Source: an uncultured Spartobacteria bacterium (GTDB lineage: Bacteria; Verrucomicrobiota; Verrucomicrobiia; Chthoniobacterales; Chthoniobacteraceae). From it: a stretch of DNA of 35,997 nt. The notes under the pieces were generated by a model. It did no database searches. It had not been told where the DNA came from and was given only the letters and a program-made list of their open reading frames with translations. Both the position numbers and the translations under genes were made by a program. The DNA is taken from positions 1-35,997 of the forward strand of contig CAIXGS010000069.1 of the NCBI GenBank assembly GCA_903919125.1, written 5' to 3'. This document shows, piece after piece, positions 1 to 35,997 of the stretch (within the stretch, counting starts at the first letter, position 1; every line of letters begins with the position of its first letter).

Positions 1-299
1 AACGTTTCGGCTCCATAAGAGCACTCAGCTAGGCGCAGGCGTTCGACGAGTCCGTGATCCGTGGGAAGATTCTCTGGGGCTGGGCGTTTTGGAACCTCCA
101 ATAAAATGTGGAAATGGTTGATCATTACGCAAAACGAAAGAACCCGAACTCCACAGTAGATCTCGTAACGCCGCATTAGTTTTACAAAAGTTTCCTTTTC
201 CAACTCGCCCAGAACAAAGTTCCTGTCTACCACCCTGGAAACACAATGGTAGTGAGCGACCTGCACCGAAGCCTCGGCCTTGAATCTCGCGCGCCTCAT
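1..299 (-). CDS. RAYT/Y1 transposase, copy 1, cut by window edge
   Basis: This is the N-terminal part of a REP-associated tyrosine transposase (Y1_Tnp, HUH superfamily), which cuts single-stranded DNA at REP hairpins through a catalytic tyrosine. The ATG at 299 opens MRRARFKAEASVQVAHYHC, and the frame stays open to base 1, so the C-terminus lies outside the window. The HUH motif is intact (NHFHILLE), preceded by CVMI where copy 2 has CIMT. It corresponds base for base to copy 2 at an offset of 787 bp, with 13 mismatches over 362 positions. The start follows a 31-bp repeat unit (330-360) that lies upstream of the gene, as expected for RAYT-REP pairs. Whether the copy is functional cannot be judged because the tyrosine region is not visible. 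Confidence 0.75.
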   Translation of the reverse strand, partial: MRRARFKAEASVQVAHYHCVSRVVDRNFVLGELEKETFVKLMRRYEIYCGVRVLSFCVMINHFHILLEVPKRPAPENLPTDHGLVERLRLAECSYGAET

Positions 300-329
300 A
301 TACCCCTTGCTACGGATGCGACGGGGAAA

Positions 330-360
330 AGGTTTTACTCGAGTGTCTGTCCCCTGCGTT
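330..360 (+). repeat. REP-like unit A
   Basis: This 31-bp unit fits the consensus AGGTTTTACC then SRAGTGTCTGTCC then CCTGCGTT. It is the right boundary of the long direct repeat and lies 31 bp upstream of the copy 1 transposase start. It is one of eight units in the window, all in this orientation. Confidence 0.85.
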
Positions 361-466
361 TCCCTGCCGCGTTCGCGGCTTGCGTGCCAAATGACAGCAG
401 CAAAACAAGTATTGGGAGCGCGATCGTTGCGACTTTGGCTGGGAGAAATTCGAGGCGTATATTCAT
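361..466 (-). pseudogene. Possible signal-peptide N-terminus of an exported protein, cut by REP unit A
   Basis: Read leftwards from an ATG at 466 (or 475), the frame gives MNIRLEFLPAKVATIALP, a hydrophobic ILVLLLSF core and an AANAA cleavage-like end. It then runs into the repeat as GKRRGQTLE and stops inside it. This is the layout of a Sec signal peptide with the mature protein missing. I infer that a gene start was severed when the repeat and transposase arrived. The piece is short, so chance resemblance is possible. Confidence 0.3.
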
Positions 467-604
467 GCTGGTCATCAGGGTTGCGTTCCGATGTGGAGGG
501 ATTTCCAACTCTATGACCACGTTCTGAGCCACATCTTAGACCTCCCTCACGGGTGGAACGTTTCATTTCAAGCATCCATACCATCGCGCATGGCCTTCAA
601 TGGA
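467..604. other. Non-coding stretch between repeat units A and B
   Basis: Together with 361-466 this fills the interval between the two transposase copies. I see no conserved protein signature, RNA gene or strong hairpin. It is probably residual host sequence caught between the repeat units. Confidence 0.4.
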
Positions 605-635
605 AGGTTTTACCGGAGTGTCTGTCCCCTGCGTT
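605..635 (+). repeat. REP-like unit B
   Basis: A 31-bp unit with the ACCGGAG variant of the centre. It lies inside the 3' end of the copy 2 transposase, whose last residues (RGQTLR and stop) are encoded by the repeat. Confidence 0.85.
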
Positions 636-1086
636 TCCTATGGATCGTGTTGAACCACTGGGAGAATCGCTGTTTGAGCAGCCTCATAAAAAAGCTAACG
701 TCCCACATGTGTGCGAAAAATCGCTCCCTGAGCGCCTCGGCCTCCATCACCCGGCTAGCCTGACGTAGGGCCGCTAATTGCTGGGCCAACGTTTCGGCTC
801 CATAAGAGCACTCAGCTAGGCGCAGGCGTTCGACGAGTCCGTGATCCGTGGGAAGATTCTCTGGGGCTGGGCGTTTTGGAACCTCCAATAAAATGTGGAA
901 ATGGTTCGTCATGATGCAAAACGAAAGAACCCGAACCCCGCAGTAGGTTTCGTAACGCCGCATCAGTTTTACAAAAGTTTCCTTCTCCAACTCGCCCAGA
1001 ACAAAGTTCCTGTCTACCACTCTGGAAACACAATGGTAGTGAGCGACCTGCACCGAAGCCTCGGCCTTGAATCTCGCGCGCCTCAT
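610..1086 (-). pseudogene. RAYT/Y1 transposase, copy 2, C-terminus replaced by REP unit
   Basis: A REP-associated tyrosine transposase of 158 codons from the ATG at 1086, equivalent to the copy 1 start. A longer in-frame start at 1224 would read through repeat unit C and is unlikely. The HUH motif lies at residues 61-68 (NHFHILLE, HFH at 62-64), and the helix SFFMRLLKQRFSQWFN at 131-146. RAYTs of this group normally continue with an Rx(R)GxLWxxRF-type motif and about 40 more residues. Here the reading goes HRKRRG and then QTLR-stop, and those last codons belong to repeat unit B. The gene therefore appears truncated precisely at the repeat, perhaps through the shared CGCAGGGGA. It is likely an inactive or internally deleted copy. 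Confidence 0.75.
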
Positions 1087-1149
1087 ACACCCCTTGCTAC
1101 GGATGCGACGGGGAAAAGGTTTTACCCGAGTGTCTGTCCCCTGCGTTTC
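788..1149. repeat. Long direct repeat, copy 2
   Basis: Partner of 1-362 at an offset of 787 bp in the same orientation. It covers the transposase from just after the HUH domain back through its start, to repeat unit C. Sequence identity ends abruptly on the right, two bases beyond the repeat unit. Confidence 0.92.
1117..1147 (+). repeat. REP-like unit C
   Basis: A 31-bp unit (centre ACCCGAG) 31 bp upstream of the copy 2 transposase start, matching unit A in position and differing from it at one base. Confidence 0.85.
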
Positions 1150-1224
1150 TTCCAGGTGGCCGAGAAGTGCGGCTTGGGCGGCAATCCACAAAGTGGCAAA
1201 CAGACTCACCCGCAGGGGTTTCAA
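1148..1224 (-). pseudogene. Possible exported-protein N-terminus cut by REP unit C
   Basis: From an ATG at 1224 the frame reads MKPLRVSLFATLWIAAQAAL then LGHLEE before running into the repeat. It has a basic N-terminus, a hydrophobic core and an AQA-like cleavage site, like a Sec signal peptide without its mature protein. The arrangement parallels the fragment at unit A. The piece is short and could be chance. Confidence 0.22.
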
Positions 1225-1347
1225 GCTGCTCTATGTAGGTCAAATATCTCGCTCGAGGGGGGGCTGCTCCTCTGGCGAAACCGGCAAGAGCTTGTGGCAG
1301 GCTTGCTGGATCCATATTTGCCTAATCGCCAGGCGGAAACCGTAGCT

Positions 1348-1479
1348 TTATGCTTCAATGATGCGACCAGTTTTTTCGAGGCTTTCTCCGCAGATAGCGC
1401 AGTGCAAAGCTTGGACAACAGGTTGAGGTGGGCATCGATTTTTAAATTCGCGGAATCTCGCGCAAGTCGGGAACCTCAT
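1348..1479 (-). CDS. Possible 43-residue cysteine-containing small protein
   Basis: A short frame from the ATG at 1479 to the TAA at 1348 encodes MRFPTCARFREF, a linker, and HCAICGESLEKTG near the C-terminus. It has cysteines at residues 6, 16, 27 and 30. The CxxC pair followed by charged residues resembles half of a zinc ribbon. A purine-rich stretch (gggaaagatga) lies just before the start. I recognise no family. It could instead be the tail of a decayed gene, since the region between unit C and the next gene is otherwise without signal. Confidence 0.28.
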   Translation of the reverse strand: MRFPTCARFREFKNRCPPQPVVQALHCAICGESLEKTGRIIEA

Positions 1480-1507
1480 TTCATCTTTCCCTATTTTTAA
1501 GGTGCTT

Positions 1508-1535
1508 TTGACATTTTTAAGTTGAAAGTTCTAAA
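1508..1535 (+). promoter_or_regulatory. Candidate sigma70-type promoter for the 1628 gene
   Basis: A perfect TTGACA (1508-1513) is followed after 16 bp by TCTAAA (1530-1535, 4 of 6 to the -10 consensus) in an AT-rich spacer. It is the only good -35 box before the protease gene. The -10 box is weak. Confidence 0.35.
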
Positions 1536-1627
1536 GCTGATGTTCGAAACTCTCCGCAGTGGTGTCTGTAAAGTGCTGTCTCGCTGTGACAGACTGTTTT
1601 CCCCTAGTTACTGAACGTGCCGTAGCC

Positions 1628-2329
1628 ATGGTTTTTGATCTCGCTGATGGCATCAACTGGTATCTCGTATTTTTGTTTTCCATTTCCTTGCACGAAGCAG
1701 CTCACGCTTGGGCCGCTTCTCATCTCGGGGACGATACAGCAAAACTTGCCGGGCAGATTACACTCGACCCAACCCCACACGTAAAGCGCGCGCCTTTCGG
1801 CACAGTAATCGTTCCTCTGGTTTCTTATTTTTTGACGGGAGGAATCATTGGCTGGGCGCATGCCCCTTATGATCCTAAATGGGCGCGTCAATACCCTGCC
1901 CGGAGTGCACTAATGGCCATAGCGGGTCCTCTCGCTAATTTAACAATGGCGCTCATTGCGTTGATCTTGATTCGCATCGGGAGCGAATGGCGCGTTCTAT
2001 GGATTAGTGAAAACGTAGCGCTAGGTCGAATTGTGTGCGTGGAGAACAAATCCAGCTTTTTGGGCTTTCTCGCCAACATGCTTTCTATCACCTACCGACT
2101 TAATATTTTTCTCGGGGTGTTTAATCTTTTGCCGCTTCCGCCGCTGGACGGTAGTAAGATCCCCCTTTTTTTTCTCCCCTCCATTCTCACTGAAAAATAC
2201 TGGACTTTTTTGTGTCATCCTTACTCAGCATTGATTGGCACCTACACCGCTTGGCAGCTGTTTGGAATGGGAGCACCAAAAATTTTAGAAATCTCCGTAG
2301 ACATCTTGCGGTTTGTGACTCAAAATTAA
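1628..2329 (+). CDS. Site-2 protease family (M50) membrane metalloprotease
   Basis: An integral membrane zinc protease of the M50/S2P family, 233 residues from the ATG at 1628. HEAAH (22-26) supplies two zinc ligands and the catalytic Glu. NLLPLPPLDG (166-175) is the family's second motif, with Asp174 as third ligand. Hydrophobic segments lie near residues 9-30, 57-75, 95-118, 145-170 and 180-210. The frame can start 23 codons earlier at a GTG (1559), but the extra residues are cysteine-rich and unlike the family, whose members usually begin just before the first helix. There is no PDZ domain, so this is the short S2P-like group rather than RseP. The DUF2167 gene follows after 13 bp, so the two are probably co-transcribed. 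Substrate unknown. Confidence 0.88.
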   Translation: MVFDLADGINWYLVFLFSISLHEAAHAWAASHLGDDTAKLAGQITLDPTPHVKRAPFGTVIVPLVSYFLTGGIIGWAHAPYDPKWARQYPARSALMAIAGPLANLTMALIALILIRIGSEWRVLWISENVALGRIVCVENKSSFLGFLANMLSITYRLNIFLGVFNLLPLPPLDGSKIPLFFLPSILTEKYWTFLCHPYSALIGTYTAWQLFGMGAPKILEISVDILRFVTQN

Positions 2330-2342
2330 AAGCATCAACAAT

Positions 2343-3269
2343 ATGCAAAGCATTAGAGCAGGGCTTGTCCTTCTGTTTTTTTTAGCAAGCGTTTTTCAGA
2401 CACTTGCAGTTTCACAAGACGAATCACGACGAGTAGACCTCGATGCGCTGAGGAGTCGCCTCAAATATCAGAGTGGAAGTATCCAACTCCGAGATGGTAT
2501 CGCAATAATCAAACTAACTGAAAATTTTCGGTATTTGGATCCTGCGGGCACCGAAACATTGCTTACTGGCATCTGGGGCAATCCTGCTTCGCAAGCCAAG
2601 ATTCTTGGGGCGATTGTTCCGTCTGATTTCGATCCTTTCGATCAGGATTCTTGGTGCGTTATCATTGACTATAGTGAGGACGGGTTCGTCAGCGATAGCG
2701 ATGCAGAAAAAATTAATTATTCGGATCTCCTTAAGAAAATGAAGCAGGGAACTCAAGCAGCCAATGAAGAGCGACAAAAGAATGGTTACCCTTCAACGGA
2801 GTTGGTTGGCTGGGCGGCTGAGCCGTATTACGATAAGGAAACCCATAAATTTTATTGGGCAAAAGAAATTAAATTCGAGGGGACTGAATCGGATAACACC
2901 CTGAATTATAATATTCGAATTCTTGGGCGTCGCGGAGTGTTGGTGCTTAACGTTGTTGCAAGGATAGCTCAGCTCAAGGAGGTGGAAAGCGCCAATCCGA
3001 CAATTCTAAAAATGGTCAATTTTACTCAGGGAAACACTTACAAAGATTATATCCCAGGCACTGATAAACTCGCATCTTACGGGTTGGGCGCTCTGGTTGC
3101 CGGAGGGCTGTTGGCTAAGACTGGTTTGCTAAAATGGCTCCTTGCCAGTGTGCTTGCATTCAAAAAATTTATCGTCATTGGCTTGGTTGCTTTATTCGCT
3201 TTTATTAAGAGTCTTTTCGTGAAAAAGCCTACTAGTGGCGGCAAATCCGACACCCAATCAGGCGCTTGA
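2343..3269 (+). CDS. DUF2167 family exported membrane protein
   Basis: A 308-residue protein with an N-terminal signal peptide (about 1-22, ending LAVS) and two hydrophobic segments near the C-terminus (about 237-262 and 267-288), then a basic tail. The family signature is complete: WGNP, then GWAAEPYYDKETHKFYWAKE, then NYNIRILGRRGVLVLN, then the glycine-rich YGLGALVAGGLLAKTG entering the membrane. DUF2167 proteins are found across Gram-negative bacteria, and I know of no assigned function. The bulk of the protein should lie outside the cytoplasm. The short gap after the M50 protease suggests an operon and hints, by inference only, that this protein is the protease's substrate or partner. Confidence 0.85.
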   Translation: MQSIRAGLVLLFFLASVFQTLAVSQDESRRVDLDALRSRLKYQSGSIQLRDGIAIIKLTENFRYLDPAGTETLLTGIWGNPASQAKILGAIVPSDFDPFDQDSWCVIIDYSEDGFVSDSDAEKINYSDLLKKMKQGTQAANEERQKNGYPSTELVGWAAEPYYDKETHKFYWAKEIKFEGTESDNTLNYNIRILGRRGVLVLNVVARIAQLKEVESANPTILKMVNFTQGNTYKDYIPGTDKLASYGLGALVAGGLLAKTGLLKWLLASVLAFKKFIVIGLVALFAFIKSLFVKKPTSGGKSDTQSGA

Positions 3270-3394
3270 TGTTTGTAAACTGAGGTGTATATACGCCCTG
3301 ATTTTGAAATCTAAGGCCCCTTTTTTTCCAAGCACAATTCAAAGCTGCGGTTACGCGCAGGGAGCGTTCCTCTCCGCTAATTTTTTCGCCATTT

Positions 3395-4426
3395 TTACCC
3401 GCGGTAAACGGGTGCGATATTCTTAATCCTCTTTGGGGCGGCAGGGTGAGAGCTCAATTTTTCAGCGAACCAAGTCCAAAATCCCTCTTCTTCCTCGATT
3501 TGCTTCAGATAGTATTCGGTATTTACTTTTGAGTAGAGCCTCTTCCCTGCTGAAAGGATTAAAATGCCATCAATAGCTCCTTGTGGACTCAGTGAAGCTC
3601 CAATATTATCGCATGTGTACTCACAGGCTCGGGAGTATGCGGAATTCAGAAACGGAAAAAACGCCGATGGTAGAAGCCATGTATTTTTTATAATATGCCT
3701 GCGTTTAACGTGGCCTAATTCATGTCCGATGATAAAAGATAGAGCCTCTGGACCATTGTCGTAGGCAGTTTCAACAATATCAGAGTAAAGGATGATGTAA
3801 TTTTCCATGCAAAAACGTGTGGCAAAGGCATTTAACATACCTCCAGCCTGGACGATGTATGTGAAAGGAATGGCATCTAGGTTTAAACTCTGACTGTGCT
3901 GCAGGACGATATTGTAAATTTCAGGAAACTGGTCCTCCGTAACGCGTATTGCATTCGCTTTAATGTGTCCCATGGCGAGAGCGTGAGCGAACATTTGAAA
4001 CGTGTATATTAAAAGAACATAAAATATGAACGGCAGGAAAACAGCTGCCTTCTTTGCGCCATACAAGATACTTATAGCAATCCATAAAATTGACACCAAA
4101 GTGACAGTGCACTTTATTGTGAAATATACGGTTTCTTTCTTATTTATATCGTATTGGATTCCACTTGCTTCCCGGTTTGGAAATCTTGTTTTTGAAATAG
4201 ATCTTGGTTTGGGGAGGTTTTTTTCAGTTTTCTGGTTCGTAAAGTTTGACTCGCCCTCAGTGGAGAGAATTCTTTTCTCCTCAACAAGGGAGCTTATTGG
4301 TAGCCATTCACCTTGTGAATCTGTACGTGCAAGCGCGCCAGAGCAAAGCCCGGCGTATCTAATTTGATCTAGAATTTCTGCCTCGGAAAAAGGGCCGTCA
4401 TGTCGGTCTTTGATATATATCTTCAC
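3395..4426 (-). CDS. GYF_2 domain - M48 family membrane metalloprotease
   Basis: A 343-residue protein. Residues 1-50 (KIYIKDRHDGPFSEAEILDQ onward) form a GYF_2-type domain, common at the N-terminus of membrane proteins in PVC bacteria. A polar linker (55-98) leads to two hydrophobic helices (about 103-123 and 128-150). The M48 catalytic domain follows, with HELGH at 235-239 and the third zinc ligand in SRACEYTCDN (Glu269). M48 enzymes such as HtpX and the YcaL/LoiP types act in membrane or envelope protein quality control. The gene converges on DUF2167 with a 125-bp gap that contains no clear terminator. The local codon use is more AT-rich than in the genes from 10 kb onward, which may point to transfer. 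Confidence 0.85.
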   Translation of the reverse strand: MKIYIKDRHDGPFSEAEILDQIRYAGLCSGALARTDSQGEWLPISSLVEEKRILSTEGESNFTNQKTEKNLPKPRSISKTRFPNREASGIQYDINKKETVYFTIKCTVTLVSILWIAISILYGAKKAAVFLPFIFYVLLIYTFQMFAHALAMGHIKANAIRVTEDQFPEIYNIVLQHSQSLNLDAIPFTYIVQAGGMLNAFATRFCMENYIILYSDIVETAYDNGPEALSFIIGHELGHVKRRHIIKNTWLLPSAFFPFLNSAYSRACEYTCDNIGASLSPQGAIDGILILSAGKRLYSKVNTEYYLKQIEEEEGFWTWFAEKLSSHPAAPKRIKNIAPVYRG

Positions 4427-4704
4427 TGTATTGTAATATCTAATTATCGTTCCAAAGTGAGAGGGGTTTTTCCTTTTTAGAATCGGTGATTTATGTCCTA
4501 GCTTGGCTGAATAAAGCTATACACTCACGAAGGTTCTGGAATCAAGCATTATGCGGTAAATTCTAGAGCTCGGATGAGCGGGCCAACGGGGTGAAGAATG
4601 TATGGAAGTGGCAGTATCGTGCCAGTTTCATGATTGTTATGAGCGATAAAATTAAAAACATTCAACATGGTTCGGTTCGCGCCAGTAGACGAAAACTGCT
4701 AGTG
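4427..4704. other. Intergenic stretch before REP unit D
   Basis: AT-rich sequence upstream of the M48 gene, containing several stop codons in every frame. I see no RNA gene, hairpin with a T-tract or recognisable protein fragment. It ends at repeat unit D. Confidence 0.4.
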
Positions 4705-4734
4705 GGGTTTTACCCAAGTGTCTGTCACTGCGCT
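4705..4734 (+). repeat. REP-like unit D
   Basis: A 30-bp unit diverged in its second half (TCTGTCACTGCGCT, with one C lost and one changed base). It sits directly before the HEPN-like gene scrap. Confidence 0.75.
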
Positions 4735-4741
4735 TACGCTT

Positions 4742-4861
4742 GGGCGCTCCGTCTCAACCCGCTATCCCGGGGACAGCGCCAGTCGGGATGATATGGAACA
4801 GGCGTTGGTGGACATGGGGGCTGTCCGCGACCTTGTTCGCGCCTCGTTTGGCTTGCAGTAG
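4742..4861 (+). pseudogene. C-terminal scrap resembling a HEPN-domain protein
   Basis: One frame running from just after repeat unit D to the TAG at 4859 reads GRSVSTRYPGDSASRDDMEQ then ALVDMGAVRDLVRASFGLQ. HEPN-domain proteins often end this way: a YPG turn followed by an amphipathic helix with the ExAL..A..V..LV pattern. No start codon with a sensible leader exists, because the repeat occupies the place of the upstream coding sequence. I read it as the tail of a gene removed by rearrangement at the repeat. The family call is tentative. Confidence 0.35.
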
Positions 4862-4914
4862 TCGACTCACTTTAGCGCGTTGTTCGCGGCCGGTTACTGC
4901 AATATTGAAATTTC

Positions 4915-5400
4915 ATGATTCCAGACAAACAGGCGCTGCTGCGGCAGCTTATTGAACAGTTGGTCGAGCGGCTTTCCGGATTCGACAAATCGGCGCGGGA
5001 GGCTCATGCCGAGGCGACTCACGAACAAAACAAGGCTGAAAACAAATATGACACCCGTGCGATCGAGGCGTCTTATCTGGCAGAGGGGCAGGCGCGTCAG
5101 GCGGCCGAGGTGGCCGGCTCGATCCAGGCACTGGGGGGCATGACTCTCCGCGATTTCGGTCCGGCGACTCCCATTGCACCCGGGGCGCTGGTGCAGTTGG
5201 AGGGCAACGGTGAGGTTGCCTGGTATTTCATAGCCTCCTGCGCAGGCGGCGCGGAGTTGGTGTCCGCGGGACTTTCGGTGCTGGTGCTCACGCCGCAGTC
5301 ACCCTTGGGCGGCGCATTGACCGGGCTGAAGGCGGGCGGCAAGTTCAAGCTGCAGTTTGGCTGGGAGCGGGTGGCGTACACGGTCAAGTCTGTGCACTGA
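4915..5400 (+). CDS. GreA/GreB C-terminal-like protein
   Basis: A 161-residue protein. Residues 1-85 form a charged helical region containing ENKYDTRAIEASYLAEGQAR, typical of the short GreAB-related proteins of Proteobacteria and PVC bacteria. Residues 100-158 resemble the C-terminal domain of GreA/GreB, including TPQSPLGGALTGLKAGGKF. True Gre factors use an acidic N-terminal hairpin to stimulate transcript cleavage in stalled RNA polymerase. Here the N-terminal half is short and its tip acidic pair is not evident, so binding to polymerase is plausible while cleavage activity is uncertain. The gene stands alone between repeat units D and E, ending 37 bp before unit E. Its high GC content differs from the AT-rich M48 gene. 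Confidence 0.75.
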   Translation: MIPDKQALLRQLIEQLVERLSGFDKSAREAHAEATHEQNKAENKYDTRAIEASYLAEGQARQAAEVAGSIQALGGMTLRDFGPATPIAPGALVQLEGNGEVAWYFIASCAGGAELVSAGLSVLVLTPQSPLGGALTGLKAGGKFKLQFGWERVAYTVKSVH

Positions 5401-5437
5401 GCTCCGGCATAGGGGGCTGCTTGTGAAACGGGGCGGA

Positions 5438-5468
5438 AGGTTTTACCGGAGTGTCTGTCCCCTGCGCT
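5438..5468 (+). repeat. REP-like unit E
   Basis: A 31-bp unit (centre ACCGGAG, like unit B) 37 bp after the GreAB-like gene. It opens a four-unit cluster. Confidence 0.85.
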
Positions 5469-5551
5469 CTCGGCGTCAAAGAAAGAGGTCCAATTGCCAG
5501 TACAAGCATCACACCTAATCAGCGTAATGACGGATGGAGGACACCGATTTG

Positions 5552-5581
5552 AGGTTTTACCCAAGTGTCTGTCCCTGCGCT
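5552..5581 (+). repeat. REP-like unit F
   Basis: A 30-bp unit (centre ACCCAAG, one C missing in the CCCC run). It is followed after 6 bp by the captured alkene reductase fragment. Confidence 0.85.
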
Positions 5582-5587
5582 CGCGCT

Positions 5588-5633
5588 CGCCGATCGCGCC
5601 TTCAGCCGTTAAACCCAAGGGGCAGGGTTTCAC
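5588..5633 (+). repeat. 46-bp copy of an alkene reductase gene segment
   Basis: Bases 5588-5626 are identical to 7335-7373 inside the alkene reductase gene, and 5628-5633 match 7375-7380 after one mismatch (45 of 46). The segment encodes residues of about 117-132 of that enzyme (PIAPSAVKPKGQ region). It lies between repeat units F and G in the same orientation as the gene. Identity at third codon positions shows a DNA copy rather than protein-level conservation. Confidence 0.9.
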
Positions 5634-5640
5634 CGCGCCG

Positions 5641-5661
5641 CAAGTGTCTGTCCCCTGCGTT
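5641..5661 (+). repeat. REP-like unit G (half unit)
   Basis: Only the second half of the consensus is present (AAGTGTCTGTCCCCTGCGTT). The first half is taken by the captured gene fragment, whose end CAGGGTTTCACC resembles the missing AGGTTTTACC. Confidence 0.8.
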
Positions 5662-5684
5662 CCGCCTCATTTATGCGGAGGCGG
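5662..5684. repeat. Short inverted repeat after unit G
   Basis: CCGCCTC and GAGGCGG form a 7-bp perfect stem around a 9-nt loop directly after unit G. No T-tract follows, so it is not an intrinsic terminator. It may be a REP-type hairpin. Confidence 0.45.
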
Positions 5685-5807
5685 GATTGCGCCGGTTGGT
5701 CGCCCAGATTTATCCGGGTGGCGAATACCAAGGCCAAGGAGACTTCGCCTCACCAAACTCGCAGAAAAGGTAATCAGGCATGCCGTAGCGATTATGTCGC
5801 GATTTGA

Positions 5808-5826
5808 AAGTGTCTGTCCCTGCGCT
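5808..5826 (+). repeat. REP-like unit H (half unit)
   Basis: The second half of the consensus only (AAGTGTCTGTCCCTGCGCT), followed by GC-rich runs of tgcgctcg-like sequence to about 5870. It is the last unit of the cluster. Confidence 0.75.
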
Positions 5827-5936
5827 CGGCGCTCGCGCTGCGCTTGGTCCCTGCGCTCGCGGCGCGATATCCATAGCGTTCCAAGGAGACAGAAAGGACC
5901 GGCGGACAGACTTTCATAGACGCCACGCAGTCTTAC

Positions 5937-5965
5937 TTGCGCTCCTTACCGCGGCGCGGTACAAT
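5937..5965 (+). promoter_or_regulatory. Promoter of the vapBC-type operon
   Basis: TTGCGC (5937-5942) and TACAAT (5960-5965) are separated by exactly 17 bp. The -10 box ends 6 nt before the antitoxin ATG at 5972, so transcription should begin at or next to the start codon and the mRNA would be leaderless. Confidence 0.6.
5947..5961. promoter_or_regulatory. Palindromic operator candidate for the AbrB-type antitoxin
   Basis: TACCGC-GGC-GCGGTA is a perfect 6-bp inverted repeat overlapping the first bases of the -10 box. Antitoxins of this fold usually repress their own operon from such a site. Binding is inferred. Confidence 0.55.
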
Positions 5966-5971
5966 TAAACC

Positions 5972-6253
5972 ATGATCGCCACACTTACGAGTAAAGGTCA
6001 AATCACCATCCCACTCGCTATTCGGCAACGTCTGCATCTTCAGGCAGGAGATCAATTAGAGTTCGATGAGAAAGCTCCCATTCTCGTAGCACGTCGTGTG
6101 GTGAATCGAGCGGCGTGGGAATCCACCATAAGCGAGTGGCGCCTTGCTGCTCAATCCGCTCTTCAGAATCATCCTTGGGAATCGCAAACAGCCGCCTCTG
6201 TTGTGGATGACCTCCGGGGCGGCCCTGCAGATTCAATGGAAGCGTTGACATGA
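5972..6253 (+). CDS. AbrB/MazE-family antitoxin (VapB-type)
   Basis: A 93-residue antitoxin. Residues 1-45 are a SpoVT-AbrB swapped-hairpin DNA-binding domain (LTSKGQITIPLAIRQRLHLQ, then GDQLEF). Residues 46-93 form a tail expected to wrap and inhibit the toxin. The stop overlaps the toxin start as ATGA (6250-6253), the usual translational coupling of such pairs. The start follows a strong promoter by only a few bases, leaving no room for a ribosome binding site, which suggests leaderless translation of the first gene. Autorepression through the palindrome at 5947-5961 is likely but inferred. Confidence 0.88.
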   Translation: MIATLTSKGQITIPLAIRQRLHLQAGDQLEFDEKAPILVARRVVNRAAWESTISEWRLAAQSALQNHPWESQTAASVVDDLRGGPADSMEALT

Positions 6254-6690
6254 CTACCGCCATTGATTCGTCAGTGATCTGGGCCATTCTCAAAAAAGAG
6301 AAAGGATGCGAAGGATGGTTGAAAGTGTTGTTTAAGGCGGCAGAAGAAGGCCCGCTTCTACTTTGTTCTGTAAGTTTTGCAGAGCTCGCACCGACAACTT
6401 CAAACGCTGCAGAGCTGTGCCACTTTCTCGATACCCTCACGGTGAAGTATAGTCCTTTGGTGCCAGACGCAGCACACCTCGCAGGAACCATGTTTAAGCG
6501 TTACAGGCAAGCCGGTGGCCCACGGGAGCATTTGGTGCCAGACTTTCTAATCGCAGCTCACGCAAGCATCCAGGCAGATCGTCTCGCGGCAATTGACCGA
6601 GGTTATCTGCGCCGGTGGTTCCCGGAACTCACGCTTCTGACTCCCGGACCGCTTAATCAGGAGTTCGGTAGCAACGGACCAGGAAACTAG
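6250..6690 (+). CDS. PIN-domain ribonuclease toxin (VapC-type)
   Basis: A 146-residue PIN-domain protein. VapC toxins are Mg-dependent RNases that cut tRNA or rRNA. The acidic site is complete: Asp6 in AIDSSVIWAIL, Glu45 in SFAELAP, Asp98 in VPDFLIAAHA and Asp116 in AAIDRGYL. The C-terminus RWFPELTLL matches the family's last strand. Start and frame are fixed by the ATGA overlap with the antitoxin. All key residues are present, so the module looks active. It lies directly after the repeat island, a typical accessory position. The RNA target cannot be predicted. Confidence 0.9.
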   Translation: MTTAIDSSVIWAILKKEKGCEGWLKVLFKAAEEGPLLLCSVSFAELAPTTSNAAELCHFLDTLTVKYSPLVPDAAHLAGTMFKRYRQAGGPREHLVPDFLIAAHASIQADRLAAIDRGYLRRWFPELTLLTPGPLNQEFGSNGPGN

Positions 6691-6985
6691 GGGTCAGTGT
6701 TCATTTTCTTTCATGGCCACCCCGCAGGGATGAGGCGGAAGAAAAAGGTGGGCTGGAGAAAGGAGCCTTACCACTCGGTGGGCTTGCGAACCAAAAACCA
6801 GCCCGCAGCGTTGGCGAAATGGCAAGATTTGGCAGATATCCCATTTCGTGAGTCAGGCGCTCGACTTCGCTCAGGCTTATTGCTCGCCTATCAAATGGGG
6901 CGTTCATTACCCTGCAGATCCTGCGAGTGCTCCGAACGCCGCTAGCAGTGTAGCCCAAAACTTTCCAATCCTTCGAAAATCTAAA
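6691..6985. other. Intergenic stretch before the alkene reductase
   Basis: No gene is evident. An 8-bp inverted repeat, CGAAATGG (6815-6822) and CCATTTCG (6841-6848), is present with an 18-nt loop. On the minus strand one frame reads FDRRAISLSEVERLTHEMGY, which looks protein-like, but I recognise no family and it is probably chance. Confidence 0.4.
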
Positions 6986-8071
6986 ATGACACCAGACCTT
7001 TTCACTCCGCTTCAACTCGGAGCCGTTCACACTTCCAACCGTATTTACCTCGCCCCGCTCACTCGTTGTCGGGCCGAGTCGGGAAATGTGCCTTGCGATT
7101 TAAACGCTGAGTACTACCGGCAACGAGCTTCCGGCGGCCTTTTGATCGCCGAGGCCACCTCGGTCTCACCGCTTGGTTATGGCTATCCAAACACCCCCGG
7201 AATCTTTAACGACGCACACGTCGCCGGTTGGAAAAAAGTCACCAATGCAGTTCACGAGGCAGGTGGTCTCATTTTCCTGCAGTTGTGGCACGTCGGTCGC
7301 GTATCTCACCCCATTTTCCAGCCCTCCGGTGGAACGCCGATCGCGCCTTCAGCCGTTAAACCCAAGGGGCAGGTTTTCACAGGCACTGAGATGGCCGACT
7401 ACGTAACACCGCGCGCTCTTGAAAGGGAGGAGATCCCAGGAATCATCGCTGAATACGCTCATGGCGCAGCGGCTGCAAAGGCGGCCGGCTTCGATGGGGT
7501 GGAAATTCACAATGCCAATGGGTACCTGCTCGACCAGTTTTTGCGGGACTCAACCAACCTGCGCACCGATGAATATGGCGGCTCGGTCGAGAACCGCGCC
7601 CGTCTCACCATGGAAGTTACCGAGGCAGTGGTTAGCGTTTGGGGTGCGGACCGAGTGGGTATTCGGTTTTCTCCGGGTGGCGTATTTAACGATATGCACG
7701 ATTCTAACCCGCTTCATACTTTTGGTTACGTGCTCGAGCAACTCAGCCCGCTCCAACTCGCCTACGCTCATGTCACCGGAGTGACTGCGCAGGACGTCGC
7801 GCACGGAGCGGTGAAGGGAATCGGGCCGCGCGAATTACGTCCGAAGTATAAGGGTAACCTCATCGCAAACGGTGGGTTTACTCTGGAGAGCGGCAATCAG
7901 GCGCTGAAGGAGGGCTGGGCGGATGCTGTGGCTTTCGGCGTGCCGTTTCTCGCCAATCCAGACCTTCCCGAAAGATTGCGTGCCGGCGCCCCGCTCAACG
8001 AGGCCGACCCTTCTACTTTCTACGCTTCGGGAGCCAAGGGTTACACCGATTATCCGTTTCTTCAGAAATAG
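6986..8071 (+). CDS. Alkene reductase, old yellow enzyme family
   Basis: An FMN-dependent enzyme that reduces activated C=C bonds (enones, nitro or nitrate esters) with NAD(P)H, 361 residues, the usual NemA-like length. Visible motifs are LFTPLQLG at the N-terminus, APLTRCRA with the FMN-contacting Thr26, QLWHVGR (99-105), and GVEIHNANGYLLDQF with the substrate-binding His175/Asn178 pair and Tyr180. The C-terminal NGG and AFGVPFLANPDLPERL phosphate-binding region closes the barrel. The ATG at 6986 gives the family N-terminus; an earlier in-frame ATG at 6848 would add 46 unrelated residues. It is convergent with the propeller gene, 75 bp apart. A 46-bp internal piece is duplicated at 5588-5633. 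Confidence 0.92.
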   Translation: MTPDLFTPLQLGAVHTSNRIYLAPLTRCRAESGNVPCDLNAEYYRQRASGGLLIAEATSVSPLGYGYPNTPGIFNDAHVAGWKKVTNAVHEAGGLIFLQLWHVGRVSHPIFQPSGGTPIAPSAVKPKGQVFTGTEMADYVTPRALEREEIPGIIAEYAHGAAAAKAAGFDGVEIHNANGYLLDQFLRDSTNLRTDEYGGSVENRARLTMEVTEAVVSVWGADRVGIRFSPGGVFNDMHDSNPLHTFGYVLEQLSPLQLAYAHVTGVTAQDVAHGAVKGIGPRELRPKYKGNLIANGGFTLESGNQALKEGWADAVAFGVPFLANPDLPERLRAGAPLNEADPSTFYASGAKGYTDYPFLQK

Positions 8072-8146
8072 TTGCCGATTCGGCGCGCAGCTTCGATGCA
8101 CGGCAAAAGACATCACGTTTCCGCCGTGCCCACAGCGGAGTTTCAC

Positions 8147-9724
8147 TTATTGGCTTTTGGCTAGATCATAGCAATGCACGCCTTGACGATGGCGGATGAA
8201 AATCTTGCCGTCCGCCAACGTCGGGGAAGGCACCCACAGCGCGCGCACGATGGCTTTGCCCAACTCAACGCGGTCCTCTGGGGTCGCTTTGATCATGAGC
8301 AGGTTATTGCCGTTACCTGCGAGGACGAAAATTTTGCCGTCAGCGAGAACGGGGGATGTAATTGAGGAGGTGATTTTTTGGGTCCAAGCAATTTTGCCCG
8401 ACTCGAGGTTTACGCAACGATGCTCCCCATCCTCGAAAAGGTAAGCGTGTCCGTCGTAAAGGACTGGACTGGACTGTGAACGTCTCGCGTCAGTGGGATG
8501 GTTCCAGAGTTTTTCGGCGCCTGTCGTGGAGAGGCGGTAACCGGCGAAGCCAATGTTTTCCTTGGCCGAAAGCACTGCGGCGAGATCCCCCTTGATGGTC
8601 GGCGTTGAGTCTCCGCCGCCAGGAGTAGTCCATAAAATTTCTCCCGTTTTGGGTTGAACGCCCGAGAGCTCATTCCGGCCGTTGCACACAAGGACACTTC
8701 CTGCACCTTGCCCCCAAATCGCTGGAGATGCATTGTTTCCTGCCACATTGGGTTGCTCCCAAAGTTGCTTGCCGGTGACGCGATCGTAGGCGCAGAGTTT
8801 GCCCGCTTGAATGAAAACCGCATTGTCGGCAACGAGCGGAGAGGAACCCGGCGCCTTTGTGGGAAGGGGTTGCGCCCAATCAAGTTTTCCCGTCTGGGCA
8901 TCCACCGAATAAAGGTGCGTGCTGCCGATTGCAAAAACGTGCCCGCTTGAAACACAAGGCGTGCTCGAACAATTGCGGCCCTTTGGTTCTCCGGGGGCTT
9001 TCGTCATCCAAAGCGTCTTTCCTGACTTGGCGTCCAAACAGACTACGGTGTCTTCAGCGACCCGTTTGGAGGCTGGAACGGCTTCGAGAACCGCCTGTTT
9101 GACGTGATCTGCAAACCTCTGCGCATTCACCCATTCCTCAAACTCCACCTGCGAAGCGAACGGCTTTTCCACTCGGGTTCGTAACGTTTCGTAATCCTGC
9201 AAAGGGATGGCGAGCTTGCCCTTTTTAAAACGGCTGCTGACGTAGCCTCCGAAAAGCTCGCGCTTCTTGCGATCCAGATTTTCCTCATTGAAAGCCTCGA
9301 TGAATGCGTCGAGTTTCGCACCTCGTAAGCTGGGCGATAAGGATTCTCGCGTGGATTCGATTTTTTCAATCAGCTCCTTTCCGAGTGCGGCCGCGTTTTG
9401 ATAATTGAGCCGCACTCGCAGGATCAGGTCGGTGATGGTGCGCGTTTCGCTGGGCTCATCTCGGTGCCACACGACAGAGAGATACACCCGCCCATCTGCC
9501 ACGACGACGCTGCCGTGGCCGCCGTCATCGTCGCTGGGGATGTTCTCGCTTTCCCACAGTTTGTGAGGACCGTCTGCGCTCCAGTTCTCAGCAAGGACGA
9601 TGTTATCTGAAAGGGCACCGTTGCGTTCAGGTCCGCGCCACTGCGGCCAGTCGGTCGCTGCGCACAGGGTATTGAGGAGGCTTAAGGCGACCAAGCAGGC
9701 AGGGAAGGAGTTTGGCAAAGACAT
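8147..9724 (-). CDS. Exported PQQ-like beta-propeller repeat protein with helical insert
   Basis: A 525-residue protein with a signal peptide (about 1-22, ending LCAA). TDWPQWRGPERNG follows directly, the standard start of PVC exported PQQ-like propellers. Repeats of the GKxLW type recur: SGKTLWMTKA, TGKLDWAQPL, TGKQLWEQPN, TGEILWTTPG, SGKIAWTQKI. Between the first blade and the rest, about residues 90-220, sits a charged helical stretch with none of the repeat features. True quinoprotein dehydrogenase residues are not evident, so the role is more likely structural or binding than catalytic. The ATG at 9724 is chosen because it places the signal peptide at the N-terminus; an upstream extension to 9988 encodes unrelated sequence and overlaps the divergent acetyltransferase. 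Confidence 0.85.
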   Translation of the reverse strand: MSLPNSFPACLVALSLLNTLCAATDWPQWRGPERNGALSDNIVLAENWSADGPHKLWESENIPSDDDGGHGSVVVADGRVYLSVVWHRDEPSETRTITDLILRVRLNYQNAAALGKELIEKIESTRESLSPSLRGAKLDAFIEAFNEENLDRKKRELFGGYVSSRFKKGKLAIPLQDYETLRTRVEKPFASQVEFEEWVNAQRFADHVKQAVLEAVPASKRVAEDTVVCLDAKSGKTLWMTKAPGEPKGRNCSSTPCVSSGHVFAIGSTHLYSVDAQTGKLDWAQPLPTKAPGSSPLVADNAVFIQAGKLCAYDRVTGKQLWEQPNVAGNNASPAIWGQGAGSVLVCNGRNELSGVQPKTGEILWTTPGGGDSTPTIKGDLAAVLSAKENIGFAGYRLSTTGAEKLWNHPTDARRSQSSPVLYDGHAYLFEDGEHRCVNLESGKIAWTQKITSSITSPVLADGKIFVLAGNGNNLLMIKATPEDRVELGKAIVRALWVPSPTLADGKIFIRHRQGVHCYDLAKSQ

Positions 9725-9947
9725 AAAAGGGGGAGGGGATGCGCTGTGGAAACTTGAAAATAAGAAGTATGTGCTGCCGCGCCTGCTTGCAAGTGAGCGA
9801 AGTAGCGGACCGCTGCGATCCTTACTGGGGCCCACTATTCGTGGCTTAATCTCGTCGTGTGACCCGTGCGGCATTGTGGAAAAGCGAAACTCGGTTAACT
9901 CCCATTCTGCCGGCCCAGAAGACCGGTTTTTTGGGGAATAAATCTCT

Positions 9948-10433
9948 ATGGACGACATAAATATCGATGAAGTGATCTTCAGGACCAAGTCAGCTTCCGA
10001 GGCGCAGATTTTCGAGCATTTAAACGAATGCAGCGCCCTTTTTGTGCCTGATTTAAATGCAGTGGTGAATATCCGAGAGTATTCCGCAAAAATCTTTCAA
10101 AAATCCGTAACGTTTGAAGCTTGGAATGACGGTCGACTGGCTGGCCTCGTTGCCGTTTACTGCAATGACTCAGAAACCCGCGCGGCGTATATCACGAGTG
10201 TGAGCGTTGTTAGGGAATTTCTTGGAGCAGGAGTAGGTTCCAAGTTGTTGGGGATGTGCATTTCGTATGTGAAGCTTAATAGCTTCATAGAAATAGTTTT
10301 AGAAGTGAACGTAAGGAACGCTCCAGCGGTAAAACTGTATCAGAAGTATGGATTCGCTATTTTTGAACACAAGGGGAGTTCCGCACTAATGAAGCTTACG
10401 TTTCCAGCTCTCAGCGAGTCGCTATTTTTCTGA
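9948..10433 (+). CDS. GNAT family N-acetyltransferase
   Basis: A 161-residue GNAT enzyme that transfers an acetyl group from acetyl-CoA to an amine. Motif A is clear (VSVVREFLGAGVGSKLLGM, 85-103, with the pyrophosphate loop Q/RxxGxG/A as REFLGAGVG). Motif B NVRNAPAVKLYQKYGFAIFE (121-140) resembles RimI-like and amino-acid acetyltransferases. The gene is AT-richer than its neighbours. Its 3' end overlaps the convergent protease gene by 12 bp, which suggests a recent or tightly packed arrangement. It is divergent from the propeller gene. The substrate is unknown. Confidence 0.85.
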   Translation: MDDINIDEVIFRTKSASEAQIFEHLNECSALFVPDLNAVVNIREYSAKIFQKSVTFEAWNDGRLAGLVAVYCNDSETRAAYITSVSVVREFLGAGVGSKLLGMCISYVKLNSFIEIVLEVNVRNAPAVKLYQKYGFAIFEHKGSSALMKLTFPALSESLFF

Positions 10434-12608
10434 GTCGGCGGCGCTCAGGAAGTCGCCGAAAATACGGAGGACTTCCGCTTCCGTCGCGACGACTTCTGGG
10501 TCTTGGCTTGCTAGGGGATCCGTTTCCGAGATGCGTAGTTGTTTGCTTTTGAGGTCGTCCAAAAGAACACGGCAGAAGCGCACGCCAGCCGATGGAGTGT
10601 CGATGCCGATGCGCGACTCGCGTTCAGCATGAGTGCGCCGCGCGTTTTCAAGGGCGTCGCGACGAACTTTTTCTTCGAGACTCAACTGATTTTGGAGGCG
10701 TTCGTTACGGGTTTGCTCGCGTTCCGCGGCGATGCTTTTGAAGGCGGGTGAAACCTCGACGCGCTCCTTGGAGCGAGCCTGCAACGGCTGGATAATTTTC
10801 GCCGAAAGTGGGGCGGCATTAATGCCCGCTACCGGCACGACGGAGTCATGCGGCAGCGGATCAGTGAGGGCGCCTTCTCCTTCGTTGGGGAGATCCAGCG
10901 TGGAGGGCAGTACGATGTCGGGATGCACGCCGACAAGCTGCGTGGACTGGCCGTTGACACGGTAGAATTTCCCGATCGAAATCGCCATGCCGCCCAAGGG
11001 TTGCCGGGCCTTTGTTTTAAGAAATTCCTTAAGCGCGAGTGTCGTTTGGACCGATCCCTTTCCGAACGTCTGTTCTCCTCCAACAACCAAAGCGCGTCCA
11101 TAGTCTTGTAGCGCACCCGCCACCAACTCGCTCGCCGAGGCGCTTCCACGGTCTGTCACCACGATCAGGGGCCCGTTGTAAATCGGTTTTGCTGAACGTA
11201 AATGTTCGGGAAGTAGAACCTCCGTTTCCGCGTCTGAAGCATTCACTTGCGCGATCGGGACTCGGCCGCAAAACAGCCCGCCTATCTCGATTGCCTCGTC
11301 TAGAAGTCCCCCAAGGTTCCCGCGAAAATCCAGCACCACGCCAGCCACCTTTTCCGCCTGTAAACGCTTGAGCAAAAGTCCCACATCTTTCGACACGCTG
11401 CTCGCCCGGGTTCCCAAAGGGCCGGCATCATCGCCATAAAAGCCGGGAACAACCAACCATCCAAAGCGCTGCGTCGTTTTTCCATCGGGCGCCTTCGCTT
11501 CTACAATTTTTGCGAAAGCTTCTCCGTCGCGGCTCCTCATTTCCTCTCGATGCATTCCAAGAATCACGCGCTGGGCGCAGTCTGGCGCTCGTGAGGGCGA
11601 AATTTTGAGTCGTACTAGCGTCCCCTTTTTTCCTCTCAACAAGGACACGGCTTGGGCGAAGGGCAGACCTTCCAAATCTTGAAAGCCTTTGCCCTCTTCC
11701 GCCACCGCCACAATATGATCGTTGACCCGCAAGCGACCGTCCTTTTGTGCCGGGCCGCCGGGCAATAGCGCCACGACGCGCAGTCCCTGAGAGTCCTGTT
11801 CCAAGGTGACGCCGATGCCGATTCGGGAAAGGCGCAGCTCGCTTTCAGTGTCTTCAAGTTCCTCCTGCGTAAGGTAGTCTGAATGAGCGTCCCCGGCACG
11901 AGCAAGCGCGAGCAGGGCCGGCGCCAGTTGTTCTTTTGCAGATTGTTGCTGCAGCGTCTTCTCAAGTTGCTCGAGGCGTTTACGCACCTGAGCTTGCGCC
12001 GCTGCTGGAGCCGAACCTGAGAGACGATATTCGAGCAATTCCGCTCCGATTTGTGCGATCCAGAGTTGCTGCGCTTCGGCTTCGTCGGCGGGCCACGGGG
12101 CGTGATCGCGTGTGATTTCAACATTCCAGGGCGTTGAAAAATCCCATTCCCCTCCAGCCAATCCGAATGCGGTGCTCGTGTAAGCTTTGAGTCGCTGCTC
12201 ATGGCGCTTCGTCACAGCGTATACTGCCGTCAGATCGCCATTTTTGAGGCGACTGGCGAAGGAGTCCGAGAATTGTCTGCGGAATTCCACCAGATCAGGT
12301 TCTAGGAAAATAAGATGCTCTGGATCGAGTAGTTCGAAGTAGCGCTCCAATGCTCTTTTGGAAAAACGAGCGTCCAAGGGTTGCCGGAGATAATGCTGGT
12401 TTTCCAAAAGGGCTGCTGCGGTAGCGGCCACTTTGGGCCAGAGTTCGACATCTGTGCGCGCTGTGGATGAGGGCTTTGCTGGTTTCGCCGCTGCATCCCG
12501 TGAGGGTTCCCTTCCTGCCCACGCGGCGTGGGGAGTCGCGAGGCTGATTATCGTCAAGAAAAGCGACGCGGTGCGGGAGAGGAAAAAGGGCAGGGGAGTG
12601 GTTGGCAT
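10422..12608 (-). CDS. prc: Carboxy-terminal processing protease (Tsp/Prc, S41A)
   Basis: A 728-residue periplasmic tail-specific protease. It has a signal peptide (about 1-31, ending AWA), the N-terminal Tsp domain with YFELLDPEHLIFLEPDL (90-106), a PDZ domain (about 255-340), and the S41 core. The catalytic pair is expected at Ser491 in GSASASELVAGALQDYGRAL and Lys517 in TFGKGSVQT, by alignment from memory to E. coli Tsp. A C-terminal DUF3340-like region runs from about 590. Prc trims or degrades envelope proteins, including peptidoglycan hydrolases and their regulators in Gram-negatives. The L,D-transpeptidase gene lies 104 bp upstream on the same strand, giving a small cell-wall cluster. 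Confidence 0.92.
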   Translation of the reverse strand: MPTTPLPFFLSRTASLFLTIISLATPHAAWAGREPSRDAAAKPAKPSSTARTDVELWPKVAATAAALLENQHYLRQPLDARFSKRALERYFELLDPEHLIFLEPDLVEFRRQFSDSFASRLKNGDLTAVYAVTKRHEQRLKAYTSTAFGLAGGEWDFSTPWNVEITRDHAPWPADEAEAQQLWIAQIGAELLEYRLSGSAPAAAQAQVRKRLEQLEKTLQQQSAKEQLAPALLALARAGDAHSDYLTQEELEDTESELRLSRIGIGVTLEQDSQGLRVVALLPGGPAQKDGRLRVNDHIVAVAEEGKGFQDLEGLPFAQAVSLLRGKKGTLVRLKISPSRAPDCAQRVILGMHREEMRSRDGEAFAKIVEAKAPDGKTTQRFGWLVVPGFYGDDAGPLGTRASSVSKDVGLLLKRLQAEKVAGVVLDFRGNLGGLLDEAIEIGGLFCGRVPIAQVNASDAETEVLLPEHLRSAKPIYNGPLIVVTDRGSASASELVAGALQDYGRALVVGGEQTFGKGSVQTTLALKEFLKTKARQPLGGMAISIGKFYRVNGQSTQLVGVHPDIVLPSTLDLPNEGEGALTDPLPHDSVVPVAGINAAPLSAKIIQPLQARSKERVEVSPAFKSIAAEREQTRNERLQNQLSLEEKVRRDALENARRTHAERESRIGIDTPSAGVRFCRVLLDDLKSKQLRISETDPLASQDPEVVATEAEVLRIFGDFLSAADSEK

Positions 12609-12712
12609 GATGGCCTTGGGTGTGGTGTAGCCGAGATGTCGCCCGATGGTAGTGGAATAAGTCGGCAGGGGACCAGAGTCGCGGAGCGAGTGCCAAGGGG
12701 CGGCCTTATGGC

Positions 12713-13453
12713 CTAATCTCGCAAGAGTTGAGCAAGGGGAGAATGCACAATGTGTTCCTTAAGCAACGTTTTGACGGGCTTATTTAAAATTTCTACACGA
12801 GTGCCAATATCCACCATCTCGAATAATTTCACCACATCCTTGGAACGCATTCGTACGCAACCCCAACTGACGGGCGTCCCGAGCAGTCGCTCTTCCGGTG
12901 TGCCATGAATGTAGATGAAACGAGGGAAAGCGTTGGCATTTTTTGGCTCTAAACCGCGCAGCCAGAGAATCCGTGTGACGATGGGGTCGCGACCTGGGGC
13001 GTTGGGGCGCAACACTTCACCTGTGGGCTGGCGCTGTTTGAAAACCGTTCCTTCCTTGGCGCTATCCCCAATTTTATCGGCAATTTCCATGGTGCCAAGC
13101 GGTGTGGCATAACTCCCCCAACGATCTCCTGTGCCAAAACGGGAAGTGGAAATGGTAAACCGCTCTTTTTCTTCGCCATCTTGAAAAACGAGAAGCTTTT
13201 GGTCCGCGACACTCACCAGAATGTTCAAATCAGAAGCGAGGCAACTCCCTGATACCGTCAAAAAGGTGAGGATGAATGCGGCTATCCAAATGACTTTGGT
13301 CGTGATCAGTCGGACGCCTTTTCCAAGGCTCTCAGACAAGTCTTTACAGGCGTCTTGATGGAACTCTTCACGAAGACAACGTAAAGATCGCGCCTGCGGA
13401 AAAATCAGCTCGCGAGTCAGATTACGGCAACGCTGGAAGCCTTTTGTGCGCAT
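12713..13453 (-). CDS. L,D-transpeptidase (YkuD domain)
   Basis: A 246-residue enzyme that cross-links peptidoglycan or attaches proteins to it through meso-diaminopimelate. A cytoplasmic-looking basic N-terminus of about 50 residues precedes one hydrophobic helix (53-73). The YkuD domain begins at DLNILVSVADQKLLVFQDGE. The catalytic motif is complete: IYIHGTPEERLLG with His183 and SWGCVRMRSKDV with Cys199. No lipobox fits the cysteine at 71. A better start between the first ATG and the helix was sought, but no ATG or GTG is present in frame there. It is likely anchored in the inner membrane with the catalytic domain in the periplasm, and transcribed toward prc. Confidence 0.87.
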   Translation of the reverse strand: MRTKGFQRCRNLTRELIFPQARSLRCLREEFHQDACKDLSESLGKGVRLITTKVIWIAAFILTFLTVSGSCLASDLNILVSVADQKLLVFQDGEEKERFTISTSRFGTGDRWGSYATPLGTMEIADKIGDSAKEGTVFKQRQPTGEVLRPNAPGRDPIVTRILWLRGLEPKNANAFPRFIYIHGTPEERLLGTPVSWGCVRMRSKDVVKLFEMVDIGTRVEILNKPVKTLLKEHIVHSPLAQLLRD

Positions 13454-13743
13454 ATCGGGCAGATCGAAAAAGACAGCAATAGATACGGGACGAAATGTTA
13501 ATTCAGAGTGCCACAGGTGCGGACTTAAATAAAGGCGGAATTCCCCGATTACTTCTAATTTCCTACATAAACGTCGCTCAGTATTTTGTAGTGATGAGAA
13601 AACCGAGCGCGCCCGAATTGCCTTGGACTGCGCTTGGGGCAGGGCGCCGGTTGCTCCGAAGAGGGTCGCCTCTTTGAGCGACCTGCGCCTCTGCGAAGGT
13701 TTGCGGTAGAAAACGCGCCGCCCTTTGCTAAGTTAAACGCTCA
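13454..13743. other. Divergent intergenic region before thiG
   Basis: It separates the minus-strand transpeptidase from the plus-strand thiG. There is a small perfect hairpin, GGTCGC (13664-13669) with GCGACC (13678-13683), without a T-tract. I looked for a TPP riboswitch (CTGAGA and the downstream pyrimidine-sensor core) and did not find one. No clear promoter stands out. Confidence 0.4.
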
Positions 13744-14562
13744 ATGGTGCACACCACGCAAAATCAGACTCAACCGCTGGTCATCGCAGGCCGGACTTTC
13801 CAGTCCCGCCTCATGCTTGGCACCGGGAAATTCGCCTCTAACGCCGTAATGGCCGCCGCCTTGGAATCCAGCGGGACGCAAATCGTCACCGTGGCATTAC
13901 GGAGGGCAGACTTGAGTGGCTCAAACGACCCTTTTGCTAACATCCTGGAGTTCATCGACCCGAAGCGTTATCTCCTGCTTCCGAACACCAGTGGCGCGAT
14001 GAATGCCGAGGAGGCCGTCCGCTTGGCGCGCCTTGCCCGTGCCGCGGGTATTTCAGACTGGGTGAAGCTTGAGATTCACCCAGACCCGCGCTATCTTTTA
14101 CCGGACCCGATCGAAACTTTGAAAGCTGCTGAAATTCTTGTGCGCGAAGGTTTTGTGGTTTTACCTTACATCAACGCCGATCCAGTGCTCGCCCGCCGCC
14201 TAGAGGACGTGGGAACCGCCGCAGTGATGCCTTTGGGCGCCCCTATCGGGAGTAACCGCGGGTTGCGTACCAGAGATCAGCTCGAGATTATTTTGGAACA
14301 ATGCAGTGTACCTGTCGTCATTGACGCGGGGATTGGGGCACCGAGTCAGGCCGCCGAGGCGCTCGAAATGGGGGCGGCGGCTGTTTTGGTGAATACCGCC
14401 ATCGCCATTGCGCCGGAGCCCTCCCGAATGGCGCATGCTTTTAAAATCGCGGTGGACGCCGGCCGGATCGCCTTTGAAACGGGCCTCCCCCACTCGTATT
14501 CCCAGCATTCGTTCGCCTCCGCGACCAGTCCTCTCACTGGTTTTCTGCGCGCCGGAGAGTAA
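13744..14562 (+). CDS. thiG: Thiazole synthase ThiG
   Basis: The 272-residue enzyme that forms the thiazole phosphate ring of thiamine from deoxyxylulose 5-phosphate, dehydroglycine and the ThiS thiocarboxylate. It is a TIM barrel starting at [19 protein letters not shown]. The Schiff-base lysine is Lys108 in [32 protein letters not shown] and the phosphate loop regions [20 protein letters not shown] and [11 protein letters not shown] are present. thiS, thiF and thiH/thiO are not in this window, and thiD is 4 kb away on the other strand, so the pathway is dispersed. It is the first gene of a three-gene same-strand run with 33-bp gaps. Confidence 0.95.
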
Positions 14563-14595
14563 ATCCTGCGCTATCAAGCCCAAATTCTCCCTCCT

Positions 14596-15384
14596 ATGAG
14601 CCTCTTGGAAGTCCGTAATCTAAAAACCTACTTCCCTGTGCATTCCAGTATCTTGCGCAGGCACGTTGACGACATTAAGGCGGTCGATGACGTGAGCTTT
14701 TCCATCGAGGCGGGAACCACCGTCGGTCTTGTGGGAGAAAGTGGTTCGGGCAAGTCGACCATTGGAAAGACGTTGCTTAAACTGATCCCGGCCACCTCGG
14801 GGCAAGTGCTGTTTGACGGGGTCGACATTCTCCCGATGAAGGAGAGCTTTTTCCGGCCGTTGCGGCGGCAAATGCAGCTCATTTTCCAAGATCCTTTCGG
14901 TTCGCTCAATCCGAGGCATTCCATCGGTCAAATCGTCGGGGAGGCTCTGGAAATTCATTTCCCCCAACTCAACCGCTCACAGCGCCAAGACCGTGTAGCG
15001 GAGTTGCTTAGGCAGGTGGGGCTTCAGGCGGAAATGGCGTCTCGTTTCCCTCACGAGTTTTCTGGAGGGCAGCGGCAGCGCATCGGAATCGCGCGGGCCT
15101 TGGCGGTGGAACCTCGCTTCATCGTGTGCGACGAACCCGTCAGCGCCTTGGACGTGAGTGTGCAGGCGCAGATCGTTAACCTATTGCAGGATCTGCAAGA
15201 GCAACTTGGGCTCACCTACCTTTTTATCGCTCACGATCTCGCCGTGGTGGAACACATCAGCAACCACGTTTTAGTGATGTACCGCGGGCACATTGTGGAA
15301 TCCGCTCCAGCCGCTCAAATTTACTCTGATCCGCAACACGACTACACACGGAAACTTTTGGCAGCAGTGCCCAAGTTTGCCTAG
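14596..15384 (+). CDS. OppF/DppF-type ABC transporter ATPase
   Basis: A 262-residue ATPase of the oligopeptide/dipeptide transporter class, which powers peptide import at the inner membrane. Walker [10 protein letters not shown] (47-55), Q-loop [12 protein letters not shown] (Gln99), signature FSGGQRQR (156-163), Walker [13 protein letters not shown] (176-187) and H-loop IAHDL are all intact. The SSILRR stretch before the core domain and the C-terminal [14 protein letters not shown] are typical of OppF. The partner OppD, permeases and binding protein are absent here, so it either serves a transporter encoded elsewhere or has another role. It lies 33 bp from both neighbours and is probably co-transcribed with thiG and rodA. 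Confidence 0.92.
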
Positions 15385-15417
15385 GGCATCACGGGCTTCG
15401 CAATCAACCTAAACGGC

Positions 15418-16524
15418 ATGACGCCTCTTTTACGCAAACTTCTCGGGATGAATTGGCTGCTGGTTGGCCTGACTATCCTGTTGTCTTTTTTCGGCGTCGT
15501 AGCCATCTACAGTGCCACGTACTTCCGAACCAGCGAGTACTGGGAAAAGCAGGCCATTTGGGTGGCAGGAGGACTCGGCGTATTTTTTACGGTGAGCATC
15601 ATGCACTACCGCTGGGTCAAATGGGCCGCCTTGCCCCTCTACCTAACCGGCACCATTCTCACCGCGCTGACTTACACGTCTCTCGGACAGGAGCACGGCG
15701 GGGCGAAATGCTGGCTACGCCTCCCAGGCATAGGCACGTTTCAACCCTCCCAGCTCGCTTTGATAGCTGGAGTGCTCACCGTCGCGCTTTTTCTCAGCCA
15801 GTTCGCCCGACTGCATCCGGTGCCAAAATTACTAGCCGTTGGAGCGATCATCGCTGCGCCGATGTTGCTTACCCTCAAGCAGCCTGACTTCGGAATGACC
15901 CTCGTGTGGATTCCCGTGATGTTGACCACTGCATTCGCCGCTGGATTGCCCAAACGGTATTTGCTGGCGATTTTACTGAGCGGGATGGCGTTGATGCCGC
16001 TCGTCATTAATTTCGGATTGAAGCCTTATCAGCGGCAGCGCTTGGTGACTTTTGTGGATCCGCAAATCGATCCGCAAGGCGCCAGCTACGCGATCAATCA
16101 GGCGCTCATCGCCATCGGCTCGGGAGGCTTTGCTGGTAAAGGGTTCAAGGCCACGGGAACTCAAGTCGAGCAGGGGTTCATCCCAGGTACGACGGTGCAC
16201 ACCGATTACATTTTCACCGCCATCGGTGAGCAGTGGGGCTTTTTGGGGAACGTTATTCTCATCAGCGCCTTCGGTGGGTTGCTCATTGCGTGTCTGTATT
16301 CTGCCCACAAATCAGCGGATGTTTACGGGCTAGTGATTTCCACAGGGTTCGCGATGCAAATCTTTTTTCATGTTTATCAAAACATCGGCATGACGATTGC
16401 AATCATGCCCATCACCGGGCTACCCCTGCCGCTGATATCCTACGGGGGCACGTTTTTGCTCATGAATATGTTCGCTTTGGGCTTGGTGAACTCCGTTTGG
16501 ATTCACCGGCGCGAAGTGGTTTAG
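15418..16524 (+). CDS. rodA: RodA, SEDS peptidoglycan polymerase
   Basis: A 368-residue multi-spanning membrane protein of the FtsW/RodA/SpoVE family, the glycosyltransferase that builds peptidoglycan during cell elongation with a class B PBP. The N-terminus MNWLLVGLTILLSFFGVVAI leads into about ten hydrophobic segments. Diagnostic stretches are GLKPYQRQRLVTFVDPQIDP followed by GASYAINQALIAIGSGG (the RodA central loop), FIPGTTVHTDYIFTAIGEQW and the C-terminal MPITGLPLPLISYGG. A lone rodA without mreBCD and pbp2 next to it means the elongasome genes are split. The gene ends 9 bp before the stop of the convergent radical SAM gene, with no room for a separate terminator. Confidence 0.93.
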   Translation: MTPLLRKLLGMNWLLVGLTILLSFFGVVAIYSATYFRTSEYWEKQAIWVAGGLGVFFTVSIMHYRWVKWAALPLYLTGTILTALTYTSLGQEHGGAKCWLRLPGIGTFQPSQLALIAGVLTVALFLSQFARLHPVPKLLAVGAIIAAPMLLTLKQPDFGMTLVWIPVMLTTAFAAGLPKRYLLAILLSGMALMPLVINFGLKPYQRQRLVTFVDPQIDPQGASYAINQALIAIGSGGFAGKGFKATGTQVEQGFIPGTTVHTDYIFTAIGEQWGFLGNVILISAFGGLLIACLYSAHKSADVYGLVISTGFAMQIFFHVYQNIGMTIAIMPITGLPLPLISYGGTFLLMNMFALGLVNSVWIHRREVV

Positions 16525-16533
16525 GGAGGCGCG

Positions 16534-18084
16534 TTAGACGTGCCGTTTCTGGCGTGAGGCGATGTTCCCAGTCCGGTTTTTGGGAATGTCTTCAATCACG
16601 TCGCCAGTTTCTAGAAACGGCAGGCGCTCCCGCTTAATTCCCCCACGGAACCAGTCGCCCCGAAGCACTTCTGCCACACCGATCTGATTTAGTTGCGTCG
16701 TGAGATAAAGGAACAAATGTTCCGCTAACGAAACGAGCGCGATGGAATGCTGACGTCCGACTCGCTCGCCGAGCCAGTCGCTGAACTTCAAAAATCGCTC
16801 AAAAGGAGAGGCGCCTTCGCTCCAAAGCAAAGGGAGCGTTTCAGAAAATCGACCGCTGTTCGCTAGCAAATCCCAGAACCTCGCAAAGCGGCGCAACCTT
16901 TGGAGCGTTTCAAAACTGAGTAGCCGATTTTGCAAAATTTCGTACGGAGGATGCGGGCTGTAGACCATGCCCCATTCACGGTCGTGACGTATGATCGGTG
17001 TTCCTCGCAACCGTTTGAGCATCCCAACCTGGATCTCCTGCGGCGCCATGCTCACCAACCGGTCGAAGCCGCGGCCGAAACTCTCCAACGTTTCCCCGGG
17101 CAATCCCACGATGAGATCCGCGTGAATGTGGACGCCCGTGTGCGCACGCAAATACCGAATGTTTTGCTCCAACTTCACGTAATTCTGCCGTCGGCTAATG
17201 TTCTTCGCCGTCTCCTCGTCGAAAGTCTGAATGCCCACTTCCAACTGCACTGCGCCCTTCGGAAACTGCCCAACTAAGGCGAGCAACGGCTCCGGCATGC
17301 GGTCGGGCACCATTTCAAAATGGACGAACATGCCGTCTACCCAGCGATCGAGGAAGAACTGCAAAATCGCCCGACTGGTGTTGATATTTAAATTGAAGGT
17401 GCGATCGATAAATTTGAACACCCGCGCACCTCTCGCCATCAGCGCTTCCAACTCCGATAAAAAACGCTCTAGGACAAACCCGCGCACCGGCACGTCCAAC
17501 GATGAAAGGCAAAACTCGCACGTAAACGGGCATCCCCGCGACGCCTCCACATACAACACCCGATGCGCTAAATCCTCCTCCGTGTATTCAGCGTAGGGAA
17601 ACTGTACCCGTTCCATGGCAGGTAATTCCGCAACGATAATTTTGGGCAACTTTTGTCCGCCTGCGAGGATTTCCCGGCAGACCTCCGCGAATTTCAAGTC
17701 CGCCTCTCCGGTGATCACGTGGTCTACCCAATCCAGCAGCGGCTGGGTATCGAGTTCGTAGCTAACCTCGGGCCCGCCTACGATCACGACCGTCTCAGGA
17801 CTGACCCGCTTGAGAATCGCCACGACTTCGGCCGTCAGCGCTGTGTTCCAAATGTAGACGCCCAGCCCGATAATGCGGGGTTTGTGGCGCAACAATTCCG
17901 AGGCGATCTCCAGCGGCTTTTGTTTGATTTCAAACTCCAAAATCCGAGCCCGCTCCCGCATCTCGCCCAAGTTCGCCAGCAGATAGCGCAACCCGACCGA
18001 CGCATGGATATAGCGGGCGTTGATCGTTGCCAGCAGAATATCCGTGCGCCCATCTGTACCTTCCTCGTTGGTTGACACCTCCAT
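16534..18084 (-). CDS. B12-binding domain radical SAM protein (DUF4080-like C-terminus)
   Basis: A 516-residue protein. An N-terminal B12-binding Rossmann-like domain (about 14-150, with IIGLGVYIWNT and VIVGGPEVS) precedes a radical SAM barrel. The 4Fe-4S motif is CxxxCxxC in EASRGCPFTCEFCLSS (Cys185, Cys189, Cys192), followed by HFEMVPDRMPE and HADLIVGLPGET. A C-terminal region of about 150 residues resembles DUF4080. Such proteins perform radical methylations or rearrangements in cofactor, lipid or natural-product metabolism, and the substrate cannot be told from sequence. There is no neighbouring biosynthetic cluster. The thiD gene stops 36 bp upstream on the same strand, so the two may be co-transcribed. 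Confidence 0.88.
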   Translation of the reverse strand: MEVSTNEEGTDGRTDILLATINARYIHASVGLRYLLANLGEMRERARILEFEIKQKPLEIASELLRHKPRIIGLGVYIWNTALTAEVVAILKRVSPETVVIVGGPEVSYELDTQPLLDWVDHVITGEADLKFAEVCREILAGGQKLPKIIVAELPAMERVQFPYAEYTEEDLAHRVLYVEASRGCPFTCEFCLSSLDVPVRGFVLERFLSELEALMARGARVFKFIDRTFNLNINTSRAILQFFLDRWVDGMFVHFEMVPDRMPEPLLALVGQFPKGAVQLEVGIQTFDEETAKNISRRQNYVKLEQNIRYLRAHTGVHIHADLIVGLPGETLESFGRGFDRLVSMAPQEIQVGMLKRLRGTPIIRHDREWGMVYSPHPPYEILQNRLLSFETLQRLRRFARFWDLLANSGRFSETLPLLWSEGASPFERFLKFSDWLGERVGRQHSIALVSLAEHLFLYLTTQLNQIGVAEVLRGDWFRGGIKRERLPFLETGDVIEDIPKNRTGNIASRQKRHV

Positions 18085-18120
18085 AGCGTGGCGTTATTCA
18101 CCAATAATCAGCCCGTCCAT

Positions 18121-18933
18121 CTAGCGCGCAAAGTGATGCAGGGCATCAGTTTGTTGTCCACTGCATTCCCAGCGCAAGTGCCCGGAAACTGCCCGACTCA
18201 CGAATTGCTTGGCGACCCCCACCGCCTCGACAAGCCCAGCTCCCTTACCTAGTTCCGCAGCAACCGCTGCCGAATACGTACAACCCGTTCCATGGGTGGA
18301 TACTCCATACACAAAAGGTGCTTCAAAAAGATGCTCCGTGCCGTCGGGTTGGATGAGCAGATCGCTCGCCATGGCCTCCTTCAAGTGACCGCCCTTCATC
18401 AGGAAAGCGGTGCCAAACTTTTTTACTAAAACATGACCGGCTTCGCGCAAGGCGTCCCGCCCCGCAATGGGCTCGCCCAAAAGTACGGCAGCCTCGTCGA
18501 GATTTGGCGTAATGAGCGCTGCCAAAGGAAAAAGACCCTCGCAATAAACAGCCACCGCCTCGTTCTCCAAGAGGCTGTCTCCTGAAGTTGCAACCATCAC
18601 CGGGTCAACCACAAGAGGAGGAAGCGCGCATCTCACGGCGACTTCTCCCAAGGTTCTAATTACCGCACGAAGAATTTCCGTGGAATACAACATCCCAGTT
18701 TTGAGCGCAGCGACGGGAAACGCTTCAAACAGCAAACGAATCTGTTCGGCCACAAGCGCAGGCGGGACACCGTAAATGGCGCTCACTTTTCCAGGGACTT
18801 CAGCCACAACGCAAGTCACAGCGGTCAAGCCATATACCTCAAGCGCGCTCATGGTCTTTAGATCGGCTTGGATGCCGGCTCCCGCACTGTTGTCGGAACC
18901 TGCAATGGAAAGAACTGGCGGGAGACTGTGCAT
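18121..18933 (-). CDS. thiD: Hydroxymethylpyrimidine/phosphomethylpyrimidine kinase ThiD
   Basis: A 270-residue ribokinase-fold enzyme that phosphorylates HMP to HMP-P and HMP-PP for thiamine synthesis. The ATG at 18933 gives the family start MHSLPPVLSIAGSDNSAGAG; an ATG at 18963 would add ten residues. Further signatures are DLKTMSALEVYGLTAVTCV, the DPVMVATSGDSLL active region, the LITPNLDEAAVLLG strand and the anion hole VSTHGTGCTYSAAVAAELGKG. No ThiE fusion is present. An intrinsic terminator lies about 130 bp upstream, so it starts its own unit. No TPP riboswitch is visible in the short leader. Confidence 0.94.
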   Translation of the reverse strand: MHSLPPVLSIAGSDNSAGAGIQADLKTMSALEVYGLTAVTCVVAEVPGKVSAIYGVPPALVAEQIRLLFEAFPVAALKTGMLYSTEILRAVIRTLGEVAVRCALPPLVVDPVMVATSGDSLLENEAVAVYCEGLFPLAALITPNLDEAAVLLGEPIAGRDALREAGHVLVKKFGTAFLMKGGHLKEAMASDLLIQPDGTEHLFEAPFVYGVSTHGTGCTYSAAVAAELGKGAGLVEAVGVAKQFVSRAVSGHLRWECSGQQTDALHHFAR

Positions 18934-19052
18934 CGCCTCCACGTAACGGGCAAAGGGGCGCACGGCGCAAGCGGAGACTTCGAGATTTGCCGCACGATCC
19001 GCTTTGGAAAGGGTGCAATTTGGAAGGCGCAGACCTTTCTCACGAAAACGCC

Positions 19053-19098
19053 GAAAAAAGAAAGGGGCCGCCGGTGAGTGATCTCACGCGACGGCCCC
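19053..19098 (-). terminator. Intrinsic terminator of the 19221-20051 gene
   Basis: Read on the minus strand, a GC-rich hairpin (arms GGGGCCG with a near-complete extension to GTGAG, 19064-19098) is followed by TTTCTTTTTTC (19053-19063). It lies 123 bp beyond the stop of the coiled-coil protein gene and separates it from thiD. Confidence 0.75.
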
Positions 19099-19220
19099 AG
19101 TGTTCCCCCCCAGAACAATAAGCTTTATCCCGCAGGCGAAGGGTTCTTAGGAAGGTGAACGACTTTTTTTGAAATTTTAATGAGAGTTAGTCTGCGCTGC
19201 CTCAGGCTCGCCGTCGCTTC

Positions 19221-20051
19221 CTACTTAACTTTGTGGAGATAACCCATTCCAATGCCGACCGAAGACCAACCGGTGGGGCCGATCTTAAACTCAGTGTCGT
19301 ATTCGAGATCTACGGGAGCCTTTTCGCTAAGGATTATTGGGCTACCTAGTTGCGTGCCAATGGGGGCCGGAACCAGTTGGTAGCGGTTAAGAAGCGAACT
19401 ATCGACGGAGTCTGGAAAGTGGGAACGCAACTGTTCCAGCGAAAGGGGCGGTTGTCCTCCTGAGGCTTTCATGAAGTCGCCAAAGGCCTGCATGGCGATG
19501 GTTGCAAAACGGTCCTTGGCTTGCTTGCGGATTTCCGCAAGAGCTTTGCGCACACCGATATCTGAATCAAGATCCGCCTCCTTTGCAAAGTGTAGCCAGT
19601 CGCCCTCATCCAAGTATTGTAATTCGGGAATGTCTAATTCCGTTTGTCGCTGAAGCTGCGCATTGAGGCGGCCCGCTTTGAGCGCCAGCGCCAAGACGGC
19701 TTTGGTGAAGGGAAGTTCACTCTCGGAATCTGCTTTTTGTGCCGAGGACTGGACTGCAATGGGAACCGCTTTCCCAGAAGGGTTGGAGCCGCTTCTTACG
19801 TGCTCGGCTAGCTGCGCCTTAAGATGCTGGGTCTCCGCTTCCAAGGAGACAATTTTCGTCAAAGCCTCCCGCTTCTCTGTCTGGATAGATTCCAACTGAA
19901 GGGTCAGCTGCGCCTGTTCGCTTTGGGGAAGTTCGCTGACATTGGCTCGGGGCGCCTCAATCGCCGTCGGACGACTGAGCTCCATGGCCAGCGCTGCGAT
20001 CGCGCAAAGAAGCAGACTCCACAGCAGCCATAGTTTTTTGAATGAGTTCAC
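19221..20051 (-). CDS. Exported or membrane-anchored coiled-coil protein, unknown function
   Basis: A 276-residue protein with an N-terminal hydrophobic segment (KLWLLWSLLLCAIAALAM, 6-23) that could be a signal peptide or an anchor. Residues 45-85 are rich in Q, E, K and L in heptad-like spacing (QAQLTLQLESIQTEKREALT onward), a likely coiled coil. A second helical domain at 110-200 leads to a C-terminal region of about 60 residues ending GWSSVGIGMGYLHKVK. I recognise no family. It is a single-gene unit bounded by intrinsic terminators on both sides. A structural envelope role is possible but only a guess. Confidence 0.8.
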   Translation of the reverse strand: MNSFKKLWLLWSLLLCAIAALAMELSRPTAIEAPRANVSELPQSEQAQLTLQLESIQTEKREALTKIVSLEAETQHLKAQLAEHVRSGSNPSGKAVPIAVQSSAQKADSESELPFTKAVLALALKAGRLNAQLQRQTELDIPELQYLDEGDWLHFAKEADLDSDIGVRKALAEIRKQAKDRFATIAMQAFGDFMKASGGQPPLSLEQLRSHFPDSVDSSLLNRYQLVPAPIGTQLGSPIILSEKAPVDLEYDTEFKIGPTGWSSVGIGMGYLHKVK

Positions 20052-20155
20052 CGTGAGTGTCTTTATGCTAACTTTGCAGTGCCCAAGTCGGTTAGGCGAT
20101 TTTATTCAAGGAGGTTTCGCCCATAGAAATCAGTCCCTGCAGGCGCATCAAAGCA

Positions 20156-20190
20156 CAAAAAAGAGTGCCCCGTGAGATGCACTCTTTTTG
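20156..20190 (-). terminator. Intrinsic terminator after the Gfo/Idh gene
   Basis: Arms CAAAAAAGAGTGC (20156-20168) and GCACTCTTTTTG (20179-20190) form a long stem with A-tract and T-tract ends, so it can work in both directions. On the minus strand it lies about 50 bp past the oxidoreductase stop. Confidence 0.8.
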
Positions 20191-20237
20191 TTTAACGTGA
20201 CGACGGCGCTGCTTCGTCAGTCAGTTTAAGCTGGGGC

Positions 20238-21545
20238 TTAAGACCCTACGATTTTGTAATCGCGGGAATTAGGAAGCGTATAGCCACCTTCAGCATTGGA
20301 CTTAACGGGCGGGGCCGTGGTGGGATCGAGCGACTCGGGCAAAATGGAATCGTTAAGTGCGAGCACTTGGTCCCACTTGAGTTCCTTACCGGTGTAGGCG
20401 GCATAACGCGCTAGCGTGGCGGTGAACGTACTGGTGGCACCGTAGTGCGCGTCGTTGTGCGCGGTATTGGTGCGAATGAATTTATGCAACTCATTGTGCT
20501 CCACTTGGTAGGGATTCTCAGATTTACCTTCGAACTTCCACACGATGTTGCCTTTGTAATCCGTGATCTTGCCGACTTCACACATCCCCTTGGTCCCACG
20601 GAAGTCTTCGCTCACGCGCCCTTGGCCGGGATACTGCCGGCACTGGCTCGCAACGGAAACGCCACTCGGATAGATGAGGTTGACCGCGAAATGATCGAAA
20701 ATTTCGCTGGGTTGGTCCGGAGTGATCACGCGACGGCCTCCGACGCCGAACGCGCTGACAGGCGTCTGCCCGAGGAACCAGTTGGCGACGTCAATGTTGT
20801 GCACATGCTGTTCGCAAATATGATCACCGGAGAGGTACGCAAAGTGGTACCAATTGTGGACCTGCGCCATGTAAGGAGTCATGCCTTCGTCAGGCTTGCG
20901 CCACCAGATGCCGCTGCCATTCCAGTAGACGTTGGCTTGGATGATATCGCCGATTGCTCCATCCATAACACGCTTGTGTGTCTCGCGATATTTTTCGTCG
21001 TAATGCCGCTGCAAACCAACCACGACTTTCAGCCCTTTTTTATCGGCTTCCTTGGCGGCTTCCAGTACGCGGCGAGTGCCTGCGGCGTCGACGCTCACGG
21101 GCTTTTCCATGAACACGTGTTTACCGGCTGCAACGGCTGCGGCGAAGTGCGCGGGGCGGAAGCCGGGAGGCGTCGCGAGAATCACCATATCACACAACGG
21201 CAACACTTTAAGAAATGCGTCCAAGCCGGAGAACGTGGTTTCCGGGGTCACTTCGACCTTATCCCCATGTTTGGTTTTAAGGTTGCGTGCCGTACCTTCT
21301 GCCTTGTTCGCAAAAGCGTCTGCAACGGCCACTAACTTCACGTTGGAACCGGGCACGCTCAGTGTCTGGTCCGCTGCACCTGAACCGCGGCCGCCGCAAC
21401 CAATGAGACCGACGCGAATGAGCGTGTTATCGCCGCCCGTCTGGCCGCGCATGACATAAGGGAAAGTCATGATGCCTGCGCTAAGCACGCCTGCTGTTTT
21501 AATTACATCACGACGGGAGAGACCTGGAGATTGGATTTCTGACAT
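20238..21545 (-). CDS. Gfo/Idh/MocA family oxidoreductase, Tat-exported
   Basis: A 435-codon NAD(P)-dependent sugar or polyol oxidoreductase. The ATG at 21545 gives MSEIQSPGLSRRDVIKTAG, in which SRRDVIK is a twin-arginine signal, ending near FPYVMRGQ. The Rossmann fold begins RVGLIGCGGRGSGAADQTL and continues MVILATPPGFRPAHFAAAVA and HVFMEKPVSVDAAGTRRVLE, with the EKP lysine. The substrate-domain signature HEQHVHNIDVANW-like sequence is present as CEQHVHNIDVANWF. Verrucomicrobia and planctomycetes carry many such exported paralogues, often beside sulfatases and DUF1080 proteins, fitting periplasmic breakdown of glycans. Cofactor NAD(P) would have to be loaded before export. An upstream start at 21617 adds 24 residues that would bury the signal. 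Confidence 0.92.
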   Translation of the reverse strand: MSEIQSPGLSRRDVIKTAGVLSAGIMTFPYVMRGQTGGDNTLIRVGLIGCGGRGSGAADQTLSVPGSNVKLVAVADAFANKAEGTARNLKTKHGDKVEVTPETTFSGLDAFLKVLPLCDMVILATPPGFRPAHFAAAVAAGKHVFMEKPVSVDAAGTRRVLEAAKEADKKGLKVVVGLQRHYDEKYRETHKRVMDGAIGDIIQANVYWNGSGIWWRKPDEGMTPYMAQVHNWYHFAYLSGDHICEQHVHNIDVANWFLGQTPVSAFGVGGRRVITPDQPSEIFDHFAVNLIYPSGVSVASQCRQYPGQGRVSEDFRGTKGMCEVGKITDYKGNIVWKFEGKSENPYQVEHNELHKFIRTNTAHNDAHYGATSTFTATLARYAAYTGKELKWDQVLALNDSILPESLDPTTAPPVKSNAEGGYTLPNSRDYKIVGS

Positions 21546-21621
21546 AGATAGGGAAGGGAACTGAAGTTTGGGGTGAAGCAAAGTTCTTAACTCAGCTTTG
21601 AGTATTGATCCAGACAAGGTT

Positions 21622-21658
21622 TAAAAATTAGGGCCGCCCCTTTGGAAAGGAGCGGCCC
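21622..21658 (-). terminator. Intrinsic terminator of pnp
   Basis: Arms GGGCCGCCCCTTT and AAAGGAGCGGCCC (21631-21658) pair with one mismatch around TGG. On the minus strand TAATTTTTAAA follows. It lies 31 bp past the pnp stop. Confidence 0.78.
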
Positions 21659-21689
21659 GTACTCGTTTTAGAGAATCAGTCGGCGCGAA

Positions 21690-23834
21690 TTAGTGCGAAT
21701 GCGTTTCCGCAGGGGCTCCACCAGCAGCCTCGTCGCGGTCTTTCATCGCGGCCCGACGGGACAGCTTTACGCGGCCCTTGTCGTCGATCCCGATGCACTT
21801 GACCCAAACCAACTCGCCCACCTTGACGACGTCGTCCGTCTTAGCCACTCGGAAGTCTGCGAGCTCCGAGATGTGGCACAGGCCGTCTTTGCCGGGAAGC
21901 ACTTCGATGAAGGCCCCGAATTCTTTGAGTGAAACCACGCGACCTTGATAGGTCTGGCCAACTTCAATCTCCGCCGTCATCCCGGTAATGATCTGACGCG
22001 CACGCGCCATGCCTTCAGGATTGTTGGAGTAGATATGAACCTTGCCGTCGTCGTCGATATTGATCTCGCAACCCGTCTCAGCGACGATGCTCTTGATGTT
22101 CTTGCCTCCTGGCCCGATGAGTTGACCGATCTTGTCCACAGGGATTTTGACCGTCTCAATGCGAGGCGCGTACTTGGAAAGATCCGAGCGGTGCCCTGGA
22201 ATAACCGAGTGCATGAACGCGAGAATCTCTGTGCGCAAGCGCTTGGCTTCGTGAATGGCGGCGACCATAATGTCGTGCCGTAACCCCGTGAGCTTGAGAT
22301 CTAACTGGAAGCCTGTGATGCCGTTTTCGGTGCCGCAGATCTTGAAATCCATGTCGCCATAGTGATCTTCGCTGCCGATGATGTCTGACAAAATGGCGTG
22401 CCGACGCAGTGTGTCTCCCTCGAACTCAGTGACGAGTCCTACGGAAATTCCTGCAACTGGAGTCTTGATGGGCACCCCGGCGTCCATCAAAGCGAGGCAG
22501 CCGCCGCACACGCTGGCCATTGAGGAGGAACCGTTGGATTCCATGATTTCAGAGGAAACCCGGATCGCGTAGGGGAAGTCTTCCACTGAGGGAATCACCG
22601 GCGCGAGCGAACGCTCGGCGAGTGCGCCATGGCCGATTTCGCGACGTCCTGGGCTGCCTGTGCGGCCCGTTTCGCCGACGGAAAACGGAGGGAAGTTGTA
22701 ATGCAAAATGAAGCGCTTGGAGGTCGCCCCGCCGGTGTAGCCGTCCAGATCCTGAGCTTCGCCAGTGGTTGCAAGGGTCGCGAGGGCAACCGCTTGGGTT
22801 TCACCGCGAGTGAATACGGAGGAACCGTGGGAGCGCGGTAGCAAGCCGACTTCGCCAGAGAGGGGGCGCAACTCGTTGAGCTGACGGCCATCACAGCGCA
22901 CCGACTTGTCCAACACCGAAATCCGGAACGCCTTCTTCTGCAAATAATCAAAAGCTTGGCTAACTTCAAATGGCGTCGCCAGAGGGAATTGTGCCTTCAC
23001 CGCTGCGGCAACTTCGTCGCGGAGTGCTGCCACAGCTTTCCCGCGTGCCACTTTACCTGGCAGGTAGATGGCTGCTTCGATGCGATCGCCTGCAACGCTG
23101 TAGGCGATTTCCAAAATGTCGTCCCGAACTACCATAAGTGGGACTTCGCGCTTGGGTTTGCCCGCCAAGGCTGCGAGCTGGATCTGTGCTTCGACTAGGG
23201 CCCGAGCGTGGATTTGGGCGAATTCGAGAGCCGCAATGAATTCAGCTTCAGGCAATTCACTCGCTTCACCTTCGATCATGACGCACTCGTCCTTGGAGCC
23301 CACATAGACAAGGTCCATGTCGCTGAGCGCCTGCTGGGCGTGAGTCGGATTGGCCACAAAATGACCATCCACGCGTCCGATACGCACGGCCCCAACGGGA
23401 CCCGCGAAGGGAATGTCAGAAACCATCAGCGCGGCGGATGCACCGTTGATGGAAAGCATGTCCGGATCGTTCTCTCCGTCTGCGCTGAGCATGACGGTAA
23501 TGATTTGGGTATCGTAAAGGTAGCCCTTCGGAAACAAAGGCCGCAGAGGACGATCCGTCATGCGAGAGGTGAGGATTTCCTTTTCGCTGGGGCGACCTTC
23601 GCGGCGGAAATACCCGCCGGGGAACTTGCCCACGGCCGCCGCTTTTTCGCGGTAGTCAACGGTGAGTGGGAAGAAGTCTTGGCCGTCCTTGATTTTGGTC
23701 GCGGACACGGCTGACACGAGGATGATGGTTTCGCCGCACTGCACGGTGACCGCACCGTCAGCGAGTTTTGCAAGTTTACCCGTTTCGAAACGGATGGTGG
23801 TGGAGCCGATCTGGCTCGATACATTATGGATCAT
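21690..23834 (-). CDS. pnp: Polynucleotide phosphorylase
   Basis: The 714-residue 3'-to-5' phosphorolytic exoribonuclease of RNA turnover. Two RNase PH domains are present: the first carries [20 protein letters not shown] and [20 protein letters not shown], the second [20 protein letters not shown] and [19 protein letters not shown] with [19 protein letters not shown] domain (about 558-605, [20 protein letters not shown]) and an S1 domain (about 622-700, [20 protein letters not shown]) complete it. Length and domains match the family. rpsO is the upstream neighbour on the same strand, the classical order, but an intrinsic terminator and about 350 bp of leader separate them here. Confidence 0.97.
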
Positions 23835-24170
23835 AGTTAGTTATCAAAAACCCGAGTTTTTCCTGATCCCTGGCTCGTAGCCCAGCAACCTCTCGCGGGA
23901 GGTGTTGGTTGTCTGGTCTTTTGGCGTGCTGTAAGCGGTTAGGCTAAACGCGATTAAACCAAGAGGGGCAAGCGGGTCGCAATGCACGGGGTTCAACGCG
24001 TTAAATGCGCTGGCGTGAGGCGGCTGGGCTGCGTCCAAGGGTTTCAGGTTCCCCGCCCCGGGTAAGTTTTGCGGGGTATTTGGGGAGACGAATGAGAAAA
24101 AAAGAAGAAAGGCAAGCGGAGTGAGAAGTTTTTTCGCCAGATTTGTTGAGAATTCGGCGAGTCATCTATC
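23835..24170. other. pnp leader region
   Basis: A long non-coding interval between the rpsO terminator and pnp. Close to the pnp start, on the minus strand, two hairpins can form: AAAAAC-TCGG-GTTTTT, and a stem from CAACACCTC and GAGGTTG-type arms (about 23886-23907). pnp leaders in enterobacteria are cleaved by RNase III and bound by PNPase, so a similar autoregulatory leader is possible but not shown. Confidence 0.35.
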
Positions 24171-24210
24171 TCCTGCGAAAAACAACGCCCCCGAAAATTG
24201 GGGGCGTTGT
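24171..24210 (-). terminator. Intrinsic terminator of rpsO
   Basis: Arms ACAACGCCCCC (24182-24192) and GGGGGCGTTGT (24200-24210) form a perfect 11-bp stem with a 7-nt loop. On the minus strand it is followed by a T run (TTTTTCG). It starts 19 bp past the rpsO stop. Confidence 0.85.
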
Positions 24211-24228
24211 GTCGCTAAAATTTGCCAG

Positions 24229-24483
24229 TTATCGGCGCAGATTAAGTTTGTCGAGAATCGCTTTGTAGCGCTCGTTGGCAGTGCGCTTGAGATAATCGAG
24301 CAATTTGCGGCGGCGCGCCACCATCATCAGGAGGCCGCGCCGTGAGGCGTGGTCTTTGGTGTGAGCCTTAAAGTGTTCGGTGAGTTGGGAGATACGTTGC
24401 GTGAGCAATGCGATCTGCACGTCGGCGCTGCCCGTGTCTTTGTCGTGGAGGCGAAGCGCCTGAGATTCCGTTGTTTCTGACAT
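24229..24483 (-). CDS. rpsO: 30S ribosomal protein S15
   Basis: An 84-residue S15, slightly shorter than the usual 88-89. It binds the central domain of 16S rRNA and helps platform assembly. The family pattern is clear: [20 protein letters not shown], then [20 protein letters not shown] and [20 protein letters not shown] ending LNLRR. The N-terminus is a divergent [17 protein letters not shown]. It is followed by a strong terminator, so readthrough into pnp should be limited. Confidence 0.97.
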
Positions 24484-24507
24484 AAATCCTATTTTCGTGA
24501 ATCGCTG

Positions 24508-24535
24508 AGTATGAGGTGCCTCAAAATAAAATCAA
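24508..24535 (-). promoter_or_regulatory. Candidate rpsO promoter
   Basis: On the minus strand TTGATT (24530-24535) and CATACT (24508-24513) are spaced by 16 bp, about 25 bp before the rpsO start. The boxes are 4 of 6 and 4 of 6 to consensus. Confidence 0.35.
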
Positions 24536-24621
24536 GTAATTCTTAAGCATCCCTGATTTTGTAGACTCGGTGCTTGCACTCCGACTCAGACTGATTAAGG
24601 ATTGGGAGGTCGGTTTACTAC

Positions 24622-24695
24622 GCGGGTATAGCTTAGTGGTAAAGCTCCAGCCTTCCAAGCTGGCTATGAGGGTTCGATTCCCTCTACCCGCTCCA
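24622..24695 (+). tRNA. tRNA-Gly (anticodon TCC)
   Basis: A 74-nt cloverleaf. Acceptor arms are GCGGGTA (24622-24628) and TACCCGC (24685-24691), with discriminator T and an encoded CCA. The anticodon stem CCAGC/GCTGG encloses the loop CTTCCAA with anticodon TCC, and the T-loop is GGTTCGATTCC. It reads GGA and GGG codons. It stands alone and is divergent from rpsO. Confidence 0.97.
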
Positions 24696-24852
24696 TCTTT
24701 TGGGTCTACACCAAAGTTTGGGGAGGGGTGTGTTGAAGGTTGAGTTGGGTTGGCGGTTCAGGGGGGAACGGAGTGGCTAACCGCATGCAGCGATCACTCG
24801 CAGATTCGCGACCAGAAGCGCAGATAAGGAAGACACCCTTTAATAACGATTT

Positions 24853-24881
24853 TTGACAAAGTCTGTTATTCGAGGTAACAT
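24853..24881 (+). promoter_or_regulatory. Promoter of the parDE operon
   Basis: A perfect TTGACA (24853-24858) and TAACAT (24876-24881) are spaced by 17 bp. The -10 box ends 6 nt before the antitoxin ATG at 24888, predicting a leaderless transcript. Confidence 0.65.
24864..24880. promoter_or_regulatory. Operator candidate for ParD
   Basis: TGTTA-TTCGAGG-TAACA is a perfect 5-bp inverted repeat covering the spacer and -10 box. A second pair, AATAAC (24842-24847) with GTTATT (24865-24870), extends upstream across the -35 box. ParD ribbon-helix-helix dimers usually bind such repeats. Confidence 0.5.
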
Positions 24882-24887
24882 TCTCGC

Positions 24888-25151
24888 ATGAATGTTTCCC
24901 TCACGCCGGAAATGGAGAGGTGGGTTCAGCAGAAGGTCAGCAGCGGATTTTACACCTCGGCTAGTGAGGTAATCCGCGAGGCCCTTCGTGAATTGTTTTA
25001 CCGTGAGACGCTCGAATCCAAAACGCTGGGCAATCTGCGAGATGCACTCCAAACGGGATGCACAGCGGCAGACCGGGGAGAATTGCAGGAGTGGACACCT
25101 GCGGTTACCGAGGAACTGAAGATGTTGGCGAGGAAACGCCGCCAAGCATGA
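24888..25151 (+). CDS. parD: ParD-family antitoxin
   Basis: An 87-residue ribbon-helix-helix antitoxin of the CopG/CC2985-like ParD type. MNVSLTPEMERWVQQKVSSG followed by FYTSASEVIREALRELFYRE is the family DNA-binding half (1-45). The C-terminal half wraps the toxin. The ATG is fixed by the family N-terminus and sits at the predicted transcription start. The stop overlaps the toxin start (ATGA at 25148-25151). It should neutralise ParE and repress the operon through the repeats at the promoter. Confidence 0.9.
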   Translation: MNVSLTPEMERWVQQKVSSGFYTSASEVIREALRELFYRETLESKTLGNLRDALQTGCTAADRGELQEWTPAVTEELKMLARKRRQA

Positions 25152-25441
25152 GGCTCGAACTCACGACTTCAGCAAGGGAGGACTTGCTAGATATTTGGGC
25201 ATATATCGCTGGCCATGACGAAACTGCAGCAGACAAGTATCTTGAGGGACTTAGGAAACGCGCGCTGGAACTCATCAAACATCCTGAGCTTGGGCGAAAG
25301 AGGGATGAAATTATTCCCGGCATTCGCAGTCTTCTCTTTCGCAACCACTTGATATTTTATCGTGTGGAAACATCTGCCATTCAGGTGCTGCGCATCCTTC
25401 ATGGTAACATGGATTTGAAGCAGGCAGATTACCGGCGCTAG
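25148..25441 (+). CDS. parE: ParE/RelE-superfamily toxin
   Basis: A 97-residue toxin of the ParE family, whose members typically poison DNA gyrase. MRLELTTSAREDLLDIWAYI begins the first strand and helix hairpin. YLEGLRKRALELIKHPELGR and IIPGIRSLLFRNHLIFYRVE are the characteristic core, and IQVLRILHGNMDL is the last strand. The start is fixed by the ATGA overlap with parD; the frame extends upstream but that part overlaps the antitoxin. The pair looks intact. Confidence 0.9.
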   Translation: MRLELTTSAREDLLDIWAYIAGHDETAADKYLEGLRKRALELIKHPELGRKRDEIIPGIRSLLFRNHLIFYRVETSAIQVLRILHGNMDLKQADYRR

Positions 25442-25745
25442 AAAACCTTAGCGTTAGCCAGCCGGGCGATAACTCATCCAACCCTCAGTCGCTCTCCTAC
25501 AGCGTCCACCGCGAGTTCGCCGCTTCCTGTCCCACCGGAAATGAGGTCACGCGCTACAGCCTCGCCGAAATATTTTTCCACGGCATCGCGAAGCGCACGC
25601 GCAAACATCCTCGGCCACCTCAGCATAAGCGAGTCTCGAGATGAAGGTGTCCCGTAGAGAGTGCAGGGTTAAGCTGGAGGTCGTTACCCTTGCTCTTCCC
25701 AGTGCGAAGAACCCGCCCCTGGGGTGTATTGTAAAATCGCCTACA
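25442..25745. other. Possible unrecognised gene scrap between parDE and the TPR-SGNH gene
   Basis: On the minus strand about 25470-25630, one frame reads RMFARALRDAVEKYFGEAVA then RDLISGGTGSGELAVDAVGE, with natural-looking composition and no start. It may be the tail of a deleted gene. I cannot assign it to a family. The rest of the interval shows nothing. Confidence 0.25.
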
Positions 25746-27410
25746 TCAGTGAGACTGGGGCGGATTTTGGATCGCTTCCCGAGTTTCCACGAATGCGTGC
25801 CACGCCATCTGCTGGAACCCGCGCGCCTCCTCGCCACTCATTTCGGATGGAGACCACAGTCCCTCCGCGCTCAGCCCTGTCAGGGCCGAGTACAGACAGC
25901 AACTGGTGAGATAGGCCCCCTTGGAGGTCGCGTGAATGCCGTCCTTGTAAAGCTCCCTCAGTCTTTGCTCCTCAGGAGAATCCCCAAAGAACTTCATCCA
26001 CGCAAGCACGCTTGGCGCGACGGTCACACCGAGTCGTCTTCCCAGCCAGATGTTCGATGCGTGAAATGCGACAAACCCGTCGGGATACGGAAGCGATTTT
26101 AACACGGGACTTTCGTACACCACAAGGCGTGCTCCCTGCCTACGGGCCAGCTTGGCATAGGCATCCCCGAATTCAGCGAGATCCTCGCGACTTGTTCTGT
26201 AAAAAGCCTCCACGACGACTGCATCCCACGGTTCAGCGGCGATTTTTCCCCGAGGCGTGTCCGTCGCATCCCCCTGCATCCAATAAGTCCGCATTCCCGT
26301 TCCCATACGGGCGTGATCGCCCGATACGATACGCGGCGTCCCCTTTGGTGCTGATGCCGCGATTTGTTCAACTAGAAGAGGAACATTCCCAAGCAATGTG
26401 TGGCTTGAACCTATAAAGAACACCTTTAACTCTGGCTCCTCGGCAGGGATAAGATTCCTTAAACGAAGCCGCAAGTTCGCCTCACGCCAAGGTTTCTGAG
26501 TGTGGGTTTGGCCGGGCATTGAAAGGACCTGAATCAACTCGGCTTTTGCGCGCTCAAAGTTTGAGTCGTCATAAAAAGTTAACCCAACGAGAAGCTGGAT
26601 CTCTGCACAAGCAGCCTGCCGAGGCTCACCGACCAACCCAGCCTCATCCACCATCGCGCGCGCTTGGGTAAGCTCGGAACGCGCCTGAGAAAACTGCCGC
26701 TCCAACCAAAGCGTGCGCGCAAGCTCGATCTTAAAACCGAGCCGTTCCTCGATGGGAATGCTGGCCTCCGCGGCCAAAATCTCAAGGGACATTCTTGCCT
26801 TCGGAAACTCACGCAAAGCAAGCAGTGCTGGGACGATCGCCGAGTGAGCGGTAAGGCGAGCTTTCTCCGAGGCGGCGTCCAATGCAATCACCTCAGCGCA
26901 CGCGTCTCTCACCTTGATCCATGCGGCGACACCTCCGTAGTTTGAGAAAATTTTCCCCACAAGAAGGTGCGCGTTCACCTTGCTTTCGAGCGAGACAGAC
27001 TTGGACTCCAAAACATCCACAAGGAGCGCATTTGCGACATCGTAGTTCATCTCCACCACATGCGTTTCTGCGATCCTAACGCGGGCACGGGCGACTTGCT
27101 CCTCCGAGATTCCAACAACATGGAGGGCCATTTCGAACTGAGCTCTAGCTTTCGGGACCTCATCCTCACCTCGAAATGACGTCCCCATCCGCAGAAAGGC
27201 CTCAAACTTGTTTGTGGTCGAGTCGGACGTCGCAATGATTTTGGCGAACTCCTCTCGCGCGCTCGAATAACGCCCTTGCGAAAGAGCAGCGTCTCCTGCC
27301 TCAAATTGAGCAGCGCAGTCAGGCGCTGCAAGCAGACAAAAAACGCCTGTGAGCGCCGAGATCAAACGGACTGCGCGGGCGGCGGAAAGATCAAAACAAA
27401 GGCTGCTCAT
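25746..27410 (-). CDS. TPR - SGNH-like fusion, exported
   Basis: A 554-residue protein from the ATG at 27410, which puts a signal peptide (VRLISALTGVFCLLAAPDCA region) near the N-terminus. An alternative ATG at 27458 adds 16 residues. Residues 35-310 are helical TPR-like repeats, for example AALSQGRYSSAREEFAKIIA and LSMPGQ-bounded helices. The C-terminal domain (325-530) resembles SGNH hydrolases: block I is VFFIGSSHTLLGN (334-338 GSSHT) in place of GDS, and the last block is KDGIHATSKGAYLTSC (DGIH 490-493) supplying the Asp-His pair. Residues around MGTGMRTYW may be block II or III. The function is unknown. Fusion of scaffold repeats to an esterase-like domain suggests modification of a surface polymer, as inference. 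Confidence 0.72.
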   Translation of the reverse strand: MSSLCFDLSAARAVRLISALTGVFCLLAAPDCAAQFEAGDAALSQGRYSSAREEFAKIIATSDSTTNKFEAFLRMGTSFRGEDEVPKARAQFEMALHVVGISEEQVARARVRIAETHVVEMNYDVANALLVDVLESKSVSLESKVNAHLLVGKIFSNYGGVAAWIKVRDACAEVIALDAASEKARLTAHSAIVPALLALREFPKARMSLEILAAEASIPIEERLGFKIELARTLWLERQFSQARSELTQARAMVDEAGLVGEPRQAACAEIQLLVGLTFYDDSNFERAKAELIQVLSMPGQTHTQKPWREANLRLRLRNLIPAEEPELKVFFIGSSHTLLGNVPLLVEQIAASAPKGTPRIVSGDHARMGTGMRTYWMQGDATDTPRGKIAAEPWDAVVVEAFYRTSREDLAEFGDAYAKLARRQGARLVVYESPVLKSLPYPDGFVAFHASNIWLGRRLGVTVAPSVLAWMKFFGDSPEEQRLRELYKDGIHATSKGAYLTSCCLYSALTGLSAEGLWSPSEMSGEEARGFQQMAWHAFVETREAIQNPPQSH

Positions 27411-27730
27411 GGACGGAAGGGAGGCAGAAAAATTAAAAGGATTTCGTGCGGCAAGCAAACATCACACAGGGATGTTTTATATCACTTTTCGTTGCGAAGT
27501 TGGGGACGCCCACGTGTAAATCATGAGCTCATCATTCGCTCCACTCATTCCGGAAAGCCCAGTGGACTCTCAGTGCGAGCGTGGCGGATACGGGCACCCA
27601 TCAAAGACCGGATCTCGCTTTAACAAGTGGATTTATTTTCACTGTTAGCGGCCACTTGGATGAGTTGGGTGCCTCCGTCTTAATGGGTGGCGAGGAGGTC
27701 AACCTCATGCCCCTGTACCATTTTAAAATA
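27411..27730. other. Upstream interval with possible decayed coding sequence
   Basis: Between the minus-strand TPR-SGNH gene and the GH95 remnant. One plus-strand frame from about 27640 (GHLDELGASVLMGGEEVNLM) continues into the GH95 tail but does not itself match the family, so it may be rearranged sequence. No promoter, RNA or terminator was seen. Confidence 0.35.
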
Positions 27731-28039
27731 GGCTCGGCGCAGACCGATGGCAATGGCGGCTACCCTGCCGCCGTGTCTGAGATGTTTCTGCAAAACCATC
27801 GGAAAGCAGAAAAATCCAAACCCGAGACGGCCCCTTACCTCATCAGCTTGCTACCCGCCCTTCCAGAGGCATGGCAGAACGGGTCGGTAACCAGCCTGCG
27901 CGCCCGAAGCAATTTCAATGTGGATATGGAGTGGAAGCAGGGAAAGGTGACCAAATGCCGCGTCGCATCGCCCGAGCCGCGCGATGTGAAGGTGCGCATC
28001 AACGGCGAAACAAAAACCATCCGCGCCGAGAAACTGTAA
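27731..28039 (+). pseudogene. Remnant of a GH95 alpha-L-fucosidase, C-terminal end
   Basis: The frame reads GSAQTDGNGGYPAAVSEMFL then QNH, and after a gap LISLLPALPEAWQNGSVTSL followed by RARSNFNVDMEWKQGKVTK. GH95 enzymes end with a QIDGNFGG..GIAEMLLQSH region and LLPALP.AWPNGSV.GLRARGGF.VDI.W, so the match is specific. A full GH95 protein has about 750-800 residues; only the last 100 remain. The normal QIDGNFGG is degraded to QTDGNGGY. The frame is open and ends at TAA 28037-28039. It is presumably not functional. Confidence 0.72.
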
Positions 28040-28145
28040 GCCCTCCGTGGGCACGCACCCATTCCTCCAAAGCGAGCGTTCGCATCGCGCTGCATGCAAA
28101 CCGACAGGCGATACCGTTCCTTCGCCCTCCCGATTCCCGCCAACC

Positions 28146-28262
28146 ATGAAAAACATACCCTCCTTTTTCCTCACACTTTTGCGGGTATCGTCTGCCGCAC
28201 TGCCAGCCCGGGAACTCAAACTCCCCAATCTTTTTACTGACCACATGATCTTGCCGCGCGAC
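28146..28262 (+). pseudogene. Remnant of a sialate O-acetylesterase, N-terminal end
   Basis: From the ATG at 28146 the frame reads MKNIPSFFLTLLRVSSAALP (signal peptide) and ARELKLPNLFTDHMILPRD. Sialate O-acetylesterases of Bacteroidetes and PVC bacteria begin their mature domain with LKLPxLFSDHMVLQRD, so the match is clear. After RD the family sequence (PVPVWG) is lost and the frame passes directly into the next gene. About 40 of 500 or more residues remain. The junction is in frame, so a start here would add 47 residues to the downstream protein. Confidence 0.65.
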
Positions 28263-28286
28263 ACTGCACTCACTTTTCCTCCAAAC

Positions 28287-31200
28287 ATGAAACGCACACT
28301 CACCTTTCTCGCCGCGCTGCTTTTCGCGGCACTCTCTCAGGCTGCCGACATACCGCTATTTGACGGAAAAACCTTCACTGGCTGGGAGGGGGACACGACA
28401 AACACGTGGCGCGTTGAGGATGGGGGGCTCGTTGCTGGTTCTTTGGAAAAGGAACAGGTGAAGAATGACTTCCTCGCGACGACGAAGCAGTTCGCCAACT
28501 TCGATCTGACACTGAAATGGAAGTTGCAGGGCATAAAGGGCTTTGTGAATGGCGGTGTGCAGTTTCGCACGAAATGCATTCCGAACTCGCACGAGGTATC
28601 CGGCTATCAGGCAGACCTCGGTGCGGGGTACGATGGCGCGCTTTACGATGAGAGCCGTCGCAAGACGGTGCTGGCACGTCCCTCGAAAGAGGTGCTCGAG
28701 AAAGCGCGCAAGCCGCTCGGCGAATGGAACGAATACCGTATCCGCGCAGAGGGCACACACATTCAAATCTGGCTCAATGGCGTGCAAACCGTGGACTTCA
28801 CCGAGACCGAACCCGGCATCGACACAACGGGTATTATCGCGGTGCAGATTCACGGCGGCGCGACCTCGGTGGTGGCCTACAAGGATTTCGTACTCGCAGA
28901 ATTGCCCGCGACACAGCCGGAATTAAAAAGCGCCCTCAATGTGCAGGATCACGATGTCATCGCGCTTGTAGGCGGCTCAAACATGGAGCGGACACGCTTC
29001 AATGGCTTTCTCCAGACGCATCTCATCGCGGCGAAACCGGAGGGCAAAATAAAGGTGCGCAACTTTGGTTGGGAAGGGGACACGGTGTTCGAGCAGTGGC
29101 GCGATGCGGGCGCGGCAAGTTCCACGAGCAGTTGGCGGCAGCAGCGCGAGTGGCGGCAGCAACTCCGCGATGCGGGCGCGACCGTGGTGCTCACACAGTT
29201 CGGGCAGATGGAATCGCTCGCAGGCGAGGCGAAGCTGCCACAGTTCATCGCGGCGTACGAGAAACTGATCGCGGAACTTGCGGAGGAAGGGCGGCGCGTG
29301 GCACTGGTCGCACCGGTGCCATTCGAGGGCAAACTTGCGGTACAGAATGAAAGCATCGCAGCATATACCGAGGCTATTCGTGTCCTCGCGACCAAGCTGA
29401 AGCTGAATTTTATCGAGATTAACACGGGCGGCGCAGAGCGTGCGGCACTTACAGACAACGGTTATCAGCTCAACGAATTGGGACATCGCTTCATAGCAAA
29501 CCGCATCGCCGCAGGGCTAGGTGTTGCGCCCGTCGAAAACGAGGCGGCGCGCCGCGAGGTGCTGGAGATGGAGCGGCTTTGGTTCGACTACTGGCGGCCG
29601 ATGAACTGGGCGTTCCTTGCCGGTGACCGCAGCGGCGTGCCCTACTCGAAGGACTGGCGCAACCGCGATAAGCGCATCTTCCCGGTGGAGATGGACGACT
29701 TTTTGCCGCTGCTGAAACAGGCCGACGAAAATATCTGGGCCGCTCTCGCGGGCAGTCCGACAACGCCCATCGGCGTCCACTCCTCGATCCCAGTTGAAGC
29801 GCCAAGCGCCAAGCCGCTCTCTCCTGATGAGGAGAAGGCGCAGTTCCAAATTCTTGATGGCTTTGAAGTAAATCTCTTTGCATCCGAGGCGGACGGCCTT
29901 GTGAAGCCTGTCCAGATGCGTTGGGATGAACGCGGTCGCCTGTGGGTCGCCTGCGCGCCAAGTTATCCGCAAATCAAGCCTGGGGAAAAGCCCAACGACT
30001 TTGTGATGGTCTGCGAGGATACGAAAGGCACTGGTCGTGCGGACAAATTCACTAAGTTTGCCGAGGGCCTGTTCATGCCCGCCGGCATGGAGCTGGGCGA
30101 TGGCGGGCTCTACGTCGCGCAAGGCACGGAGTTATTGCATCTGCGGGACACTGATGGGGATGGCAAAGCCGACACGCGCCGCGTCGTGCTCGGCGGTTTT
30201 GGCACTGGCGACTCGCACCAGAATCTCAACGGGTTGAACTGGGGCTTCGGCGGCGAGCTGTGGTTCACACAGGGGCACCACATCTACTCACGCGTCGAGA
30301 CACCGGGCGGCGTGGAGACGCTGAACCGCTCCGGCGTGTGGCGCTGGCGTCCGCGTACCGGGCATCTCGATCCGTTCTTCCAATTCTCATCCGCCGGTGC
30401 GAACTGCTGGGGCGTAGTCACGAGCGAGTTTGGCCAGCCATTTCACAAGAGCGGTGCAAATATTGGCAGTTGGTTTTCAACGCCGGGACTCGTGCGCTCG
30501 TCGCTCGCGGTGAATGCACAGGCGATGAATCTTTTCCAGGCACCGATCAAACAGGTAGGTCAGGAATTCCTCCACAGCAGCCATTTCCCAGCGGAAATGC
30601 AGGGGCGCATGATCATCGGCGGTTACTATGCCAACGTGCTGGAGCAGCATGAACTCACGCTGGAGAACGGCATGTTCAAGTCCACGCAACTGCCCAGCAT
30701 CATCCGATCGCGCAGCACCGTCTTTCGCCCCATTGAGGTGCGTATGGGGCCGGACGGCGCTATGTATGTTTTGGATTGGTATAACCCCATCATCGGCCAT
30801 TATCAGGCCAGCTACCGGCATCCCGACCGCGACAAGGAACACGGCCGCATCTGGCGCATCACTTGGAAGGGTGGCAACAAAGTCACGCCCGCCAAGCTCG
30901 CAGGTGCAAGCGTGCCCGAGCTGCTCGAACAGCTCGACTCCAAGGAACGCTGGACTTGGTATCAATCCAAGCGCCTGCTGATTGAACGCGACACGAAGGA
31001 AGTCATCGCCGCGCTCGATGATTGGCTGCCAAAACAGCAGGGTAACGACTATCGCCGTCTGCTCGCGCTTTCCCTTTATGAGGCCCACGAGACTCCGCGT
31101 CCTAAATTGCTCGCCGAGCTGCTGAGGGCCGCCGACCCTCGCATTCGCGCTTACGCCACACGCGTGATCGGCACTTGGGGGCGTGACGGTCATTTGCCCG

Positions 31201-32603
31201 AAGCTCTGAAACTTCTCGAATTGCAAATTGCCGACGAGGATGCACTCGTTCGCCTCGAAGCCATCGTCGCTGCCAGTTACGTGAACGACCCTCGCGCAGC
31301 CGTCGTCGCTGCGCGTGCGCTGGACAAGGACTTCAACGGCTACCATCGCCATGCGCTCACCAAAACCCTGCATGCGACGAATCCGCTCTGGGCCGCGCAA
31401 ATCGCTTCAGGCGAGCTCAACTTCGACCAGGACGAGCATCTCATCTTCGCACTGCAAAACGGCTGGGTGGAAAACAACGTCGGCGACCTGTTATCCCGCG
31501 AGTTCGATGATGAGAAACGACCCAGCGCCAGCGCGAAGGCCGCCGAAATCATGCGCACCCAGATTGCTAAGTCCGCGGGTGATGCCACAAGGCAACAACG
31601 TTGGCTGGTCGCCCTCGCAGGTATCGCGCGCCCGAGCGACGTGCCTTTCATTTTTGAGCGAGCGAGCAGTGACGCCCGCGTACTCGGCTCACTGCGCGCT
31701 GAACGACCTGAGAGTGCGGAAAAGCTGCTCATGCCGCTCTTTGACGCCACCCACCCCGAACTGCGCGCCCAAGGTGTGCGCCTAGCTGGGCTGTGGAAAG
31801 TCGCGACCTTCGTTCCGCAGCTGCGCACTCTCGCCTTCGAGCAAAACATGCCGCAGGCGCTCACCGCGCTGCTCGGATTGAGTCCCGACGAAGTGGCTCA
31901 ACACGTCCTCGGTCGGCTTCAGGAACTGAAAACGCCGCAAGACGCGAAGCCGCTCCTCACCGCCCTCTTTTCTCAAAAGGAAGGGCGCGCCGCTCTGGAG
32001 AAAGCCTTGAAAAAGCCGAATGCCCTGGCGCCGGACGCCGCAAAACTCACGTTGCAGGCTCTGAACGTCATCGGCCTGAGCGACGGCAGGATTTCGCCGC
32101 TGCTGATGAATCTAGCCGGCATCAATTCCGCGCTGCCCGCTTACACCAAGGACACCATTGTGAAAATCGTCAACAGTGCCGCCACCCTTGGCGACGCCAC
32201 GCAAGGAAAGAGAGTCTATGAACAGGCCGGTTGCGTTGCCTGCCACACCCCCGGCCCCACGCAGAGCAAGATCGGCCCAGACCTCAGCAGCATCTCGCGC
32301 GGCCTCCCCATCGACATGATCGTCACCGAAGTCATCTGGCCGTCGCTCAACGTGAAAGAAGGCTACGAAGCCGCCACCGTCACCATGAAGGACGGCTCCG
32401 TTGTTACGGGCTTCAAACAAACCGAAACCGCCGAGGCCATAGGTGTTCGTGATATGAACACGGGCGCCGTGAAATCCATTCCCCGCAACGAAACTCTAAG
32501 CATCAAAACCGGCGGCACCGTCATGCCGGATGGACTGACCGCCGCGCTAGACCCGCAACAGCTCGCCGACTTAATCCGGTATTTGTCGGAGCTTGGGAAA
32601 TAG
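28287..32603 (+). CDS. Exported DUF1080 - SGNH - PVC propeller - HEAT - cytochrome c fusion
   Basis: A 1438-residue protein. The ATG at 28287 gives a clean signal peptide (MKRTLTFLAALLFAALSQAA). Domains in order: DUF1080 / 3-keto-disaccharide hydrolase-like lectin fold (about 20-215, starting IPLFDGKTFTGWEGD); SGNH-type domain (about 218-430, VGGSNMERTRFNGFL, NFGWEGDTVFEQWRD, LNELGHRFIANR); PVC-type membrane-bound dehydrogenase propeller (about 510-870, GFEVNLFASEADGLVKPVQM, LWVACAPSYPQ); HEAT-like helical repeats (about 900-1270); and a C-terminal cytochrome c domain with CVACH (Cys1316, Cys1319, His1320). Proteins of this class are abundant in Verrucomicrobia and Planctomycetes and are thought to take part in periplasmic sugar oxidation. 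The block I residue is SNM where catalytic SGNH enzymes have GDS. No frameshift was seen over 4.3 kb. Confidence 0.9.
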   Translation: MKRTLTFLAALLFAALSQAADIPLFDGKTFTGWEGDTTNTWRVEDGGLVAGSLEKEQVKNDFLATTKQFANFDLTLKWKLQGIKGFVNGGVQFRTKCIPNSHEVSGYQADLGAGYDGALYDESRRKTVLARPSKEVLEKARKPLGEWNEYRIRAEGTHIQIWLNGVQTVDFTETEPGIDTTGIIAVQIHGGATSVVAYKDFVLAELPATQPELKSALNVQDHDVIALVGGSNMERTRFNGFLQTHLIAAKPEGKIKVRNFGWEGDTVFEQWRDAGAASSTSSWRQQREWRQQLRDAGATVVLTQFGQMESLAGEAKLPQFIAAYEKLIAELAEEGRRVALVAPVPFEGKLAVQNESIAAYTEAIRVLATKLKLNFIEINTGGAERAALTDNGYQLNELGHRFIANRIAAGLGVAPVENEAARREVLEMERLWFDYWRPMNWAFLAGDRSGVPYSKDWRNRDKRIFPVEMDDFLPLLKQADENIWAALAGSPTTPIGVHSSIPVEAPSAKPLSPDEEKAQFQILDGFEVNLFASEADGLVKPVQMRWDERGRLWVACAPSYPQIKPGEKPNDFVMVCEDTKGTGRADKFTKFAEGLFMPAGMELGDGGLYVAQGTELLHLRDTDGDGKADTRRVVLGGFGTGDSHQNLNGLNWGFGGELWFTQGHHIYSRVETPGGVETLNRSGVWRWRPRTGHLDPFFQFSSAGANCWGVVTSEFGQPFHKSGANIGSWFSTPGLVRSSLAVNAQAMNLFQAPIKQVGQEFLHSSHFPAEMQGRMIIGGYYANVLEQHELTLENGMFKSTQLPSIIRSRSTVFRPIEVRMGPDGAMYVLDWYNPIIGHYQASYRHPDRDKEHGRIWRITWKGGNKVTPAKLAGASVPELLEQLDSKERWTWYQSKRLLIERDTKEVIAALDDWLPKQQGNDYRRLLALSLYEAHETPRPKLLAELLRAADPRIRAYATRVIGTWGRDGHLPEALKLLELQIADEDALVRLEAIVAASYVNDPRAAVVAARALDKDFNGYHRHALTKTLHATNPLWAAQIASGELNFDQDEHLIFALQNGWVENNVGDLLSREFDDEKRPSASAKAAEIMRTQIAKSAGDATRQQRWLVALAGIARPSDVPFIFERASSDARVLGSLRAERPESAEKLLMPLFDATHPELRAQGVRLAGLWKVATFVPQLRTLAFEQNMPQALTALLGLSPDEVAQHVLGRLQELKTPQDAKPLLTALFSQKEGRAALEKALKKPNALAPDAAKLTLQALNVIGLSDGRISPLLMNLAGINSALPAYTKDTIVKIVNSAATLGDATQGKRVYEQAGCVACHTPGPTQSKIGPDLSSISRGLPIDMIVTEVIWPSLNVKEGYEAATVTMKDGSVVTGFKQTETAEAIGVRDMNTGAVKSIPRNETLSIKTGGTVMPDGLTAALDPQQLADLIRYLSELGK

Positions 32604-32615
32604 GTGCGAACGGGA

Positions 32616-32823
32616 ATAGAATCTCTCTAGAGCGAGATAAAATGCGCTGCGGATCTTGTTGGGAAAACAGGCTGTGCAAATCCCGTTCACGCTCTAGATC
32701 CACCGCCATGATCGACTCAAAATGTTCCGTTCCCCAGTGCTGGACCAAGTACGTTTTTCCGACCTGTCGCGCCCCACGCAAAACCAAGGGTTTCCTGCCT
32801 AGACGAACCCGCCACTCCGACAA
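32616..32823 (-). pseudogene. Remnant of an AAA_14/DUF4143-type ATPase
   Basis: Minus-strand frame reading RKPLVLRGARQVGKTYLVQH with a Walker A (GARQVGKT), then HFESIMAVDLERERDLHSLF and DPQRIL. This is the N-terminal part of the AAA+/DUF4143 ATPases common in free-living bacteria. Only about 65 recognisable residues remain. The frame begins at a TTG after a stop, and the sequence loses similarity beyond EILFPFAP. Both ends are missing, so it is a relic. Confidence 0.65.
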
Positions 32824-33005
32824 CTATATTTGCGCGTCCCTTTTCAATAGGGTTGGGTTTCACCACACTTTACAGCAAAAGACTATTGTATTTCGTTATA
32901 ACGGGGTGGAATTACAGCCCGTGCGGTCAGTTTGATTCAGAGGCGTCCGAGGGCGGCGTGGCATCGCTTTTATGATCGCGGGATCTTCCGCAAGCCTCCA
33001 ACTTT

Positions 33006-33710
33006 ATGTGGTTTATCCGTTTTATGACACCACACGTCGCAACCCTCGCCATGTTCTTCGCCAGTGTCTTAACGCTACGCGCGCTTGAGCCGATCTCAGC
33101 CTTTAATTCGGGATGCCGCATCCTTTTTCAGGGCGACTCCATCACGGATGGCAACCGTGGCCGCTCGCTGGACCCAAACCATATTCTCGGCCATGGCTAT
33201 GCGTTTATCACCGCTGCCCGCCACGGTGCGGCCTTCCCTGAACGGAAATTAGATTTCTTTAACCGAGGCGTGAGCGGGAACACGGTATTAGACCTCGATA
33301 AGCGGTGGACCAAGGACACCCTTGAACTTCATCCCGACCTACTCTCCGTGATGATCGGCGTGAACGACAATGGCAAAGGCGTCTCAGTCGAAGTCTATGA
33401 AGCTACCTACGACAAGATTCTAACGGAAGCCCGAGAGCAAAATCCGAAGCTCAAACTCGTGCTGATGGAGCCTTTCGTCCGCCACCCCGGAAAGCCCGTG
33501 CCAGAGGGGATCGTCTCGCGCCAGGCCGTCGTCGCAAAACTCGCCCAGAAGCATGGCGCCGCTCTTGTCCGCCTTCAGAAACTCTTCGATGACGCAGCAG
33601 CCAAGACCGCCGATGACTACTGGGTCTGGGACAGCGTCCACCCCACATACCGCGGTCATCAACTGTTGGCCGACGAGTGGGAACGCGTTGTTCGAGAATA
33701 CTGGAAATAA
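33006..33710 (+). CDS. Exported SGNH/GDSL hydrolase
   Basis: A 234-residue esterase-like protein. A signal peptide is present (about 1-26; an internal ATG at residue 7 is an alternative start). All four SGNH blocks are visible: GDSITDGN (Ser45), GVSGNT (Gly91-Asn92 region), GVNDN (Asn120) and DSVHP (Asp209, His212). It probably deacetylates carbohydrates in the periplasm. The sulfatase gene lies 250 bp downstream in the same direction, which suits joint action on substituted polysaccharides, as inference. Confidence 0.9.
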   Translation: MWFIRFMTPHVATLAMFFASVLTLRALEPISAFNSGCRILFQGDSITDGNRGRSLDPNHILGHGYAFITAARHGAAFPERKLDFFNRGVSGNTVLDLDKRWTKDTLELHPDLLSVMIGVNDNGKGVSVEVYEATYDKILTEAREQNPKLKLVLMEPFVRHPGKPVPEGIVSRQAVVAKLAQKHGAALVRLQKLFDDAAAKTADDYWVWDSVHPTYRGHQLLADEWERVVREYWK

Positions 33711-33961
33711 GATTGGGACACCAAATAGCGCCGCCCTCGCCGTGATGCTGAAGAAGTCGAGCCGGGGGCGAAAATCGAATTCCTGCTGCTCTTACACGGA
33801 ACCCAAGCCTTTCACACGCAAGACGGCATGGCATGCCGACGCAATGACTCGGTTGTTTCATGTGACAAACTCTTGCCGTATTGCTCAATGAACAGTCATC
33901 CTCCTACTGGTTTGAACGTTATGCGGTCACTTGACCAACGCGTTTTGGCTCTCCTACTCCC

Positions 33962-35545
33962 ATGAACATCCGAATCATTTGTACACTCCTTCTCAGTCTA
34001 CCAGTTTGCACTGGCTTACTGCATGCAAAGGAGCACGGCCGTCCCAACATCGTGTTTATCATGACCGATGATCACGCCTCTCACGCGCTCTCCTGCTACG
34101 GCTCAACCATGAATCAGACGCCGCACATGGATCAACTGGCGGCCAGCGGAGTGCGTTTCTCCAACGCATTCGTCACCAACTCCATCTGCACTCCCAGTCG
34201 GGCTACTCTCCTCACAGGAAAGTACTCCCATTTGAATGGAGCACCCGTCTTCAACAGGTTTGATGGCAGCCAACAAACCGTTGCCAAACTGCTGCAGCAG
34301 AGCGGCTACTACACTGCGATGATCGGCAAGTGGCATTTGGGCAGCGATCCTACAGGCTTTGATCGTTGGAATATTCTGCCCGGACAAGGACGTTACGAAA
34401 ATCCGGTTTTATATGACACCGAGGGAGCTCGGGTTTACGAGGGATACGCTACCGACGTCATTACGGATTTGAGCATCGAAACCCTCAAGGCGCGGCCGAA
34501 GGACAAACCCTTCTTTCTGATGCTTCATCACAAGGCCCCGCATCGTGAATGGTCGCCGGATGCGAAAAACCGTGCGCTCTTCGCCAACCGCTCAATCCCA
34601 GAACCGGCCACTTTGCGAGATGATTATGCCACCAGACCCGCGGCACTTCCGGAAAATGCGCAGACCGTTTTTCATCATTTGACGCGTCGCGATTTGAAAC
34701 TCTCGCCGCCATCTGAGCTTGTGGGGCAGGCGCGAAATCAATGGCTCAACGGGTTTCCCGAGGAAGTCGAAATTGAGGAAGGCGGAGTGAAGCGAACCTT
34801 GCGTGGGGAGGAACTCAATCGCTGGAAATATCAACGGTACATGAAGGACTACCTCGCCTGCGTGCAAGGCGTGGACGATAATATCGGTCGCTTCATGGAG
34901 TGGTTGAAGGCAGAGGGCTTGGATCAAAACACGGTGGTCTTCTACACATCAGACAACGGCTTCTATCTTGGTGACCATGGGATGTACGACAAGCGTTTCA
35001 TGTACGAACCCTCCCTGCGGGTGCCTCTGCTGGCGACTGGGCCGGGCGTGAAAGCCTCCCAGACAACGGATGCGTTTGCTCTCAATGTAGACTTCGCGCC
35101 GACCTTTTTGGATCTGGCTCAGGCGCCGATCCCTGCAGATATTCAGGGCCATTCTCTAGTGCCGATTCTCAAGGGTCAAACTCCCAAGGACTGGCGCAAA
35201 AGTATGTATTACAGATATTACCACGATCCAGGACATCACAACACGAGGGCCCACTATGGCGTGCGCACCGAGACCCACAAATTGATTCACTATTGGAAAA
35301 AAGACACGTGGGAGTTGTTTGACCTGAAAGCGGATCCCGACGAGTTGCTCAATCTTTATGGAACGCCAGGATCTGAAAAAATGACCGCGGAACTCAAAGC
35401 GGAAATTGCGCGCCTCAAGATTGAGTTGAAGGATGACGATCAGTTTGCGAACGAGATCCCGAAGGATATAGACGAGAAAGTAAAAAAGTGGGCTCCGGGT
35501 TTCGGGCCCGAGGGTCCGATGGTCCCTCCATTTCGTTCACGCTGA
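33962..35545 (+). CDS. Exported sulfatase
   Basis: A 527-residue formylglycine-dependent sulfatase. The signal peptide is about 1-22. RPNIVFIMTDDHASHALSCY carries the first metal-binding Asp pair (35-36). The active-site motif is CTPSRATLLTG, with Cys76 as the residue converted to formylglycine by an anaerobic or FGE-type maturase. GKWHLG, HHKAPHREW and TSDNGFYLGDHGMYDKR complete the metal and substrate site. The C-terminal domain (about 430-505, with HKLIHYWKKDTWELFDLKAD) is typical of polysaccharide and glycosaminoglycan sulfatases. It probably removes sulfate from algal or host glycans in the periplasm. The maturase gene is not in this window. Confidence 0.95.
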   Translation: MNIRIICTLLLSLPVCTGLLHAKEHGRPNIVFIMTDDHASHALSCYGSTMNQTPHMDQLAASGVRFSNAFVTNSICTPSRATLLTGKYSHLNGAPVFNRFDGSQQTVAKLLQQSGYYTAMIGKWHLGSDPTGFDRWNILPGQGRYENPVLYDTEGARVYEGYATDVITDLSIETLKARPKDKPFFLMLHHKAPHREWSPDAKNRALFANRSIPEPATLRDDYATRPAALPENAQTVFHHLTRRDLKLSPPSELVGQARNQWLNGFPEEVEIEEGGVKRTLRGEELNRWKYQRYMKDYLACVQGVDDNIGRFMEWLKAEGLDQNTVVFYTSDNGFYLGDHGMYDKRFMYEPSLRVPLLATGPGVKASQTTDAFALNVDFAPTFLDLAQAPIPADIQGHSLVPILKGQTPKDWRKSMYYRYYHDPGHHNTRAHYGVRTETHKLIHYWKKDTWELFDLKADPDELLNLYGTPGSEKMTAELKAEIARLKIELKDDDQFANEIPKDIDEKVKKWAPGFGPEGPMVPPFRSR

Positions 35546-35591
35546 AAGCATTGAAGGTCGGATGACACCAGTGTCACGCCTAGGAATTGAC

Positions 35592-35616
35592 CAAAGTGTC
35601 TGACCCGAATGGCACT
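35592..35616 (+). repeat. Variant REP-like unit with second-family core
   Basis: The core AAGTGTCTGACCCGAATGGCACT begins like units A-H (AAGTGTCTG) but continues differently. It is followed by an inverted partner at 35691-35709. Confidence 0.55.
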
Positions 35617-35709
35617 GAGTTCAGGGCGTCTTTCGTGGGATTTTTACGCCAACCAAAAGGAGTGCCGTACCGCGATCACTCGAAAAAGCGCCTTAACTAA
35701 GTGCCATTC
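35607..35709. repeat. Inverted repeat flanking an 83-nt interval or so
   Basis: GAATGGCACTGAGTTCAGG (35607-35625) and CCTTAACTAAGTGCCATTC (35691-35709) are inverted with 17 of 19 matches, the outer 10 bp perfect. The interval carries no gene. It may be the ends of a small non-autonomous element or two head-to-head REP units. Confidence 0.65.
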
Positions 35710-35755
35710 GTGCCCGTCCCCCTCGCGCCATCGCTCACGCTTTTAGGTTTGTTCC

Positions 35756-35770
35756 GATGCCGGAGGCATC
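35756..35770. repeat. Palindrome GATGCC-GGA-GGCATC
   Basis: A perfect 6-bp stem with a 3-nt loop. No T-tract follows. First of three GATGC-type hairpins in 200 bp. Confidence 0.7.
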
Positions 35771-35831
35771 AAAGCCATTAGCGGTCGGTTGAGCGAAGCG
35801 ACACCACCGGATGCGATACAAAAAACGCCAC

Positions 35832-35848
35832 GCATCCCATAGGGATGC
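35832..35848. repeat. Palindrome GCATCCC-ATA-GGGATGC
   Basis: A perfect 7-bp stem with a 3-nt loop inside the long-range inverted repeat. Confidence 0.75.
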
Positions 35849-35945
35849 CAGCCCTTCCATGCTGCTGTGCCATTGTTATTTCGCGCCGACGCCCAACGTG
35901 TGTCCCACACAAGATGGCTTGTTTTGCCCTTAACGCCTCGCCGCT

Positions 35946-35964
35946 AGCATCCCTCTGGGATGCT
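35946..35964. repeat. Palindrome AGCATCCC-TCT-GGGATGCT
   Basis: A perfect 8-bp stem with a 3-nt loop. It shares the GCATCCC/GGGATGC arms with the palindrome at 35832, with a compensated extension by one pair. Confidence 0.75.
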
Positions 35965-35997
35965 TGCCGTTCCGGCCTGACAAACCGGTGGTGTCGT

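Follow-up and report, generated by a model that had tools for sequence, protein, structure and literature searches.

A short copy of an alkene-reductase gene between RAYT-associated repeat units, and duplicated segments at the ends of the same repeat, in a Spartobacteria genome

A 46-bp stretch between two short repeat units of an uncultured Spartobacteria bacterium is a copy of part of a nearby alkene-reductase gene. The case belongs to a pattern seen across the genome, in which short duplicated segments are joined precisely at units of the same repeat. The window, that is, the whole stretch of DNA analysed here (35,997 nucleotides), makes up the entire contig C69; the genome, 95% complete, comprises 87 contigs and 4.34 Mb. 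According to the explanation that we favour, and to which we give an even chance, the 46 bp would be a templated copy pasted between REP-like units associated with a RAYT transposase, through RAYT-type cleavage and healing from a nearby template.

As to how REP sequences spread, their transposases are able to cleave and rejoin single strands in vitro, but few natural footprints of the events at the cut are available. Units that stand where copied host sequence is joined are footprints of this kind; they would let the mechanism be read off genome sequence, and they show a route by which short gene pieces are reshuffled in bacteria.

The 46-bp copy and its island

The copy (5588-5633, forward strand) lies between two repeat units and, as originally predicted, agrees with positions 7335-7380 at 45 of 46 bases in the same orientation; the alignment is ungapped and the source gene intact. 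The two stretches differ only at G5627 (T7374 in the gene). When a 71-base query over the fragment was searched against the whole 4.34-Mb genome, it matched two places only, the stretches at 5588 and 7335; the fragment is therefore no dispersed repeat, and the possibility that the 46 bp recur at many unrelated loci, which had been named as a refutation, did not materialise. At such a length, a chance match to the gene can be regarded as out of the question.

The source stretch (forward strand) encodes PIAPSAVKPKGQVFT and lies in an ORF at 6848-8071 (forward strand), whose true start is likely downstream of the GTG. The protein matches the old yellow enzyme family Oxidored_FMN (Pfam PF00724, E 1.2e-79), and its top NCBIfam match is N-ethylmaleimide reductase, with a score under the model cut-off. 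The orthologues in two congeners (G009 and G001) show 83% and 80% identity to the fragment, respectively. Both share the T of the alkene-reductase gene at the mismatch site, against G in the fragment, which makes the gene the source and the fragment the altered copy. In addition, the fragment ends in CACCG, as do the orthologues, while the host's own gene today reads CACAG; the copied stretch therefore probably measured 46 to 48 bases.

The island holds four units, all on the forward strand. The first (5438-5473, core 5450-5461) carries the RAYT-leader arm AGGTTTTACC; the second (5552-5587, core 5564-5575) stands left of the fragment, with 12 nt between core and fragment; the third, unit G (5634-5666, core 5643-5654), stands on the right, with a gap of 9 nt; and the fourth lies at 5798-5832 (core 5809-5820). 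A degenerate unit is found at 4705-4740 (forward strand; core 4717-4728, one mismatch). There is no repeat unit at the donor stretch 7335-7380. Downstream of the island and ahead of the alkene-reductase gene, a MazE-like antitoxin gene (PF04014) is followed by a 146-aa ORF (5972-6690), and the two are likely a toxin-antitoxin pair.

The original prediction held that a repeat-like sequence in the gene had been used as a junction, since the gene reads AGGTTTTCAC at the fragment's end. The likeness of AGGTTTTCAC to AGGTTTTACC is real, but by eye no other fragment end shows anything of the kind; as a general junction the idea is not supported, as one case only shows one. The AGGTTTTACC half is indeed absent from unit G, as was also pointed out, but the significance given to its absence is not supported: with one mismatch allowed, no more than 17 of 160 exact cores have this arm. 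Because AGGTTTTACC is the RAYT leader, the stretch from the core to the RAYT gene start, and is rare at cores, the unit at 5643 is in the normal state without it. As a separate observation, ACAGGCACT at 7380-7388, directly where the source stretch ends, matches the core variant AGTGCCTGT in reverse complement, possibly by chance. Its reading as a cryptic unit in the alkene-reductase gene was rejected, being without parallel at the other donors and, on a rough count over 12 cases, at about the chance level.

The claim that the island acquires pieces of host genes is supported as a genome-wide pattern but does not extend to one insert, at 5670-5721 (forward strand). The syntenic position is marked by a conserved 161-aa neighbour gene (4915-5400, forward strand; 88% identity to genome G004 over 508 bp; no Pfam match), which in G004 and G005 forms a contiguous pair with a spermine-synthase-like gene downstream. 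In the host genome, the latter has been lost save for 5670-5721, which shows 88% identity to the G004 gene at the syntenic place and starts 15 nt past the core of unit G. Judged by this synteny, the segment is the relic of a gene lost in place rather than a capture; a paralogue on contig C45 was rejected as its source, with no alignable match at the DNA level. Since a copied scrap and a left-over scrap occur in one island, both abutting units, the island looks like a site of repeated breaking and patching.

The repeat unit and its transposase genes

The core AGTGTCTGTCCC is present in 161 exact copies in the genome, against 0 for the reversed control, and when one mismatch is allowed, ORFs of at least 150 aa contain 46 of 215 cores; the repeat is thus of high copy number and mostly extragenic, in the manner of REP/BIME sequences. 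Base preference around the core runs from about -12 to about +25, and the unit of ~35 bp is composed of about 11 nt, AGTGTCTGTCCC and about 12 nt. Identical 35-mers are shared by units within locus L057 (12085, 13803 and 16247) and between L051 (9620) and L092 (3239). This unit length, derived independently, agrees with the gaps of 7-15 nt between cores and fragments.

The units are mostly scattered, and their arms, G-rich on the left and C-rich on the right, differ in sequence from island to island. Several units look strikingly palindromic by eye (TGAGA...TCTCA and GGCAG...CTGCC), as if they formed hairpins with subfamily-specific arms, but arm complementarity was no better than in re-paired arms (longest stems 3.55 vs 3.57; stems of at least 5 in 21% vs 16%), and such hairpins are not claimed here. 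As for a GTAG (or CGTC-type) tag, the consensus around the core contains no GTAG. Among the 62 unit gaps of up to 400 bp, 37 are direct and the lengths are spread, and the units do not form the pairs of inverted REPs at fixed spacing that define REPINs. The core reaches up to 33 copies in congeners and in genus g3, most other relatives being without it, and a text search of the literature for it returned only unrelated primer-type matches. A second dispersed repeat family (GAATGGCACTTAGTTAAG... / CACCGGATGCGATAC...) is present in the window at 35649-35997 and at L055, L058, L072 and L092, often directly after unit cores and at contig ends.

The single-strand transposase of the original prediction is supported, in that the repeats go with a RAYT, an enzyme of the Y1 (HuH) kind. 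The nearest named relative of the host's transposase belongs to an uncultured Spartobacteria MAG, which places the host in the Verrucomicrobiota. Contig C36 carries an intact gene of the 335-aa class, with HFH at 63 and YVDLNP at 178, 115 residues apart, and a Pfam Y1_Tnp match (PF01797, E 3e-11); on the predicted domain together with the HuH and Y-x-x-x-NP motifs, its product can be classed as a RAYT. With 61.9 bits (E 5.7e-17) against the NCBIfam RAYT model NF047646, whose cut-off of 80 it does not reach, the protein would count as a relative that the model does not call. In the window, a RAYT remnant ORF occupies 610-1224 (reverse strand; PF01797, E 2.2e-9) with a core at 1129-1140 in its leader, a second remnant lies at 75-266 (reverse strand) with a core at 342-353 in its leader, and a further core (617-628, forward strand) adjoins a RAYT 3'-terminal remnant (638-774). 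Contig C49 has a separate IS200-type transposase.

The core stands in the leader, just upstream, of the C36 RAYT, of both window remnants and, beyond the host genome, of RAYTs from a sister genus and Chthoniobacteraceae MAGs (G020, L206 and L207), so these genes are flanked by the short repeat of their genome, as is typical of RAYTs. The leader order in the window copies and in C36 is GGGACAGACACT-CGGGTAAAACCTT-...-ATG, and the sister lineage (L206, L207) has GGGGACAGACACT-TTGGTAAGGCTT at the equivalent place. In G020, every unit array stands at a RAYT start, and RAYT-start pieces are found between units in G020 and G011 (L149, L150, L152 and L157). Prosthecobacter and other Verrucomicrobiota MAGs (L228-L281) contain RAYT relatives with 36-44% identity at many loci per genome, unlike RAYTs as usually described, which are of low copy number. 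Other short repeats precede the start at L213, L223 and L284.

Duplicated segments at the unit ends

It had been suggested that inter-repeat segments be aligned with the genome itself, and this alignment brought to light further short copied stretches beside the same repeat. The DNA between and beside the units was searched for matches first in 1.04 Mb and later in 1.84 Mb of the host genome, the latter being 42% of it and the coverage of the junction test; matches were counted if unique, at least 27 bp long and at least 93% identical, with a partner not near a unit. Rpn-type and RAYT-type matches (L073 1940, L072 9618 and window 638) were left out as paralogues or element remnants. The addition of 0.8 Mb of unit-poor contigs yielded no new partner.

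A duplicate edge was found within 20 nt of 14 of 217 cores, in comparison with 7 of 4000 anchors placed at random in intergenic DNA (odds ratio 39, p 5e-14, the cores of one island not being fully independent). The edges fall at the end of the unit, at a distance of 7-15 nt from the core. A different repeat of the host, used as a small control, gave 0 of 62. Counting L057, whose partner lies near a unit, there are 13 duplicated segments of 36-440 bp in total, so the 46-bp copy is not the isolated case that would have spoken against a capture process.

The partners of 9 of the 13 segments lie on the same contig, at a distance of 0.1-9.8 kb, and all of these are direct. Direct orientation was discarded as special evidence, as the background of same-locus duplications leans the same way (58 direct, 14 inverted); locality and orientation alone therefore point to no special enzyme. 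Several donors are non-ORF sequence, so that gene capture is not the rule. Taken together, the results suggest that the genome is cut at the repeats and mended there with sequence from the vicinity.

At the junctions compared, homology never resumes across the unit, which argues against a simple insertion of units into old duplicates. A unit lies within 30 nt at both ends in 5 of the 13 segments. At L057, the terminal 196 bp of a gene start immediately past a unit that is common to other L057 places, and L085, L091 and L068 are near-tandem duplications of 350-440 bp. At L092 (contig C79), a 45/45 match to C4:95119-95163 is followed, with no gap in between, by a 35/35 unit identical to C4:95619-95653, the 455 bp that separate the two at the source being missing. 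As both lie within one 535-bp stretch of C4, fragment and unit come from one neighbourhood. The loci of this chimeric fragment-unit module are L092:3160-3290 and L051:9100-9670.

Explanations and related systems

In the favoured explanation, a RAYT-like HuH transposase that acts on single strands would cut at or beside the unit while the unit is single-stranded; the freed 3' end, or a replication fork stalled there, would then copy a short nearby template, usually within a few kb, and the synthesis would return to the unit or be re-ligated, thereby giving rise to unit-fragment or unit-fragment-unit arrangements. TnpA-REP has been described to cleave REP single strands 5' or 3', leaving a free 3'-OH that might prime replication (PMC8266576). 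We infer the role of the transposase as the cause of the copying, the switch of template and the order of these steps. The enrichment of duplicate edges at the unit ends, the lack of homology beyond the unit, the pieces joined at L092 and the units in RAYT leaders speak for the explanation. Against it, the joins show no consistent cleavage dinucleotide, the unit lacks the classical GTAG palindrome, its arms are no more complementary than re-paired ones, and background duplications are typically local and direct as well. The present data do not separate template switching and one-ended transposition cleanly from RAYT cleavage. A wider claim, that the RAYT/REP system of freshwater Verrucomicrobiota (Spartobacteria) repeatedly copies pieces of ordinary host genes, joins them to units and builds or moves chimeric unit-fragment modules to new loci, as a bacterial counterpart of Helitron-style gene-fragment capture, appears unlikely.

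A lesser but real possibility is that the duplications arose independently of the transposase, by template switching or slippage at fragile or pausing units, the RAYT having spread the units and made no duplications. The mostly local and direct partners, which resemble the background duplications of the genome, are consistent with this possibility, as are the G-rich and C-rich arms; moreover, short templated insertions are well known in other organisms, and those of the MMBIR type likewise place short direct copies of nearby sequence at the join. However, the joins described here fall at the ends of one specific 35-bp repeat unit and not just anywhere near it, and at L092 the fragment and the unit moved together to another contig.

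The L092 module also bears on one-ended or aberrant single-strand transposition in the manner of Helitrons and IS91, by which a unit would move with its flanking DNA and gene pieces would travel along. We consider this quite improbable, although L092 joins a fragment to the very unit that lies 455 bp from the fragment's source, on another contig, Y1 transposases are single-strand enzymes, and RAYT-start pieces stand between units in G020 and G011. Helitron/IS91 capture (PMC4778049) is alike in the HuH single-strand enzyme family and in host gene pieces that adjoin element ends; it differs in that the units here are of ~35 bp, without a rolling-circle replicase, and the sources are mostly local. 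Furthermore, the DNA captured by Helitrons and IS91 adjoins an element end at the donor, whereas no unit adjoins the source at 7335-7380 or most other donors, L092/L051 being a partial exception. Most copies remain within a few kb, and the L092 pieces are not contiguous at their source.

It is very improbable that the units were inserted into or beside older, since decayed duplications, which would make the coincidence of edge and unit secondary; the near-tandem duplications at L085, L091 and L068 would fit such a history, but homology resumes beyond the unit in no case and the edges are enriched about 39-fold. An assembly error in the metagenome bin is scarcely credible: the genome is MAG-like, with 87 contigs, and a relative's repeat arrays sit at contig ends, but the copy has its own base change and is located in the middle of its contig, and a dozen loci, each with a source on the same contig, repeat the pattern.

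The original prediction compared the 46-bp case to spacer-like capture. In the CRISPR sense this comparison is not supported, as the segments are 36-440 bp long, their partners are mostly local and the repeat-spacer period is not fixed; repeats alternate with unique pieces in CRISPR arrays too, but here the gaps vary over 7-400 bp and the pieces come from the genome itself.

One of the closest systems is REP/BIME with its RAYT (TnpA-REP), which likewise has a short high-copy repeat at the RAYT leader and clusters with non-REP stretches between the repeats (PMC2817692). It differs in that pieces of unrelated host genes occur here too, a clear palindrome and a GTAG tag are missing from the unit, the units are mostly scattered and the arm sequences are island-specific. 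Four BIMEs were described as holding captured rayt 3' termini between their REPs, and a rolling-circle replication of BIMEs driven by RAYT was put forward (Nunvar et al., 2010; PMC2817692). The capture of rayt ends between REPs has thus been known since 2010 (PMC2817692), and pieces of unrelated host genes at the joins are seen here in addition; no report of the latter was found in the literature searched, which covered few subscription papers.

In Pseudomonas, tandem REPIN clusters are known in which the repeats have multiplied along with their flanks (Bertels and Rainey, 2011; PMC3116915). REPINs are inverted doublets at fixed spacing, whereas the units here are mostly single and direct; the G020 arrays likewise amplify repeats with flank. 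In the dense arrays of that genome (L145-L150 and L152), the units of an island all carry the bases that follow its last unit, as if the host flank had been copied along with every new unit.
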